From assembly GCA_020436165.1 (NCBI GenBank), contig JAGQYI010000078.1, positions 1 to 64,000 of the forward strand: a stretch of DNA of 64,000 bases. The letters run 5' to 3'. The first letter of the stretch is position 1. Every line of letters begins with the position of its first letter. The notes below the pieces were generated by a model. It was not told where the DNA came from, did not search any database, and worked only from the letters and a program-made list of their open reading frames with translations. This DNA is from Cyclobacteriaceae bacterium. GTDB taxonomy: Bacteria > Bacteroidota > Bacteroidia > Cytophagales > Cyclobacteriaceae. Shown piece after piece: positions 1-64,000 of the stretch. A program made the translations under genes and the position numbers.

Positions 1-98
1 ATCCAAAGGTTTACCGGTACAAAGTACAGGAAGATCACCAAAAAGACGATCGCTCCGAATATCAATACCAATAAGGTTACTCCTGAAAATGCTCCCAC
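1..98 (-). CDS. floA: Flotillin-like protein FloA, N-terminal fragment (runs off the window edge)
   Basis: Only the first 32 codons are inside the window. A GTG at 98 starts a hydrophobic N-terminal segment ending in LYFVPVNLWI, which closely resembles the membrane anchor of FloA-type flotillins. Flotillins scaffold membrane microdomains. The gene begins 2 nt after the nfeD stop codon; short NfeD proteins and FloA are commonly paired, which supports the call. The start codon is inferred, since no ATG is available and the reading frame opens right after nfeD. Confidence 0.75.
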   Translation of the reverse strand, partial: MGAFSGVTLLVLIFGAIVFLVIFLYFVPVNLW

Positions 99-100
99 GT

Positions 101-571
101 TTATGAATTTAGTTGTTCAACATATATTTTTCTTCCTTCAATTTTAACCACCTTCACTTCTGTATTACTCTCTATCATTTCTCCCAGGGTGGTTACTTCC
201 AGCTTATCTTCTCCAAACTCCACGTTTCCATACGGTCTCAATGCTGAAAGTGTAAGACCCGTATCTCCAATTTTAACAGCTATAGGTTTATTATCATTTA
301 CTTTGCTTTGTATGGACTTATCGAGCGCAAACCGCTTCCATACTCCCGACTTTAGGCTTATTACAATAACAATGGCCGACACAATGAACGTACCCGAAGC
401 TACGCCCCAACCCACAGGATTTCCGAAAGCTTTGAAGCTATAAAAAACCCCTCCAACCATGCTTATAAGCCCTAACGCTCCTACTACTGTGGTGCCAGGA
501 ACAAACACAATTTCAATGACGATCAGCGCCAGGCCGATCACAATTAAAGATATGACAACTATCCATTCCAT
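101..571 (-). CDS. Short NfeD family membrane protein
   Basis: A 156-residue protein with two or three hydrophobic segments in the first 75 residues, followed by a small soluble domain (about 90-156) with the pattern IGDTGLTLSALRPYGNVEF, typical of the NfeD C-terminal OB fold. It lacks the ClpP-like protease domain of long NfeD proteins, so it is the short form. The short form is thought to act together with the flotillin encoded immediately downstream, probably in membrane microdomain organisation. The two genes should be cotranscribed. Confidence 0.85.
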   Translation of the reverse strand: MEWIVVISLIVIGLALIVIEIVFVPGTTVVGALGLISMVGGVFYSFKAFGNPVGWGVASGTFIVSAIVIVISLKSGVWKRFALDKSIQSKVNDNKPIAVKIGDTGLTLSALRPYGNVEFGEDKLEVTTLGEMIESNTEVKVVKIEGRKIYVEQLNS

Positions 572-647
572 TACTCTACAATATTACAATAAAGGATTGA
601 TTTTTTTAGGGGTAGGGGGAAGGGTTATTGTAAACAAATCTCATTTA

Positions 648-1004
648 TTAAAGCATCTGATAAACTGAACCTAGTATAAGAAATACTACAACGAGTCCCA
701 CAATAAAATTTCGGATGTATTTATTATCATTTTCATAATAATGAGACATATACTCATTAAATGAATCTTTAAATCCTGAAAGCAACCAAAATACAAAGGC
801 TCCGGTTGCAACAAATAATAAAGGGAGAAAAAAATAATAGGCACGATGGTAGGATTGGTCATCGTTCTTAGCAAAAATATGATTTGTTATTTCTTTGCTT
901 TTAGGTCTGAAAATTAGACTTAGCAATATTCCGAATAGGGTAGTAAAAACAATAAAAAGGAATAGAATTGAAATCGGTATCCAGATAACATTCTTACCGT
1001 ACAA
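648..1004 (-). CDS. Hypothetical small membrane protein
   Basis: A 118-residue frame with three clear hydrophobic stretches (about 8-32, 57-77 and 96-117), separated by a charged loop (KSKEITNHIFAKNDDQSYHR) and a Tyr/Asn-rich loop. The only possible start near the first helix is TTG at 1004, with an in-frame stop four codons upstream; the next Met is residue 85. I do not recognise a family. It has the charge and hydrophobicity pattern of a real membrane protein, but the weak start and the lack of conserved neighbours keep confidence moderate. Confidence 0.5.
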   Translation of the reverse strand: MYGKNVIWIPISILFLFIVFTTLFGILLSLIFRPKSKEITNHIFAKNDDQSYHRAYYFFLPLLFVATGAFVFWLLSGFKDSFNEYMSHYYENDNKYIRNFIVGLVVVFLILGSVYQML

Positions 1005-1109
1005 CGATCTCAGCTAGCACGCGTTGAGAAACGCGCACCAGCTGTGTGAATCAATTTAAGCAAGTTATTAATCCTACCTATTGAAATCAACTTTTCGCGT
1101 AGATTTTGT

Positions 1110-1117
1110 TACATTTG
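1110..1117 (+). promoter_or_regulatory. Putative Bacteroidota -7 box before dinB
   Basis: TACATTTG matches TAnnTTTG exactly and lies 25 nt before the dinB ATG, so a transcript would have a short leader. No good TTTG -33 box is found at 19-21 nt, so the call rests on one element only. No LexA-type palindrome was recognised around it. Confidence 0.35.
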
Positions 1118-1142
1118 TTTACTTCCATTTTTCCTTATTGGT

Positions 1143-2363
1143 ATGCCTACACCCGCCATTGTTCATATGGACCTTGACACCTTCTTCGTCTCTGTAGAGC
1201 GCCTGCTTGACAGTCGCTTGGAAGGCAAGCCTGTGATGATTGGCGGCACCAATGGCCGGGGTGTAGTGGCTTCATGTAGTTACGAAGCGCGTACCTTTGG
1301 CGTGCACTCAGGTATGCCCATGCGTGCAGCCATGAACCTCTGCCCCGAGGCAGTAATTCTACGGGGCGATACAGCCAACTACTCCATGTACTCCAACATG
1401 GTTACGGAGATTATCCGCGAGACTGTTCCTTTGTATGAAAAATCGTCTATTGACGAGTTCTACATTGATATGACCGGCATGGATAAATTCTTTAATGCCT
1501 ACACCATTACCAAAGACCTGCAGGAGCGCATTTACAAGGAAACGCATTTGCCCATCTCCTTCGGGTTTGCCACCAACAAGACGGTAGCCAAAATGGCTAC
1601 CAACGAAGGTAAACCCCGAGGCAGCCTGCAAATATTACCCGGCCAGGAAAAAGCTTTTCTGGCTCCGCTGGCCACCAAGAAAATACCCATGGTGGGTGAG
1701 CAAACCTACAAAACGCTGTGCGAGCTGGGCCTTGCCCAAATAGCCACCGTGCAGCAAATGCCTCGCAAGCTGATGAAGTTGGCACTGGGCAAAAACGGAG
1801 AAAGCATCTGGAAGAAAGCCAATGGCATTGATTTCAGCCCCGTGGTGCCCTATACCGAGCGTAAGTCCATTTCGGTAGAGCGCACCTTCCAGGAGGATAC
1901 CACCGACCTGAAGAAGCTGAAAAACACCCTCATTGCCATGACCGAGAACCTGGCCTTCCAGCTCAGAAAAAACAATAAGCTTACCGAGAACATTAGCGTA
2001 AAGATCCGCTACTCGGATTTTACCACGCACACCATGCAAAGCAGCATCCCCTATACCTCAGCGGACCACCTGCTCATCCCCCGAGTGCTTGATTTGTTCG
2101 ACCGGCTTTTCAAAAAGCGGTTGCTTATCCGCCTGGTAGGCGTTCGGTTCAGTCACCTGGTGGGTGGTGGCCACCAGATCAACCTGTTTGACGATGTGGA
2201 AGAGATGATCAACCTCTACAATGCCATGGACTTTATTCGTGCCAAGCATGGCGAGCGCATTGTAATGCGTGCTTCGGGTATGGGCGCCCGCTCCATAGGC
2301 AAAATAATGAACCCATTTAAAGGAGACGATTCGGCCCTACCCCCTGCCAACCGGGAGTTTTAA
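1143..2363 (+). CDS. dinB: DNA polymerase IV (Y-family translesion polymerase)
   Basis: A 406-residue DinB protein. Catalytic carboxylates are visible as D10 in HMDLDTFF and D104/E105 in SSIDEFYID. F15 occupies the steric-gate position that excludes ribonucleotides, and YEARTFGVHSGMP is the conserved finger segment. The C-terminal little-finger domain carries QINLF at 345-349, a canonical sliding-clamp binding motif, here internal and followed by about 55 further residues. The protein copies damaged templates at low fidelity. The gene looks GC-richer than its surroundings. Its stop codon interlocks with the convergent murA stop. Confidence 0.95.
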   Translation: MPTPAIVHMDLDTFFVSVERLLDSRLEGKPVMIGGTNGRGVVASCSYEARTFGVHSGMPMRAAMNLCPEAVILRGDTANYSMYSNMVTEIIRETVPLYEKSSIDEFYIDMTGMDKFFNAYTITKDLQERIYKETHLPISFGFATNKTVAKMATNEGKPRGSLQILPGQEKAFLAPLATKKIPMVGEQTYKTLCELGLAQIATVQQMPRKLMKLALGKNGESIWKKANGIDFSPVVPYTERKSISVERTFQEDTTDLKKLKNTLIAMTENLAFQLRKNNKLTENISVKIRYSDFTTHTMQSSIPYTSADHLLIPRVLDLFDRLFKKRLLIRLVGVRFSHLVGGGHQINLFDDVEEMINLYNAMDFIRAKHGERIVMRASGMGARSIGKIMNPFKGDDSALPPANREF

Positions 2364-3664
2364 ATTCGCTCAATTTGCGCACCAAGCGCTTTCAATCGCG
2401 TATCTATATTCTGATACCCTCTATCAATCTGCTCTACGTTGGAAATCTCACTTTCGCCTTCGGCAGATAGTGCCGCAATTAGCAAAGCTACCCCGGCACG
2501 AATATCGGGCGAAGTCATTTTTATGCCTCTTAGAGGTATTTGGCGATCAAGTCCAATAACAGTAGCCCTATGTGGATCGCATAGGATAATTTTGGCTCCC
2601 ATGTCTATGAGTTTGTCCACAAAGAACAGACGACTTTCAAACATTTTTTGGTGAATAAGTACCGTCCCCTGAGCTTGCGTGGCCATTACAAGCACAATAC
2701 TCAACAGATCAGGTGTCAGCCCAGGCCAGGGAGCATCTGCAACAGTAAGTATAGAGCCATCAATAAATGAATCGATCACATAATGCTCTTGCTCGGGGAT
2801 AAAAATATCATCACCTTTTACTTCCAGATGCACACCCATTCGTTTAAAGACCGTGGGAATCATTCCTAAATTTTCGATCGAGGTATTTTTTATGGTTAAC
2901 GATGACTGTGTCATGGCAGCCATTCCAATAAAGCTACCTATCTCGATCATATCAGGAAGCATCGTATGCTCCGTACCGCCCAGTGAATCTACACCTTCAA
3001 TGGTGAGCAAGTTAGAACCCACACCGGTAATTTTTGCCCCCATTCGGTTGAGCATTTTGCACAATTGCTGAATGTAAGGCTCACAAGCTGCGTTGTAAAT
3101 AGTGGTTTTCCCATTCGCTAGCACAGCCGCCATTATAATATTGGCAGTACCTGTTACAGAAGCTTCATCCAACAGCATATAGGCCCCATGTAGGTTAGAG
3201 GCGTCAATTTCGTAAAAGGAGGTTTTGGCATTAAAATTAAATTTGGCACCCAAATTCTGAAAACCTAAAAAGTGGGTATCAAGCCTTCTTCTACCAATTT
3301 TGTCTCCACCTGGCTGAGGAATCCTTGCTTTTCCATAACGTGCCAATAGTGGTCCTAGCACCATAATAGAACCTCTAAGTGAAGCTGCCTTTTGGGTGTA
3401 TTCAGCGGTTTCAAGGTAATTTACATCAACATTCGATGCCTTGAATTTGTAGGACTCCTCAGAAAGTTGTGTAACCTTTACACCCATGGAACCCAGCAAA
3501 TCGATAAGCTTGTTTACGTCCCTGATATTGGGCACCTTGTGAATGGTAACTTCTTCAGGGGTTAGTAAAACTGCACATAAAATTTGAAGTGCTTCGTTTT
3601 TTGCTCCCTGGGCCTCAATAGAACCAGAGAGTTTGGCGCCTCCCTGAATTTTAAATATGGACAT
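2360..3664 (-). CDS. murA: UDP-N-acetylglucosamine 1-carboxyvinyltransferase (MurA), Asp variant
   Basis: A full-length 434-residue MurA, catalysing transfer of enolpyruvate from PEP to UDP-GlcNAc, the first committed step of peptidoglycan synthesis in the cytoplasm. The substrate-binding K22-N23 pair is present (GAKNEALQ). The active-site loop reads PGGDKIGRRRLDTH, with D121 where Escherichia coli MurA has the fosfomycin-targeted Cys115. Asp at this site is known from naturally fosfomycin-insensitive MurA enzymes. The start ATG overlaps the stop of the upstream DUF4290 gene by one base (TAATG), suggesting translational coupling in a uvrD-DUF4290-murA operon. Confidence 0.95.
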   Translation of the reverse strand: MSIFKIQGGAKLSGSIEAQGAKNEALQILCAVLLTPEEVTIHKVPNIRDVNKLIDLLGSMGVKVTQLSEESYKFKASNVDVNYLETAEYTQKAASLRGSIMVLGPLLARYGKARIPQPGGDKIGRRRLDTHFLGFQNLGAKFNFNAKTSFYEIDASNLHGAYMLLDEASVTGTANIIMAAVLANGKTTIYNAACEPYIQQLCKMLNRMGAKITGVGSNLLTIEGVDSLGGTEHTMLPDMIEIGSFIGMAAMTQSSLTIKNTSIENLGMIPTVFKRMGVHLEVKGDDIFIPEQEHYVIDSFIDGSILTVADAPWPGLTPDLLSIVLVMATQAQGTVLIHQKMFESRLFFVDKLIDMGAKIILCDPHRATVIGLDRQIPLRGIKMTSPDIRAGVALLIAALSAEGESEISNVEQIDRGYQNIDTRLKALGAQIERI

Positions 3665-4305
3665 TAGTTTCTTCTTCTTCTGTTTTGAGATTTGTGCCCG
3701 TTATTTTTCTTAAAGCGGTTTGTATTAGTAGGTTTAGCTTTTTCTTTATACAAGGGTTCGAAGAGTCCCTCTTCTTTCACTTTTTCAATACCAATAGCCA
3801 AAGCTCCATCAGACATGATGCCTATATTCTTGACAATAACCTCATCATCCACTAGTTCCTTATTCCAGGTTGCATGGTAGCTCTTCATCAATTTGCCAAT
3901 GTGTACAATGGCTGATTCCCTTTGTTCAGGGTCTTCCATTTTTATAGCTTCTTCAACCATTAATTCAAGGTTGTGCCCATAATGACGGAAACCAATTTTG
4001 TGATGATTATATGCTACTTTACCCGGTCTTTTTGTTTGCAAATGAGGCTCAGGTGACTCGTAAGGGCCCTCCGCTTCCAATTTAAAATCGGTCATTATAT
4101 GAAGGTCGTCCCATAAACGCTGGTTGTCTTCAGGTGTATCCTTAATGGTTGGAACCACTTGTTTCATTAGTTCCATTAAGCCGGCAGCATAGCGTGACCG
4201 CTTTTCTTTGTCTTCAATAGTAAGTAAATGATTTGCCAGCTTTTGTACGTTTCGGCCAAACTCTCTCAATTTCAGGTCCTCACGGCCGGTGTTATAATCA
4301 AACAT
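3664..4305 (-). CDS. DUF4290 family protein
   Basis: A 213-residue soluble protein with the Bacteroidota-specific DUF4290 pattern: N-terminal MFDYNTGREDLKLREFGRNV, a central YNHHKIGFRHYGHNLE segment, and a very basic C-terminal tail (NNGHKSQNRRRRN) that could bind nucleic acid. The function is unknown. It sits between uvrD (13 nt upstream) and murA (1-nt overlap), an arrangement I recall from other Bacteroidota. No signal peptide or membrane segment is visible, so it is probably cytoplasmic. Confidence 0.85.
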   Translation of the reverse strand: MFDYNTGREDLKLREFGRNVQKLANHLLTIEDKEKRSRYAAGLMELMKQVVPTIKDTPEDNQRLWDDLHIMTDFKLEAEGPYESPEPHLQTKRPGKVAYNHHKIGFRHYGHNLELMVEEAIKMEDPEQRESAIVHIGKLMKSYHATWNKELVDDEVIVKNIGIMSDGALAIGIEKVKEEGLFEPLYKEKAKPTNTNRFKKNNGHKSQNRRRRN

Positions 4306-4318
4306 ATGTATGTTTTTA

Positions 4319-6583
4319 TCAGTGAATTTTTAGTTTAGCAAAGCTAAGTAATAATGTCTTCTCCCCAAAGTTCTCAAATACCACCTTTGCCTTTCTGTTG
4401 GTACCTGAGTTATCGATCTCTGTTACCTCACCAAACCCAAATTTAGGGTGTTCCACACGCATGCCGGTTTCAAGTTTGGAAGTATCGCTGGGAGCAAAAT
4501 TAGCTGATGGAGTATGTTGAGGTGCTCCATTTGCAGGTGGTGCAGACTTTGAGGCACTTCGAATCAGATTCTTCGCATATTGGCTGCCACCCACTGACCC
4601 AGCCGATGGCGTTGGCTTGCTACTAATCTTTATAAACTTTGGATCAATTTCATCAATAAATCGGCTGGGTTCACAGCTCTTCAGTCTCCCAAAACGGTAA
4701 CGGTTCAAAGCGTAACTTAAAAACAGTTTTTGTTCAGCACGAGTTATGGCCACATAGAACAATCTTCTTTCTTCCTCCAGATCGGCTCGTGAGCTAAGCA
4801 TCATTTGCGAAGGAAACAGGTCTTCCTCCATTCCCACAATGTACACGTTCTTGAATTCCAGTCCTTTGGCCATGTGAATAGTCATGAGCGTAACCTTGTC
4901 ATTGTCTTCGTCATCGTCCTGATCCACCCCGGTCAGCAGCGTTATTTCCTGAAGAAAGGTTCCCAACTGTTTGTCTTTGGGCTCCTCTCCCCCCGTAGTT
5001 GCCTCATCGTTATCTACAAACTCCTTGATCGCATTCAAAAGCTCCTGCACATTCTCATACCGGCTCAATCCTTCCACGGTTCGATCGGCATAAAGCTCAC
5101 GGAGTAAGCCCGAGCCTTTGGCAATGGCGTTGGCTGCTTCGTACGCATCGTTCGTATCCACCTCAATTTTGAATCGCTTGACCAGGTTCACAAAATCGGC
5201 AATAGCTGTGGCAGCTCGCCCGGGCACAATCTGATTGGCTTGCTGCAAGGCATCCCAAAGTGAAATATTTACTTCATTGGCAGTAACAATCAATTTATTA
5301 ACTGTTGTATCTCCAATTCCCCTTTTGGGTAAATTAATAATTCGCTTGAGCGATTCCTCATCATTATGATTTACCGTAAAGCGCATATACGCCAACAGGT
5401 CTTTAATTTCCTTGCGCTGGTAAAAAGAGAGCCCTCCAACGATCTTGTATTTTAAATTCAATTTACGAAGCGCTTCCTCCATCGCCCTCGACTGGCTGTT
5501 GGTACGGTACAGAATAGCAAAATCGCTGTTTTTTAATTGGTGCTGGGCACGTTCCTCAAAAATGGAAGTGGCAACGAGCTTACCCTCCTCATTATCCGAA
5601 GCACATTTAATCAACTCTATTAGCTGGCCTTCTTCGTTGGAAGTCCACACGTTTTTCTTTAGCTGGGCTTTATTGTAGCCAATCACACTGTTGGCGGCAT
5701 GCACAATATTTTTTGTGGAACGGTAGTTCTGCTCCAGCTTAACAATTTGCAGATTGGGATAATCGCGTTCAAAATTCAGGATGTTCTGAATATCCGCTCC
5801 GCGGAAGGCATAAATGCTCTGCGCGTCATCGCCCACCACACAAATGTTTTCGTTTACTGCCGATAGGTTTTTGGTGATCAGGTATTGCGAAACGTTGGTA
5901 TCCTGGAACTCATCCACCATTACATACCGGAACCGGTGCTGGTATTTGTTCAATACATCAATATGATCACGAAAAAGTACGTTGGTATTAAAGAGCAGAT
6001 CGTCAAAATCCATTGCACCGGCCTTGAAACAACGCTCGCTGTATATCCTGTATATTTTGCCTAGTTCCGGGCGCCTGTTTTGTTCATCATCCGATCGGTA
6101 AACCGGATTGCTGTTGTATTCCTGGTACGAAACCAACCGGTTTTTAGCACCCGAAATGCGGTTATACACCACATTAGCTTTGTACAGCTTATCATCCAGG
6201 TTCAACTCTTTTACAATCGTTCGAATAAGCGACTTGGAGTCGTCTGTGTCGTATATGGTAAAATTGCTCGGGTAGCCAATATGGTGCGCCTCGCTTCGAA
6301 GAATACGGGCAAACACAGAGTGAAAAGTGCCCATCCAAATATTACGTGCTTCATGGCCTGCAACTCCCTCTATCCTATGACGCATTTCTCCTGCGGCCTT
6401 GTTTGTGAAGGTCAAGGCTAAAATATTAAAAGGATCAACATCTTTTGATTTTATAAGGTGTGCGATCCGGTAGGTAAGCACGCGCGTTTTACCCGAGCCG
6501 GCCCCGGCAATAATCATCATCGGGCCTTCGGTATTTATTACTGCCTCTCGTTGTGGTTCGTTTAAACTCTCCAGATATTCCAT
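4319..6583 (-). CDS. ATP-dependent DNA helicase, UvrD/PcrA type
   Basis: A 754-residue superfamily 1A 3'-5' helicase. The Walker A motif AGAGSGKT is at 26-33. Other visible motifs are the TFTNKAAGEM segment, the Walker B VDEFQDTN, GDDAQSIYAFRGA, LEQNYRS, and YVAITRAEQ near the end of the motor. The C-terminal VEHPKFGFGEV segment resembles the Tudor-like tail that contacts RNA polymerase in PcrA/UvrD. The expected roles are nucleotide excision repair, mismatch repair and clearing of recombination or transcription blocks. It is the first gene of a probable operon with DUF4290 and murA. Confidence 0.95.
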   Translation of the reverse strand: MEYLESLNEPQREAVINTEGPMMIIAGAGSGKTRVLTYRIAHLIKSKDVDPFNILALTFTNKAAGEMRHRIEGVAGHEARNIWMGTFHSVFARILRSEAHHIGYPSNFTIYDTDDSKSLIRTIVKELNLDDKLYKANVVYNRISGAKNRLVSYQEYNSNPVYRSDDEQNRRPELGKIYRIYSERCFKAGAMDFDDLLFNTNVLFRDHIDVLNKYQHRFRYVMVDEFQDTNVSQYLITKNLSAVNENICVVGDDAQSIYAFRGADIQNILNFERDYPNLQIVKLEQNYRSTKNIVHAANSVIGYNKAQLKKNVWTSNEEGQLIELIKCASDNEEGKLVATSIFEERAQHQLKNSDFAILYRTNSQSRAMEEALRKLNLKYKIVGGLSFYQRKEIKDLLAYMRFTVNHNDEESLKRIINLPKRGIGDTTVNKLIVTANEVNISLWDALQQANQIVPGRAATAIADFVNLVKRFKIEVDTNDAYEAANAIAKGSGLLRELYADRTVEGLSRYENVQELLNAIKEFVDNDEATTGGEEPKDKQLGTFLQEITLLTGVDQDDDEDNDKVTLMTIHMAKGLEFKNVYIVGMEEDLFPSQMMLSSRADLEEERRLFYVAITRAEQKLFLSYALNRYRFGRLKSCEPSRFIDEIDPKFIKISSKPTPSAGSVGGSQYAKNLIRSASKSAPPANGAPQHTPSANFAPSDTSKLETGMRVEHPKFGFGEVTEIDNSGTNRKAKVVFENFGEKTLLLSFAKLKIH

Positions 6584-6690
6584 GTACTGCGTGCGCTTTC
6601 TCCCATTAAAACTGACCTGCTAAATTAGTAGTTTGAAAATAAACTTTTGAGTAAATCTTCACGATCAATGAAAGGTTATTTGAATAGCCC

Positions 6691-6698
6691 TACTTTTG
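6691..6698 (+). promoter_or_regulatory. Putative -7 box before the DUF3109 gene
   Basis: TACTTTTG fits TAnnTTTG exactly and ends 15 nt before the ATG at 6714, leaving almost no leader. A -33 TTTG at proper spacing is not evident. Confidence 0.35.
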
Positions 6699-6713
6699 TA
6701 GAAATAATGTACC

Positions 6714-7280
6714 ATGCTTGAGGTTGGGAATGTAATTCTATCGGATGATGTCAAAGACGAGTTCTTTGTCTGCGACCTGGAAAAATGCAAAGGGGCTTGT
6801 TGTGTAGAAGGCGACCTGGGCGCTCCTCTGGAAGAGGACGAGCTGCCTGTTTTACGTTCCATTCTGGAAGAGGTTAAGCCCTATTTATCTCCCATTGGGC
6901 TACGCACCATTGAGGTACAGGGACCATACGTTTTTGACAGCGATGGAGATTTTTCTACCCCTACCATTGGTGGTAAAGAATGTGCGTATGCTGTTTATGA
7001 TGACCGTGGTATCTTAAAATGCGGAATTGAACAGGCTTATTTGGATGGTAAGATATCGTACAAAAAACCAATCTCCTGTCATTTGTACCCCATTCGCATT
7101 ACTAAATACGAAAAATTTGATGCCGCTAATTACGACCGATGGCATATTTGCAACCCTGCTTGCGCTTTGGGTAAAAAACTGGGTGTTCCGGTATATAAAT
7201 TTTTGAAAGAGCCACTTATACGCAAGTATGGAGAGCAATGGTATAATCAACTTACCCGCCTTATAAAAACTGATGGATAA
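6714..7280 (+). CDS. DUF3109 family cysteine-rich protein
   Basis: A 188-residue protein with nine cysteines, including the cluster C20-x4-C25-x3-CC(29-30) and C90, C103, C122, C146 and C150, as in the DUF3109/YkgJ-like group thought to bind zinc or an iron-sulfur cluster. The conserved segment [13 protein letters not shown] is clear. No signal peptide is present, so it is probably cytoplasmic. The exact role is unknown. Its 3' end overlaps the following glycosyltransferase start by 8 nt, so the two are translated from one transcript. Confidence 0.85.
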
Positions 7281-8346
7281 AACCAGAGTTTTATTTATAG
7301 GCATGCACCGGTTCGACCGGTCACCCTCGCAGCGCTACCGCTTTGAGCAATACTTCAAATACCTGGAAACCAATGGGATTGAATGTGTGCTTTCACCTCT
7401 AATATCTGAAAAAGATGACAACGTACTTTATTCCCAAGGTAACTATATAGGTAAGTTAGGTATCTTTTTAAAGAGCTGGATAATTCGCACAAAAGATGTG
7501 AAGGGTGCTAATGAGTTCGATTATATTTTTATTCAACGTGAAGCCTTTATGACGGGCACTACCTATTTTGAAAAACGATTTGCTAAAAGTAAAGCGAAAC
7601 TCATTTTTGACTTTGACGATTCTATTTGGCTGGAAGATAAAAACGAAGCCAACAGCAAGCTTTCCTTTTTGAAAAGGCCTTCTAAAACTGTCGATATCAT
7701 TAGGCTATGCAATACCATTGTGGCAGGAAACGAATACCTGGCAAACTATGCCAGGCAGTTTAATAAGAATGTGGTTATCATTCCAACCACTATTGACACA
7801 AATTGGTACACACCCAAACCCAAACCTGCCAGGGAAAAAGTAATTATTGGCTGGAGTGGCAGTTTTAGTACCATTAAGCACTTTGAAAGTGCTATTGATG
7901 CCCTATTAGTAATTAGAGAAAAATATGGAGACATGGTGGCATTTAAAGTAATTGGAGATACCAATTACAAAAATGAATCACTGGGCATTATCGGCCAAAA
8001 ATGGCAAAGTCAAACTGAGGTGCAAGATTTGCAGGATATAGACATTGGTATTATGCCTTTGCCCGATACCGACTGGACCCGTGGCAAGTGTGGTCTTAAA
8101 GGGCTTCAATATATGGGGCTGGCTATTCCCACAATCATGTCACCTGTGGGGGTGAACAAAGAAATTATCGATCATGGAACAAATGGCTTCCTGGCTTCTA
8201 CCATTAAGGAATGGGTGGATTGCCTTTCTCAACTGATCGAATCAAAAGAGCTAAGAGAGAAAATGGGAGCAGCCGGAAGACAAACCGTTGAAAAACACTA
8301 TAGTATTGAAGCTAACAAGAAAAAATATCTTGAGTTATTTGGCTGA
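7273..8346 (+). CDS. Glycosyltransferase, GT4/GT1-like (GT-B fold)
   Basis: A 357-residue protein with the Rossmann-like N-terminus ([20 protein letters not shown]) and a C-terminal nucleotide-sugar domain: [44 protein letters not shown] (split across 240-270) and a final [13 protein letters not shown] segment, all typical of family 4 transferases. The acceptor and sugar cannot be deduced. It is isolated from any polysaccharide cluster and translationally coupled to the DUF3109 gene, which does not suggest a specific pathway. Confidence 0.85.
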
Positions 8347-8387
8347 TGTACGTATAAAACAGGAGTCCGAACCATAATTTTCCTTAG

Positions 8388-8395
8388 TATTTTTG
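8388..8395 (+). promoter_or_regulatory. Putative -7 box before the T9SS cargo gene
   Basis: TATTTTTG matches TAnnTTTG and lies about 115 nt before the CDS start, in the 160-nt gap after the glycosyltransferase. No convincing -33 box was found. The long leader holds nothing else that I recognise. Confidence 0.3.
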
Positions 8396-8508
8396 CATTT
8401 CATTATTCAAAGAATCCATTATCCTCAATTACTTATTAGTAGTTAAAAGGTATTAACCATCAGGCTTAACTATTTTGAAAAGTATCTGGTTGAAATGGAT
8501 TTGAATTT

Positions 8509-11412
8509 ATGGTTATGAAGGCTATTAAATATTTATTCTTTTTGATTATTGTTTTAGGTGTTGGCTCTCTGAAGGCGCAAACAGTTTACGTTGAAACATT
8601 TTCAGGCATTACTGATGGAGCGACATCAGATGTAGGAACCTATGGATGGAATACTGATACATCTCCAGGCTCTCCCACTACTTTCTCCAAACAGAGTCAG
8701 GCATCTTTAGATTTTTTCCAAGGCCAAAATACAGGAGGGCCGGTAAAATGGTATTCCGATGTAATTGATATTTCCGGGTACCCCGGTGGTGTAACCATTT
8801 CTTATGATATTGCCGAAACAGGTAATTTGCAGGCAAGCGAGTATATAGGCATTTACTACAATACAGATGGCGGTCAGGGAGCTGATAATACGATAAATGA
8901 AACTTTCAATGATTTTGGGAGTACATTCATCCCAATAACTTCAGGAACAATAACAGGGTCTAATATTCAAATTGTTATCATAATAGACAATAATTCAGAT
9001 TTTAGAAGCCACTATTTCAGAAATGTAACAGTAAAGGCACTTTCAGGATCAACCCTTTATAGTACAGGAAGTGGGGACTGGACCGATCCGGGTAATTGGT
9101 CAACAATAGGTTATGGAGGGGCCTCATGTTCCTGTTCACCTGATGAAAGTACCGTTGTTAATATTGGAAATAGCAATACCATTGATGTTTCAAGTGAAAT
9201 CTATTCAGAAGATTTGACTATTGATGCCACAGGTATATTAAGGTATACAAAGGACAATGCCTATATATGGATGGCAGACAATGCAGACTTCGTTCTCAAT
9301 GGTGGAACCCTGGATAAGAACGGGTTTCTGGCGTACCTTATTTTTCAGGGAAGCTCAGGCTCAAGTACGTTAACAGTTAATTCCGGAACTTTTGATATTG
9401 ATTATATCTATCATATTGGAACGCATAATTTGGAACTTCTTGGAGCTGGTTCTTTAACCGCTACCTACCTTATTCTTGGTAATACTGGAACAATAACAAA
9501 CAATGCTACAGGAACAATAGCCAGTGGGATATATTACATAACTTCAGGCTCAACACTTGTAAATAATGGAACAATTAGTGGTGGTGGAGATATCTATTTT
9601 GATAATGATAACCAGACACTTACCAATAATGGTACTATTAGCGTTACTAGCGGACTATTTTCAGGTACGGGAGATAATGGTAATCTGGTAACTAATTCTT
9701 CAGGTGCAACGCTTACAATTGGAGGTGACATATCGTTAACTAATGGTAATATGACAATCAATAACTCAGGTACCATTAACCATGCAGGTACCTTTACCAA
9801 TATCGATAACGGTAGTGATTTCTTTAATCTTGATGGAGGTGTATGGAATTGGTCGCTCGCCCCCAATACAGGATACGACACGTCAGTAGATGCAAATCTG
9901 GATTGCACGAATGGCTCTAATACATTTAATTATAATGGAGCTGGCAATCAGGTAATTATTAATACTGCATATTCCAACCTTTCACTTTCAAATTCGGGGA
10001 CCAAAACCTCTCAGGGGAATCTCGATATAAGTGGAAACCTATCTATTTCAGGAACAGCACAACTAGACGTTGACTCGGGGAATGATAATATCACTTTATC
10101 TGGTAACTGGACGAATACAAGTGCCAATGCAGATACTTTTCTTGAAGGCCAGGAAACGGTTACGTTAAATGGAACTACTGACCAAACAATAACCTATGCA
10201 GGTGGTGAGACTTTCTATGATCTCACTATTAATAAAGCTAGCGGCCAGGTTAATCTCGCTACTGGAAGTGATGTATCAGTGAGCAATGTGCTGGACCTCA
10301 CGTCAGGAAACATTGATATTGCCGATCAAAACTTAACCATTACTTCCACAGGAAGTATTTCCAACGGAGGCTCTTCCAGTTTTGTCATTACTTCCGGGAG
10401 TGGTCAACTAACTCAAAATAATCTTGGTCTTCTAGGTCGTATCGGGAGCATCGTTTTTCCAATTGGACGTATTTCCTCTGCTTATACTCCCCTAACCATA
10501 GATAATAGCCTCGGAATAGCCGATAATTATAGTGTTAGAGTTTGTTCTAACACCTATCAGGAAGGAGGATGCGAAACAGGCATTTTGAAGTCGGATGGTG
10601 TAGTTGATCGTACCTGGTTCATAAATGAAGCAGTGGCCGGTGGCTCAAATGCCGATTTAACATTTCAGTGGAACGGGGCCAATGAATTAGGAAGTTTCAA
10701 CAGAGCTAATCTCAACATTGTCCATTATAATGGAACAGATTGGGTTTCCCTTGTAAATACATCTGCAGCAGGAGCCAATCCTTACACTGCATCAGTATCC
10801 GGAGTGACCGGTTTTTCTCCTTTTGCCATTGAAGATGCCACTTCCACTCCATTACCTGTAGAGTTATTGGATTTTAATGCCAAATTCAACTCAAGCATTG
10901 TTTCATTAGATTGGGAAACTGCCTCAGAAATCAATAATGACTATTTTATAGTAGAGCGCACATTGGATTTTGAAAATTTTGAACAGGTGGCTATTATCCA
11001 AGGAAATGGAACTACTACCGAAAAAACCAGGTATCAGTTGGAAGATCACGCACCTTTTGGAGGCATATCTTATTATAGATTAACACAAGTGGATTTTGAT
11101 GGCACATCAAAATCGTTTGCACCGGCAATGGTTAATGTTCCACAATCTGCTTCTATTAAAGCCTATATTTATCCGAACCCTTCCGATGGTAAAACGATCA
11201 ACATACGACTTACTGGTTTTGATAAAATCCAAATGGTTAGTTTGAATCTAACAGACTTAAATGGCAAAGTAGTCCATGAGGAGCAAGTCCGCCTGGATAA
11301 CACCGAAGCATTCTACGGTCAAATAAACTTCAGTAAAACTATTCCTTCAGGAATTTATCTACTTCATATTAATACTCCTACTCCAATTACTAAGAAAATA
11401 ATAGTGAAGTAA
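8509..11412 (+). CDS. Secreted surface protein with T9SS type A sorting domain
   Basis: A 967-residue protein with a signal peptide (MKAIKYLFFLIIVLGVGSLKA; the ATG at 8515 is an equally good start). The long middle, about 170-650, is Thr/Ser/Gly/Asn-rich with recurring units such as NNGTISGGGD and GNLSISG, as expected for a beta-helical repeat surface protein. About 780-880 is the cargo-associated module beginning PLPVELLDFNAKF and ending YYRLTQVDFDG. The last 80 residues (AYIYPNPSDG ... GIYLLHINTPTPITKKIIVK) form a type A C-terminal sorting domain, removed during export by the type IX system. No catalytic domain is evident; an adhesin or structural role is an inference. Confidence 0.9.
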   Translation: MVMKAIKYLFFLIIVLGVGSLKAQTVYVETFSGITDGATSDVGTYGWNTDTSPGSPTTFSKQSQASLDFFQGQNTGGPVKWYSDVIDISGYPGGVTISYDIAETGNLQASEYIGIYYNTDGGQGADNTINETFNDFGSTFIPITSGTITGSNIQIVIIIDNNSDFRSHYFRNVTVKALSGSTLYSTGSGDWTDPGNWSTIGYGGASCSCSPDESTVVNIGNSNTIDVSSEIYSEDLTIDATGILRYTKDNAYIWMADNADFVLNGGTLDKNGFLAYLIFQGSSGSSTLTVNSGTFDIDYIYHIGTHNLELLGAGSLTATYLILGNTGTITNNATGTIASGIYYITSGSTLVNNGTISGGGDIYFDNDNQTLTNNGTISVTSGLFSGTGDNGNLVTNSSGATLTIGGDISLTNGNMTINNSGTINHAGTFTNIDNGSDFFNLDGGVWNWSLAPNTGYDTSVDANLDCTNGSNTFNYNGAGNQVIINTAYSNLSLSNSGTKTSQGNLDISGNLSISGTAQLDVDSGNDNITLSGNWTNTSANADTFLEGQETVTLNGTTDQTITYAGGETFYDLTINKASGQVNLATGSDVSVSNVLDLTSGNIDIADQNLTITSTGSISNGGSSSFVITSGSGQLTQNNLGLLGRIGSIVFPIGRISSAYTPLTIDNSLGIADNYSVRVCSNTYQEGGCETGILKSDGVVDRTWFINEAVAGGSNADLTFQWNGANELGSFNRANLNIVHYNGTDWVSLVNTSAAGANPYTASVSGVTGFSPFAIEDATSTPLPVELLDFNAKFNSSIVSLDWETASEINNDYFIVERTLDFENFEQVAIIQGNGTTTEKTRYQLEDHAPFGGISYYRLTQVDFDGTSKSFAPAMVNVPQSASIKAYIYPNPSDGKTINIRLTGFDKIQMVSLNLTDLNGKVVHEEQVRLDNTEAFYGQINFSKTIPSGIYLLHINTPTPITKKIIVK

Positions 11413-11430
11413 ACTAACAGAGAAAAATCA

Positions 11431-11460
11431 TTTCTAGGAGTAAGTGGTTCGGTATTTTTG
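11431..11460 (+). promoter_or_regulatory. Putative promoter of the pyruvate oxidase gene
   Basis: A -7 box TATTTTTG (11453-11460) is an exact TAnnTTTG match, with TTTC (11431-11434) 18 nt upstream as a one-mismatch -33 box. The CDS starts 36 nt downstream. Confidence 0.5.
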
Positions 11461-11496
11461 AAGTTATCGATTATCGACCTATAAATACTTTTAAGA

Positions 11497-13245
11497 ATGA
11501 ATGTATCCGAACAACTTCTTGAGATTTTAAAAAACGAGCATGTTAAACATATTTTTGGCGTAGCCGGAGACGCATTGAACCCATTGGTCTCTGCATTAGC
11601 CGACCAGGATGAAATTAAGTGGGTAAAAATGAAGCATGAGGGTAATGCTTCCTACGCAGCTTTTGCACAAGGCGAACTGGGAGAAAACCTGGGAGTTTGT
11701 GCCAGTACAGTTGGTCCGGGAGCGTTACACCTTGTCAATGGACTATATAATGCGAAAAAAGAACGTTCGCCTGTTTTGGCGATAACCGGCCAGGTGCCCA
11801 CTGAGCATATAGGCACCGACTACCATCAGGAAGTTGACCTTGAAAAGGTATTCGATGATATATGTGAATATCAGGCCATTATCAGATCGCCTAAAGAAGC
11901 TCCACACATAATTTTAAGGGCCATTCGCATAGCCATTAATAAAAAATGCGTGTGCAGGGTTGAGCTTCCTGCAGATATTGCACAAATGGAAGCTGAAGAT
12001 TCCGCATTTACTCACCCTGTTTTCCGTTCCGATTCCACTGTTTCGCCATCCAAACAGCAATTAGATGGCGCAGTAAACCTGATCAATAATGCTAAAAAAG
12101 TAGGAATACTTGCAGGTGCAGGTTGCCGTAATGCAAAAGACGAAGTGGTTGAATTTGCTAAATTACTGAAAGCACCGATCACACATACAGTGCGTGCTTC
12201 TGATGTTTTTGACCACAGCACCGAAAATGTAGTTGGGCTTACTGGCCTGATCGGTAACCCTTCGGGTTACAAGGGAGTAATGGAGTGCGATCTGCTGCTA
12301 ATGCTTGGCACGGATTTTCCGTACGACAAGTATTTACCCGAGACTACCAAGACCATTCAGGTGGACATTAGGCCTGAAAATATTGGTAACAGAACCCCCG
12401 TTACCTTGGGAATTCATGGAGACGTAAAGCATGTGGTTAGCTACCTCCGCGAGGATTGCACACCTAAGGAAGATTCCAGCTGGGTAAATGGCCTGAATAA
12501 GGAATTTGCTTCCTGGTTAAAAGAAAACTGTGAATCTTCAGATGCAGAAGGTGATTTAAAAATTCTTCATCCGCAGATACTTGCCAGGGAGATCAGCGAT
12601 GTTGCTTCCGATGATGCGGTGGTAGTAGTGGATACAGGCACTTCTGCTATCTGGGCAAGTAATTTCATGAACTTTCATTCCGACAGACGGATGATAGGTT
12701 CGTTTAACCATGGTTCTATGGCAGTGGGACTGCCAGCGGCCATAGGCGCGCAGCTTCAATATCCGGGAAGAGAGGTTTGGGCACTTATTGGCGATGGTGC
12801 TTTTAATATGACCCTGCACGATTTTTCAACGGCTGTGGAATACAACCTGCCAATTAAATTGGTGGTCTTGAGAAATAATGAGCTTGGCTTTGTGAAAATT
12901 GAGATGGAAGAAGCTGGCCTCGCACCTAATTATGATGCGCTGGCTGTTAAGAATTTTGACTTTGCCGAATTCGCCAACCTGGTAGGTGGTGAAGGGATTA
13001 CAGTTAACTCGGTGGAAGATGTGATTCCGGCTATTGAAAAGGCAAAAAAATCAAAAAAACCGTTTATTATCTCAGCAAATGTTACAGAAGGAGAGCTATC
13101 CATGCCTTCTCATGTAAATGTAGGAATGGCCAAAAATTTTGCGCTTTCTAAATTTAAAGAGGTGATAAAAGCAGCCAAAGGCGACAAACGAAACTGGGAA
13201 AATATCAAAGAAGAAGTAAAATCATTCCTGGATAAGGAATTTTAA
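11497..13245 (+). CDS. Thiamine pyrophosphate-dependent pyruvate oxidase/dehydrogenase (quinone), PoxB-like
   Basis: A 582-residue TPP enzyme, close in length and motif order to E. coli PoxB. The catalytic Glu is E48 (MKHEGNAS), a central FAD-type domain carries GLTGLIGNPSG, and the TPP/Mg motif GDG starts at 432 and ends with NN about 27 residues on. RMIGSFNHGSMAVGLPAAIG matches the PoxB stretch GSFNHGSMA. PoxB oxidatively decarboxylates pyruvate to acetate and CO2 and passes electrons to quinone. The last 50 residues are Lys-rich and amphipathic, as in the PoxB membrane-recruitment tail. Acetolactate synthase is the main alternative but fits less well. Confidence 0.85.
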   Translation: MNVSEQLLEILKNEHVKHIFGVAGDALNPLVSALADQDEIKWVKMKHEGNASYAAFAQGELGENLGVCASTVGPGALHLVNGLYNAKKERSPVLAITGQVPTEHIGTDYHQEVDLEKVFDDICEYQAIIRSPKEAPHIILRAIRIAINKKCVCRVELPADIAQMEAEDSAFTHPVFRSDSTVSPSKQQLDGAVNLINNAKKVGILAGAGCRNAKDEVVEFAKLLKAPITHTVRASDVFDHSTENVVGLTGLIGNPSGYKGVMECDLLLMLGTDFPYDKYLPETTKTIQVDIRPENIGNRTPVTLGIHGDVKHVVSYLREDCTPKEDSSWVNGLNKEFASWLKENCESSDAEGDLKILHPQILAREISDVASDDAVVVVDTGTSAIWASNFMNFHSDRRMIGSFNHGSMAVGLPAAIGAQLQYPGREVWALIGDGAFNMTLHDFSTAVEYNLPIKLVVLRNNELGFVKIEMEEAGLAPNYDALAVKNFDFAEFANLVGGEGITVNSVEDVIPAIEKAKKSKKPFIISANVTEGELSMPSHVNVGMAKNFALSKFKEVIKAAKGDKRNWENIKEEVKSFLDKEF

Positions 13246-13285
13246 ACAAAGATAGCGTTCTTCAAAAAAGCATATTTAAAGCAAT

Positions 13286-13315
13286 AAGCCCATCCGCCAG
13301 AAAGCAGATGGGCTT
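13286..13315. terminator. Bidirectional intrinsic terminator between poxB-like gene and accC
   Basis: AAGCCCATC (13286-13294) pairs with GATGGGCTT (13307-13315); two more pairs form inside past one mismatch. T-rich sequence follows on both strands, so it can end both convergent genes. Confidence 0.8.
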
Positions 13316-13339
13316 TGTTTATCGTTGCAGTTAATTTAA

Positions 13340-14689
13340 TTAGCCTTGAATCTTTGAAAAGTCAAACGTTTCGAGAAAAGCAGTTGTAAACTTACCCTTC
13401 TTAAATTGCTCATCCTCCATTAATTTGATATGGAATGGAATGGTAGTTTTTATTCCCTCAATTACAAACTCTTCCAGTGCACGTTTCATTCGGGTAATCA
13501 CCTCTTCGCGACTCTGCCCACTTACAATTAATTTAGCGATCATAGAATCGTAATTGGGTGGAATTACATAGCCGGCATATACATGGCTATCGATTCGTAC
13601 CCCGTGCCCTCCGGGCATATGCATATTCGTGATCTTTCCTGGCGAAGGCCTGAAATCACGAGCTGGGTCTTCAGCATTGATCCTGCATTCCATAGCATAC
13701 AATTTAGGAGTATAGTTTATTCCAATAATTGGCTCTCCCCAAGCTACTTTAATTTGTTCTTTGATCAGGTCAAAATCTGTAACCTCTTCAGTAATGGGGT
13801 GCTCTACCTGAATACGCGTATTCATTTCCATGAAGTAGAACTTACCATATTTATCCACCAGAAACTCAATTGTTCCCGCTCCTTCGTAGCCTATGGCTTC
13901 GGCACCTGCAATCGCTGCTTTCCCCATTTCTTCACGAAGCTCAGGTGTCATTGCCGGGGATGGTGTTTCTTCTACCAATTTCTGGTGTCTTCGTTGAATT
14001 GAGCAATCCCTTTCAGATAAATGGCACGCTCTGCCCTTGTTGTCTCCAACAATCTGAATTTCTATGTGGCGAGGCTCCTCTATAAACTTCTCCAGGTAAA
14101 GGGCATCGTTTCCAAATGCAGCACCAGACTCCTGGCGCGCATCGTCCCAGGCCTTTTGAAAGCCATCTTCATTTTTTACGATACGCATACCGCGACCACC
14201 CCCACCGGCAGTTGCTTTCAAAATAACAGGATAACCTATTTTCTTGGCAAGTTTTTTTCCTTCGGCAACTGATTTCAAAAGTCCATCAGAACCCGGAACT
14301 GTTGGCACACCTGCCTTTTTCATGGTTGCCTTAGCCGTAGCCTTATCTCCCATTTGATCAATCATCTCAGGAGAAGCACCAATAAACTTGATACCATATT
14401 CACGACAAATTTCTGAAAACTCGGCATTTTCAGACAGAAAACCATAGCCAGGGTGAATGGCATCTGCATTCGTTATCTCAGCCGCAGAAATTATCCTTGT
14501 CATATTTAGATACGACTCACGGCTGGGCGCCTCCCCGATACAAATAGCTTCATCAGCAAATTTTACGTGGAGGCTATCTTTATCCGCCTTGGAATAAACC
14601 GCTACGGTTTTTATACCCATTTCTCGGCAGGTACGAATAACACGTAAGGCAATTTCGCCTCTATTGGCAATTAATATTTTTTTAAACAC
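13340..14689 (-). CDS. accC: Acetyl-CoA carboxylase biotin carboxylase subunit
   Basis: A 449-residue ATP-grasp enzyme that carboxylates biotin on BCCP, the first half of the acetyl-CoA carboxylase reaction that makes malonyl-CoA. The N-terminus ([20 protein letters not shown]), the glycine-rich lid ([10 protein letters not shown]), the [13 protein letters not shown] segment and [16 protein letters not shown] are diagnostic. It starts with GTG at 14689. It lies 16 nt after accB in the order fabH-efp-accB-accC, so it is the last gene of a fatty acid synthesis operon. Confidence 0.97.
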
Positions 14690-14705
14690 GAATGTTTGGG
14701 TTTAG

Positions 14706-15191
14706 TTAAGAAGGATCTACAAGGAACAAGGGTTGGTCGTACTCAACAGGAGTTGAATTATCCACCAAAACTTTAACTATAGTTCCGCTTACTTCTGATT
14801 CAATTTCATTGAAAAGCTTCATAGCTTCTACAATGCACACCGTTTGACCTGCAGAAACAGAATCTCCAACACTAATAAATGGTGGCGATTCCGGATTGGC
14901 CGAACGATAAAACGTTCCAATCATTGGAGATTTTATTTCAACATAGTTGCTTTTTGCACCAGCATCGGGAGTTGCCTGAGTTGGGGCGGCTACAGCTGGT
15001 GTTGCAGGAGCCACCGGTGTTGCAGGAATGGCTGCCTGAATAACTGAAGGTGCAACAGATTCCACTACCTGCGTTTGAATATCAGCACTTCTTTTAACAG
15101 ACAGTTTCAGCTCTTCGGTTTCAATGTTTACTTCATTTAACCCTGTTTCCGCTATAAAGTCAATGAGGTCTCTTATTTCTTTTGTCTTCAT
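14706..15191 (-). CDS. accB: Biotin carboxyl carrier protein of acetyl-CoA carboxylase
   Basis: A 161-residue BCCP: an N-terminal helix region, an Ala/Pro/Thr-rich linker (about 47-77, repeating TPVAPATPAVAAP) and a C-terminal biotinyl domain. The biotin attachment site is VEAMKLFNE with the target lysine K125; Leu replaces the usual Met after it. It carries carboxybiotin between AccC and the carboxyltransferase. It starts 11 nt after efp and precedes accC, as expected. Confidence 0.97.
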   Translation of the reverse strand: MKTKEIRDLIDFIAETGLNEVNIETEELKLSVKRSADIQTQVVESVAPSVIQAAIPATPVAPATPAVAAPTQATPDAGAKSNYVEIKSPMIGTFYRSANPESPPFISVGDSVSAGQTVCIVEAMKLFNEIESEVSGTIVKVLVDNSTPVEYDQPLFLVDPS

Positions 15192-15202
15192 ATTAAGGTT
15201 GT

Positions 15203-15766
15203 TTATTTAACACGTTCTGAATAAGAACCTGTACGAGTGTCTACTTTTATTTTTTCGTCCTGATTGATAAATAATGGTACCTGAATAACAGCTCCTGTTT
15301 CAAGTGTTGCTGCTTTTGTAGCATTTGTTGCTGTATCTCCTTTTATGCCTGGTTCTGTGTAGGTTATTTCTAATTCTACAAATGCAGGAAGTTCACATGT
15401 GAGAGGTTTTTCTAGTTCTGCATGATAAACCACCTCTACTTCCTGGCCTTCTTTTAAAAACTGAGCTCCTACTATTAAATCTTCATTCAAAGAAACTTGT
15501 TCAAATGTGGAACTGTCCATAAAATGATAACCCAGGTCATCTTTATATAAGTACTGATGAGGTCTACGCTCAATTCTTGCTGTTGTGATTTTATGTCCTG
15601 ATGTAAAGGTATTTTCAATTACCTTCCCAGTTTCCACATTCTTCATTTTGGTGCGCACAAAGGCTGGGCCTTTTCCCGGTTTCACGTGCTGAAACTCTAC
15701 AATTGTGTAGAGTCCATTATTAAACTCTATACACAGTCCGTTTTTAATATCTGCTGTAGTAGCCAT
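15203..15766 (-). CDS. efp: Translation elongation factor P
   Basis: A 187-residue three-domain EF-P, which binds ribosomes stalled at polyproline and promotes peptide bond formation. The modification loop reads VKPGKGPAF, with K32 at the tip where E. coli EF-P has beta-lysylated Lys34. The C-terminus [20 protein letters not shown] followed by TGSY is typical. It lies 35 nt downstream of fabH. A lysine at the tip implies a lysine-type modification or none, not rhamnosylation. No modification enzyme is encoded nearby. Confidence 0.97.
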
Positions 15767-15801
15767 AAACTTGTTAATGGAAAATTACTAAATAATTTGT
15801 T

Positions 15802-16800
15802 CTATTCAGGATTGTATGCCCATTTTACATAAACTGCTCCCCAGGTAAAACCACCTCCGAATGCAGCCAGCACCAGGTTATCACCTTTTTTTAGCTGGTT
15901 TTCATAATCCCACAATAGCAAAGGAATGGTAGCCGCAGTGGTATTTCCGTATTTTTCAATGTTCATCATAACCTTTTCATCACCAATGCCCATTCTGTTT
16001 GCAGTAGCATCTACAATTCGCTTATTGGCCTGATGAGGAACGAGCCAAGCAACATCTTCACTTTTCAGATTGTTACGTTGCATTATCTTTTCGGCATAAT
16101 CTGCCATATTGGTCACTGCAAACTTGAACACTGTTTTTCCATCCTGAAATACATAATGCTCTCTGTTTTGCACACTCTCAATTGTAGCAGGGTGTTTACT
16201 GCCTCCTGCTTTCATTCTCAAATATTCTACGCCACTACCGTCACTTTTATGAATTGAATCCATAACACCTACTTCTTCTTCAGTCGGCTCTAACATCACA
16301 GCTCCAGCACCATCTCCGAAAATAATACAAGTAGCTCGGTCCGTATAATCAATAATTGAAGACATTTTATCTGCGCCCACTACTATTACCTTTTTATACA
16401 TACCGCTTTGAACGTACATAGCTCCGGTAGTCAATGCATAAATAAATCCTGAACAGGCAGCACCTATATCAAAACTAAATGCATTGGTTAACCCGGCTCC
16501 ATCTGAGATTAAATTGGCTGTTGCGGGAAACACATGATCCGGGGTAACAGTTGCACAGATTACCAGGTCAACATCCAATGGATCTGTATTTGTTTTTTTC
16601 AATAAACCTTTAACTGCTTCAATACCCATTACGGAAGTTCCTTTACCCTCCCCTTTCAGTATCCTTCTTTCTTTAATTCCGGTCCGGCTTACGATCCACT
16701 CATCGTTCGTTTCAACCATTGTTTCCAACTCATGGTTGGTTAAGATATAATCAGGTACGTATCCATGCACTCCGGTTATTGCTGCTTTGTATTTGCTCAT
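15802..16800 (-). CDS. fabH: Beta-ketoacyl-ACP synthase III
   Basis: A 332-residue KAS III that condenses acetyl-CoA with malonyl-ACP to start fatty acid elongation. The catalytic triad is visible as C116 (GAACSGF), H256 (VPHQANKR) and N286 (KYGNTTAA). It heads the fabH-efp-accB-accC group. It has an apparent promoter and a terminator upstream of it, so it is probably transcribed separately from yceD-rpmF. Confidence 0.97.
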
Positions 16801-16871
16801 TGTAAAAAAATTAGGATACTATTTATTTTTTTGGATTTGTTTGTTGCATTAAACATTTCAAAACAAGACAC

Positions 16872-16879
16872 AAAGTTAA
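16872..16879 (-). promoter_or_regulatory. Putative -7 box before fabH
   Basis: On the minus strand TAACTTTG fits TAnnTTTG exactly, about 70 nt before the fabH ATG. A TTTTG lies 22-23 nt upstream, slightly longer than the usual spacing. Confidence 0.4.
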
Positions 16880-16939
16880 TCGTATCGTTGGTTTATAAAA
16901 ACAAAAGTCTGTTTGAAACAGCCTTGGCTATAACCACAA

Positions 16940-16963
16940 AAAGCCTGGTTTGTACCAAGCTTT
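16940..16963 (-). terminator. Intrinsic terminator after rpmF
   Basis: On the minus strand AAAGCTTGGT, a 4-nt loop ACAA and ACCAGGCTTT form a 10-bp stem with one G-U pair, followed by TTGTGG. It separates rpmF from fabH. Confidence 0.65.
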
Positions 16964-17044
16964 GTTGTTTATTATCTAGTAAGAGATAAACCATAAGGTA
17001 TAATAAGGCCAAAAGCTATTTGAACTAGCCTGTTCTCGTTAGCC

Positions 17045-17230
17045 TTAAACTGCTACTTCTTTTTCAATAGCCGGTTTACCTTTGTAGTATCCGCATTCGC
17101 TGCATACTCTGTGCATTAACACAGGAGCTCCGCAGTTTGAACATTCCATGAATGTAGCCGCAGTTGCTTTGTAATGCGTTCTCCTTTTGTCTCTCCTTGC
17201 TTTCGATGTTTTTCTTTTAGGATGCGCCAT
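17045..17230 (-). CDS. rpmF: 50S ribosomal protein L32
   Basis: A 61-residue L32 with the basic N-terminus MAHPKRKTSKARRDKRRTHY and a zinc ribbon C-S-N-C ... C-S-E-C-G (cysteines all retained, so the zinc-binding C+ form). It follows yceD by 12 nt, the usual pairing. The typical next gene, plsX, is absent here. Confidence 0.97.
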   Translation of the reverse strand: MAHPKRKTSKARRDKRRTHYKATAATFMECSNCGAPVLMHRVCSECGYYKGKPAIEKEVAV

Positions 17231-17242
17231 TTTTCTATTTCT

Positions 17243-17755
17243 TTATTTTAAATCTTTTAGTTTTCCCCATCTTGGGTCTATAGAATCATCTTTCTTTTCT
17301 TCATCACTCGAAGAATAGTATAAATCTTCGCCTTCACCTTCCTCATCTTTATACCTCGGATGAAGCTTACGCATCGGAACTGCTACTCCGATAAACTCAT
17401 AAATGTATTGCGCTACATTTATGGTTTGTTCATCTCTTGGCATTAAAATTACCTCATCGCTTATCTCTTCCCACCGGTCGCTAAACTTAAGCATAAGATT
17501 ATCGCTTAACTTAAGAGGAAACCAAAACGGGTCAAGGCTACGGTCGCAGATCAACTCTATTTTACCCACAATGTCAAAGCTGAGCTCAATAAAAGAGGAG
17601 GTTCTGGTTAAATTAAGATTGACTTTTCCGCTGCCTTTTTCAACCAGTGGTTCTTCAAACAAACCAAAAAAAGCATCATCAAAATCGAACTCGTATTGAT
17701 GTGCCCCATTTGGCAATTTGAAGATATCAATATTATAATCTACTCTCCTAACCAC
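17243..17755 (-). CDS. yceD: DUF177/YceD family protein
   Basis: A 170-residue acidic protein with the YceD/DUF177 pattern: the IELICDRSLDPFWFPL segment at the centre, with one conserved Cys, and YEFIGVAVPMRKLHPRY near the end, then an acidic tail. YceD proteins are genetically linked to rpmF and thought to help 23S rRNA or large-subunit maturation. It starts with GTG at 17755, preceded by an AAAAAGG stretch. Confidence 0.9.
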   Translation of the reverse strand: MVRRVDYNIDIFKLPNGAHQYEFDFDDAFFGLFEEPLVEKGSGKVNLNLTRTSSFIELSFDIVGKIELICDRSLDPFWFPLKLSDNLMLKFSDRWEEISDEVILMPRDEQTINVAQYIYEFIGVAVPMRKLHPRYKDEEGEGEDLYYSSSDEEKKDDSIDPRWGKLKDLK

Positions 17756-17774
17756 CCTTTTTCACTCAAGTGCG

Positions 17775-17782
17775 CAAAGATA
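17775..17782 (-). promoter_or_regulatory. Putative -7 box before yceD-rpmF
   Basis: TATCTTTG on the minus strand is an exact TAnnTTTG match, 20 nt before the yceD GTG. A clear -33 TTTG was not seen. Confidence 0.45.
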
Positions 17783-17823
17783 TAAAGTATTAACTAATTT
17801 AACGTTACCGAATTAAGAAATCG

Positions 17824-18837
17824 TTATCGAGCTGTTTCTCTTCGGTTTTTTACAATATCCAACGCAGTCATAATTGCAGTGCGCATCGAATCTTCCGATG
17901 CTTCATTTTTACCAGCAATGGAATAGGCAGTCCCATGATCTGGTGAAGTGCGTACTACGGGTAAACCTGCGGTAAAATTAACTCCGTTTCCAAAGCTTAA
18001 GCTTTTAAAAGGTATAAGCCCCTGGTCGTGATACATCGCCAAAACAGCATCATATTTTTTATATTCTTTGCTTCCAAAGAAACCATCGGAAGGAAACGGA
18101 CCAAAGAATAATTTTCCATGTTTCTTAAAATCCGTTACCACAGGCTTGATTACCTTTTCCTCTTTATCGCCCAACAAGCCCTCTTCACCTGCATGAGGAT
18201 TAAGGCCCAAAACAGCAATTCGTGGCTTTGCAATTCCAAAATCCAGTTTAAGGGATTGTTCCATTGCCGTTAAGTAATGCTCAAGGGCTTTCTTAGTAAC
18301 TTTACCGGTAGCCTCCGATAAAGGCACATGGCCACTTACAACCCCAACCCGAAGTTGTTCGCTTACCATAAACATCAGTGCATCACTTACCTCAAATAAA
18401 TTCGCAAAGTATTCTGTATGCCCCGGAAACTTAAATTCTTCGGATTGAATATTGGCCTTATTTATAGGGGCAGTTACGATGGCATCTATATACCCATCTC
18501 TCAGATCTTCAGATGCCATTTTAAGAGCCTTCCATGCCGTTTCTCCTCCAACTTTATTTTCAACACCAGGTGTTATCTCTACGGCTTCTTCCCAGCAATT
18601 GACCACATTGGTTTTTTTAGGAAGAAAATTATGTTCCTCTTTAACCTGGGCATAATTAAAGTCATTTATGTCCAGTAACTTTTTATAATAAGAAAGAACT
18701 CTGGACGAACCATAAATAACAGGCGTAAAAAAATTAAGTATTCTGGAGTCTGCCAGCGCTTTTATCACTACTTCAGGACCAATACCATTTACATCGCCTA
18801 ATGTTATTCCAATAATGGGTGTATGCTTAGATGCCAT
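17824..18837 (-). CDS. pdxA: 4-hydroxythreonine-4-phosphate dehydrogenase
   Basis: A 337-residue PdxA, an NAD-dependent enzyme of the DXP-dependent pyridoxal phosphate pathway. Visible signatures: IIGITLGDVNGIGPEVVIKA at the N-terminus and the metal-binding histidines in FPGHTEYF, AMYHDQGLIPFK and RTSPDHGTAYSIAG. Length is normal for the family. It is divergent from rsmA with a 69-nt shared upstream region. Confidence 0.95.
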   Translation of the reverse strand: MASKHTPIIGITLGDVNGIGPEVVIKALADSRILNFFTPVIYGSSRVLSYYKKLLDINDFNYAQVKEEHNFLPKKTNVVNCWEEAVEITPGVENKVGGETAWKALKMASEDLRDGYIDAIVTAPINKANIQSEEFKFPGHTEYFANLFEVSDALMFMVSEQLRVGVVSGHVPLSEATGKVTKKALEHYLTAMEQSLKLDFGIAKPRIAVLGLNPHAGEEGLLGDKEEKVIKPVVTDFKKHGKLFFGPFPSDGFFGSKEYKKYDAVLAMYHDQGLIPFKSLSFGNGVNFTAGLPVVRTSPDHGTAYSIAGKNEASEDSMRTAIMTALDIVKNRRETAR

Positions 18838-18906
18838 ATGTTTTAAAACAATTGAATTGCTTCAATTAATATTATTTTTTGGAATTTAGCTTTCAAAGAA
18901 AGCGCA

Positions 18907-19692
18907 GTGGCAAAAGTAAAACCAAAAAAACATTTAGGGCAGCACTTTTTAAAAGATACCAACATTGCTCAAAAAATAGTAAATGCTCTTAGTAGGCATA
19001 ATGCATACAATAAAGTAATAGAAGTTGGACCGGGAATGGGTGTGCTAACACAATTTTTATTAGACAAACCCGAATGGGAGCTTATTGTGGTAGATCTCGA
19101 CAAAGAGTCAACAGAGTATCTAATAGCAGAATTTCCTAAATTAAATAAAAACATACTTACAGGTGATTTTCTTAAGATCAACTGGCAGGAAAATGTTGGA
19201 GAACATTTTGCCATTATTGGCAATTTCCCCTACAACATCTCCTCTCAAATTTTTTTTAAGGTGCTGGAAATGCGTTCGTCTGTGGAAGAAGTTGTTTGCA
19301 TGATACAAAAGGAAGTTGCCCAGCGTATTGCCAGTCCTCCGGGCAATAAAACCTATGGCATTTTAAGTGTGCTCTTGCAAGCATATTACTCAATCGAATA
19401 CCTTTTTACTGTAAAGCCGGGAGTATTCAATCCGCCACCAAAAGTCGATTCAGCCGTTATACGCCTGAAAAGAAATGAAATAGTCTCTTTAAATTGTGAT
19501 GAAGCACTATTTTTTAAAATTGTCAAACAAGGGTTCCAAAACAGAAGGAAAACATTGCGCAACGCATTAAAACCTATAAATTTGCCAACTGTTGTAAACG
19601 AAAATCCACTTTTAGATTTAAGAGCCGAACAGTTAGCCGTAACTGACTTTGTTGAACTAACCAATAAAATTGAGGAAGGTTGGAAGACGTAA
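18907..19692 (+). CDS. rsmA: 16S rRNA (adenine(1518)-N(6)/adenine(1519)-N(6))-dimethyltransferase
   Basis: A 261-residue KsgA/RsmA that dimethylates two adjacent adenines in the helix 45 loop of 16S rRNA during 30S maturation. It starts with GTG at 18907. KKHLGQHFLKD, the SAM motif EVGPGMGVLT and the catalytic IGNFPYNISSQI are all present, and VFNPPPKVDSAVI marks the C-terminal domain. The 3' end overlaps the mgtE start by 13 nt, as expected for a coupled pair. Confidence 0.97.
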   Translation: MAKVKPKKHLGQHFLKDTNIAQKIVNALSRHNAYNKVIEVGPGMGVLTQFLLDKPEWELIVVDLDKESTEYLIAEFPKLNKNILTGDFLKINWQENVGEHFAIIGNFPYNISSQIFFKVLEMRSSVEEVVCMIQKEVAQRIASPPGNKTYGILSVLLQAYYSIEYLFTVKPGVFNPPPKVDSAVIRLKRNEIVSLNCDEALFFKIVKQGFQNRRKTLRNALKPINLPTVVNENPLLDLRAEQLAVTDFVELTNKIEEGWKT

Positions 19693-21038
19693 AACCATTT
19701 GAGTTAACCCGAGAATTTGCCGATAGCCTGAAACAAGCTATTGAACAGGGCAATGATGCGTACATCATTAAAAGCCTCGAAGGGGTTAATTCTGCCGATA
19801 TTACGGAAACACTCGAAGAGTTTACAACCGATGAATCGAAGTATATCCTTAACCTGCTTGATACGCAAATTGGTGCGGATGTAATAAGCGGGCTCGAGGA
19901 AGATACCCGTAAACGCTTTCTAAGGGTTTTTGAGCCGGAAGAGATTGCCGAATACATCGAGTACATAGACTCCGATGATGCTGCGGACATTTTGAATGAA
20001 ATTCCAACCAAGACTGGCGAGGAAGTAATTTCATCTATTGAAAATGAGGAAAAAGCAGAGCACATTGTTGACCTCATGCGCTACGATGAGGATGTGGCTG
20101 GCGGTATCATGGCCAAAGAGCTCATTAAAGCCAACCTCAACTGGACGGTAGAACAAACAACAGAAGAGATTCGCGATCAGGCTGAAAACGTATCTAAAAT
20201 ATATTCCATTTACGTGGTAGATGATCAAAACAAGCTCTTGGGCATTGTTTCATTGAAAAAAATGCTTCTTGCCAAAAGAGGTACACGAATCAAAGATATT
20301 TATGAGTCGGATGTGATCTCCGTGAAAACATACGATGACGAGGAAGAAGTAGTGGCTGTAATGAGAAAGTACGATTTGGAATCGGTGCCTGTAGTAAACA
20401 TGCAGGAAAAGCTGATGGGACGAATTACCATTGATGACATCGTGGATGTAATGACCGAACAGGCAGATGAAGAACGTCAACTCATGGCCGGTATTTCGGA
20501 GGACGTAGAGGAAGATGACAGTGTGTGGGTATTGTCACGTGCCCGGATTCCCTGGTTGGTAATTGGTTTGATGGGTAGCTTTTTTGGCGCTGAAGTAATT
20601 GGCCTTTTTGAAAATGAAATTGCAGTTATCCCAATTATGGCCTCGTTTATTCCTTTGATTACTGCTACCGGAGGTAACGTGGCCATTCAGTCTTCTTCGT
20701 TAGTGGTGCAGTCGCTTGCCAGTAAAAGCGCATTTAGGGAAACAGCCATGAAACGATTGGCCAAAGTTATTTTGGTAGCACTCATAAATGGTATTCTTCT
20801 TTCTTTACTTGCCTTTACCATCAGTTATTTTAGAAGAGGTGACATGGATGTGTCCATTGTTGTGGCCACCGCATTAATGAGTGTCGTTATTCTTGCCTCC
20901 TTGTCTGGCACCATCACCCCACTTGTATTGGACAAAATGGGCATAAACCCAGCAGCAGCTTCAGGACCCTTCATAACCACTATGAATGATATCCTTGGCC
21001 TTGCCGTCTATTTTACTGTTGCCTATTTTCTTATTTAA
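19680..21038 (+). CDS. mgtE: Magnesium transporter MgtE
   Basis: A 452-residue MgtE channel: an acidic N-terminal domain (1-130) with helical repeats such as YIEYIDSDDAADILNEI, tandem CBS domains (about 135-255), and five hydrophobic helices from 283 on, with the conserved PIMASFIPLITATGGNVAIQ pore segment split at 320-340. The cytoplasmic N and CBS domains sense Mg2+ and close the pore. The start is a TTG at 19680 within the last codons of rsmA; the preceding GAGGAAGG could act as ribosome binding site. No other start preserves the N domain. Confidence 0.93.
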   Translation: MEDVKPFELTREFADSLKQAIEQGNDAYIIKSLEGVNSADITETLEEFTTDESKYILNLLDTQIGADVISGLEEDTRKRFLRVFEPEEIAEYIEYIDSDDAADILNEIPTKTGEEVISSIENEEKAEHIVDLMRYDEDVAGGIMAKELIKANLNWTVEQTTEEIRDQAENVSKIYSIYVVDDQNKLLGIVSLKKMLLAKRGTRIKDIYESDVISVKTYDDEEEVVAVMRKYDLESVPVVNMQEKLMGRITIDDIVDVMTEQADEERQLMAGISEDVEEDDSVWVLSRARIPWLVIGLMGSFFGAEVIGLFENEIAVIPIMASFIPLITATGGNVAIQSSSLVVQSLASKSAFRETAMKRLAKVILVALINGILLSLLAFTISYFRRGDMDVSIVVATALMSVVILASLSGTITPLVLDKMGINPAAASGPFITTMNDILGLAVYFTVAYFLI

Positions 21039-21050
21039 ACTTTTCCTTAT

Positions 21051-21980
21051 ATGAAGTGTCTGGTTGTTGATAAAATGCACGAAAGCCTATTGCCTATGCT
21101 TAAAAACATAGGTATAGAAGCATTTTATAAACCGGATATTAATAGAGGTGAAATAATAGAAACCCTTTCAGATTTTGAAGGTTTAATAATTCGTAGTAAA
21201 ACTTTTGTGAATGAAGAATTATTGGAGCATGCAAGTAATTTAAAGTTTGTAGGAAGGGCCGGATCTGGTATAGATAATCTTGATGTTGATTATCTTGAAA
21301 AAAGAGGTATTGAAATAATAAATGCTCCTGAAGGAAACCAGGATGCAGTAGGTGAACATACGATCGGATTAATTCTTAGTTTATTACACAATCTTTTCCA
21401 GGGTCACTCTCAGGTATTAGGAAATATTTGGGACAGAGAAGGAAACAGGGGGCAGGAGCTAGGCTCCAAAACAGTTGGAATTATTGGGTATGGGCACATG
21501 GGAAGTACAGTTGCCAAAAAACTTCAATCCTTCGGGTGCAGGGTTATTGCTTACGATAAATACCAGCCGGATTTCAATACCAAATACGCCAAGTCTGTAG
21601 CCCTGGAAGAACTAAAGTCAGAAACTGATATTCTTAGCCTCCATGTTCCTTTGACTGACGAAACCTTTAAAATGACAGATAATGGTTTCTTCGAAAGTTT
21701 TAGAAAAGACATTATATTTATAAATACCTCAAGAGGTGAGGTAGCTTCTTTTGATTCGATTGTTGACGCAATAAAAAGTGGTAAAATTGCTAAAGCCGCA
21801 CTTGATGTGCTGGAGAACGAAAAGTTAAAAACACTTACTCCCGGGCAGCTTGACAACCTAAACTGGTTAAAGAATACCGGTAAGGTTATATTTACTCCAC
21901 ATGTTGCAGGATGGACAACTGAGAGCTATATAAGAATTAATGAAGTACTAGTTCGAAAAATTAGTCATATTTTTAATTAA
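21051..21980 (+). CDS. D-3-phosphoglycerate dehydrogenase-like 2-hydroxyacid dehydrogenase
   Basis: A 309-residue NAD-dependent D-2-hydroxyacid dehydrogenase. The dinucleotide motif GYGHMGS is at 146-152, and the catalytic residues are R228 (NTSRGE), E257 (DVLENE) and H284 (TPHVAG). GRAGSGIDNLD and NAPEGNQDAVGEH resemble phosphoglycerate dehydrogenase, so serine biosynthesis is the likely role. The ACT regulatory domain of long SerA forms is missing. Other 2-ketoacid reductases cannot be excluded. It lies 12 nt after mgtE. Confidence 0.8.
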   Translation: MKCLVVDKMHESLLPMLKNIGIEAFYKPDINRGEIIETLSDFEGLIIRSKTFVNEELLEHASNLKFVGRAGSGIDNLDVDYLEKRGIEIINAPEGNQDAVGEHTIGLILSLLHNLFQGHSQVLGNIWDREGNRGQELGSKTVGIIGYGHMGSTVAKKLQSFGCRVIAYDKYQPDFNTKYAKSVALEELKSETDILSLHVPLTDETFKMTDNGFFESFRKDIIFINTSRGEVASFDSIVDAIKSGKIAKAALDVLENEKLKTLTPGQLDNLNWLKNTGKVIFTPHVAGWTTESYIRINEVLVRKISHIFN

Positions 21981-22009
21981 AATCATTTTTGTATTAAGTA
22001 TCTCCATTT

Positions 22010-22834
22010 ATGACCAACAAGCTAAAGAAATATTTTGAAGAGCTGATTCAAAAGCCTTTCTTAACCTCCTTCATTGTATTTGTGCTGTTGGCCATTTTGA
22101 TTTTGGGGTTAAGCTGGCATTACTATGTAAATGATTTTGATAATATATACCTGAATGTGCTTGCAGAGGCACATGGAATGCTTTTCGATATTCTTATAAT
22201 TGGTATACTAATTTATTGGCTCAGGGAGGTAGGAGAAGAAAAGCAGCGTGTTCGTCAATACATTGACGAGATCGATGACTTTAGAATGTGGGAATCGGAA
22301 GAAGCAGCTTTCAGGAATGTAGGGAATATCAAAAGACTTAACCGGCACGGAGTAAACAACATTGAGCTGGTAGGCTGCTATTTAAAGAAAACGAACCTTA
22401 GCGGTGTTAATCTGAAAAGCAGCAATCTTAATACTGCCAATCTTTCTAACGCTATATTAATTGAAGCGAACTTGTCGGAGACAAGAATGAATCAAACCAA
22501 TTTTGAAAATTCAAACCTTAACCATGCTATTTTAAAAGGCACTTATGCAAGTGGAAGTAATTTTAAAGATGCTTTTATGATCAAGGCTAATCTTGAAGGC
22601 GCTTTTTTAATTAAAGCTGATTTTCAAAATGGGTTTTTAATGGAAGCTAATTTGAGCAACTGCTCTCTTGCGGAATGCAATTTTGAAAACGCCAACTTGT
22701 ACAAGGCCAATTTCGTTGGAGCTACCGGCCTAACTATAGATCAGCTTTCTAAAGCCAAATCGCTTTACCTGGCCACATTCGACCCGGACATGAAAGTGCA
22801 ACTGGAGGAACATATTCCTGACCTCATCGGATAA
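22010..22834 (+). CDS. Membrane-anchored pentapeptide-repeat protein
   Basis: A 274-residue protein with two N-terminal membrane helices (about 20-40 and 50-70), a short basic/charged linker (about 73-105), and a stretch from about 120 to 245 of pentapeptide repeats of the A(D/N)LxX type, for example TNLSGVNLKSSNLNTANLS and ANLEGAFLIKADF. Such repeats form a right-handed quadrilateral beta-helix, here exposed to the cytoplasm if the helices form a hairpin. The function is unknown. It is followed by the greA promoter and leader. Confidence 0.85.
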   Translation: MTNKLKKYFEELIQKPFLTSFIVFVLLAILILGLSWHYYVNDFDNIYLNVLAEAHGMLFDILIIGILIYWLREVGEEKQRVRQYIDEIDDFRMWESEEAAFRNVGNIKRLNRHGVNNIELVGCYLKKTNLSGVNLKSSNLNTANLSNAILIEANLSETRMNQTNFENSNLNHAILKGTYASGSNFKDAFMIKANLEGAFLIKADFQNGFLMEANLSNCSLAECNFENANLYKANFVGATGLTIDQLSKAKSLYLATFDPDMKVQLEEHIPDLIG

Positions 22835-22844
22835 GTCTTTTTCG

Positions 22845-22875
22845 TTTCAGGTTTGATAAAATTCACTTAATTTTG
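22845..22875 (+). promoter_or_regulatory. Putative greA promoter
   Basis: TTTC (22845-22848), a 19-nt spacer, and TAATTTTG (22868-22875), an exact TAnnTTTG -7 box. Transcription would start near 22882, giving a leader of about 110 nt before greA. Confidence 0.55.
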
Positions 22876-22940
22876 CATCAGATAATGGAAAATTTAACTT
22901 CAATACAGACAAAAGAATACTAGTTATAAACACTTTGTGG

Positions 22941-22980
22941 AATAACGGCTGCACTCTATTGTAGCCGTTATTTTGTTTTA
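22941..22980 (+). terminator. Intrinsic terminator inside the greA leader
   Basis: AATAACGGCTGCA (22941-22953) pairs with TGTAGCCGTTATT (22960-22972) over 13 bp with one G-U pair and a 6-nt loop, followed by TTGTTTTA. It ends about 12-20 nt before the greA start, with the GAGGAG ribosome binding site between. It could end the upstream pentapeptide gene or attenuate greA. Confidence 0.8.
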
Positions 22981-22992
22981 AAGAGGAGAATT

Positions 22993-23466
22993 ATGGCAGA
23001 GATATCGTATTACACGAAAGAGGGGTTACAAAAGCTTAAACAAGAACTAAACGAGCTTAAAACCAAAGGAAGGGCTGACATCGCCAAACAAATTGCAGAG
23101 GCACGCGACAAAGGTGATTTGAGTGAAAATGCTGAATATGATGCGGCCAAAGATGCCCAAGGGCATTTAGAAGCTAAAATTGCTATGCTGGAACAGGCAG
23201 TGGGCAATGCAAGAGAAATTGATGAATCGAGTATCGATACATCAAAAGTTAGTATTTTATCGAAGGTTAAAATTAAAAACCTGAAAATGGGAGTTACTGT
23301 TACTTACACTTTGGTAGCAGAAGAAGAAGCTGATCTAAAAGCTGGAAAAATCTCCGTTAAATCTCCTATTGGAAAGGGGCTTTTAGGTAAGAAAGAAGGC
23401 GAAGTTGCCGAAATTGAGACTCCCGGAGGACTCATGTCATTTGAGGTACTTGAAATAGGATTGTGA
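22993..23466 (+). CDS. greA: Transcription elongation factor GreA
   Basis: A 157-residue GreA. The N-terminal coiled coil carries the acidic tip GDLSENAEYDAAKDAQ with D42 and E45, which reach into the RNA polymerase secondary channel and trigger cleavage of backtracked RNA. The C-terminal FKBP-like domain ends SPIGKGLLGKKEGEVAEI. A strong AGAGGAG ribosome binding site precedes the ATG, unusual in this phylum. The stop overlaps the following HIT gene start (TGATG). Confidence 0.96.
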   Translation: MAEISYYTKEGLQKLKQELNELKTKGRADIAKQIAEARDKGDLSENAEYDAAKDAQGHLEAKIAMLEQAVGNAREIDESSIDTSKVSILSKVKIKNLKMGVTVTYTLVAEEEADLKAGKISVKSPIGKGLLGKKEGEVAEIETPGGLMSFEVLEIGL

Positions 23467-23870
23467 TGGCTTCCATATTTACACGTATTGTAAACCGTGA
23501 AATTCCCGCTTACATTGTGGCTGAGGACACAAAGCATATTGCTTTTTTAGATATTAACCCTTTGGTTATGGGACACACATTGGTGGTTCCCAAAAATGAG
23601 GTAGACTACATATATGACCTGCCCGATAGCGAACTGGCAGAATTGCATTTGTTTGCAAAAAAGGTAGCAGGTGCAATTAAAGAATCTGTTAGCTGTGAGC
23701 GAATAGGTGTTACCGTTATTGGACTTGAAGTGCCACATACACATATACATCTCATTCCAATAAATTCAATGGATGACATGAATTTTAGCAGGCCTAAGCT
23801 TTCACCTTTAAAAGAAGAAATGGATTCAATTGCAAAAACCATATCTTCTCACTTTAAAGTGAATTCATAG
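23466..23870 (+). CDS. HIT family (histidine triad) protein
   Basis: A 134-residue HIT protein with the catalytic motif PHTHIHLIPI and the N-terminal SIFTRIVNREIPAYIVAED typical of HINT-like purine nucleotide phosphoramidases. I choose the ATG at 23466, overlapping the greA TGA by one base, over the GTG three bases upstream. The physiological substrate is unknown. It is translationally coupled to greA. Confidence 0.93.
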   Translation: MASIFTRIVNREIPAYIVAEDTKHIAFLDINPLVMGHTLVVPKNEVDYIYDLPDSELAELHLFAKKVAGAIKESVSCERIGVTVIGLEVPHTHIHLIPINSMDDMNFSRPKLSPLKEEMDSIAKTISSHFKVNS

Positions 23871-23890
23871 TTAGCAAGAAAGTATAGGAA

Positions 23891-23924
23891 ATAAAAAAGT
23901 ATCTGTACGCAACATACAGATACT
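23891..23924 (-). terminator. Intrinsic terminator of the small lipoprotein gene
   Basis: AGTATCTGTA (23898-23907) and TACAGATACT (23915-23924) form a perfect 10-bp stem with a 7-nt loop. On the minus strand the stem is followed by TTTTTTAT, so it terminates the lipoprotein transcript; the plus side lacks a T run. Confidence 0.75.
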
Positions 23925-23952
23925 CTACAGCTTATAAATATGGTTTTACAGC

Positions 23953-24096
23953 TTATAGAGCTTCTTCAGCAAGCTCAGTGTTTTGCTTAATGTCTTTCTT
24001 AACATCTACCTTAGCGTAGGTAGGGCACGTGTATGATGTGCACGAAGAAGCAAACACCAGAACAACAAATGCTAGTACAACAGCCACTTTTTTCAT
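23953..24096 (-). CDS. 47-residue lipoprotein
   Basis: ATG at 24096 opens a 47-codon gene ending TAA at 23953. A hydrophobic signal (residues 3-16) leads to a lipobox ASSC, with the lipidated Cys at 19; the mature part begins CTSYTCPTYAK and ends in an acidic EELA-like tail. A second Cys at 24 sits in the TCPTY segment. The gene has its own perfect intrinsic terminator, which argues that it is expressed. It is too short for default gene callers. The function is unknown. Confidence 0.8.
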   Translation of the reverse strand: MKKVAVVLAFVVLVFASSCTSYTCPTYAKVDVKKDIKQNTELAEEAL

Positions 24097-24190
24097 ATTA
24101 TAAAGGTATATGGATTAAACCTTAAATTCAAATTTTTTTTTAACAAACGTAAAAATTTCTACAATCGATATCTGTTTTTGAAGAAATTTA

Positions 24191-26734
24191 TTAATTATCC
24201 CAATCAAAATATTCATCATCATCAAGGAGAAGTGTATCTTTTTTCACTTCTTTCTTCTTACCAATCAATGTGTTACCTAATTCGGTAATTTCCCTTTTCA
24301 CCCCTTTTACAATGTTAGAACCTGCTTTCCCAAGATCATATGTAACCTTATAATCTTCGGTGGTTCCACGAATTCTGAATGGCCAGTAAAGCCTCCCCTC
24401 TTTATCCGTTTTTACTTCACCAAACTCCTGATCCTTATCACGCTTATCATTTATCACAGGAACAGATAATCTGTAATCTATATGCTGATTAAGCGTATGG
24501 TAACCACCTATTTTAATATTTCTTACATTACTGCCTATGTACATGTCCGATAAATAAACGGTATCGTTAGCAATATCAATATGGCTATTCAAATCCGAGA
24601 ATTTAAGCTTCGACAATTTTTCTTCCTGATTGTTCAGGTAGGGAGCAAGCGCCATCATGGGCTCAAAATTGTTCAATTCTCCTTTTTTTATCTGAAGCAA
24701 GGCCTCTGCATACAGTAAATTCCTTCTGAATCTCCAGTTCTCATCAAAATACATATAGGTGTAAATACTGGAGTTCAATTGTCCTTTCAGATACTTATCT
24801 GTTATGAAATCCTGCTGAAAATTATCAAAAACATAAAAAAGGCTATCTAATTCTACGGTCTTGGTTTGTGCATTTGCCACAATATAAAAATCACCATTAA
24901 ACTGTTTTGAAATGCTCCCTGAAATAGCCATTTTACCTCCCATTCCACTGGAAGTGGCTCGTTCAATAAGGATGCGCTTGGGTTCTACTTGTAGGGTTGC
25001 ATGAAGATTTGCACCCTTAAAACGTTTAAAGTTTATGGAATCTACAGAAAGACCAACATTAAATTCAAACAAATCTGCTGTAGGTTTACTTGACCCGTCA
25101 GCAATGGAATCGGCAGGTAAACGAGTAAGAAAATCAACTATTTCATCGAGGTTAATAAACGAGCTTTGCATATTAAGAGTAGCTGTAACTCCCTCATTCT
25201 TTAGAGGATCTACGAAATAGCCAAGATGTTCCACATGTCCATTAAGAATAAAATTACTCTCACCTAAACTGCCACTAATATCATAAAGCGATGTATTTTC
25301 ATTTTTCCATTGTACCTCACCCTTCAAATGGCTTACCGTAGGAAAATCGACCAGGCTAAAGCTCACGTCATTAAAGTTGAAGGTAGCATCAACATTTTGC
25401 AGATCCAGCCCTTCTGAGTTGTCCTTTTTCAGAACCTGGGATTTAATAGTAGCATTTATGTGTATATAACCTTCGGCCGGCATTGTTAGGTCAGCATTTG
25501 TTAGCGATAACATCCATGGCACATCAAAGTCGCCAGCTATTTCGCCTTGAATGGATGGATTTGAAAAGTTATGAACAACACCATTTATCATGATCTCTTT
25601 GTCTTTCACACGAGCATCTATATGTTCTAGTGTAAATTTCCCTGTCTCAGGTTTTTTGAGGTCTTTGATACTAAGGTTGCCTTCAACATCTTTAAGATAG
25701 AGCACCTCTTTTAACTTTTCATGATTAATCTCAAAATCCTTTAAGTGCATGGTTGCTGTTATTCCCGGCCACGAGGTTTCTGTAATAGTTCCTTTGAATC
25801 CTGCCGTAAAATCGATCAGGCCTTTACCATTAAACGGAGCTAGTTTCTTTTTGAAATTTTCAGGCAATACAGAAACAAGGCTGGAGAAATTATTTTGCTT
25901 ACCTGAAAGCTCTATTCTTAGAGTAGAATTTTCAAGATTCACGTCACCATTAAAATTAAAATGCGCTTTATTAATCTCGAGCTCACTTGGAGAAATGCTT
26001 AGCAACTGATCATTATAAATGACTTTAGTTGTTAAAATCAAGTTTTGACCAATTGCCCATTTTATACTACCTGTATTTGTATCGTTTATCGAAAAAATCG
26101 AATGAACTACGAATTCAATTCCTTTATTTTCAAATTGTGCCGAACCTGAAAGCGTATTGATATTAAAATCCATAGCAAGCGCACCCACCTCGTCTTTATA
26201 GATTACGGCTACATTTGAAAGTTTAACAGAATGAATATCCAACGATCCAGAAGCAGTAGATGCAGAATCAGACTTTACAAAAACATCGTAATTATGCTTA
26301 CCTTTTTTATCTGTATGCAGTATTAACTCCCCGTTATCAATTTCCAGCCTCTGAATTACAATATCTTTTTCAAGTAAGTCCCAAATATTGAGAACAAAGA
26401 AAACCCTATCTCCAGTTAACAACATTTCATTGGAAAAAGCAGAGTGAAATCTTACTCCTTTGAATGCCACTGCCAGATTAGGAAACCCCTTAAAAAAATC
26501 AATATCAATTTTTTCTACCTCCAGCTCAGTCTTCAGGCTTTTATTTACTTCGTCTTTGAGCAAATCAATGATATCATCTTTGTAAATGTATATCCCGAGA
26601 GCCCCACCAAACAAAATGGCCAAAACCAGAACGGTTAGATAATAAAATATTCTTTTAAACAGCTTCAAAAACCTATTATTTTGATCAAAATTACTCAAAA
26701 TTAACAGCCAATTCCATGCCTGTTTTTGGCGCAA
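24191..26734 (-). CDS. AsmA-like envelope protein
   Basis: Up to 847 residues with one N-terminal membrane helix (about 31-52, YLTVLVLAILFGGALGIYIY) followed by a long beta-rich region with motifs such as LEVEKIDIDFFKGFPNLAV and repeated VEGNLSIKDL-type strands, typical of AsmA/TamB-like proteins that bridge the periplasm and are linked to lipid transport and outer membrane assembly. The first codon at 26734 is TTG and 22 polar/aromatic residues precede the helix; TTG at 26668 (LKLFKRIFYY) is an alternative, more natural start. The C-terminus is Asp/Glu-rich (LLLDDDEYFDWDN). Confidence 0.8.
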   Translation of the reverse strand: MRQKQAWNWLLILSNFDQNNRFLKLFKRIFYYLTVLVLAILFGGALGIYIYKDDIIDLLKDEVNKSLKTELEVEKIDIDFFKGFPNLAVAFKGVRFHSAFSNEMLLTGDRVFFVLNIWDLLEKDIVIQRLEIDNGELILHTDKKGKHNYDVFVKSDSASTASGSLDIHSVKLSNVAVIYKDEVGALAMDFNINTLSGSAQFENKGIEFVVHSIFSINDTNTGSIKWAIGQNLILTTKVIYNDQLLSISPSELEINKAHFNFNGDVNLENSTLRIELSGKQNNFSSLVSVLPENFKKKLAPFNGKGLIDFTAGFKGTITETSWPGITATMHLKDFEINHEKLKEVLYLKDVEGNLSIKDLKKPETGKFTLEHIDARVKDKEIMINGVVHNFSNPSIQGEIAGDFDVPWMLSLTNADLTMPAEGYIHINATIKSQVLKKDNSEGLDLQNVDATFNFNDVSFSLVDFPTVSHLKGEVQWKNENTSLYDISGSLGESNFILNGHVEHLGYFVDPLKNEGVTATLNMQSSFINLDEIVDFLTRLPADSIADGSSKPTADLFEFNVGLSVDSINFKRFKGANLHATLQVEPKRILIERATSSGMGGKMAISGSISKQFNGDFYIVANAQTKTVELDSLFYVFDNFQQDFITDKYLKGQLNSSIYTYMYFDENWRFRRNLLYAEALLQIKKGELNNFEPMMALAPYLNNQEEKLSKLKFSDLNSHIDIANDTVYLSDMYIGSNVRNIKIGGYHTLNQHIDYRLSVPVINDKRDKDQEFGEVKTDKEGRLYWPFRIRGTTEDYKVTYDLGKAGSNIVKGVKREITELGNTLIGKKKEVKKDTLLLDDDEYFDWDN

Positions 26735-26776
26735 TATAATCAGTTGAAAAATATTTTTTCAATTACATATTTTCTG

Positions 26777-26807
26777 TTTGGCTATTAATATTTCTATACT
26801 ACATTTG
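26777..26807 (+). promoter_or_regulatory. Promoter of the tRNA-Val gene
   Basis: TTTG (26777-26780), a spacer of exactly 19 nt, and TACATTTG (26800-26807) form a complete Bacteroidota housekeeping promoter. Transcription should start near 26813, so the transcript includes the 5' tRNA fragment before the mature tRNA. Confidence 0.75.
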
Positions 26808-26825
26808 CAGTCCCATTGAGGAAAT

Positions 26826-26865
26826 GGGCTCTTAGCTCTCCCGATAGTTATAGGGAAGTTCAGAG
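26826..26865 (+). repeat. Truncated tRNA-Val 5' copy interrupted by a small palindrome
   Basis: GGGCTCTTAGCTC (26826-26838) is identical to the first 13 nt of the tRNA 46 nt downstream. It is followed by an imperfect palindrome (TCCCGATAGTTATAGGGA) in place of the D loop and then GTTCAGAG (26858-26865), which again matches the tRNA (26890-26897). The rest of the tRNA is missing. Confidence 0.75.
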
Positions 26866-26871
26866 AAAAAA

Positions 26872-26946
26872 GGGCTCTTAGCTCAGTTGGTTCAGAGCAC
26901 CTGCCTTACAAGCAGGGGGTCGCTGGTTCGAATCCAGCAGGGCCCA
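26872..26946 (+). tRNA. tRNA-Val (anticodon UAC)
   Basis: A complete cloverleaf: acceptor GGGCTCT/AGGGCCC, D arm GCTC..GAGC, anticodon arm CCTGC-CTTACAA-GCAGG with anticodon TAC, a 5-nt variable loop and T arm GCTGG-TTCGAAT-CCAGC, then discriminator A and CA. Its promoter is upstream and an intrinsic terminator follows at 26956. Confidence 0.97.
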
Positions 26947-26985
26947 CATAAACAGAACAAGGCTGCCATTTTGGTGGCCTTGTTT
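26937..26985 (+). repeat. Direct repeat copy 1: tRNA-Val 3' end plus terminator
   Basis: These 49 nt (last part of the T stem, acceptor 3' strand, 3' flank and terminator hairpin) recur at 27975-28023 with one difference (C26953 versus T27991). The copies are 1038 nt apart and enclose the toxin-like relic. Confidence 0.95.
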
Positions 26986-26990
26986 TGTTT
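26956..26990 (+). terminator. Intrinsic terminator of tRNA-Val
   Basis: AACAAGGCTGCC (26956-26967) pairs with GGTGGCCTTGTT (26973-26984), 12 bp including two G-U pairs, loop of 5, followed by TTGTTT. It starts 10 nt after the tRNA. Confidence 0.8.
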
Positions 26991-27017
26991 ACAAGGTTTT
27001 GTTTCCAGATGAGAATT

Positions 27018-27034
27018 TCCGGTTCGAAACCGGA
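27018..27034 (+). other. Orphan tRNA-like T arm
   Basis: TCCGG-TTCGAAA-CCGGA folds as a canonical T stem-loop (5-bp stem, TTCGAAA loop with the invariant TTC and R57-A58), but no acceptor, D or anticodon arm surrounds it. It differs from the tRNA-Val T arm, so it is not from that gene. It may be the remains of another tRNA 3' half or an attachment site. Confidence 0.4.
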
Positions 27035-27064
27035 GGTTCTTGAAACTTTAATAATGGAAAAAAC

Positions 27065-27089
27065 TGGTCTAAGTGAGACACTAAGACCA
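27065..27089. other. Imperfect inverted repeat downstream of the 189-residue gene
   Basis: GGTCTAAGTG and CACTAAGACC, separated by 3 nt, form a 10-bp stem with one mismatch. It lies about 50 nt after the stop of the minus-strand gene at 27137 and could be its terminator, although no strong T run follows. Confidence 0.35.
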
Positions 27090-27136
27090 ACTTAATTTGC
27101 ACCATAAATACACCAACCAGTTTAGGGCTTCTTAAA

Positions 27137-27706
27137 TTAATTTTTTCCAGGAACGGCTTTATAATAAAATCTCTCTACCTTCTTCATTAACTTATTATTA
27201 AGCATATGATCAGGTTCCTCTATAAAAATATCCCTTCCCCTAAGTACATCATTTACTTTAAGAAATTTTTTCCTAAATAATATTTCCTCTTGCTCTTCCA
27301 ATGGGATTGGATCTCCAGTTTCATAGGCGTCTTTAAATACTTCTACTAATTCTGGATCATCTTGAATTGAGTTTAGTAAACTATCCCTATTTTCTTCCCA
27401 GTAGCCCAATTCATTTTTTTCTATAAGAAATGAAATTCTTTTTAGTGTATCCAAAGTATAAGTTTTTATATCACCATTATTTTGCTGAAGATAAATTACT
27501 CTTTCTTTTTTATACCAATTTCCATAATAAGAAATTTTTGGTATTCTCATTTCGTCAACAAATGAAGTGATAACAACTGAATCCGGCATGATATATATAT
27601 TTTGACCAGAAAACGCATCCAAACTCTTTGAAAAAACACGGTAATCTAATTGAAGATTGGCCAATATTGGAAGGCCAGTAATCAAACAAATAAATAATTT
27701 AATCAT
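27137..27706 (-). CDS. Hypothetical secreted protein, possible partner/immunity of the adjacent HExxH fragment
   Basis: A 189-residue protein with an N-terminal signal segment (MIKLFICLITGLPILANLQ) and a mature part rich in charged residues (for example KNELGYWEENRDSLLNSIQ). I recognise no family and no catalytic motif. Its ATG overlaps the stop of the truncated HExxH gene by 8 nt (ATGATTAA), an arrangement typical of toxin-immunity or enzyme-inhibitor pairs. A signal peptide would fit neutralisation in the periplasm. That pairing is an inference; an unrelated secreted protein is the alternative. Confidence 0.65.
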   Translation of the reverse strand: MIKLFICLITGLPILANLQLDYRVFSKSLDAFSGQNIYIMPDSVVITSFVDEMRIPKISYYGNWYKKERVIYLQQNNGDIKTYTLDTLKRISFLIEKNELGYWEENRDSLLNSIQDDPELVEVFKDAYETGDPIPLEEQEEILFRKKFLKVNDVLRGRDIFIEEPDHMLNNKLMKKVERFYYKAVPGKN

Positions 27707-27959
27707 AATGATATATTAATCTTTCATAAAATCTATCGTAAGGATTCATGCTCCACTTACTCATCCTAAAATATCTATAATCAAGAAAAGTATTAAACTG
27801 ACCGTTAATTCTGTCAAATATACCATGTAGTGATTCGTGTAATTTATGAGAAACATTATGTTCAGCTCTATTTTCAATGAATGCAACACCATTTCTACTA
27901 AAACCTACAGTTTTTTTATCGTTGATTTTCTTAAAGTCCCTGCTAGTATTGGAATATTG
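27699..27959 (-). pseudogene. 5'-truncated gene with an HExxH metallopeptidase-like motif
   Basis: An 86-codon open frame ending TAA at 27699. It begins right after an in-frame stop (27960-27962) and has no start codon before Met66. The sequence includes GVAFIENRAEHNVSHKLHESLHGIFD: H41-E42-S-L-H45 is a zinc metallopeptidase HExxH core. The tail MSKWSMNPYDRFYERLIYHYD is aromatic and basic. Coding character ends within 15 nt of the second tRNA-derived repeat, so the 5' part was lost at that junction. It resembles the C-terminal toxin tips of large polymorphic proteins, but only the motif and context support this. Confidence 0.7.
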
Positions 27960-27974
27960 TTAAAGGATAATCTG

Positions 27975-28023
27975 GCAGGGCCCACATAAATAGAACAAGG
28001 CTGCCATTTTGGTGGCCTTGTTT
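27975..28023 (+). repeat. Direct repeat copy 2: tRNA-Val 3' end plus terminator
   Basis: 48 of 49 nt are identical to 26937-26985. It contains the last 10 nt of the tRNA (GCAGGGCCCA) and the full terminator hairpin (27994-28022), but no other tRNA part. It forms the right boundary of the 1-kb relic. Confidence 0.95.
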
Positions 28024-28044
28024 ATTTGTACATATCCCTATTCC

Positions 28045-28158
28045 AACTTCACCTAATTAAGGTCACCTTTCTTACTTTATCCTTCTAAACAACTTTAATA
28101 TTTCCTAGTTTAGATAATTAACCAAACGTTCTGACACTAAAATAAGTAAGGTGAAGTT
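28045..28158. repeat. 10-bp inverted repeat pair flanking about 94 nt
   Basis: AACTTCACCT (28045-28054) and AGGTGAAGTT (28149-28158) are perfect inverted copies; adjoining CTTACTTTAT (28071) and AATAAGTAAG (28141) are also near-complementary. The stretch is non-coding and lies between the tRNA-derived repeat and the FNT gene. It could be a miniature element or an extended leader structure. Confidence 0.35.
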
Positions 28159-28181
28159 TCATCCAACCAAAATATACATAC

Positions 28182-29015
28182 GTGAATTACCTGATTCGAA
28201 AGCTAATAAACAAGAATAGCAGTACTAGTTCAACCAAAGCAGGTAGGCCTAAAGAGGTAACCGAAATATTGGAAGAGCAACTTGATACCGGTCTTAAAGA
28301 ATTTAAAAGATCGCATTCTCATCTGTTTATTTCTGCCTTTGCTGCCGGTCTGGAAATTGGCTTTAGCCTCCTTTTTATGGGAAGCATTTTTACACTTTTC
28401 AATGGAGATGTTTCAGCAGAGCAAATGAAACTTTTCCTGGGACTTGGCTACTCCGTTGGGTTTATTTTTGTAATTATTGGTCGCTCAGAGCTTTTTACAG
28501 AACATACTGCGCTTGCCATTTTACCTGTATTAGACAAATCTGCAAGTTTAAAAGAACTCCTTACCCTATGGGGACTAGTGTATTCAGGTAACTTGATAGG
28601 CGGTTATATATTTAGTTTAATAATTACCAACATCGCTCCTGCGGTGGGGTTCATTAATTATGATGCTTTCCATCATATTGCCCACGAATTGGTCGATTAC
28701 AAATGGCAAACCATATTCCTAAGCGCTCTTTTGGCAGGTTGGATGATGGGATTGCTGGGGTGGCTAGTAACTTCTAGTCAGGAAACCATTAGCCGAATAC
28801 TGGTTATTGTTCTAGTAACTTTTATTATTGGCCTTACAGGTCTTCATCACTGTATTGTTGGTTCTATTGAAGTATTTTCAGGTTTTTTAACCAGCAGTTC
28901 AATCACATTTGACAGCTACTTAAAATTTCAGATTTGGGCCACTTTGGGCAATGCCATCGGGGGTGCTGTATTTGTATCAGTTCTAAAATACGGGCATGCT
29001 AACAATGATCGTTAG
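28182..29015 (+). CDS. Formate/nitrite transporter (FNT) family protein
   Basis: A 277-residue channel with six hydrophobic segments after a polar N-terminus of about 45 residues. FNT features include the AGLEIGFSLLF segment, the discontinuous helix LFTEHTALAILPVL, AGWMMGLLGWLVTSSQ (the second loop) and TGLHHCIVGSIEVFSG, where the central pore histidine is expected. Formate, nitrite or hydrosulfide are known FNT substrates; the YfdC-like branch with a long N-terminus is poorly characterised. The start is GTG at 28182. There are no partner enzymes nearby, so the substrate is open. Confidence 0.85.
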   Translation: MNYLIRKLINKNSSTSSTKAGRPKEVTEILEEQLDTGLKEFKRSHSHLFISAFAAGLEIGFSLLFMGSIFTLFNGDVSAEQMKLFLGLGYSVGFIFVIIGRSELFTEHTALAILPVLDKSASLKELLTLWGLVYSGNLIGGYIFSLIITNIAPAVGFINYDAFHHIAHELVDYKWQTIFLSALLAGWMMGLLGWLVTSSQETISRILVIVLVTFIIGLTGLHHCIVGSIEVFSGFLTSSSITFDSYLKFQIWATLGNAIGGAVFVSVLKYGHANNDR

Positions 29016-29179
29016 TAATAAAGCATCTTTATTCGATGTAAAAAAGTAATTGTAAGAAAAGTTTCTCTAAGAACACCATTTTATTTTTTTATACAACCAA
29101 TGATTCAGTTTGGCAAAATATGTCATATTTTTATCAATATATAAAAATATAAGGTTATTATGTTTTTAATTTTTTAATA

Positions 29180-30508
29180 ATGAGACAATTAGTTTACTTT
29201 CTGATCGTATTTTATATTTTTTCGTCTTGTCAACAGCCTAACGACCCTTCACCAAATTCAGATACTGTTTCAAAAGTGGTGGGCGAATACATTTATAGGG
29301 TGATTAGTGGAAATAATCAAAAAGGTGCAGCAGGACAATACCTAAAAGAGCCAATAAAAATCGTTGTAACTGATCTTCAAGGACAAATAATCAGAAAAAA
29401 TTTAGAGCTAGAACTATCTGATGAGAGCGGTGAACTATCGAATTACTCTTCTTATTATGAAGATACATTAAACATAAAATGGAAATTAGGCTGTTTGGAT
29501 ACTGAACAAAAAATTCTGATTAAGGATCCTAATGTTTGTGGAATTGCAAAATCCGGATGTATTGAAGTAAATATTTTCAATGTGACGGCTAGCGCCTCTG
29601 AAGAAATATCTGAAGGATGGTATTCTCCTTGTCGTGTTGATGATGTGTATTATTATAACTATTTCCTCTTTAATGACAATAGGATAGCCATTGAAGTTAA
29701 TAAACAACTAATAAGTACTTCGGACCCCATTTCTTCAACATGGGAATATGCTACATTGCCCTTTCAATATGAAAATGGCAGGTATAATATGCTATCTTCT
29801 GGTGAAATATTTTATGCTGACTATAGTGATGTTGCCATATCATCAAAAGATGGAAAATCTTGGAAGATTATAAATATTCCTTTCTATAGTGGAAACTATA
29901 CAGATATTGATATCACAAACAATGGCACCTACTTTATTGTAGGGGACAATTATAGTAGTATCTACAGTAGTAAAGATGCATCAAACTGGACTGAATACCT
30001 AGATATCTGGGACATTACCGGTGGGTCATCCAATAATCCGCAAGCTATAACCATTGAAGGAAATAAAGTTTATGTCTTGGTTAATAATAAAAGAGTAATT
30101 GAAATTGATGCTTCAAATGGCGATACTGCCATTCATGAATTTAATTCAGGTTATTGGTCATCTAATACCAGTCTACCAAACTTTTATTTTGAAGCTTCTG
30201 GAAGCGAGTTGTTTCTCATGAGCAAATATTCAACAAATAGTGTAATTGTTTTAAACTTAAATAATGATATAGCCACAACTTTTACTGTTAGTGGTTCAAG
30301 CAATAGACTAGTAAAGTCAGGAGGGGAAATTAGTGTACTATCCAATAGTTCCATTGTAAAAACATGGAATGGGGCAAATTTCGATAGCAAATCTTATCCT
30401 CTCCCAGGTGAAGAATCTTACTATAGATATTTCTCTTACGGACTTTTCAATGGCTCGCTTATTGCAGTTGATGGTTCTGGTAAGCTTTATTATTATATAG
30501 AAAATTAG
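29180..30508 (+). CDS. Lipoprotein with Asp-box (BNR)-like repeats
   Basis: A 442-residue lipoprotein: signal peptide with lipobox FSSC (Cys17), a first domain (about 30-145) with paired cysteines (GCLDTEQK, NVCGIAKSGC), then a beta-propeller-like region with Asp-box motifs SSKDGKSWKI and SSKDASNWTEY. No glycosidase active site was recognised, so binding is more likely than sialidase activity. It opens an AT-rich, same-strand run with a beta-barrel gene (31 nt downstream) and a second lipoprotein, suggesting one envelope complex. Confidence 0.75.
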   Translation: MRQLVYFLIVFYIFSSCQQPNDPSPNSDTVSKVVGEYIYRVISGNNQKGAAGQYLKEPIKIVVTDLQGQIIRKNLELELSDESGELSNYSSYYEDTLNIKWKLGCLDTEQKILIKDPNVCGIAKSGCIEVNIFNVTASASEEISEGWYSPCRVDDVYYYNYFLFNDNRIAIEVNKQLISTSDPISSTWEYATLPFQYENGRYNMLSSGEIFYADYSDVAISSKDGKSWKIINIPFYSGNYTDIDITNNGTYFIVGDNYSSIYSSKDASNWTEYLDIWDITGGSSNNPQAITIEGNKVYVLVNNKRVIEIDASNGDTAIHEFNSGYWSSNTSLPNFYFEASGSELFLMSKYSTNSVIVLNLNNDIATTFTVSGSSNRLVKSGGEISVLSNSSIVKTWNGANFDSKSYPLPGEESYYRYFSYGLFNGSLIAVDGSGKLYYYIEN

Positions 30509-30539
30509 AATATAAATACAATTTAAATAACTACTAAAA

Positions 30540-31268
30540 ATGAAAAATACATTACTACTTTTTTCTGCAGCCTTCATGCTTACAACATATTCATGGGGGC
30601 AAAATGTGCAACAAACAGGAAAAGATCTATCTCCTCAAAACAATGTAATTAGCTCAAATGAATATAAACCCGAAAGCGGTGAAAATACTCTTGAGCTTCA
30701 ATTTACTCCATTTGGCAATACTCCTGTTAGTATTAATGGCATACGTGCACGGTGGTTTACTTCACGGAATACTGCCTTTCGCCTGAACCTATTTGTAGGA
30801 GCTAATTCCGATACGCAGATTACTCAACAAGCAGATAATGGCCTTGAAGAATTGAAGGACAAATCACTTACCTATGCAATAAATGTAAGACCTGGTTTTG
30901 AAAAACATCTAAAAGGTACTAATAGACTTTCACCCTATTTTGGTTTTGAAGGAGATATAGCATACCAATCTTCGATTTACAAGTCTGAATCTCAAAATGG
31001 AACTGATGTTAATTATATAAAGACAATAAATGACAATGGCTTTTTTAGATTGGGAGCAAATGCTATTGCTGGAGTCGACTTCTATCTATCCAAAAAATTC
31101 TACCTTGGCACTGAACTTGGCTTTGGTGTCAGTTTTACCAAGCTTCTTTCTGTAAAAGTAAAAAGTGATTTACCTGGTTTTACTGAACCAGAGCCTACCA
31201 AAAGGGGGAGCTCATTAGACATAGGCCCAAATGTAAATGCACAAATAAGACTCGGTTATGTATTCTAG
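30540..31268 (+). CDS. Outer membrane beta-barrel protein
   Basis: A 242-residue protein with a signal peptide (cleavage near TTYSWGQ), a short polar segment, then alternating hydrophobic strands: ENTLELQFTPFG, YAINVRPGFEKHL, YFGFEGDIAYQS, FRLGANAIAGVDFYLSKKFY, ending in NAQIRLGYVF with a terminal Phe, a typical outer membrane barrel signature. Its size suggests an eight-stranded barrel. The function is unknown. The 3' end overlaps the next lipoprotein gene by 11 nt. Confidence 0.8.
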   Translation: MKNTLLLFSAAFMLTTYSWGQNVQQTGKDLSPQNNVISSNEYKPESGENTLELQFTPFGNTPVSINGIRARWFTSRNTAFRLNLFVGANSDTQITQQADNGLEELKDKSLTYAINVRPGFEKHLKGTNRLSPYFGFEGDIAYQSSIYKSESQNGTDVNYIKTINDNGFFRLGANAIAGVDFYLSKKFYLGTELGFGVSFTKLLSVKVKSDLPGFTEPEPTKRGSSLDIGPNVNAQIRLGYVF

Positions 31269-31956
31269 AAATTTCTTATACTTTTTAATGGTTACCATTC
31301 TCATCTCTTTCTTGCTGTCATGCAGCAAGAAAGGTGAGGGAATTTTACCTAAATCTGTTTATACTATTTCAACTGTTGAGGATTTAAAAGAATTTGTAAG
31401 TGGAATAAACTTTGAGGTAACAATGCCCAACGGCCAAATAATAAATTTCACTTCCGCTAAGGCATACACCAACATGAATAGTACTCATTTCACATCAATT
31501 GATGGAGGATTTAACTTCTCTGATCTTGACCCGTATCGCATACAACAAAGTCAGGGGAATGCTAAATTACAATTTGATGACAAATTATATAAGTTTAATA
31601 TGGTTGTCTGTATTACCATGAAAGAACTGGAAGACTACTTTAAAGGCTATACTGTTGACCCAAATTTATATGATTGGCTAGTTTATTTTGCTGCTGATGG
31701 TGGTGACTATACTAATGAAGAATTAGTATTAGGTACCCCTATAAGTGAGACAAATTTTTTAAACGTTCTTGTTAGCCCAATGGGGGAGACTAATCAGTAT
31801 TTCTATGGCTCTTTTTATACCCCAAATTGGAATTTTTATCGTTTAAGTAGCTCTGACTTATCACTGAATGGAAAAGATATTAAGTCTTTCGGCTCAATTT
31901 ATTGGACAAATCAAGATTTATGGTATTACTATACACTTGACATAAATTACTATTGA
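31258..31956 (+). CDS. Hypothetical lipoprotein
   Basis: A 232-residue protein with a signal peptide and lipobox LLSC (Cys22, in FLLSCSKKGEG). The mature part has no recognised domain; it is Tyr/Asn/Asp-rich (NLYDWLVYFAADGGDYTNEE, YWTNQDLWYYYTLD), as in many surface-exposed Bacteroidota lipoproteins. The 11-nt overlap with the beta-barrel gene implies coupled translation, so the protein probably works with that barrel and the upstream Asp-box lipoprotein. Confidence 0.75.
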   Translation: MYSRNFLYFLMVTILISFLLSCSKKGEGILPKSVYTISTVEDLKEFVSGINFEVTMPNGQIINFTSAKAYTNMNSTHFTSIDGGFNFSDLDPYRIQQSQGNAKLQFDDKLYKFNMVVCITMKELEDYFKGYTVDPNLYDWLVYFAADGGDYTNEELVLGTPISETNFLNVLVSPMGETNQYFYGSFYTPNWNFYRLSSSDLSLNGKDIKSFGSIYWTNQDLWYYYTLDINYY

Positions 31957-32109
31957 TTGAGATTTAAAAAGGGAGACTTGAGATTTATTTGGTTTCCTTT
32001 CTAAAATTAATTTTTTAACACTTATAAGTATATACTTTAAAAAGTATTTAAAAACACACGCTCGTTAGATAACATAAGAGTAAACTTGTGACTCCATTAG
32101 TTCACTCCT

Positions 32110-33198
32110 ATGAAATACTACCTGATTGCAGGCGAGCGTTCCGGTGATTTACATGCCTCCAACCTCATGAAAGCGCTTAAGCAGCAGGATGCCACTGCTG
32201 AGTTTCGTTTCTTTGGTGGTGATTATATGCAGGCAGTTGGAGGTGAATTAGTGGTACACTATAAAGATTTAGCCTTTATGGGTTTCTGGGAGGTAATTGT
32301 AAACCTCAGAACCATTTCAAAATACATTAAGCAATGTAAAAAAGATATTGATACCTGGCAGCCTGATGCACTGATATTGGTTGATTATGGAGGATTTAAC
32401 CTGAAGATTGCTGAGCATGCAAAAAAGGTTGGCCATAAGGTTATTTATTACATTTCACCCAAAGTGTGGGCATGGAACCAAAAGCGTGCAAATAAGATCA
32501 AAGAACGGGTGGATAAAATGCTTTGCATATTGCCTTTCGAGGTTGACTTCTATAAAAAATTTGACTGGGACGTGGAATACGTGGGTAGTCCTGTACTAGA
32601 TGCGGTAAAAAGCCATAAGGCAAACCAAAACTTCTACCAGGACAATCACCTTGATTCTGCCAAAGAAATTATTGCCATATTACCCGGTAGTCGTAAACAG
32701 GAAGTAAGTCGCATCCTACCCGTTCTTGCCAAAGTAGCGCAACACTATACTGACTATCAAGTAATAGTGGCAGGAGTAAATAATCTTCCGAAGGAAATTT
32801 ACGAATCAATAACGGGACTCAGCCACGTTTCATTGGTCTTTGACCAAACCTATGACCTGCTCGCAAACAGCAAAGCAGCCATTGTTTGTTCAGGCACAGC
32901 AACACTTGAAACGGCACTCTTTAATGTACCCCAGGTTATCGTTTACAAAACCAGCGGTTTTTCATATCGTATCGCTATAACAGTCATTAGGGTACCCTAT
33001 ATTGGCCTGGCTAATTTAATTGTAGGTGAAGAATTAGTAAAAGAACTTGTGCAAGAAAATTGTTCGGTGGAAAACATTACTGACGAAGTGAATCATTTGT
33101 TGGCAAATGGTACAGATTACAAGGAACTTGCAAAAGCTATTGGTGATAAGGTGGCTTCAAAGGAAGCTGCCAGAGCAGTTGTAAGAGAATTGTCCTAG
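32110..33198 (+). CDS. lpxB: Lipid-A-disaccharide synthase
   Basis: A 362-residue GT19 enzyme that joins UDP-2,3-diacylglucosamine and lipid X to make the lipid A disaccharide at the inner membrane. Signatures are YLIAGERSGDLHASNLM, DLAFMGFWEV, YYISPKVWAWNQKR, ILPGSRKQEV and CSGTATLETALF. It is slightly shorter than the E. coli enzyme, which is usual in this phylum. An intergenic region of about 150 nt separates it from the lipoprotein cassette; the next gene is 41 nt downstream. Confidence 0.96.
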   Translation: MKYYLIAGERSGDLHASNLMKALKQQDATAEFRFFGGDYMQAVGGELVVHYKDLAFMGFWEVIVNLRTISKYIKQCKKDIDTWQPDALILVDYGGFNLKIAEHAKKVGHKVIYYISPKVWAWNQKRANKIKERVDKMLCILPFEVDFYKKFDWDVEYVGSPVLDAVKSHKANQNFYQDNHLDSAKEIIAILPGSRKQEVSRILPVLAKVAQHYTDYQVIVAGVNNLPKEIYESITGLSHVSLVFDQTYDLLANSKAAIVCSGTATLETALFNVPQVIVYKTSGFSYRIAITVIRVPYIGLANLIVGEELVKELVQENCSVENITDEVNHLLANGTDYKELAKAIGDKVASKEAARAVVRELS

Positions 33199-33239
33199 AT
33201 ATTTTCAATACAAAAGACAAAGCATTTATTAGATACATT

Positions 33240-34073
33240 ATGAAAAAAGTAGCATTGTGGGTTCTGGCTGTGGTTATAACTCTAGCAGCAGTTATTTACC
33301 AAAGGATGACAGGCCCTACCTATCCCAAAAGAGCAAGGGTTGAACTCAATGGTAAAGAGTATAAACTCAAGTTGATCCGAAGCCATGGTGGCACAAGCGA
33401 TGCGCCCGTTGAACTTAACTTAGACCCCGGTTTTAAAGCTACGCTTTATTATAAGTTTTTCCCAAACCTCGAAAATGAAGAATGGGAAGCCATTGACTTT
33501 AAACAAATGGAAGAAAAATTGGTAGCTGATTTACCCAATCAACCACCCGCTGGTAAATTAATGTATTATATAGACGTTGCCACTTCTAAGGGTATTGTTA
33601 GTATTTTTAAGGAAGACCCCGTGGTGATCCGGTTTAAAGGAGATGTGCCAGCCTTAATTTTGATTCCTCATATATTTCTCATGTTCTTTTCAATGATGCT
33701 GGCCAATGTGGCTGGCTTATTTGCAATTGCCGGTATCGAACGATATAAAATCTATACCAACCTTACCTTTATATTTCTGCTGTTGGGCGGCATGATTTTA
33801 GGCCCAATAGTTCAATTGTATGCATTTGGCGATTTATGGACAGGCGTGCCTTTTGGATGGGATTTAACAGATAACAAAACGCTCATTGCCTTCCTGTTCT
33901 GGTTAGCAGCAGTAGCTGGGAACAGAAAAAAACAGAGGCCCTACCTTACTATTCTTGCAGCAGTGGTTGGCCTTCTCGTTTATTCAATTCCACACTCAAT
34001 GTTTGGCTCAGAGCTGGACAGGGCAAGTGGTGTGGTAACCCAGGGAATGATTCAGTTTTTTTATTTGTTTTGA
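33240..34073 (+). CDS. Hypothetical multi-pass membrane protein
   Basis: A 277-residue protein: an N-terminal helix (5-20), a periplasmic beta-rich domain (about 25-130, ARVELNGKEYKLKLIRSHGG and the DPGFKATLYYKF strand), and four more hydrophobic helices (about 135-160, 172-195, 212-228, 235-255). I know it only as a conserved hypothetical pattern of Bacteroidota membrane proteins. It follows lpxB by 41 nt, so it may share its transcript, but this does not define its role. Confidence 0.75.
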   Translation: MKKVALWVLAVVITLAAVIYQRMTGPTYPKRARVELNGKEYKLKLIRSHGGTSDAPVELNLDPGFKATLYYKFFPNLENEEWEAIDFKQMEEKLVADLPNQPPAGKLMYYIDVATSKGIVSIFKEDPVVIRFKGDVPALILIPHIFLMFFSMMLANVAGLFAIAGIERYKIYTNLTFIFLLLGGMILGPIVQLYAFGDLWTGVPFGWDLTDNKTLIAFLFWLAAVAGNRKKQRPYLTILAAVVGLLVYSIPHSMFGSELDRASGVVTQGMIQFFYLF

Positions 34074-34185
34074 GAAAATCCAATAACAGAGTCTGCTGAA
34101 AGAAACCAAAACTGTTATCCCTAGGTAAGTCACTTAAATGAGGGTAGAAATCTCCTTTTTTTGATCTTTGAAGTACACTACCCAT

Positions 34186-34193
34186 TAAATTTG
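34186..34193 (+). promoter_or_regulatory. Putative -7 box before the SpoIIAA-like gene
   Basis: TAAATTTG fits TAnnTTTG. TTTG motifs lie 15 and 22 nt upstream, neither at the ideal 19. The gene starts 67 nt downstream. Confidence 0.35.
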
Positions 34194-34260
34194 TCTGAGA
34201 GCAATTAGGTGCTTTTAAGGTACCCGCTTTGTTGTATATGACAATTTAAATTAAAAGGAA

Positions 34261-34647
34261 ATGATTGAAAAAATTGAAAAATTCGATACCAATACTTTGG
34301 CTTTTGAGATAATAGACGGATTTACAGAAACAGATCAAAAACTGGCTGAAAAATTCTTTCAGCAAAAACTTGACCAGGGATACGATGTAGTAAACATGCT
34401 CATTAAAATGGATGAGGCAAAAATTGGAAGCAGTAGCATAAAGGCATTCATGGAAGATGCCATTTGGGTACTACGCAAGTATAAAAAATTAGGAAATATT
34501 GCCATTGTTGCACATTCCAATATTGTAAAAGCACTCGTTCCTATTGACAAGTTCTTCTTCGAACGGATACAGAAAGGGTATGAAGAGCGTTATTTTGATG
34601 CATCTCAATTTGATAAAGCTGTAGCTTTTATCAAAAGCAATGAATAG
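34261..34647 (+). CDS. SpoIIAA-like (STAS-fold) family protein
   Basis: A 128-residue soluble protein that matches the SpoIIAA-like family in length and layout: IEKFDTNTLAFEIIDGFTETDQK at the start, VNMLIKMDEAKI in the centre, and a final KFFFERIQKGYEERYFDASQFDKA segment, which suggests an amphipathic C-terminus. Some STAS-like relatives bind lipids or membranes. The function here is unknown. It precedes the old yellow enzyme gene by 38 nt. A TTTAAATTAAAAGGAA leader supplies a plausible binding site. Confidence 0.75.
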   Translation: MIEKIEKFDTNTLAFEIIDGFTETDQKLAEKFFQQKLDQGYDVVNMLIKMDEAKIGSSSIKAFMEDAIWVLRKYKKLGNIAIVAHSNIVKALVPIDKFFFERIQKGYEERYFDASQFDKAVAFIKSNE

Positions 34648-34685
34648 GAGATGTTATCAAGAATTTTAACCTATTCCCAATCAAG

Positions 34686-35771
34686 ATGCGCACACCCGAC
34701 AAAAAAAAGTTAGATCCTAAAACATCTGTAACCTTTGCCTGTGGCAAAACCATGAAAAACCGTTTCATGCTGGCTCCACTCACCAATAAACAAAGCCATG
34801 CAGACGGAACACTTTCAGACGATGAGTTTCATTGGCTCTCCATAAGGGCCAAAGGCCAGTTTGGCCTGGTGATGACATGTGCAACCAGCATACAGGATGG
34901 TGGCCGATGCTGGCCCGGCCAGTTGGGCATTCATTCGGATGTGCATATTGCAGGGCACAAACGTCTGGCGAAAGAGATACAGAAATACGGCAGCCTGGCT
35001 GTGGTGCAATTGCACCATGGTGGTTTACGAAGTGACGAGAAACTAACCGGAACCCAGCCCGTTTCTGCTTCCGATATTGAAAAATACAATGCCCGTGGAC
35101 TTACTACCCAAGAGGTAGAACAATTGCGCGATGACTTTATTGCCGGAGCCGTACGGGCACAAAAAGCTGGTTACGATGGTGTTGAAGTGCATGGCGCCCA
35201 TGGCTATATGATTACTCAATTTATAAGCAAGGATACCAACCACCGAACTGATCAGTATGGAGGTAGTTTAGAAAACCGCGCCAGATTGTTGTTTGAAATT
35301 GTAAACGGAATACGAAAAGCCTGCGGACCAACTTTTTTGCTGGGTGTACGGCTATCGCCCGAACGCTTTGGCATGGATATTCGTGAAATAAGAACCATTA
35401 GCCAGCAGCTTATTGATTCGGGCAATATCGACTTCCTTGACCTATCGCTGTGGGACGTCTTTAAATCCAGCGAAGTGTCTGAGCAATCGTTGCTGGAGTT
35501 TACCACCGACCTTGACAAGAAAGATGTGAAGATTACCGTTGCCGGTAAAATAACCGGAGGGAAAGCAGTACAGAAAGTGCTGGATGCGGGCGTTCACTTT
35601 GTAACCATAGGCAAAGCAGCCATCCTCCACCACGACTTTCCGGTTAAGGTAATGGAAAACCCAGAGTTCAAACAAGTACAAACCCCGGTTAGTGAGGAAT
35701 ACCTAAGCAATGAGGGGCTCTCCCCCACATTTATTGAGTATATGAAATCCTGGGAGGGGTTTGTGGAGTAA
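34686..35771 (+). CDS. NADH:flavin oxidoreductase, old yellow enzyme family
   Basis: A 361-residue TIM-barrel flavoenzyme. The FMN/substrate signature VEVHGAHGYMITQFIS followed by NHRTDQYGGSLENR is diagnostic, as are VQLHHGG and VTIGKAAILHHDFP. It stops at the barrel, without the iron-sulfur/FAD C-terminal half of dienoyl-CoA reductases. Family members reduce activated alkenes using NAD(P)H; the natural substrate is unknown. It begins MRTPDKKKLDPK after a 38-nt gap from the SpoIIAA-like gene. Confidence 0.9.
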   Translation: MRTPDKKKLDPKTSVTFACGKTMKNRFMLAPLTNKQSHADGTLSDDEFHWLSIRAKGQFGLVMTCATSIQDGGRCWPGQLGIHSDVHIAGHKRLAKEIQKYGSLAVVQLHHGGLRSDEKLTGTQPVSASDIEKYNARGLTTQEVEQLRDDFIAGAVRAQKAGYDGVEVHGAHGYMITQFISKDTNHRTDQYGGSLENRARLLFEIVNGIRKACGPTFLLGVRLSPERFGMDIREIRTISQQLIDSGNIDFLDLSLWDVFKSSEVSEQSLLEFTTDLDKKDVKITVAGKITGGKAVQKVLDAGVHFVTIGKAAILHHDFPVKVMENPEFKQVQTPVSEEYLSNEGLSPTFIEYMKSWEGFVE

Positions 35772-35817
35772 TCGCAATTACTTATTATTTTAGATTAATT
35801 TTATTTAATTTTAAATA

Positions 35818-35848
35818 TTTGTAACGATTTTTTTCTATTCTACATATT
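35818..35848 (+). promoter_or_regulatory. Putative promoter of the propeller lipoprotein gene
   Basis: TTTG (35818-35821), 19-nt spacer, TACATATT (35841-35848), one mismatch to TAnnTTTG. The CDS begins 19 nt later. Confidence 0.4.
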
Positions 35849-35866
35849 GTGGAATAAAATAAAACT

Positions 35867-37414
35867 ATGAAAACTATCAATAACTCAATTATTGCACTTT
35901 TTTTACTCTCATTTTTTGCTTGCGATAACCATAACCCAAGCCCTCTATTCACTTCATTAGATTCACTGTATGTACATATAAATACTCCAAAAAATGGAAC
36001 AATACTTATTCCTGGGGATACAGCTAAGTTTGAAGCAACAGTTTATGGTGATACATTACTTCCTACAAAAGGATTAAGAGCTGTCTGGAAAAGTTCAATC
36101 GATGGAATCTTGTATGAAGGTGAAATCAATTCAGATTTTAAGACCTTATTTGAGACAGATGGCCTCTCCAAAAATATACATATTGTTACCCTCAACATAT
36201 ACAATGAGATAGATTCAATTATTTCGGATGATGTTTTAGTATATAACATCATCAAACTTGATACTTTTAATAGAACTGATAACTCCCTCTCATTTAAGTG
36301 GTCTAAAGTAAATTTAGATAGTGCTAGCGGGTACAATTTATATAGATCAAGAGACAACTACACTATAACTGAAGATGATCTGCTCTTTACAACTATGAAT
36401 GTAAATGATACCGTTTATAAAGACACGACAGCCATTATGGGTTATGAATACCATTATCAGGTAAGGGTACTTTTCAATGAAGATTTACGTATTCCAAGTA
36501 ATATACTATTTGTAAGACCAGGAATTTATAATGATTTAGATTTTCCTTTATTGAAAATTCAAGTAGATAGAGAAAGAGATTTGATCTATGGGGTTGTGGC
36601 TCCGAAAGATTTAAATGACGAACTAGATGAATATGGAATAGCCATAATAGATGGAGAAAATCTTCAAATTTTACATAGAATTCTAAATTCTGAGAGACTT
36701 GTTGATATTGATATTTCGCCAGACAACAAATATTTATTTGCAGCTACTAGAAATAGAATATTTAAAATAGACTTGAACAACCTAAATGAAGTATCCTCTA
36801 TGACAGTCAATAATCCAATCAATGGAATAGAGGTTGGGAAAAACAACAGATTATACTATCATATTTTTCCCGGGCAATATTGCAGTTGTGATTCCGAATT
36901 CAGAATTGTTGATACTGAAAACAATAAGGTATTGCCCTTTATAACAGAAATTGGAGCAGCATATGCTGATTATTATAAAGGAGAATTTACAATAGACCCT
37001 GAAACAAATACTGTTTACCATGGTAACGATTTGTCATCACCTACACTTGTTAAATTTTCAACTAACAATGATATATTTTCAGATCAAATAAGAAAAGGTG
37101 GTTGGAGTAATACATCCAAGTATATATTCTATAATAATGGAAAGGTTTTTTGGGATTATGCTTTATATGATTCAAATCTAGAAAGGATAGGTACATTTAC
37201 CAAAAATGGAAATGAAGTAACAATATTGGATGCATCTCCTGACGGGACACTTGCATTAGGGTGGGGTGGACTTTTTAAAATAATTGACCAATCCCATTAT
37301 AAGAATGTTCCAGTTCCCACAGAAAGAGCAAAGTTTATTAATAACCATAGGTTGATTATCTATTCAAATAATTATTCTAAACCACAATCTGTAATTTACC
37401 GATACTCGTTTTAA
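35867..37414 (+). CDS. Lipoprotein with fibronectin-like and beta-propeller regions
   Basis: A 515-residue lipoprotein with lipobox FFAC (Cys19). An Ig-like domain (about 30-125), a fibronectin type III-like domain (about 130-220, SLSFKWSKVNLDSASGYNLY, YEYHYQVRVLFN), then a propeller-like region (about 228-515) with repeated blades such as VDIDISPDNKYLFAATRNRIFKIDL and ILDASPDGTLALGWGG. The PDNKYLFAA pattern resembles YncE/WD40-type propellers. No enzyme motif was recognised; a surface binding or sensing role is inferred. The gene is AT-rich like the 29-32 kb cassette. Confidence 0.75.
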   Translation: MKTINNSIIALFLLSFFACDNHNPSPLFTSLDSLYVHINTPKNGTILIPGDTAKFEATVYGDTLLPTKGLRAVWKSSIDGILYEGEINSDFKTLFETDGLSKNIHIVTLNIYNEIDSIISDDVLVYNIIKLDTFNRTDNSLSFKWSKVNLDSASGYNLYRSRDNYTITEDDLLFTTMNVNDTVYKDTTAIMGYEYHYQVRVLFNEDLRIPSNILFVRPGIYNDLDFPLLKIQVDRERDLIYGVVAPKDLNDELDEYGIAIIDGENLQILHRILNSERLVDIDISPDNKYLFAATRNRIFKIDLNNLNEVSSMTVNNPINGIEVGKNNRLYYHIFPGQYCSCDSEFRIVDTENNKVLPFITEIGAAYADYYKGEFTIDPETNTVYHGNDLSSPTLVKFSTNNDIFSDQIRKGGWSNTSKYIFYNNGKVFWDYALYDSNLERIGTFTKNGNEVTILDASPDGTLALGWGGLFKIIDQSHYKNVPVPTERAKFINNHRLIIYSNNYSKPQSVIYRYSF

Positions 37415-37771
37415 AAAAATTTAAGTATTTTCACTTCTTATTATCACCCTATTGCACTTATCTTGACACAAGTGGGTATATGTACCTGGAACATATAAAA
37501 ATTAGATTCACCTACTAAATCAGGTGATAATGGTAAGAGTTTCAATATCCGTACCCCACCCTCATATTCTCACAACCTTTTCAATTTCTGCCTGTTCAAG
37601 TTGTCCTTTTCATTGGCTTTTTCTACTTACATCTTTTGATTTGATTATAACACAAATGATAAAATAATAGTAATGCACAAATATGATTTTTATCATATTT
37701 ATCATATTTTATCACCATCAATTACCAAATATTTATATTTCTACATACTTTTAAGCCCAAACTAACAAATC
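37415..37771. other. AT-rich intergenic region with palindromic element before the SusE/F-like gene
   Basis: These 357 nt hold no credible gene. TCACCT/AGGTGA (37508-37527) forms a weak hairpin without a T run. AAATATGAT (37679-37687) and ATCATATTT (37692-37700) form a perfect 9-bp palindrome with a 4-nt T loop, and a third half-site ATCATATTTT follows at 37701. TACTTTTA near 37746 resembles a -7 box with one mismatch. The palindrome could be an operator for the downstream gene. Confidence 0.4.
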
Positions 37772-39805
37772 ATGAGAAAATTAAATTTAATATTCCTATC
37801 ACTCATTTTAATTGTTGTAGCATGTCAGGAGGAAATAAGTCCAAAGCTTCCTGAAAATCTTGTATACAATACAAATAATGTTACCTTAAAAGTAGGCGAA
37901 GCTTTTACAAGTGTAACCCCAACAGTTGAAGGGGATGAAGGGTTTACTTTTGGAATTGCAGGTGTTTCCAATGACAATTTTGATGGTATATCAATCGATA
38001 AAACAACAGGAGTTATTTCTGTTTCGGAGGGAAACCAACTTGCCTCTGGCCTCACTTATGTATTGGATATATCTGTAAGCAACAGTGCGGGATCCTCAGT
38101 ATTTGAAGGTGCTTTTACCATTAACATCATTCCTCTCGATCTACCCAGAAATTTAGTTTATAACCCCAATTCACTTACATTGAAAAAAGGAGAAAGTGAA
38201 ACCTCTGATGCTCCAACTCTTAATGGAGCCTCTCCTTATTCATTTTCGTATCAAAGCAGTACAAACGTGCACTCTTTTGTAAGTATTGATGCGGAGACAG
38301 GAGCAATAACAATTGATGGCACTAATTCTGAAATAGGCGACTACATACTTGATATTACAGTTGAAAATGAAGATGGTAGTGCAACATTCGAAAGTGCTTT
38401 CACAATCCATATTATGGGTGACTATAATGTTACAGATGGTTATTACTTCCTTGAAGTAGGAGAAGCCGCAAAACAGGAATACCAGCTTGTTTCAGCCAAA
38501 GTTGAGGGACCAAGTTTGACTGCTATAGATAGAGAAGGTTTCTATCAAGGTTATGCATACTTTACTGCTGGCCAATACAATTTAGTAAAAATTACTTCTC
38601 AAGAAATTGAGGCTTCTTATGGAGGAACTATGGAAATAGCCCATAATGAAACTCAACAGGAATGTGATGAGTCAGGATACTCACTTATTTCTTCTAACCA
38701 AGACGAAAACAGCTTTGCAATTTCTGTAGATGGTTTTTATGTAATGACTTATGATGAGACTCTTAGTGAAATCATTTTTGATCAGATCACATCTGCTAGT
38801 CTTATTGGTGACGCAACTGAATATGGTTGGGGAGACGATACAAATTTGAGTGAAAATGTTTCTGTTAGTAACGATGGAGCTACATGGTCCATATCCAATA
38901 TTACTTTAAATGAGGGTGCTGCAAGATTTAGGTTAAACTGCAGATGGAATATTGACAGAAGGATAGATAATTCACAGAATTACGACAATTCTAACGGATA
39001 TGCATTTTATACCCAATTTGGTGGTTCATTTAGTCATTTAGTGTCAGGGAATGAAGGCTCAAATCTTACAATTAGCGAAAGAGCCGTATATACTGTGACT
39101 TTGATGTGGGATGCTACAAATGGTTGGACAGCCAGCCTTACTAAAACCGGAGAGGCAGAACCATTACCACTATACCCGGATGCTATATATATATCGGGAG
39201 ATGCAACTGCCTACGGATGGGCAGCTCCCGGAGTTAACGCAGATGCTATTATGCATAAATTAGCAGGAGGAGATACAAACGAAGGTATTTTCTGGAAGAT
39301 TGCATACTTGGAAACTGGAAAAGATTTTAAAATTGCTGAAACCGGATGGGGGGACGTTAACATTGGGTTTGCAGAAGTTGATGAATTTGATGCAAACGGT
39401 GTGACTGTTTCAAATAACTCAGGTAATATGGGCATAAGTGCAAGTGGTATGTATATGATTGTATTGGACCTTCGTAGTGATATGGTGAAATTGTCTATAA
39501 AGTCCCCGGAGGTTTACGGCATTGGCGAAGCTTTTGGCAGCTGGAATGAAGACGTTGCGGGCAACTTATTTACAGTTGATGATGTAAATAAAACAATTAC
39601 TTCTCCCGCCTTTGTAGCTGACGGTAGTCTGCGATCTTATGTGCACCATGCATGGATACCAGACTGGTGGAATGCAGAATTCGTATTAAATACCGGTGCA
39701 ATTGAATATAGAAATGATAACCAAAACGATCCAACCGCTGTAGCAGTTAGTACTGGACAAACGGTTACATATTCATTTGATGACAACACCGGAACAATTA
39801 ATTAA
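37772..39805 (+). CDS. SusE/SusF-like outer membrane lipoprotein with Ig-like domains
   Basis: A 677-residue lipoprotein, lipobox VVAC (Cys18). Two tandem cadherin/Ig-like domains (about 25-118 and 120-213) begin with similar phrases (ENLVYNTNNVTLKVGE, RNLVYNPNSLTLKKGE). From about 215 on, SusE/F-type carbohydrate-binding modules follow, recognised by SASLIGDATEYGWGDD, AIYISGDATAYGWAAPG and VYGIGEAFGSWNEDVAG. In starch utilisation systems such proteins hold glycans at the cell surface. No susC, susD or glycoside hydrolase gene is adjacent, so it is an orphan here. It ends at a strong terminator. Confidence 0.85.
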   Translation: MRKLNLIFLSLILIVVACQEEISPKLPENLVYNTNNVTLKVGEAFTSVTPTVEGDEGFTFGIAGVSNDNFDGISIDKTTGVISVSEGNQLASGLTYVLDISVSNSAGSSVFEGAFTINIIPLDLPRNLVYNPNSLTLKKGESETSDAPTLNGASPYSFSYQSSTNVHSFVSIDAETGAITIDGTNSEIGDYILDITVENEDGSATFESAFTIHIMGDYNVTDGYYFLEVGEAAKQEYQLVSAKVEGPSLTAIDREGFYQGYAYFTAGQYNLVKITSQEIEASYGGTMEIAHNETQQECDESGYSLISSNQDENSFAISVDGFYVMTYDETLSEIIFDQITSASLIGDATEYGWGDDTNLSENVSVSNDGATWSISNITLNEGAARFRLNCRWNIDRRIDNSQNYDNSNGYAFYTQFGGSFSHLVSGNEGSNLTISERAVYTVTLMWDATNGWTASLTKTGEAEPLPLYPDAIYISGDATAYGWAAPGVNADAIMHKLAGGDTNEGIFWKIAYLETGKDFKIAETGWGDVNIGFAEVDEFDANGVTVSNNSGNMGISASGMYMIVLDLRSDMVKLSIKSPEVYGIGEAFGSWNEDVAGNLFTVDDVNKTITSPAFVADGSLRSYVHHAWIPDWWNAEFVLNTGAIEYRNDNQNDPTAVAVSTGQTVTYSFDDNTGTIN

Positions 39806-39820
39806 CCTTATGCTAAATCA

Positions 39821-39859
39821 AATAATAAAGCCATCGCTGACAGCGATGGCTTTATTATT
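39821..39859. terminator. Bidirectional terminator between the SusE/F-like gene and the rhomboid gene
   Basis: Two 18-nt arms, 39821-39838 and 39842-39859, are perfectly complementary around a 3-nt loop (core GCCATCGCT/AGCGATGGC). The AT-rich ends give U-rich 3' arms on both strands, ending both convergent transcripts. Confidence 0.9.
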
Positions 39860-39890
39860 ACAAAAATTTTCATCCAACTTATTACTTCAT

Positions 39891-40730
39891 TCACTTCTCC
39901 GAATACTCCTTTAACCTCACCTCTTCCTCCTTAGTCAAGCTATCACGCCCTTTGGAGTTGATCTTATCTAAAATGCGGTCAATCTCTTTACGCTCTTCCT
40001 CACGCTTGGCATTGTATTCATCGTCAATGGTTTGGTTATTCGGGTGGTGTGTGGTTCCGTTAGATACTTCTTTACCAAACGAAGTTCCTCGTATCGTAAA
40101 GAACAAGAAGATAATGGCAGGCACCAGCATAGCCAGAATGATCAAAGGCTCGCTACTAAACAAATAAGGATACAATGCCAGAGTAGTCAACAGACCAAGA
40201 ATGGCTCCTCCTATATGCGCCTCGTGGCCGATGTTATCGTTACCACTTTGCATTCCATATACCGAATACAACATAAACAGAATACCGAACAACCAGCCCG
40301 GTATGGAAACAGGAATAAAGAGTATGCCAATACCAATGCTCGGATGAATAGCTACCGTACTAAAAAGAATACCGGAAACAGCCCCGGAGGCACCAACTGC
40401 AGTATAATACCCATCGTTTTTATTGATTACCAGCGATAATAAATTGCCCCCGATCAAACTCACAAAATAGATGAGGAAGAATTTAACCGGCCCCAGTAAT
40501 TGAAAGAGTAGTCCGCCAAAAGAATACAGGGTAAACATGTTAAAGAACAGGTGTGTCCAGTTCACATGCAGAAAGCCAGAAGTAATGAGGCGTTTGTATT
40601 CCTTGTTGACCAGTATAGCACCCGGGCTAAACAGGTTGGCCCTGAAAAAATTCCTGTCCTGGAAGCCTTTGTACGAGAAAAGTACATTGGCTACGATCAG
40701 TGCTATTATTCCTATTTGAGATGTATCCAT
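39891..40730 (-). CDS. Rhomboid family intramembrane serine protease
   Basis: 279 residues from the ATG at 40730; the frame extends to a TTG at 40832, but the extra residues lack membrane or family character. The catalytic serine is in VGASGAVSG (S115) and the histidine in GHEAHIGG (H172), with the HVNWTHLFFNMF helix and about six membrane helices. It cleaves transmembrane substrates within the bilayer. A charged C-terminal tail (about 235-279, EREEERKEIDRILDK-like) is cytoplasmic. It lies downstream of hslU, in a protease-rich neighbourhood. Confidence 0.9.
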   Translation of the reverse strand: MDTSQIGIIALIVANVLFSYKGFQDRNFFRANLFSPGAILVNKEYKRLITSGFLHVNWTHLFFNMFTLYSFGGLLFQLLGPVKFFLIYFVSLIGGNLLSLVINKNDGYYTAVGASGAVSGILFSTVAIHPSIGIGILFIPVSIPGWLFGILFMLYSVYGMQSGNDNIGHEAHIGGAILGLLTTLALYPYLFSSEPLIILAMLVPAIIFLFFTIRGTSFGKEVSNGTTHHPNNQTIDDEYNAKREEERKEIDRILDKINSKGRDSLTKEEEVRLKEYSEK

Positions 40731-40860
40731 AAACTTTGTTGAGATTACCAGGTTTAACTTGGTAATGTCGAGAAAAAAGAAAGTTATTCCGAACTTGTTT
40801 CGGAATCTCACAAAACCCAGACCCTGAATCAAGTTAAGGGTGACGGTTTTGTTTTAGCTT

Positions 40861-42258
40861 TTACAAAATATACTGGCTCAAGTCCTTGTTCTTCACCAGG
40901 CCATCCAGCTTGGCATCTACCATTTCCTTAGTGATCGAGATCTTCGCATTGGGCCCAATTTCTTCCGGCACATCGTACAAGAAATCATTGAGCAAATGGC
41001 TCATAACCGTGTGCAACCTACGCGCTCCAATGTTTTCCACCTCTTCGTTGATATCGAAAGCGGTTTCGGCAATTGCCTCCAGGGCATCATCCGTGAAACT
41101 CAATTGCACCTCTTCAGACTTAAAAAGCGCTTCGTATTGCTTGGTTAAGGCCGTACGTGGCTCTTTCAAAATCTTATAGAAATCGTCCTTTGTTAAGCTT
41201 TCGAGTTCCACACGAATCGGGAAACGACCCTGTAACTCAGGGATCAGATCTGAAGGCTTAGACACATGAAACGCACCAGCAGCAATAAACAAAATATGGT
41301 CGGTTTTAACCATTCCAAACTTGGTGTTCACAGCCGAGCCTTCTACTACAGGAAGCAGATCGCGCTGAACGCCTTCACGGCTCACATCGGCTCCTCCACC
41401 TTTTTTGGCAGCTCCGCTGGCAATCTTGTCGATCTCGTCAATAAAAATGATACCCGAATTAGAGGCTTTCAGCAATGCCTCTTCTTTCACCTCATCCATA
41501 TCGATCAGCTTTGCTGATTCTTCTTCCATTAACAACCTACGAGCCTCGGCTATGGTAACCTTACGTCTCTTGGCACGCTTGGGCATCATATTGCCCAGCA
41601 TCTCCTGCAGGTTGATCATGGATGCTTCGTCCATCATTCCTCCGCCAATCATACCAATTCCATTGGCAGAAGGTTGGCGAACGTCTATTTCAATTTTTCG
41701 GTCTTCCAATTCACCATTGCGGATCTTTTCACGGAAGCGTTCGCGGGTGCGTTCGTTCAGTTCAGCATCCGATTTAGGCTCAGCCTCCGAAACCTCCAGC
41801 GTATTTGAAACATTGGGCGTTCCATTATTTCTCACAGGTGGAATCAGTGCATTGAGGATAATATCTTCCACAATGGCTTCCGCTTTTTCTTTAACTTCCG
41901 CCTTCTTCTTCTCCTCAACCATCGCTACCGATTGGCCTACCAGGTCACGCACCATACCTTCCACATCACGACCCACATAGCCTACCTCTGTAAATTTGGA
42001 AGCTTCTACTTTTACGAAGGGAGCCTCAGCAATATTGGCCAACCTGCGGGCGATTTCGGTTTTACCAACTCCCGTAGCACCTATCATCAAAATGTTATTG
42101 GGCATGATTTCCGTCTTCAGGTCGCCTTCTACATTCATACGCCTCCAGCGGTTACGCAAGGCTATTGCCACATTTTTCTTCGCATCCTTCTGCCCGATTA
42201 TATATTTATCCAACTCCTTTACTATTTGCTGGGGAGTTAAGTTCGATTGGTTATTCAT
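40861..42258 (-). CDS. hslU: ATP-dependent protease ATPase subunit HslU
   Basis: A 465-residue AAA+ unfoldase. Walker A GATGVGKT at 60-67, pore loop GYVG at 93-96, an intermediate (I) domain rich in charged residues (about 110-240), Walker B IIFIDEIDKIA, and the C-terminal tail DLSQYIL that docks into HslV. The intact tail implies that an HslV peptidase exists, although no hslV gene is next to it. It lies 27 nt after porQ in the lon-porQ-hslU run. Confidence 0.96.
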   Translation of the reverse strand: MNNQSNLTPQQIVKELDKYIIGQKDAKKNVAIALRNRWRRMNVEGDLKTEIMPNNILMIGATGVGKTEIARRLANIAEAPFVKVEASKFTEVGYVGRDVEGMVRDLVGQSVAMVEEKKKAEVKEKAEAIVEDIILNALIPPVRNNGTPNVSNTLEVSEAEPKSDAELNERTRERFREKIRNGELEDRKIEIDVRQPSANGIGMIGGGMMDEASMINLQEMLGNMMPKRAKRRKVTIAEARRLLMEEESAKLIDMDEVKEEALLKASNSGIIFIDEIDKIASGAAKKGGGADVSREGVQRDLLPVVEGSAVNTKFGMVKTDHILFIAAGAFHVSKPSDLIPELQGRFPIRVELESLTKDDFYKILKEPRTALTKQYEALFKSEEVQLSFTDDALEAIAETAFDINEEVENIGARRLHTVMSHLLNDFLYDVPEEIGPNAKISITKEMVDAKLDGLVKNKDLSQYIL

Positions 42259-42285
42259 ATATCCTAAATTTCTTCGTTGTCATTC

Positions 42286-43281
42286 TTAGTTTTTAATCAT
42301 CTCGTTCAGGTTGATCGAAAGGGTAAACATATTGGCATTACCAGCCACATGATAACCACCATATGCATACACCAGTTCAAATGCCCTGGCTTTTATGTCC
42401 ATTCCGATGGAGAACCCGGAAAACCCACCTGAGCTCTCCAGTCTAAGCTCTCTTCTTCGCAAATGGTTATAGCCAAAGAGCACGTTTATGTGTTTATTCA
42501 ATAAAAACTCGCCCCCAATAACCACATGCCTCATAAGGTTATCCGCAAAAGCATTGGTTAAGGTTTCATTAGGTTGGGTCAAATCCCACTGATACAAGTG
42601 GTGCAGCGTTAAAGAAAACCGGAAAGGCATATGCTCGGGTTTGATGCTGGCCCCTGCCTGTACATCAAACGGCAATTGTGTATCCACCACATCCGACTGG
42701 TGCTGCCATTCAAAACCAAAGTTCTTAATGGATAGTCCAACAGTGAATCGTTGGTTTGGGTGCACAAACAGACCTCCCATATCCAGCAAAGCCGCACTAC
42801 CTCTATAACCAGCTATATCAGAACCTACAACTTTAAGCGAAGCGCCAAATCGAAAGTTATTGGCAGAACGCACATGGCTTATGGTTACTGCATAGTCCTT
42901 GGGTGTAAAACTGCCAGTTGCTACTCCGGTTGCATCATAACTATCGATCTTGCCATACGAAAGATACTGTACTCCTGCTGACCATAAGCCCGCTTTTCCA
43001 AACGAGCGGCTATAGGTAGCTGAGCTAAACCCAATGCCTGTTGGAAATGTTGTAAAATTTACGGTCGGCCGGTTTGCAAGGCTATCCGAAGCCAGGGCAG
43101 GGTTGCTCAGGAACAAATTGGGATCGTTTGCCAAAAGGCTCACATTAACACCACCAACACCTCCCAGTTTGGCTCCGTAGGGCAAATTCAGAAAAGAATA
43201 AGCCGTGGTTCCGGGTTGCTGGGCAAATGTTTGCAATGCTGCCATAGCTAGCACTAAAAGTAAACCTAATCGTATGTTCAA
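42286..43281 (-). CDS. porQ: Type IX secretion system protein PorQ
   Basis: A 331-residue outer membrane barrel protein with a signal peptide (LGLLLVLAMAALQTFAQ) and the PorQ/PorV-like opening TTAYSFLNLPYGAKLGGVGGVNVSLLANDPNLF (split across 26-57). PorQ works with PorU, PorV and PorZ on T9SS cargo at the cell surface. The start codon appears to be TTG at 43281, one base after the lon stop. The lon-porQ-hslU order suggests cotranscription. Confidence 0.85.
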   Translation of the reverse strand: MNIRLGLLLVLAMAALQTFAQQPGTTAYSFLNLPYGAKLGGVGGVNVSLLANDPNLFLSNPALASDSLANRPTVNFTTFPTGIGFSSATYSRSFGKAGLWSAGVQYLSYGKIDSYDATGVATGSFTPKDYAVTISHVRSANNFRFGASLKVVGSDIAGYRGSAALLDMGGLFVHPNQRFTVGLSIKNFGFEWQHQSDVVDTQLPFDVQAGASIKPEHMPFRFSLTLHHLYQWDLTQPNETLTNAFADNLMRHVVIGGEFLLNKHINVLFGYNHLRRRELRLESSGGFSGFSIGMDIKARAFELVYAYGGYHVAGNANMFTLSINLNEMIKN

Positions 43282-43282
43282 G

Positions 43283-45760
43283 TTATTTACAGTCTTCAGG
43301 TACGGTTAGATCCATCGGATTCGCTACTTTCTCCTTAAGCAGAGCAAGTTCAAGTACCTCATCCACGGTATCCACATAATGAACCGTAAAACCCTTCAAA
43401 TATTGTTCGTCTATCTCTTCAATATCCCTTCGATTCTTTCTGCACAATATCACTTCGTTAATTCCTGCTCGTTTAGCCGCCAGTATTTTTTCCTTAATTC
43501 CACCCACAGGTAGTACCTTGCCTCTAAGCGTGATCTCTCCGGTCATAGCCGTTTTCTTTTTCACCTTACGTTGGGTAAAAATAGAAGCCAGCGAAGTAAG
43601 CATGGTAATACCGGCCGAAGGCCCATCCTTTGGAACTGCTCCTTGCGGTACATGTATGTGCAAATCGTAGTGATCGAACAAGCGATAATCGATACCCAAA
43701 CGATCGGCATTGGAACGCAAATACGAAAGCGCTGCCACAGCCGATTCCTTCATTACATCTCCTAGTTGGCCGGAAATCGTCAACTTGCCTTTTCCCCTGC
43801 TCAGACTTGATTCTATAAACAAAATCTCACCACCTACTTGTGTCCAGGCAAGACCTGTAACCACGCCTGCCAGTTTGTTGTCCTGGTACAGTTCTCTATC
43901 GAAAATCTCTGCTCCCAAAATATCAATGACTTCTTTAGAGGTCATCACCTTGCTATAGTCTTCCTCCATCGCAATGGATTTGGCTACATTACGCACCAAA
44001 CTACCAATTCTTCTTTCCAGGCTACGTACTCCGGATTCACGTGTATATCCTTCGATCGTTTTTACTATTGCATCTTTGTGGAACTTAACATCTTTGGTAG
44101 TCAGACCATGCTCTCCCAATTGCTTAGGAACCAAATGTTTTTGAGCTATTCTTACCTTTTCTTCCAGTGTGTAACCGCTCAACTCAATTATTTCCATTCG
44201 GTCGCGCAAGGCAGGATGAATGGTATCTAAAGAATTGGCCGTTGCAATAAATAAAACCTTCGACAGGTCGTAATCCATCTCCAGATAATTATCATTAAAG
44301 GTGCTATTTTGCTCAGGGTCCAGTACTTCCAGCAATGCAGAAGATGGATCTCCCCTGAAGTCCGAATTCACCTTGTCGATCTCGTCAAGGATAAATACCG
44401 GGTTGGATGACTTTGCTTTTTTAATGTTCTGAATGATCTTACCAGGAAGCGCCCCCACATAAGTCTTTCTATGGCCACGAATTTCTGCCTCATCGTGCAC
44501 GCCTCCCAACGACATGCGCACATAGCTTCGCTTCAATGCTTTGGCAATTGACTTTCCTAACGAAGTTTTACCCACACCCGGAGGGCCGTATAAACAAAGA
44601 ATAGGGCCTTTCATGTCGTTCTTCAGTTTAAGAACCGCCAGGTATTCTATAATGCGCTCCTTAACCTTTTCAAGTCCGTAGTGGTCTTTGTCGAGTATTT
44701 TTCGGGCTCGCTTAAGATCAAAGTTATCTTTGGTGTATTCGTTCCAGGGCAACTCAAGCATTAGTTCTACGTAATTCATAGCCACTGGAAATTCTGCAGC
44801 TGCCGGATTTATTCGCAATAATTTATCCAACTCTTTGTTGAAGTGCGTCTTTACTTCCTGTGGCCACTGTTTTAACTCTCCTTTTGTCCGCAGCTCCTCT
44901 ACTTCCTGATCAGGGCCATCGTAGCCAAGTTCATCCTGAAGCACTTTCATTTGCTGGCGCAGGTAATAATCGCGTTGCTGCTGGTCTATATCTGTGCTTA
45001 CCTTTTTATGAATTTCCTGTTTCAACTCCAGCATCTCAATCTCCTTCAAAAGAAACTGAAGCAGCTCTTCTGCCCGTTTCTTTCCATCGTTCATTTCAAG
45101 CAGTTTCTGCTTATCCTTAACCTCTACATTAAGGTTGGAAGAAAGAAAATGAGTTAGAAAAGAAGGACTGCTAATGTTATCAAGCGCCATTTGGGCTTCC
45201 TGCGGAATATCGGGATTCAGGTTAAGGATGCGGGTGGCCGATTCCTTCAACGACTGAACCAGCGCCACTGATTCTTTACGCTTGGCCACCAACACATTTC
45301 GATCTTCCAGATAGCGTATGCGAGCCTTCATATATGGCTCTTCTTCTATAACTTCTTCGAGTTTATAACGTTTTTTGCCCTGGATAATGATGGTCGTATT
45401 CCCATCTGGCAAAACCAGCATTTTCAGGATTTTAGCAACCGTACCTACTTTATACAAATCGTTAATACCTGGCTCCTCTACCACATTATTCTTTTGTGCC
45501 ACTACACCAATCAAACGATCCCCATCGTATGCTTTTTTAACCAGTCGGATCGATTTCTTCCTTCCAACCGTAATGGGTATTACAACTCCCGGAAAAAGTA
45601 CGGTATTCTTAATAGGTAAAATGGGCATTATGTCAGGAAGGTCATCATGACTTTCCTTCTCATCATCCAACGAAACCAATTGAATCAAATCATCACTATC
45701 ATCCTGATTGAGCTCAGAGAGCGCAAACGTGTCCAGTATTGGTCTTTTCTTGTACGTCAT
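43283..45760 (-). CDS. lon: ATP-dependent protease Lon
   Basis: An 825-residue LonA: N-terminal substrate domain (about 40-250, opening [20 protein letters not shown]), the AAA+ module with Walker [15 protein letters not shown], and the C-terminal protease domain with the Ser-Lys dyad S715 (PKDGPSAG) and K758 (VGGIKEK). It degrades misfolded and regulatory proteins. It is the first gene of a lon-porQ-hslU group and is divergent from the porE-like gene across 135 nt. No clear heat-shock promoter was recognised. Confidence 0.97.
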
Positions 45761-45895
45761 ATGTTATGTCATTATGGCACATTGATTTTTCTTATGCCAT
45801 CTTTAAATTAACTGTGCCCTTATACTTCAATACCTATGCCAAACAAATTACTATCTTGGTAAGGTTTGCTTACAATTTAGAATTGATGCAACTTT

Positions 45896-47869
45896 ATGCT
45901 AATGACTGCCAGAGTATCAAATTTTCTTGTTTGGGTTCTGCTTTTTGTCTTTATAAGTGGCAACTCCATAGCCCAAAGGCGAAAGCAAAGACAAGTTACT
46001 GTAAAAGATACACTTCAGAAAGAATACGATTATGGTAATTCTGATTTATTCCTTTTCAAAAACATAAACCGCATTCCATTTTATTACAACAAAAAGGAAT
46101 ACAAAAAGATAACTCAGTACAACCAAAAGAAAGAATGGGATAAGTTGTACCCATTGCTTAGAGACTATGTTTCCAAATTTGGTATCGAGAATTTTTACAA
46201 GAATACCTACTGGATTTGGAGACTCGCTAAACTTGCCGAATCAATGGGCAACCAGGACGAGGCTATTCTTCTTTACCGATTGGCTATAAACCACTACCGA
46301 AGTAATCTCGATATTAAGACCATCGAGCTGACTTACGATTCGCTTAATCAAAAAAATAAAATTGAATATGTACCTATTGATTACTACTATGAGTTGGTTG
46401 AATACCGCAAACAAGTAGATACTCTTCGCCCACCTCGTGGCGTTTTGCTCAACATGGGTCGTTGGATAAACTCAGACTTCTCCGATTATGCTCCTGCGTT
46501 AAATAACGAAGACAATTATCTGCTTTTTACAACAAAAAGGGACATGTCAAAAGATCCTTTGGAACGAAAGCATATTGAAAACCTGTATTACAGCAATGGT
46601 GACGGACTTACCTGGGAAACCGCACAACCGTTAGAAGAAATTAATACCGAGCTAAATGAAGGTTCAGGTTTTTTAAGTCATAATAGCAAAGAATTGTACT
46701 TTGCCCGATGCGAAGCACCTGACGGGTTTGGTAATTGCGACATTTATGTGGCAACAAAACAGGAAGATGGCAAATGGGGAAATATTCATAATCTTGGGCC
46801 AAACGTTAATAGTAGGGGTTGGGACTCCCACCCTACCCTTAATCAATCGGACGATACCCTTTACTTTGCTTCTGACAGAATTGGCGGGTTCGGATTATCT
46901 GATATTTACTATTCAGCACGTGACGAAGATGGGGAATGGCAAGCTGCAATGAATGCCGGGCCAATAATAAATACAGGTCAAAATGAATTGAGCCCATTTT
47001 ATCATCACAAAAGCGGGGTGCTCTATTTTAGCTCCAACGGACATATTCTCAATTTTGGTGAATTTGACATTTTCAAAACAAGAAAAATAAATGGGGTTTG
47101 GTCTTCGCCCAAAAACATAGGCCCCCTGGTAAATGGCCCAGGAAGTGAATTCTATTTCACTATCGACAGTAAATCGGAAAATCTGTTTTATTCACGGTCG
47201 GCAGAGAATAACATGGATAATCTTGACCTTTATTCCTTCCCACTTCCTATGGAGGCACAACCAAGCGCCACCACGCGACTTGCAGGAACAATAAGCGATA
47301 CCGAATCTGGCAAACCACTCAAAGGAATTGTATCGGTTATTGATCTGGATAACGGGATTGAAGTAGCACCACAGTTTTTACGACCTGATGGTAGCTTCGA
47401 GTTCAAACTGATCAATAACAATCATTATCTGGTAATTGTACAAGGAGAAAAGTTTTTCAGGATCGAAGAAATTGTACATCTTGAAAACGACACAAAAATA
47501 TCGACCAAGATCGAACCAATTTCTGCCAAGATAAAGTTCGAGTCTATTGTGTTTGGCAACGGGGAGTCAAAGCTAACCGAGGCTATGTATGACGACCTTG
47601 ATAAGGTGGCCAATTTTCTGCTCGATAACCCTGATTTTAAACTGCGCATTTCTGGCCATACAGATAACGATGGGCGCGAAGATTTTAACCTCGAACTATC
47701 TCAAAAGCGGGCAGACGCCATTAAGGAATACCTTATCTATTTTGGCAACATCGATGAGGACAGAATTACTGCCAAAGGGTATGGAAGTTCTCAGCCAATA
47801 TTGAAAGATAATAGCGAAGAAGCGAAAAAATTAAATCGAAGAGTGGAATTTGAGCTCTACAGAGAATAG
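45896..47869 (+). CDS. PorE-like T9SS envelope protein (TPR, propeller, CRD, OmpA domains)
   Basis: A 657-residue protein with a signal peptide (the ATG at 45902 is an alternative start). Domains in order: TPR-like helices (about 55-125, KEWDKLYPLLRDYVSKFG, QDEAILLYRLAINHYRS); five or so PD40/WD40-like blades (about 185-450, SHNSKELYFARCE, NQSDDTLYFASDRIGGFG); a carboxypeptidase-regulatory-like domain (about 462-525, TRLAGTISDTESGKPLKG); and an OmpA domain (about 545-657, LRISGHTDNDG, NRRVEFELY) that binds peptidoglycan. This order is that of Porphyromonas PorE, which anchors the T9SS to the cell wall. The neighbouring porQ supports it. Confidence 0.85.
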   Translation: MLMTARVSNFLVWVLLFVFISGNSIAQRRKQRQVTVKDTLQKEYDYGNSDLFLFKNINRIPFYYNKKEYKKITQYNQKKEWDKLYPLLRDYVSKFGIENFYKNTYWIWRLAKLAESMGNQDEAILLYRLAINHYRSNLDIKTIELTYDSLNQKNKIEYVPIDYYYELVEYRKQVDTLRPPRGVLLNMGRWINSDFSDYAPALNNEDNYLLFTTKRDMSKDPLERKHIENLYYSNGDGLTWETAQPLEEINTELNEGSGFLSHNSKELYFARCEAPDGFGNCDIYVATKQEDGKWGNIHNLGPNVNSRGWDSHPTLNQSDDTLYFASDRIGGFGLSDIYYSARDEDGEWQAAMNAGPIINTGQNELSPFYHHKSGVLYFSSNGHILNFGEFDIFKTRKINGVWSSPKNIGPLVNGPGSEFYFTIDSKSENLFYSRSAENNMDNLDLYSFPLPMEAQPSATTRLAGTISDTESGKPLKGIVSVIDLDNGIEVAPQFLRPDGSFEFKLINNNHYLVIVQGEKFFRIEEIVHLENDTKISTKIEPISAKIKFESIVFGNGESKLTEAMYDDLDKVANFLLDNPDFKLRISGHTDNDGREDFNLELSQKRADAIKEYLIYFGNIDEDRITAKGYGSSQPILKDNSEEAKKLNRRVEFELYRE

Positions 47870-47935
47870 CTTCACACTTCTTTCTTGCTATCTCTTTTCG
47901 TGCTATTTTTACTCCTACCATAGCCAAAAACATCT

Positions 47936-48667
47936 ATGTTTTTAAACATTATTCTATTTGTTGGCCTTTTGAGCTATCAGAATTTTTCTGTTCCTGATGG
48001 CGATACCATTATCAATCGATCGATTGAATTTCATGACCCTGAAAACAACTGGCCTGCCCTGCAAGCCAGACTCAACTTCTCAGAAACCAGACCCAACGGA
48101 AACACACGATATACTTCATATGATATAGATAATAGAAACAGATCCTTTTGCATCACCAGAGAAATGGACGGAAATCCGGTCCAGCGGCACTTTGTTGCAG
48201 ATTCGTGTTACTACACCATCAATGAACGTAATGCTTTTTCAGAAAAAGAGATCAAGCAATTCAAACTTAATGCGGAGTATTCAAATTTGTTAAAAAACTA
48301 CTACCTGTATTTGTGGGGTTTACCCATGAAATTAAAAGATCCTGGAACACATATTGATCAAACTGTGAAGCAAGTGGCTTTTAATGGTAAGGAATCGTTT
48401 GAAGTAACGGTTAGTTATGACAAAGATGTTGGAAGTGACCTTTGGCACTTTTATTTTGACCCAACGACCTATGAATTAGTTGGATACAAGTTCTTTCATG
48501 ACAATGGAAACGGGAAGGGCGAATATGTAATTCTTAGCGATTTACAATCAGTTACCGGTCTGCAAATCCCGAAATCCAGAAGTTGGTATACGGCCCAGGA
48601 TTCTTCATTTCTTGGTACCGATATTTTAACTTCGGTGGCCAAGCTATCACAAAAATCATTACGATAA
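47936..48667 (+). CDS. DUF6503 family protein
   Basis: A 243-residue protein with a short hydrophobic N-terminus (MFLNIILFVGLLSY), probably an export signal. The body has the DUF6503-like layout: IINRSIEFHDPENNWPALQ, NNGK-type strands, LKNYYLYLWGLPMKLKDPG and HFYFDPTTYELVGYKFFHD, ending in GLQIPKSRSWY. Its fold may resemble outer membrane lipoprotein carrier-type beta sheets, but this is not established. The stop is immediately followed by the potassium channel start, so the two are cotranscribed. Confidence 0.7.
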   Translation: MFLNIILFVGLLSYQNFSVPDGDTIINRSIEFHDPENNWPALQARLNFSETRPNGNTRYTSYDIDNRNRSFCITREMDGNPVQRHFVADSCYYTINERNAFSEKEIKQFKLNAEYSNLLKNYYLYLWGLPMKLKDPGTHIDQTVKQVAFNGKESFEVTVSYDKDVGSDLWHFYFDPTTYELVGYKFFHDNGNGKGEYVILSDLQSVTGLQIPKSRSWYTAQDSSFLGTDILTSVAKLSQKSLR

Positions 48668-49732
48668 ATGAAATTTTACACAGGGTACAAACGATACATA
48701 ATAATTGCTGTAATCAGCATTATTATCTACACTGTGCTCTTGCATGTGCTTATTTTAAACGAAGAACTTCATCCTGAAGCAACCATACGTTCCTGGCACG
48801 ATGCCTTGTGGTGGTCAGTAACAACATTAACCACCGTGGGTTATGGCGATCTGGTACCCATTACCACTGTTGGAAGGGTAATTGGTTTCGTTTTCTTAAT
48901 AGGAAGCTTTTCCTTCTATGCACTTATAATCGGACAAATCTCTAGTATCATGAATAAAATAAGGGAAGACAAAGAACTTGGCATTTACGGTGTAAAATGG
49001 AAACATCATGCGGTTATTGTTGGCTGGAACAAATTTGCCAGAGCTGTAACAGATCAGCTTACGGGAGCTGACAAAAAGGTGGTTATTGTAACTAAAAAGA
49101 AAGATGGCATAGACTTTATTCACGAAAACTATTCTCCCAACGATGTCTTTGTTATGTACTCAGAGCTTAAAACTCCCGAGGTACTTGCCAAAGTAAATAT
49201 TGGAGAGTCCTCTGCGGTTTTTGTGAATCTTGACAGCGACACGGAAAAGCTGGTTTTCATCCTAAATACCAAGAAAAGCTTCAGCAATCTTAACTATATT
49301 GTTACGCTTGACAACCACGACCTTAAAGCTACGCTTTTGGATGCAGGTGCAACCTACACCTTATCAAAAACCGATATTGCAGCCAAGTTGCTGGCTTCGT
49401 ATATGTTTGAACCGGATGTGGCTGTTTTCAACGATGAGATTATAGCTGTTGCTGAAAATGAAACCATGTACGACATGAAACAATACCTTGTTACTGAAGA
49501 TAACCCGTACAAAGGCATGTACTACGAAAAAGTTTTCTACGACCTGAAAAAAGAATGCAATGCTGTTCTTGTTGGTATTGTGAAGTGCGAGAACGGAGAA
49601 AGAAAGCTAATAAAGAACCCGGATACACCTATAACCATTGCTCCTAAGGATTACCTGTTAATGCTTATAAATGGCACCGCAGAGAAAAAGGTTGACCGAA
49701 TGTTTAATGTGAAGGAGGGGTACTACGATTAA
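48668..49732 (+). CDS. Two-TM potassium channel with RCK (TrkA) domains
   Basis: A 354-residue ion channel with helix 1 (about 10-29), pore loop with the selectivity filter TVGYGD (56-61), helix 2 (about 68-92), then a cytoplasmic RCK_N domain (about 112-230, HHAVIVGWNKFARAV) and an RCK_C domain (about 270-350). The Rossmann glycine motif is degenerate (GWNKFA), so NAD binding is doubtful and another ligand may gate it. The start directly abuts the DUF6503 stop. Confidence 0.9.
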   Translation: MKFYTGYKRYIIIAVISIIIYTVLLHVLILNEELHPEATIRSWHDALWWSVTTLTTVGYGDLVPITTVGRVIGFVFLIGSFSFYALIIGQISSIMNKIREDKELGIYGVKWKHHAVIVGWNKFARAVTDQLTGADKKVVIVTKKKDGIDFIHENYSPNDVFVMYSELKTPEVLAKVNIGESSAVFVNLDSDTEKLVFILNTKKSFSNLNYIVTLDNHDLKATLLDAGATYTLSKTDIAAKLLASYMFEPDVAVFNDEIIAVAENETMYDMKQYLVTEDNPYKGMYYEKVFYDLKKECNAVLVGIVKCENGERKLIKNPDTPITIAPKDYLLMLINGTAEKKVDRMFNVKEGYYD

Positions 49733-49736
49733 TCAA

Positions 49737-50594
49737 CTAAAGTCTGTCGAGTGTGGTCTTTATTAACTCATCTACCACTTTAGTATAGTTCTTAGAAAAC
49801 TCCTCTTTGCTACGATTTGCTATAACAGCATTAAGGCTCAACATTTCGTGTCCCATTAATTTAGCAAGTGCATAGTACGCAGCTGTTTCCATTTCAAAAT
49901 TTGTCAGCCAAAAATCGCCCTGATGAAATTGAGATAGATCGCGAACCAGTTGAGGATGTCTTAATGGTAGTCGAATTTTTCTTCCCTGGGGAGCATAAAA
50001 TCCCGGGCTGGTGATCGTATTACCTTTGATCATGTCAAACCCTATTTGTTTCATAAGCTTGGAAGAGCATTTTGCAAGGTAGGGAGTAAAACCCAAACCC
50101 GTGCTTTTCTGCACTTCTTCTGCTATTTCCTGCTCTTTAGGCGTTTGCTTAAAATTGTAAAAATATGCCAGAGTATCTAACCCTAAACCATATTCGGAAG
50201 CAATGAACGAACCTACCGGTATATCTTCCTGAATAGAACCCGATGTGCCTATACGAACTATGTTTAGCTTTTTCTTGTCCTTTTTAATCTCACGTGTTTT
50301 AAAGTCGATATTTACAAGTGCATCGAGTTCGGTCATAAAAATCTCGATATTGTCTGTTCCCATGCCGGTGCTTATAACCGTAAGCCGTTTGCCTTTGTAT
50401 TTTCCCACATGAGTTATAAACTCGCGCTTGTTCATTTCAAATTCTATTTTGTCAAAATGCTGACTAATAGAATAAACACGACTTGGATCTCCCACAGCAA
50501 TTACCGTGTCGGCAATATGCTTGGGCTTTAAATTTAAATGATAGATACTTCCATCCTTGGTAAGGATCAGTTCTGACTCAGGGATTTTCGACAT
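49737..50594 (-). CDS. Nucleoside phosphorylase (uridine phosphorylase-like)
   Basis: A 285-residue PNP/UDP family enzyme. AVGDPSRVYSIS is the phosphate-binding loop, STGMGTDNIEIFMTEL and VRIGTSGSIQEDIPVGS are further active-site strands, and NFEMETAAYYALAKLMGH carries the purine/pyrimidine and ribose contacts. It cleaves nucleosides with phosphate to base and ribose-1-phosphate. Uridine phosphorylase is the best guess, but purine specificity cannot be excluded. It is the last gene of the minus-strand run that begins with pyrF, which fits pyrimidine metabolism. Confidence 0.85.
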   Translation of the reverse strand: MSKIPESELILTKDGSIYHLNLKPKHIADTVIAVGDPSRVYSISQHFDKIEFEMNKREFITHVGKYKGKRLTVISTGMGTDNIEIFMTELDALVNIDFKTREIKKDKKKLNIVRIGTSGSIQEDIPVGSFIASEYGLGLDTLAYFYNFKQTPKEQEIAEEVQKSTGLGFTPYLAKCSSKLMKQIGFDMIKGNTITSPGFYAPQGRKIRLPLRHPQLVRDLSQFHQGDFWLTNFEMETAAYYALAKLMGHEMLSLNAVIANRSKEEFSKNYTKVVDELIKTTLDRL

Positions 50595-50625
50595 TACTGA
50601 TTCATTAAAAAAATAAATGTAAGAA

Positions 50626-51261
50626 TTATTTTATTTCCGATGCCGGATTACCAAATAAAACCGCATTTTCTTTTACATGTTCAACCACTACGGAACCAGC
50701 TCCTATCCTGGCTCCTTTACCTATTTTTATACCGGAAACAATAGTTACTCCGGACCCGATAAACACTTCGTCCTCAATTACCACACCGGCATTAATATTG
50801 GCACCTACCCCCACCTGCACATAATCGCCAAGCTTGGCTTCGTGATCAATAACCACCTTTGAATGCAATAAGCAATGATTACCAATGCTTGCTCCAGCAC
50901 CCAAGATAACACCGGCATTTATAAAATTTCCATGACCTATGGATGCAGTCTCGGCCATTATAGAACTCGAATGTATCGCATTTACAGGCATTGATTTTCT
51001 TGAAGTATTCAAGGTTTCTACAATGCTTTTTCGCAGCTCGTTTTCATCTACCGCTACAAAAGCTTCACAATCTTTACCAATAATGTCCAGCATGGATTCA
51101 TTGTCGGTAGTACCCAATATGGCCACATCATCAATTTCAGTTCCTTGCAGCGATTCGTCATCATCTAAAAACCCATAAACCAACACTTTGTTGCTATTGA
51201 ATATTTCCATGGCACTTCGCCCAATTGAGCCCGCTCCAAAAATTATTACCGGTTTATCCAT
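50626..51261 (-). CDS. NeuD-like acyltransferase with left-handed beta-helix
   Basis: 211 residues from the ATG at 51261; the frame extends to TTG at 51309, but the Rossmann-like segment PVIIFGAGSIGRSAMEIF begins right at this Met. The C-terminal half (about 85-205) has hexapeptide repeats such as INAGVILGAGASIGNHCLLHSKVVIDHEAKLGD (split across 115-150), and a further VFIGSGVTIVSGIKIGKGA unit. This is the layout of NeuD/PglD sugar O- or N-acetyltransferases. The acceptor sugar is unknown; the upstream membrane protein may act in the same glycan process. Confidence 0.85.
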   Translation of the reverse strand: MDKPVIIFGAGSIGRSAMEIFNSNKVLVYGFLDDDESLQGTEIDDVAILGTTDNESMLDIIGKDCEAFVAVDENELRKSIVETLNTSRKSMPVNAIHSSSIMAETASIGHGNFINAGVILGAGASIGNHCLLHSKVVIDHEAKLGDYVQVGVGANINAGVVIEDEVFIGSGVTIVSGIKIGKGARIGAGSVVVEHVKENAVLFGNPASEIK

Positions 51262-51317
51262 TGCTAATCTTTTACTGCAAAGGTAAAACAGGCGGTCATG
51301 TTTAAGCAAATTACCAA

Positions 51318-52577
51318 TCAGAATTTGGCCTCAAGTCGATCGAGCCATTGCAGGTTCAAATTCTTTCTCCTGAAGTTGATCATTGAGGCAATTAAAGTGA
51401 GTAAAAATGGTTGAAAGGCAGATTTATATCTTAGTAAGGTACCCAGGTTTGGTGTTGAAAGAGACAAAAAAATTGACTGAATAACAATAAACGTTATTGC
51501 AGCCACTACATAAAGCTTATACCTTTCATCAATTTTGAAGTTCCAGGTGAATAGGCCAAATAGCATCAAAACCACTAATAGCCAGTTCTCTAAAGATGCC
51601 AGCACATACAACCAGTTGCCTTTGAAATCCAGGGGAAGAAATATACCTGCAAACAATGCTTTTGGCATATTTAAAGCAAATGAAACCCAGTTGGGTTGTA
51701 AATTATCGAAATGAACCAATGTTACAGGATCGGAAATAACTAAGAATTTATCGTGGTTGTCAACTATTACTTCCAAAAACCTACTCCAGTAAAAGTTGGG
51801 ATGAAGCGTGCTTATTATTATCAAAAAACCAGAGAGCACGACCGCCCATGCAAGCATCCATTTCCAATTAGCCTGTTTAACAAAGCGCGTTTTGGAAACG
51901 ACAAAATGAGAGGCCAAAATTGGAATTAAAACGGCACCATAGTAGTACTTAATTGCAAATAGAAAGGCCAGGCTTACTCCCATAAAACCAATGGTTAACC
52001 AATTCTTTTTGCCATCCATTATACGCATATAGCAGTAAACAGCCCATAATAAAGCTGAAATAGCTACTGACTCTTTCATTACTCCGGATGTCCAGAACAC
52101 GAATGAAGGCCATAGTAGAAATATTAACATTTCAACTGTTCCAAAGTTCAACTGGCTTTTCAGCCATTTAGCAAAAACCCAAACACCTGAAAATGAAATA
52201 AGCGAAAAGTACATGCCTGTTACCCAGTAATTATTTCCGGAAAGAATATTAACAATACCGACCAATTTAAGCATGAGAGCAGCACGAGGCTGGTGCACAT
52301 ATTCAAAGTTGTTCACTAATTCATAATGATTGAACAGATAGAGCTTAAAGAAATTAGAAAAGTTCGCAGTTGCTACCTGATTGAACCTCACTGCTCCATG
52401 GAAAAAATGCCAGGTGTCACCTCCTTCATAATAATTTAGGTACATCCAGCTAAGCACCATTACCCCCAATAGCTTGGCAAACAGTGAAACCCAATACAAA
52501 TAGTATAGCCCTCCGTTGTAAAACCTGTAATGGAAAAGCACCAAAAGAATAAATATGATTAAACCAGCCCAGGTCAC
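51318..52577 (-). CDS. Multi-pass membrane protein, GT-C-like
   Basis: A 419-residue protein with about ten hydrophobic helices. An early luminal acidic segment YYEGGDTWHFFHGAVRF, after the first two helices, resembles the catalytic loop of GT-C glycosyltransferases using polyprenyl-linked sugars. LWPSFVFWTSGVMKESVAISAL is another typical stretch. No family is certain. The GTG start overlaps the DUF2851 stop by 4 nt (GTGA), and NeuD follows, suggesting a role in surface glycan assembly; this is inference. Confidence 0.65.
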   Translation of the reverse strand: MTWAGLIIFILLVLFHYRFYNGGLYYLYWVSLFAKLLGVMVLSWMYLNYYEGGDTWHFFHGAVRFNQVATANFSNFFKLYLFNHYELVNNFEYVHQPRAALMLKLVGIVNILSGNNYWVTGMYFSLISFSGVWVFAKWLKSQLNFGTVEMLIFLLWPSFVFWTSGVMKESVAISALLWAVYCYMRIMDGKKNWLTIGFMGVSLAFLFAIKYYYGAVLIPILASHFVVSKTRFVKQANWKWMLAWAVVLSGFLIIISTLHPNFYWSRFLEVIVDNHDKFLVISDPVTLVHFDNLQPNWVSFALNMPKALFAGIFLPLDFKGNWLYVLASLENWLLVVLMLFGLFTWNFKIDERYKLYVVAAITFIVIQSIFLSLSTPNLGTLLRYKSAFQPFLLTLIASMINFRRKNLNLQWLDRLEAKF

Positions 52578-53854
52578 ACTTTGAAATTTAGGATTTTAAA
52601 CCCGATGCCACACGATAAACAGGCCTTTTCTTTGCAGTATTCATTGTATAACTCTATTAAACCCTGCGATTCCGCCCCATTTCCTACGCGCACTCCCAAC
52701 CCACTCCATTGCCTTGTAATACGATTGTTTTCAGGTTTCAAAACTTCGGAAATTGAAATAGCTTTTTCCATATATGCATTATCCGAAATAGAGATGCTGT
52801 AAGCAGCCAGCAAAGGCGCTACCACATTTAAAACAAGAATATCCACACTTGCTTTTCCAAGTGCTGGAATTTTTTTCCTGGCCTCCGGGCCAAACCGATA
52901 ATGGCTTTTCCAGTAGTCTGATGTATCCGCTTTAAGAAATTTGAAAAGTGCATCTGACTTATTGTATTCTGTAAACATCTCAAAAACATCAACAGGCTTT
53001 GATAAAATAGACACAACCTGAGCTATTCGCAGGGTAGGAAAATTAGCTGGCCTAAGACGCATGAATTTCCACTGCTCCGGAGTTAATCGTTTTTCCAATT
53101 CATGCTTATGGATCAAGAAATTATATTCCTCCTTTAGCCTATCAACATATGCTTCATTTTTTTGCGATTCCAACAAACCACTTGCTCCAAACAACAGCGC
53201 TTCCAATAATATTTGCGAATGTTTGTACTTTCTTATCAGCTTGTAAGGAACGGCCCTTGCGAGTTCATAGAAAGAGTCACCATTCACCTTCATACCCATG
53301 TGACGCATCAACAACCTATAGGCTGTTTCGGACCAATCTCCCTTATTCGCAGAAAGTTCATTAAGAACAGTTTGTGCTTTTCGCTCAAGGCGCCTGATCA
53401 ATGCTCTGTGAACGGTTTCAACAACGGTCAAATCAGACACCAAATGTAGTTGTGAAGCACAAGGAATAGTTTCAATACTTTCGAGTAAGGCGCTTGCTCT
53501 TTCCAACAATGCAGAATCCACTACTTCTTTTAATTCAAGTACTGGCATTACCGTTCCATCTTTGCGAAACATATCACCATTGTCTTCCCAAACCACATGC
53601 AAAATCACCTTATTGTAGGCTTGGTCATTTTGATGACCATGAGCCAGCCAATCTGAACCCGAAACATGTATTTCCACATCTCCATTCCATTCAACCTCTC
53701 CAATTCTAATTTTTGCCTGTTCAAAATCCGGGCCCGCATTTGTATTGATAAACCCTGGCTTTAAAACCTGAATGGTTTCTCCTCCGGTGGTTTTTATTCC
53801 GCCTGGAGTAAAATACTGATGCTGCCATATAAAGTGTAAAATGTTTTCCCGCAT
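52574..53854 (-). CDS. DUF2851 family protein
   Basis: 426 residues from the ATG at 53854 (11 nt after the pyrF stop); the frame itself opens at a TTG inside pyrF. The N-terminus RENILHFIWQHQYF and the conserved INTNAGPDFEQAKIRIGEVEWNGDVEIHVSGSDW stretch (split across 42-75) identify DUF2851. The NAGPDF...E..W.G.VEIH pattern with Asp/Glu/His resembles a PD-(D/E)XK-like nuclease core, but the family is uncharacterised. The C-terminus has a cysteine cluster (CKEKACLSCGIG). Confidence 0.85.
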   Translation of the reverse strand: MRENILHFIWQHQYFTPGGIKTTGGETIQVLKPGFINTNAGPDFEQAKIRIGEVEWNGDVEIHVSGSDWLAHGHQNDQAYNKVILHVVWEDNGDMFRKDGTVMPVLELKEVVDSALLERASALLESIETIPCASQLHLVSDLTVVETVHRALIRRLERKAQTVLNELSANKGDWSETAYRLLMRHMGMKVNGDSFYELARAVPYKLIRKYKHSQILLEALLFGASGLLESQKNEAYVDRLKEEYNFLIHKHELEKRLTPEQWKFMRLRPANFPTLRIAQVVSILSKPVDVFEMFTEYNKSDALFKFLKADTSDYWKSHYRFGPEARKKIPALGKASVDILVLNVVAPLLAAYSISISDNAYMEKAISISEVLKPENNRITRQWSGLGVRVGNGAESQGLIELYNEYCKEKACLSCGIGFKILNFKV

Positions 53855-53865
53855 GGCGGTAAACG

Positions 53866-54684
53866 TTAGCAATATAGATCAAGGTATATCTTCATCTCAT
53901 CTCTGAGTGCTTTGGCTGCATCACCAGCCGATTGGGCAAAATCAGTTCCGGCAGAAGAATAAATAATCCCTCTGGACGAGTTCACCAGCAGACCAGCATC
54001 TTTGTTTAATCCGGCAGTGGAAACTTCCTTCAAACTGCCTCCCTGGGCACCAACTCCCGGAACAAGCATAAAATGGTCTGGTATCATTTCTCTAATCTGT
54101 TTCATCTCCTCGGGGTGGGTAGCCCCAACAACATACATTAGCTGATCAGGCCCTGCCCATTTTTGCGAGGCAACAATTACCTCCTGATAAAGAGCCCTTT
54201 TATTATCACCCACCGTAAGTTTTTGAAAATCAGCACTTCCTGCATTTGATGTATAAGCCAGGAGAATAACCCATTTCCCCTCAAATTGCAGAAAAGGTTC
54301 AACAGAATCCTTACCCATATACGGAGCAACTGTAATAGAATCAAAATCCATGTATTCAAAAAAAGCACGGGCATACATTGCTGATGTATTACCAATGTCT
54401 CCTCTTTTAGCATCTGCAATGGTAAAGCACTCCTCAGGAATGTACTCTACGGTCTTTTGTAAGCTTTCCCAACCCCTGGGTCCCATCGATTCATAAAAGG
54501 CTATATTAGGTTTATAAGCTACCGCATATTCGTGCGTTGCATCAATTATTTGTTTGTTAAACTCGAATATGGGGTCATCGGAAGAAAGTAAATGCCTGGG
54601 GATTTTATTAATATCCGTATCTAATCCAACACACAAATAAGAGTTCTTGATTTTGATTTGCTTTACAAGCTGCGCTCTTGTCAT
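53866..54684 (-). CDS. pyrF: Orotidine 5'-phosphate decarboxylase
   Basis: A 272-residue type 2 OMP decarboxylase, the last step of UMP synthesis. The catalytic motif [10 protein letters not shown] carries D91, K93 and D96, and the C-terminal phosphate loop is [10 protein letters not shown]. The length matches the long (type 2) form. It begins the pyrF-DUF2851-membrane protein-neuD-phosphorylase run. Confidence 0.96.
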
Positions 54685-54820
54685 GGAGACAAATTACGGT
54701 AAATTTTCATGTAATGGAAAGTAATAGTAAGGTTCAGAATTTCATTATTTCAATGAAAGCACACCAAAATTTGCGCAAATTATTTGTTATTATTTTGTAC
54801 AGAACGAAAGTGCCATTAGT

Positions 54821-54828
54821 TATATTTG
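54821..54828 (+). promoter_or_regulatory. Putative -7 box of the hemerythrin-ruvX-def operon
   Basis: TATATTTG fits TAnnTTTG exactly, 20 nt before the GTG start. A TTTG lies 23 nt upstream (54794-54797), a few bases beyond ideal spacing. Confidence 0.45.
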
Positions 54829-54848
54829 TTTAAACCTTAATTCAGCCT

Positions 54849-55592
54849 GTGGGCCTTAAGAAGAGAAGAATATTGGACCTGGTAGAAGAAAACTATGTGT
54901 TTGCTTCAGTTCTTCACCACTTTGGTATTGATTTCTATGATTACCAAGAGCAAAACCTTGCGGAGGTTTGTCAGCAAAAAGGTTTAAAGCCCGAACTCAT
55001 TATAGCCAGTCTTGAAGACGTAATTGAGGATGATCAGGAGCACCTCCAGTATTTGATGGGCCTGCCTGTAGATTTAGTAATAGCCTATCTAAAACATAAG
55101 CACTTCTCATTTGTAAAGCATACGTTGCCATACCTCGCAAAACTCATCAATTGCTATCCCGGACAGGGAGGGCACACGGTTATTAACGATATTAAGTGGC
55201 TTTTCCCACTTTTTGTTGAGGATTTTATTCACCACATGCACGAAGAAGAAGATTCTGTTTTTCAGCACATTCTTCAAATAGACAAAGCATTAAAAGGCGA
55301 ACTATTATTCTCCAAACTATTTTTTGACCTGAGAAAATATTCAATTAAGGCCATCGCACATGAGCATCAGTCACATGACGATGTAATGCTTGGAATACGG
55401 GAATTAACCAATAATTATTACCACGAAAAAGAGGCGCCTGTACTTCTTAAAGTGATTTTCTCTGAGCTCCAGTCGTTTGAAAAAAACCTGATTATTCATG
55501 CTCGAATCGAAAATGAAGTACTTTTTCCTAAGGCTTTATTAATGGAAAAAGAGCTTCAAAAAATGGTTTCAAAATATTCTATTCTTAACTAG
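54849..55592 (+). CDS. Hemerythrin-domain protein, ScdA/YtfE-like with degenerate N-terminus
   Basis: A 247-residue protein in two parts. The N-terminal 75 residues follow the ScdA_N layout (ENYVFASVLHHFGIDFYDY), but the cysteine pair normally after GIDF is missing. The C-terminal half is a hemerythrin-like four-helix bundle with likely di-iron ligands in HKHFSFVKH, HHMHEEEDSVF, HEHQSHDDVM and HARIENEVLFP. RIC/YtfE proteins repair iron-sulfur clusters after nitrosative stress; without the cysteines the role may be oxygen or NO sensing. It starts with GTG and is coupled to ruvX. Confidence 0.8.
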   Translation: MGLKKRRILDLVEENYVFASVLHHFGIDFYDYQEQNLAEVCQQKGLKPELIIASLEDVIEDDQEHLQYLMGLPVDLVIAYLKHKHFSFVKHTLPYLAKLINCYPGQGGHTVINDIKWLFPLFVEDFIHHMHEEEDSVFQHILQIDKALKGELLFSKLFFDLRKYSIKAIAHEHQSHDDVMLGIRELTNNYYHEKEAPVLLKVIFSELQSFEKNLIIHARIENEVLFPKALLMEKELQKMVSKYSILN

Positions 55593-56014
55593 TGGGCAGA
55601 CTGCTGGCAATTGATTATGGCCTTAAACGTGTGGGTTTAGCAGTTTCGGATCCTTTACAAATTATAGCCACTGCCCTTGAAACTGTGCCTGCTCAAAATG
55701 TTTTCCTTTTTTTGCGAGAATACTGCAAAAAGGAAGAAGTCGAAGCCTTTATTGTTGGTAAACCGCTGGATCTCAACCTGAATACAACTGACTCAACCAA
55801 CGCTGTCTTAAAATTTGTGGACAGACTAAAAAAGACTTTTCCCAATCAACCCGTACATTTGCATGACGAACGGTTTACCTCAAAAATGGCATTGGATGCC
55901 ATGATACGGGGTGGTTCAACAAAAAAAGACAGAAGAAAAAAAGAAAATATTGACAAAGTGAGCGCCACAATAATTTTACAATCGTTCATGGAGTCGCAGA
56001 GTTTTGGAAGATGA
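55592..56014 (+). CDS. ruvX: Holliday junction resolvase-like RuvX (YqgF)
   Basis: A 140-residue RNase H-fold protein. LLAIDYGLKRVGLAVSDP carries the first catalytic Asp, VGKPLDLN the second strand, and HDERFTSKMA the conserved Glu region. YqgF/RuvX is implicated in 16S rRNA 5' end processing or Holliday junction resolution. The GTG start overlaps the hemerythrin TAG by one base and its own stop overlaps def by 4 nt. Confidence 0.95.
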   Translation: MGRLLAIDYGLKRVGLAVSDPLQIIATALETVPAQNVFLFLREYCKKEEVEAFIVGKPLDLNLNTTDSTNAVLKFVDRLKKTFPNQPVHLHDERFTSKMALDAMIRGGSTKKDRRKKENIDKVSATIILQSFMESQSFGR

Positions 56015-56580
56015 TATATCCCATTGTAGTGTATGGAGACCCTGTTTTGAAAAAGAAGGGTAAAGACATCAAAAAAGGCGCAATTGATGTAAAACAACTG
56101 GCCGAGGACATGTTTGAAACTATGGAAAACGCCAATGGTGTGGGACTGGCGGCTCCACAAATTGGAATGAGCATACGAATGTTCGTGGTGGATGCTACTT
56201 CCATGTCGGATGAAGAGGATGATGAGGAAGAATTGAATGATTTTAAAAAGGTCTTTATTAATCCACAGATATTGAATGAGACAGGCGAAGAATGGGGTTT
56301 TGAAGAAGGGTGCCTGAGTATTCCTGACATCAGAGAAGTGATTGACAGACAAGAGGAACTAACCATCCATTACTTTGATGAAAACTGGGAAGAACACGAA
56401 GACACCTTTGATGGCATTAAAGCACGCATCATTCAGCATGAATATGACCACATTGAGGGAGTTCTTTTTACCGATCACCTTACGCCCTTTAAAAGAAGAA
56501 TACTAAAAGGTAAGCTGCAAAACATTAGCAAAGGGAATGTAAAAACCAGCTATAGAATAAAAGCACCCCTGGCAAAGTAA
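56011..56580 (+). CDS. def: Peptide deformylase
   Basis: A 189-residue metalloenzyme that removes the formyl group from nascent proteins. Motifs are GVGLAAPQIG (44-53), EGCLSIP with metal ligand C101, and QHEYDHIEG with H143, E144 and H147. An acidic stretch at about 65-77 (SMSDEEDDEEELNDF) makes an unusual insertion before the second motif. It is translated in line with ruvX. Confidence 0.96.
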   Translation: MIYPIVVYGDPVLKKKGKDIKKGAIDVKQLAEDMFETMENANGVGLAAPQIGMSIRMFVVDATSMSDEEDDEEELNDFKKVFINPQILNETGEEWGFEEGCLSIPDIREVIDRQEELTIHYFDENWEEHEDTFDGIKARIIQHEYDHIEGVLFTDHLTPFKRRILKGKLQNISKGNVKTSYRIKAPLAK

Positions 56581-56650
56581 TTAAGCGATTCTAAACTATC
56601 TATTCATTTTTTGAATACGTAGATTTGATGAAAACCAAAGAACAAATACT

Positions 56651-57793
56651 TTGTCCATTTCATCCAAACTACCGAGCGTTGGCACCAGTATTTTTGCTGT
56701 AATGTCAAAAATGGCAGCCGATTACAAAGCGGTCAACTTATCACAGGGGTTTCCTGACTTTCCTGTATCCGAAGAGCTGATTTCGCTCGTAAATGAAGGT
56801 ATGCAAAAAGGGCTCAACCAGTATTCTCCAATGCCCGGGTTGCCGCTTTTAAGAGAGGCTATCGCTGAAAAAATTGATCGTACCTATTCACTAAACGTAA
56901 GTCCTGACTCGGAAATAACGATTACTGCAGGAGGCACACAAGCGCTTTTTGTTGCCATAACAGCTCTTGTTGAAGAAGGCGATGAAGTAATTATGTTCGA
57001 TCCGGCCTACGATTCGTACGATCCTACTATTCGTTTGAGCAAGGGAATTCCCATTCACCTTGAATTGAAAGCTCCTTTTTTCGGAATAGATTGGGATGAA
57101 GTTGAGCGATCCATCACTCCCAAAACAAAGGCCATCATAATAAACACCCCTCATAATCCTACCGGTTCTGTGCTTACAAATAAGGATATGCTTAAACTGG
57201 AAAAACTGGTAAACGAACATGATTTGTATGTGATAAGCGATGAGGTATATGAACATATAATTTTTGAAAATAAACCTCACGAATCCATTCTGAAATACCC
57301 AGGCATTTACAAAAATGGCATTGCTATATTCTCCTTTGGAAAAACCTTTCATGCTACCGGTTGGAAAACAGGTTATATGGTGGCACCTGAAGCTATAACC
57401 AGGGAGCTCAGAAAAATACACCAATTCAATGTTTTTTGTGGCAACACCCCAATGCAGTATGGAATTGCCCACTACATGCAAAACAAGAAGAACTATAGTG
57501 GCTTACCAGAGTTTTATCAAAGAAAAAGGGATCGTTTTGCTGAATTGCTGGCGCCTTCTCGTTTTGAGGCACATCCATGTTACGGCACTTACTTTCAATT
57601 ATTTAGTTACGATAAAATAAGCAATAAGCCTGATACTGAAATGGCAGAATGGATGACCAAGAAGCATGGTGTGGCCACTATTCCTGCCTCTGTTTTCTAT
57701 GAAAATGGAGAACACATCAATTACATACGTATTTGTTTTGCCAAGTCAGACGAAACACTGGAACAAGCAGCTGAATTATTATGCAAGATTTAA
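56651..57793 (+). CDS. Methionine/glutamine aminotransferase, YbdL-like (class I/II)
   Basis: A 380-residue PLP enzyme starting with TTG at 56651. The PLP lysine is K231 in SFGKTFHATGWK, with NTPHNPTG and SDEVYEHI at the cofactor site. YbdL-type enzymes transaminate 2-oxo-4-methylthiobutanoate to methionine using glutamine or other amino acids. The 3' end overlaps the omega-amidase gene by 13 nt, a pairing seen for methionine salvage and glutamine transaminases, since the amidase removes the 2-oxoglutaramate product. Confidence 0.9.
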   Translation: MSISSKLPSVGTSIFAVMSKMAADYKAVNLSQGFPDFPVSEELISLVNEGMQKGLNQYSPMPGLPLLREAIAEKIDRTYSLNVSPDSEITITAGGTQALFVAITALVEEGDEVIMFDPAYDSYDPTIRLSKGIPIHLELKAPFFGIDWDEVERSITPKTKAIIINTPHNPTGSVLTNKDMLKLEKLVNEHDLYVISDEVYEHIIFENKPHESILKYPGIYKNGIAIFSFGKTFHATGWKTGYMVAPEAITRELRKIHQFNVFCGNTPMQYGIAHYMQNKKNYSGLPEFYQRKRDRFAELLAPSRFEAHPCYGTYFQLFSYDKISNKPDTEMAEWMTKKHGVATIPASVFYENGEHINYIRICFAKSDETLEQAAELLCKI

Positions 57794-58560
57794 CACTGGC
57801 ACTTGTGCAAACAGATATTGTTTGGCAAAACCCCGATGCCAACAGAAAAATGCTGGGCGACAAAATACGAAACCTTAACAAATCGGTTGATGTGGTGATG
57901 CTTCCTGAAATGTTTACCACAGGATTTACAATGGACGTAAAAGGCAATGCAGAGCCACCAAATGGTATCACATTAGAGTGGATGAAACAACTAGCCTCCG
58001 AAACAAAGGCCGTACTAACCGGAAGCATTATTGTTGAGGAAAATGGGAAGTTCTTTAACCGTTTGTATTGGGTCGAACCAAACAGGCAGGTAAACAGCTA
58101 TGACAAACGCCACTTGTTTAGAATGGCCGATGAAGAGAAGTACTTTTCAGGAGGAGATAAAAGCCCTGTTATGGAAGTAAAGGGATGGAAAGTGAAACCT
58201 TTGATTTGTTACGACCTGAGGTTTCCTGTTTGGAGCAGAAATGTGGCCTTAGAATATGACATTCTCTTGTATGTTGCTAACTGGCCAAAAGCCAGGGTTG
58301 AAGCCTGGGATACCCTTTTAAAAGCACGAGCCATTGAAAACCTGTGCTATTCAATTGGAGTGAATCGGGTAGGCGCTGACGGAGTGGAAATAATTTATAA
58401 CGGCCAATCGGCATGTTATAATTTCAAAGGCGAATCATTACTGGAGAAGTCAGCAAACGAGGAAATTTATTTAATACGTGTTTCTAAAAAGGAATTAGAA
58501 GAGTATAGAACAAAGTTTCCGGCACACTTAGATTCAGATACTTTCAAGATTCTTAAATAG
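57781..58560 (+). CDS. Omega-amidase (carbon-nitrogen hydrolase, YafV-like)
   Basis: A 259-residue nitrilase-superfamily enzyme with the full catalytic triad: E43 (LPEMFTTGF), K109 (YDKRHLFRM) and C143 (ICYDLRFPVW). The YDKRHLF and DLRFPVWSR contexts fit the omega-amidase branch, which hydrolyses 2-oxoglutaramate to 2-oxoglutarate and ammonia. The overlap with the upstream aminotransferase supports a joint glutamine transaminase/omega-amidase pathway. It also drives the transamination forward. Confidence 0.9.
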   Translation: MQDLTLALVQTDIVWQNPDANRKMLGDKIRNLNKSVDVVMLPEMFTTGFTMDVKGNAEPPNGITLEWMKQLASETKAVLTGSIIVEENGKFFNRLYWVEPNRQVNSYDKRHLFRMADEEKYFSGGDKSPVMEVKGWKVKPLICYDLRFPVWSRNVALEYDILLYVANWPKARVEAWDTLLKARAIENLCYSIGVNRVGADGVEIIYNGQSACYNFKGESLLEKSANEEIYLIRVSKKELEEYRTKFPAHLDSDTFKILK

Positions 58561-58671
58561 GCTTTATTGAAGTTTTTTTGAAAGAATTTCTTTGCATGAA
58601 CTTATAATTCCTAAATTTAATGAGCAAAGCAGTTACTTATTAGTCCAGCAAATTACCATATTAACCATTTA

Positions 58672-61600
58672 ATGGAATCCATAACAGATTCCATTGTTTT
58701 CGCTATTGATGAAAACTTATCAATTGTAGGGTGCAATAAAAACTTTACGAAGGAAACCAAGATATTTAAAAAGCAAGCCATTGAGCAACCGGTTTCTAAT
58801 TTCTTTAAGGGTATTTCTTCGCTTAAGAGAATAGCCAATGGCCAGTCAAAAAGCTCAACTATTGACTTAACGCTTAAAGAAAATTTACAAGTCATTTTTA
58901 GGTTTAATGTTGCTCCAATCCTGCTTAACCCTTTTACGAAAGGACATTTGCTCGTTGGAAACGCCATAAGAACCAGGGAAGATTGGGATGAAACCTTCCT
59001 GCAAATCTTAAAAGGCACTTACAACGAAGTTGGTGGAGATTTCTTCAAATCCATTACTAAAATGCTGGCACAAACACTCCATATGAGGTACGCCCTTATT
59101 GGTGAATTAGGCCATGAGCAAAATAAGGAAATCGTTACCACCATTGCCTTTTGGGATAAAAATGAATTCAAACCAAATTTCACGTACGACCTTAAAGGTT
59201 CGCCCTGCGAAAATGTTGTAGATAGGAAGCAACTTATTGTACACGATAAGGTAGCAGATCTCTATCCAAAAGACAAAGGTCTGAGTAGATTGGGTGCTAA
59301 ATCATATATAGGCACGCCCATTTTCTACAAGGATGGCACCCCCTTTGGTTTGGTTGTGGTAATGGATACTAAACCTACCAGTATATCGCAGGAAGATGCT
59401 TACAAGCTTCATTTTTTTGCCAACAGGATAGGAATTGAAATGGAATGGTTTAAAAATGATCTACTTCTTAAAGAACAGGAAGAAAAACTGAGAACCATCA
59501 TTCAGTCGTTGCCTGATCCGGTTTACTGTCAGGACAATAATGGAGTCTATGAAACATGCAATGACGCTTATCTCGAGTTTTTTGGCATATCCGATAAAGA
59601 CATATTGAACAAACCGGTTAACAGGCTGCCTGATCAGATAACCGCAAATCGAATTTTATCAGCTACGGAAAAGCTTGAAAAAATTCATGGAACCAATCGC
59701 ATTGAAACCTCATTGATCACGAATAAAAATTACGCAAAAAATGCCATCGTTATCAGGTCTCCGATTATAGATAAAGAGGGAAAGCAAACCGGCATTGTGG
59801 GTGTTATTCAGGACATTTCCGAAATGAAAGAAGCGGAAAAGTCATTAAAAATTAATGAAGAAAAATACCGCACCTTATTCACAAAAGCGAATGACACCAT
59901 TTTGTTAATGAGCAATGACATTTTTGTAGACTGTAACCCCAAAGCGCTTGAAATGTTTGGATGTAGCAGCCGCGATAAGCTTATTGGCAAGCCTCCTTAC
60001 CTATTTTCGCCTGTGAGGCAGCCCGATAAACGCAACTCAAAAGAAAAAGCACTTGAAAAAATAAATGCAGCTATAAGTGGTGTGCCTCAAACGTTTTATT
60101 GGAAACATAAAAAGTACAACGGTGATTTATTTGATGCCGAAGTAAGCCTGAACGCCTTTTATATTAAAGATGAGCTCTTCATTCAGGCCATCGTACGTGA
60201 TGTTTCTGAAAAGATGAAGGCGTCAAAGGAAATGGAGGAGCAGACCATGCGAATGGAAAAAATGTATGAGTTTACTTCAGATACCTCTAAGCCTTTTATA
60301 GAACAGATTTCAAAAATTTTAAAAATGGCTACCCAGTCGCTGGGTATGCAAATTGGGGCTTTGTCTGAAATTAATGGGGAAGAATTTACGTTTAATAATT
60401 TCTACAGCAATATATCCGATTTTTCAACAGATGATGTACACTATCTTTCCCAAACCTATTGCGCCATTTCTGTTGAAGAAAATAAGCTGGTAGCAATACC
60501 CAACTTCAAAAAATCGAAATATTCAAAAAGGAAAGCCTATGAGCTTTTGCAATTTGAATCCTACATAGGAGTACCCTATTGGGTTCGCGGAAAACTAAGA
60601 GGAACCCTTTCCTTTTCTTCCTTCTATCCGGTTGACGCTTTCCGTTCGGCTGATTCGGATTTTGTCCAGATCATTGCCCAATGGATAGGTTCTAATCTGG
60701 AGCGCGAAGAATACGAAGATTACCTGAGAAAAAATCAGGCACTGCTTGATACACTTTTGCGAGAGATTCCTATTGATTTTTCTGTTAGGGATAAGTCTTT
60801 GAAAATGCTTATGCAAAGCAATGTAGGCAAGCAGGTCTGGGGAAATAATGAGGGGAAGGATATCGACTTTTCAGATGTAAATGAAGAATCGGCAAAAAAA
60901 TGGAAAGATATTTTTAAACGGGTTTTAAAAGGTGAAACCATAAAGGGGGAAAACTATGTAAAGATCCTTGGAAAACACTACAACTTGATCAGCATTGCCT
61001 CCCCAATTAAAGTAAATGGAGTTGTGGAGCAGGTAACGGTTATCCATATCGATATAAGCCAATTGAAAAAGGCGGAGAAACAACTCAAGGCTCAAAATGA
61101 AAAGCTTAAGAAATTGAATGCAGAGCTTGACAGGTTTGTTTACAGTGCCTCACATGATTTAAGGGCTCCTTTGGCTTCTTTACTCGGCCTTATTGATCTT
61201 TCTAAAAGAGAACCGTTGAATCCTGCACTTAAAGAATATCTGAGCCTGATGGACAAGAGTATCGTTAAGCTGGATGGTTTTATTTCAGATATTACTGATT
61301 ATTCAAGAAATCTAAGGCTTAAAACCAATAATCAAAAGGTTGATTTCAAAGAACTGGCAACCGATATTTTCAATTCGCTGGTGTACATGAGTACCGATGA
61401 AATTGACTTTAGTGTATCAACCAAAGGAAATTACGATTTCTACTCAGATGTTGACAGATTAAGGCTCATACTAAGCAATTTAATATCTAATAGCATACGG
61501 TACAGGTCAACAAGACGAAAGCCTTCCATAAAAATAGAAGTAAGAAAGAAAAAAGAGGAGGCCACAATTGAGGTGATAGACAATGGAATAGGCATTGAAA

Positions 61601-61782
61601 AAAAGTATCAGAAGAAAGTTTTTGAAATGTTTTTTAGAGCCAACGACCAAAACACGGGTTCTGGTCTGGGTTTGTTCATTGTAAAAGAAACAACCGATAA
61701 GCTAAAAGGGAAAATTAAACTGGATTCCGAAGCTGGAAAGGGCTCTACCTTCACTCTTGAATTACCCAATATCAAAGCTTAA
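58672..61782 (+). CDS. Soluble sensor histidine kinase with several PAS and GAF domains
   Basis: A 1036-residue kinase with no membrane helix or signal peptide, so it is cytoplasmic. Approximate order: PAS (1-105), GAF (115-270), PAS (275-390), PAS (395-520), GAF (535-690), PAS (700-805), then the phosphoacceptor domain with H828 (YSASHDLRAPL) and a HATPase domain with NLISNSIRYR, VIDNGIGIEKKY and GSGLGLFIVKE. PAS3 has the NRLPDQITANRI-like and IGKPPYLFSP patterns. No response regulator gene is adjacent. The stop interlocks with the convergent FG-GAP gene. Confidence 0.9.
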   Translation: MESITDSIVFAIDENLSIVGCNKNFTKETKIFKKQAIEQPVSNFFKGISSLKRIANGQSKSSTIDLTLKENLQVIFRFNVAPILLNPFTKGHLLVGNAIRTREDWDETFLQILKGTYNEVGGDFFKSITKMLAQTLHMRYALIGELGHEQNKEIVTTIAFWDKNEFKPNFTYDLKGSPCENVVDRKQLIVHDKVADLYPKDKGLSRLGAKSYIGTPIFYKDGTPFGLVVVMDTKPTSISQEDAYKLHFFANRIGIEMEWFKNDLLLKEQEEKLRTIIQSLPDPVYCQDNNGVYETCNDAYLEFFGISDKDILNKPVNRLPDQITANRILSATEKLEKIHGTNRIETSLITNKNYAKNAIVIRSPIIDKEGKQTGIVGVIQDISEMKEAEKSLKINEEKYRTLFTKANDTILLMSNDIFVDCNPKALEMFGCSSRDKLIGKPPYLFSPVRQPDKRNSKEKALEKINAAISGVPQTFYWKHKKYNGDLFDAEVSLNAFYIKDELFIQAIVRDVSEKMKASKEMEEQTMRMEKMYEFTSDTSKPFIEQISKILKMATQSLGMQIGALSEINGEEFTFNNFYSNISDFSTDDVHYLSQTYCAISVEENKLVAIPNFKKSKYSKRKAYELLQFESYIGVPYWVRGKLRGTLSFSSFYPVDAFRSADSDFVQIIAQWIGSNLEREEYEDYLRKNQALLDTLLREIPIDFSVRDKSLKMLMQSNVGKQVWGNNEGKDIDFSDVNEESAKKWKDIFKRVLKGETIKGENYVKILGKHYNLISIASPIKVNGVVEQVTVIHIDISQLKKAEKQLKAQNEKLKKLNAELDRFVYSASHDLRAPLASLLGLIDLSKREPLNPALKEYLSLMDKSIVKLDGFISDITDYSRNLRLKTNNQKVDFKELATDIFNSLVYMSTDEIDFSVSTKGNYDFYSDVDRLRLILSNLISNSIRYRSTRRKPSIKIEVRKKKEEATIEVIDNGIGIEKKYQKKVFEMFFRANDQNTGSGLGLFIVKETTDKLKGKIKLDSEAGKGSTFTLELPNIKA

Positions 61783-63920
61783 TCAATTACCGCAATTCGA
61801 ATTATTTTGCGCTCATTGAAGGAAGCAAACTCTACAAAATAGACACCGGGAACAACGATGAGATCTATTGTTTGAGCGCTCCCAGCTGGCAGTGTAAAAC
61901 TTTCGGTAAGCTGCTTCCCCATGGAATCAATAAGGCGCACCAGGCAATCTTTGTTGCTTTGTAGCACAAGCTGATTAGCCTTAACCGGTACCGGATACGC
62001 ACTTACCTTTAATGCCAATTCATTACCTCCGGGAGTGCTCGTTGTATTTTTTAGTATCTGAATGCCCCCCTGTAAAAGACCAAATGCAATAGCTGGCTCC
62101 CGGGTACCAAACAGGTTTGCAGCATAAGGATTGGATTGTGAGCCAAACCCCAGTCCAAACAGCTGCCCGCTATCCTCATCGAAGCCATTTACTTCGATAG
62201 GAGTATTGCCTGAAGTAAAGTTCTCAAAAACCAATACTTCACCGGAATCATTTACCGAAAGCATATCCTGGGTACCATTGGCATTAAAATCTCCTACAAT
62301 CACACGAGGATTCCTTTTATTAAAATCTTCACCAAACCCAAGATAAGTATCAGAGACCAACTGCCAGGCTCCTCCTTCTAATGATCCAGATAAAAGGTAG
62401 TATTCCAGATTGCCCACTTGTTTGCCAATCAATAACCCATAGCTATTGCCCAGTGGAAACAAATGAGGAGCATCCCAAACTGAATTAACAGGCAACTGCA
62501 AAGCAATTGAATTAGTTAATTCATACGGCACATTGGCATTACCTGTATTCAGGTAAGCAACCGCTGTCAGCGCGCCCTCCTTAATTTTGTACACAACCAT
62601 ATCCGGTTCATTATTGCTGTTCACATCCAGGAACTGAAGCCGGATACTTTCGTTACCTTCTGATGATAAACCAAGAAAATCCGTGTTCTTTAAATTAAAG
62701 GAAGGGGCAGAAGAATTGCCGGTATTCTCAAAGTACCAAACGGATGCACCCGAACCAATCTTTCCGGTGCCTATCAACAAATCTTCATCCCCATCGAAAT
62801 CTATGTCAGCAAATGCAGGACTGGCCTTATAGCCCACATCTATCATTTCATCTTTCAGGAAACTGTCTGTTATATGACTGTACTGACCACCTGCAGCACC
62901 TTTGTAATAAGCAAGTAATAAGGTATAATCCTGGGTTCCTTCCGTTAAATATGTATTGGGAGCAGCAATAAGGTCTTTTGTGCCATCATGATCCACATCT
63001 ATTTCGTAAAATGCAGGATACTCCATGCGGAGCGGATCAGAAGCCACAGGAAAATCGAAATCAACGGAAGACATTAAAGGAGTTGCCTGAGTACCCGTAT
63101 TTTTGAGAAAGCCGGGATACACACAATACTCCTGCCCAATAAGTATATCCTGAACACCGCTGCCCGTAGCATCAAAACTTAAAATACTTTTCCCTCCTGA
63201 ATGCTTCAGCCTTCCTCCTATAGTGGGACATTCCTCGCTACCAAAAATATAATCCTCACAAGTACATTCTTCAAACTCGCCATAGCGTTTGGTAATACGA
63301 ACCAGGTCCATATCGCAAGAGCCTGTATTCTCAACGCTCATATTCTTATGAAACTCAACACCTCCACCAATAGCAAAATTGAAATTCAAAATATCAATAT
63401 CTCCATCGCCATCCACATCTACTATACCGGGCATGTCATAGCTGCTCACTTGCAAGTTGATCTGTCCGTTGGACCCTTCGGTATAAATAGTTTGATGCAG
63501 TAATTCCCAGCTCAAATTATCACCCGAAGAGGTATTTTCGAACAAGCTCATTCCAAAAATGGAAGATGTGAAAATATCCGGTTTGTTATCACAGTTAAAA
63601 TCACGCAGCAGCACCCAACTCTTCATCCCTGCAGGAAAGGCATTTTCGTACTGAGGTGCATAAACATAATTTCCCTCCTGATAGAGGTAGGTAGATATTT
63701 TATTGGAAGCCCTGTCAAATACAAACAAATCCTCCACTCCATCGTTATTGAGGTCAATAGCGCTGAACTGCGGTGCCACAAACCCACCTGCAAATGGTAA
63801 CATAAGCTTATTATCTTCTATGGATACAGACACGTCCATTGGAAACGTGTAATTGAGCTGAGCATTCGCCACTATGGCAGCCCAATGAAAAAATAAGAAT
63901 ACACCTGCTAAAAATCGCAT
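61779..63920 (-). CDS. Secreted FG-GAP/VCBS repeat protein with T9SS type A sorting domain
   Basis: 713 residues from the ATG at 63920 (a TTG two codons earlier is less likely). Signal peptide MRFLAGVFLFFHWAAIVANAQ, then FG-GAP/VCBS repeats with calcium-binding-type DxDxDG motifs: DLNNDGVEDLFVFD, DVDGDGDIDILNF, DVDHDGTKDLI and DIDFDGDEDLLIG. Together they suggest a seven-bladed integrin-like propeller. The C-terminal 85 residues (KVSAYPVPVKANQLV ... GVYFVEFASFNERKIIRIAV) are the T9SS sorting domain. It is probably displayed on or released from the cell surface; the ligand is unknown. Confidence 0.9.
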   Translation of the reverse strand: MRFLAGVFLFFHWAAIVANAQLNYTFPMDVSVSIEDNKLMLPFAGGFVAPQFSAIDLNNDGVEDLFVFDRASNKISTYLYQEGNYVYAPQYENAFPAGMKSWVLLRDFNCDNKPDIFTSSIFGMSLFENTSSGDNLSWELLHQTIYTEGSNGQINLQVSSYDMPGIVDVDGDGDIDILNFNFAIGGGVEFHKNMSVENTGSCDMDLVRITKRYGEFEECTCEDYIFGSEECPTIGGRLKHSGGKSILSFDATGSGVQDILIGQEYCVYPGFLKNTGTQATPLMSSVDFDFPVASDPLRMEYPAFYEIDVDHDGTKDLIAAPNTYLTEGTQDYTLLLAYYKGAAGGQYSHITDSFLKDEMIDVGYKASPAFADIDFDGDEDLLIGTGKIGSGASVWYFENTGNSSAPSFNLKNTDFLGLSSEGNESIRLQFLDVNSNNEPDMVVYKIKEGALTAVAYLNTGNANVPYELTNSIALQLPVNSVWDAPHLFPLGNSYGLLIGKQVGNLEYYLLSGSLEGGAWQLVSDTYLGFGEDFNKRNPRVIVGDFNANGTQDMLSVNDSGEVLVFENFTSGNTPIEVNGFDEDSGQLFGLGFGSQSNPYAANLFGTREPAIAFGLLQGGIQILKNTTSTPGGNELALKVSAYPVPVKANQLVLQSNKDCLVRLIDSMGKQLTESFTLPAGSAQTIDLIVVPGVYFVEFASFNERKIIRIAVID

Positions 63921-64000
63921 ACTCAAAAATACGAAGTAGGCAAAGAAAAGATGCAGAAGAGCAGATATGAAAAAATTTAATAAGAATACCTGTTCGATAA

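Follow-up and report, generated by a model that had tools for sequence, protein, structure and literature searches.

The greA locus and its leader

The DNA analyzed here, referred to as the window, is a stretch of 64,000 nucleotides from a Cyclobacteriaceae bacterium (GCA_020436165.1, contig JAGQYI010000078.1). It carries greA behind a short leader with a terminator-like hairpin. The following features lie at this locus:

22010..22834, + strand: pentapeptide-repeat protein, the upstream neighbour, outside the putative attenuator (open reading frame and domain call)
22845..22848, + strand: -33 element TTTC, read directly, matching TTTG at three of four positions
22868..22875, + strand: -7 box TAATTTTG, of the TAnnTTTG type, read directly
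22880..22992, + strand: predicted greA leader (5' untranslated region) of 113 nt, placed from the box position
22885..22923, + strand: upstream open reading frame (ORF) of 12 codons, MENLTSIQTKEY, 5 nt after the predicted start and kept in relatives
22941..22972, + strand: terminator hairpin of 13 pairs (one G-U) with a 6-nt loop, read directly
22968..22979, + strand: interrupted U tract TTATTTTGTTTT, read directly
22982..22988, + strand: AGAGGAG, purine-rich and resembling a ribosome-binding site, read directly
22993..23466, + strand: greA, transcription elongation factor GreA, 157 aa (NCBIfam and Pfam), start codon ATG at 22993
23463..23870, + strand: HIT-domain protein, which as called overlaps the greA stop codon, or starts just behind it

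The pentapeptide-repeat gene is co-directional with greA and ends 158 nt before it. Many flanked loci of the same family have an ORF of about 273-305 codons upstream of greA, resembling this neighbour in size and strand. The GreA protein of the window keeps both catalytic acidic residues, since D42 and E45 align with D41 and E44 of the E. coli protein. The HIT-domain gene is probably co-transcribed with greA on one mRNA. Among 28 family loci, 16 have an HxHxH-like motif in the 700 nt that follow greA.

The TTTC element and the TAATTTTG box are separated by an N19 spacer (22849-22867). A generic sigma-70 scan was of no use at this promoter, its pattern not covering the TAnnTTTG type. In Flavobacterium psychrophilum the TAnnTTTG box is placed at -12 to -5 in the available text of PMC9723704. 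With the box ending at -5 as in that consensus, transcription would start at 22880, giving a predicted leader of 113 nt and a terminated RNA of about 97-100 nt. These coordinates agree with the original prediction, which had proposed a promoter and a leader of about 110 nt, and the 13-bp hairpin with a U tract shortly before greA that it also described can be read directly (22941-22972 and 22968-22979).

The stem arms occupy 22941-22953 and 22960-22972 and enclose the loop 22954-22959. The first bases of TTATTTTGTTTT also pair in the stem, and the tract ends 13 nt before the greA ATG. Folding of 22938-22980 yielded -20.1 kcal/mol (z -6.7), a value that none of 200 shuffles reached, while the longer stretch 22834-23010 was less striking (z -1.74, 7 of 200 shuffles). 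A generic terminator scan did not report the hairpin at 22941-22972, probably because the stem takes up part of the U tract, so that too few T remain after it. Rfam returned no match at the gathering score in five loci, and five sub-threshold matches within 22700-23100 look like chance and were rejected. Judged from sequence, the window hairpin is more than a chance fold, a question that is decided by its relatives.

The AGAGGAG sequence is not retained in L002, the nearest relative. The short upstream ORF was present in all six leaders examined, with 12 codons in each of the four from the genus (the window and three others, that is four of the five genus genomes, those with greA) and 14 and 12 codons in the two from a sister genus. 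In the genus its ATG lies 3 to 5 nt behind the predicted start; its stop codon lies 22-25 nt before the core stem (22 nt in the genus). The six leaders share 50-69% identity, and shuffling gives each of them a 2-4% chance of carrying an ORF of this kind. Among other family leaders with at least 35 nt upstream, an ORF of five or more codons was found in 0 of 11. The ORF of L002-L006 and the window is nearly leaderless, with a length that is kept and a peptide that mostly is not.

Recurrence of the hairpin among greA leaders

We searched the last 170 nt before the ATG with a detector that requires one stem-loop whose outermost pair is G-C and whose following 12 bases include at least 8 T. It replaced an earlier hairpin finder, which came back empty for 8 of 100 family leaders and chose other stems in some. 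In all counts given below relatives are not independent, and start codons and neighbouring ORFs were called mechanically.

GreA was found in 192 of 196 genomes of the family. The 100 leaders sampled from these 192 genomes comprise the 30 best-matching loci and 70 further ones, so that the sample leans toward better matches. Of the 100, 98 carry an ACGG..CCGT-type hairpin followed by a T-rich tail, and in the two exceptions (L039 and L045) hairpins of another type can be recognized by eye; this pattern and the detector were both designed after looking at leaders. The detector recovered a hairpin at dG <= -5 in 94/100. When 70 family leaders were aligned, 87.7% of the cells paired and 7 of the 13 stem pairs changed on both sides, and the covariation score of this alignment was reached by none of 500 shuffles. 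A covariance model of the family hairpin (R1) proved specific within the family, with its best match in the genome at greA in 33 of 35 family genomes with a known greA place, at least 23 of which were also in its training set; the misses were G004 and G009. As a tracer through the phylum R1 was dropped, since 57 of 148 genomes matched at E <= 0.1, apparently at generic A+T-rich terminators.

To reach beyond the family, two further sets were used. The phylum sample consists of 49 leaders from 118 greA genomes (the 30 best loci minus the window's own, plus 20 picked by hand), 46 of them from other families and three from the same family (L131-L133). Hairpins at dG <= -5 were detected in 43/49, or in 40/46 once the same-family members were removed. 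The named set holds the best 80 of at least 584 confirmed candidates, overlaps the other genome sets at least once, and spans Flavobacterium, Pedobacter, Chitinophaga, Bacteroides, Hymenobacter, Dyadobacter and others. Here 57 of 80 leaders had a hairpin at dG <= -5 and 69 at -4. Among the 11 misses, five show a hairpin by eye (L282, L298, L303, L314, L318) and L338 perhaps does; L295, L320, L337, L340 and L349 show none by eye either. A hairpin conserved among greA leaders, which had been proposed as a check of the original prediction, was found within the family, in other families and in the named genera.

The stem sequence is often constant inside a family or order and different between them. 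Pontibacter, Hymenobacter and a Dyadobacter have the same ACGG..CCGT stem as the window's family. Several Flavobacterium have a AATCCCGT..GGGATT stem, two Chitinophaga loci CAACGC..GCGTTG, two Pedobacter CAAGACTA..TAGTCTTG, and a Bacteroides GGGTTCC..GGAATTC.

Control leaders from the same family rarely matched at dG <= -5 (recA 1/29, with one of 30 loci left out for lack of a usable start or enough upstream sequence; purA 4/30; pgk 4/30), and shuffled greA leaders matched in 69 of 1000 cases for the family and 57 of 490 for the phylum sample. On the opposite strand the detector found 15/100 (family), 2/49 (phylum sample) and 6/80 (named set) in greA leaders, and 2/29, 0/30 and 1/30 in those of recA, purA and pgk. 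The T count in the 12 bases was 9.5, 9.0 and 8.9 on the sense strand vs 5.4, 4.3 and 4.6 on the opposite strand, a bias that is partly built in by the requirement for 8 T, so that the detector run on the opposite strand is the fair control. The detector is not blind to ordinary terminators, since 51 of the 88 control gene ends gave a match (dG <= -4). It also recovered the E. coli GraL hairpin (-16.6 kcal/mol).

Paralogues resembling greA occur at 19 places in 12 genomes, 18 of them with a locus. Two of these 18 leaders had a strong hairpin (L368 and L370), two a weak one and 13 none, and one was without a start candidate (L376). The strong terminator-like hairpins of L368 and L370 stand upstream of possible starts. 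Two detector matches in one leader were seen in 17 of 149 cases, 10 of them behind a box. In L016, L019, L032, L042, L047 and L088 a second, unrelated terminator-like hairpin separates a greA promoter box from the conserved hairpin. Some upper matches look like chance, and tandem terminators are not claimed.

Position of the promoter relative to the hairpin

A hairpin followed by a U tract in front of greA could also end the transcript of the upstream gene, greA then starting below it or being reached by read-through from upstream. The window itself would allow this, since its pentapeptide-repeat gene runs in the same direction and ends 158 nt before greA, and stem and U tract resemble an ordinary 3' terminator. 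We compared the position of the promoter box with that of the stem in leaders with a hairpin at dG <= -4 (95 in the family, 47 in the phylum sample and 69 in the named set). In 81/95, 23/47 and 55/69 of these leaders the 100 nt preceding the stem contain a TAnnTTTG box, against shuffle expectations, preserving single-base composition only, of 5.6, 2.8 and 4.9. Between stem and ATG the box occurred in only 2/95, 0/47 and 1/69. In control leaders a box anywhere in the last 170 nt was found in 9/29, 4/30 and 10/30. Of the 81 family boxes, 76 are accompanied by a match to TTTG at three or four of four positions with a spacer of 17-21, where the best spacer was used and some matches are due to chance. 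After removal of same-family members from the phylum sample, 20 of 44 leaders had the box upstream and 24 were without an exact TAnnTTTG; other families thus often do without the exact box.

The orientation of the upstream gene gave a further indication. The neighbour is divergent at 13 of 59 loci with enough flank and at 31 of 80 named loci, and a hairpin at dG <= -4 was retained at 11 of the 13 and 25 of the 31. At these loci the hairpin cannot end the neighbour's transcript. With the box above the stem in most leaders and the hairpin kept next to divergent genes, a mere transcript end is highly improbable, including the form that the original prediction had named as its alternative, in which the hairpin just ends the pentapeptide gene. 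By the consensus box, the hairpin is predicted to lie inside greA's own transcript and is a feature of greA, not the end of a neighbouring gene. Leader comparison thus indicates that the order promoter, hairpin, greA, the hairpin itself and the U tract on the greA strand recur across the phylum.

Probable attenuation of greA

The arrangement corresponds to that of a GraL-type leader, with a terminator between the predicted greA promoter and greA, near the start, and to that of an attenuator, in which a stem-loop and, directly behind it, a U tract precede the start codon. Among leaders with a box, the stem core lies at +10 or earlier in 23/81 (family), 16/23 (phylum sample) and 31/55 (named set). 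In the family, 64 of 81 have it at +35 or earlier and 17 beyond; the window, with its first G-C pair at +67, belongs to the latter and has its stem farther from the predicted start than most relatives. For the 81 leaders, from all three sets, that have at least 15 nt upstream of the stem, we compared pairing of this upstream RNA with the 5' arm and loop, as expected of an antiterminator, to shuffled sequences. None of the 81 reached z <= -2, and the mean z was +0.30 (57 family leaders), +0.81 (5 from the phylum sample) and +0.38 (19 named). The best folds of 27 of the 81 do pair at least five bases of the 5' arm with the upstream RNA, at energies not beyond those of shuffles. As the stem often begins no more than 10 nt after the predicted start and no antiterminator was detectable, control, if any, probably acts on the polymerase at the hairpin.

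The greA hairpins also differ from 3' intrinsic terminators of the same family, with which they share a stem and a U-rich tail. Besides their leader position, a CGG..CCG stem was found in 76/95 greA leaders vs 2/51 control terminators. A run of four T immediately behind the outermost G-C pair was present in 13/95 family greA leaders vs 40/51 control terminators, so that the tract in the family is typically interrupted; the other greA sets had such a run in 13/47 and 18/69 leaders. Interruption of the U tract should weaken termination. The interrupted tract would therefore fit partial read-through, though the median stem energies are similar (-9.9 for greA, -11.9 for control terminators).

Control of this kind is known from E. 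coli. According to the available text of PMC6829880, GreA represses greA through GraL in cis, and GreA D41A cannot repress; when greA is lost, expression from a fusion of promoter and leader rises about 3.5-fold. The terminated RNAs measure 37-59 nt, and about one third of transcripts read through. The same text reports that the feedback was seen in vivo only and not in vitro, so that a further factor is apparently needed, and that GraL acts in trans as well. Sequence preceding the hairpin also matters in E. coli. The original prediction had proposed that this design occurs in a distant phylum, and the comparison of leaders strongly supports the shared architecture: promoter, short leader, intrinsic terminator, then greA. 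Unlike in E. coli, the promoter is of the Bacteroidota type, and the stems have no evident similarity to that of GraL. Many of them lie at +2 to +10, with almost no sequence upstream, whereas the E. coli hairpin follows after 19 nt (PMC6829880).

Attenuators in greA and rnk leaders of Proteobacteria, bacilli and Clostridia were described by Naville and Gautheret (2010; PMC2965389), and the premature terminator upstream of greA and its trend across species are common to their cases and ours. In the available text, however, each case shown (enterobacteria, bacilli and others) has a clear antiterminator, and none was detectable here. Its main text contains no word beginning with Bacteroid or Flavobacter, and the 302 genomes scanned there may include Bacteroidota. 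Structured 5' elements of F. psychrophilum share phylum, promoter type and leader-based control with the greA leaders; those named in the available text of PMC9723704 are pheA, hisG, ftsY, acsA, alaS and rimP, and greA is not among them. The main texts of PMC7366714 and PMC8040213 do not mention greA, and in the literature searched no greA-leader attenuator was described for Bacteroidota. With the E. coli case and the greA and rnk attenuators already in print, the Bacteroidota version is a variant of that kind.

We consider it fairly probable that this element attenuates transcription of greA close to the promoter, with GreA itself setting read-through. Polymerase would start at about 22880 and transcribe a leader whose only strong structure is predicted to be the intrinsic terminator. 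We infer partial termination at the U tract (22968-22979): some polymerases would stop there and release an RNA of about 100 nt, and those reading through would produce the greA or greA-HIT mRNA. The presence of a terminator in most relatives examined across the Bacteroidota suggests that the amount of GreA is set by the polymerases that pass it, as in E. coli. If the parallel holds, active GreA acting on backtracked polymerase at the hairpin would favor termination, resulting in negative feedback. An antiterminator would find no space in many leaders, and those tested gave no signal of one, so that the hairpin and the polymerase would themselves be the sensor.

The terminator might instead provide unregulated damping, removing a fixed share of transcripts below a strong promoter with nothing being sensed. 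The lack of a detectable antiterminator is in line with this, as are stems that differ between orders, which is expected if termination alone is needed. A weaker promoter would be the cheaper solution, but most leaders examined have the terminator, and greA of E. coli is feedback-controlled through its leader (PMC6829880), so that we regard plain damping as rather unlikely, though a serious candidate. In the window's genus, the upstream ORF raises the option of a leader-peptide attenuator, where translation behind the polymerase alters backtracking or termination. Its presence in 6/6 leaders despite their low identity, against 0/11 of the other long family leaders, speaks for this option. The peptide, however, shows little conservation and no run of a single codon, an estimated gap of about 7 nt would separate a ribosome at the stop codon from the stem, which it would hence not melt, and among the leaders examined the ORF is absent outside two genera. 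Control by a leader peptide is therefore improbable.

A hairpin that stabilizes an mRNA usually sits near the 5' end of the transcript. Many greA stems lie within 10 nt of the predicted start and would suit protection of the 5' end, or an effect on translation, with an incidental U tract. Such a hairpin would not need a U tract behind the stem, yet the tract is strand-biased (94/100 vs 15/100), which leaves this explanation with little probability. A comparably small chance is given to a function of the released leader as a small RNA in trans. GraL does act in trans in E. coli (PMC6829880), but leader length and stem sequence vary between the orders of Bacteroidota, and many of the predicted RNAs would consist of the hairpin with hardly any single strand.

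Starting from feedback through an attenuator, a broader proposal can be put forward only tentatively, and we hold it to be possible rather than probable: greA-leader terminators across bacteria could be direct sensors of GreA activity, an old or repeatedly rebuilt circuit that is tuned by the ORF in the window's genus. Such a sensor would do without an aptamer or an antiterminator and often without any RNA upstream. The hairpin would pause and backtrack the polymerase a few dozen bases from the start, and GreA would decide between termination and escape. Stems might be replaced over time while position and function are kept, and the nearly leaderless ORF would add tuning in the window's genus. 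Apart from this proposal, the Bacteroidota leaders may serve as minimal natural versions of the E. coli feedback, the mechanism of which is unexplained. Their recurrence, the stems at the 5' end and the absence of a detectable antiterminator suggest that terminator and polymerase may be enough. For transcriptomes of Bacteroidota, the firm prediction is a short RNA of about 30-100 nt from the greA leader.
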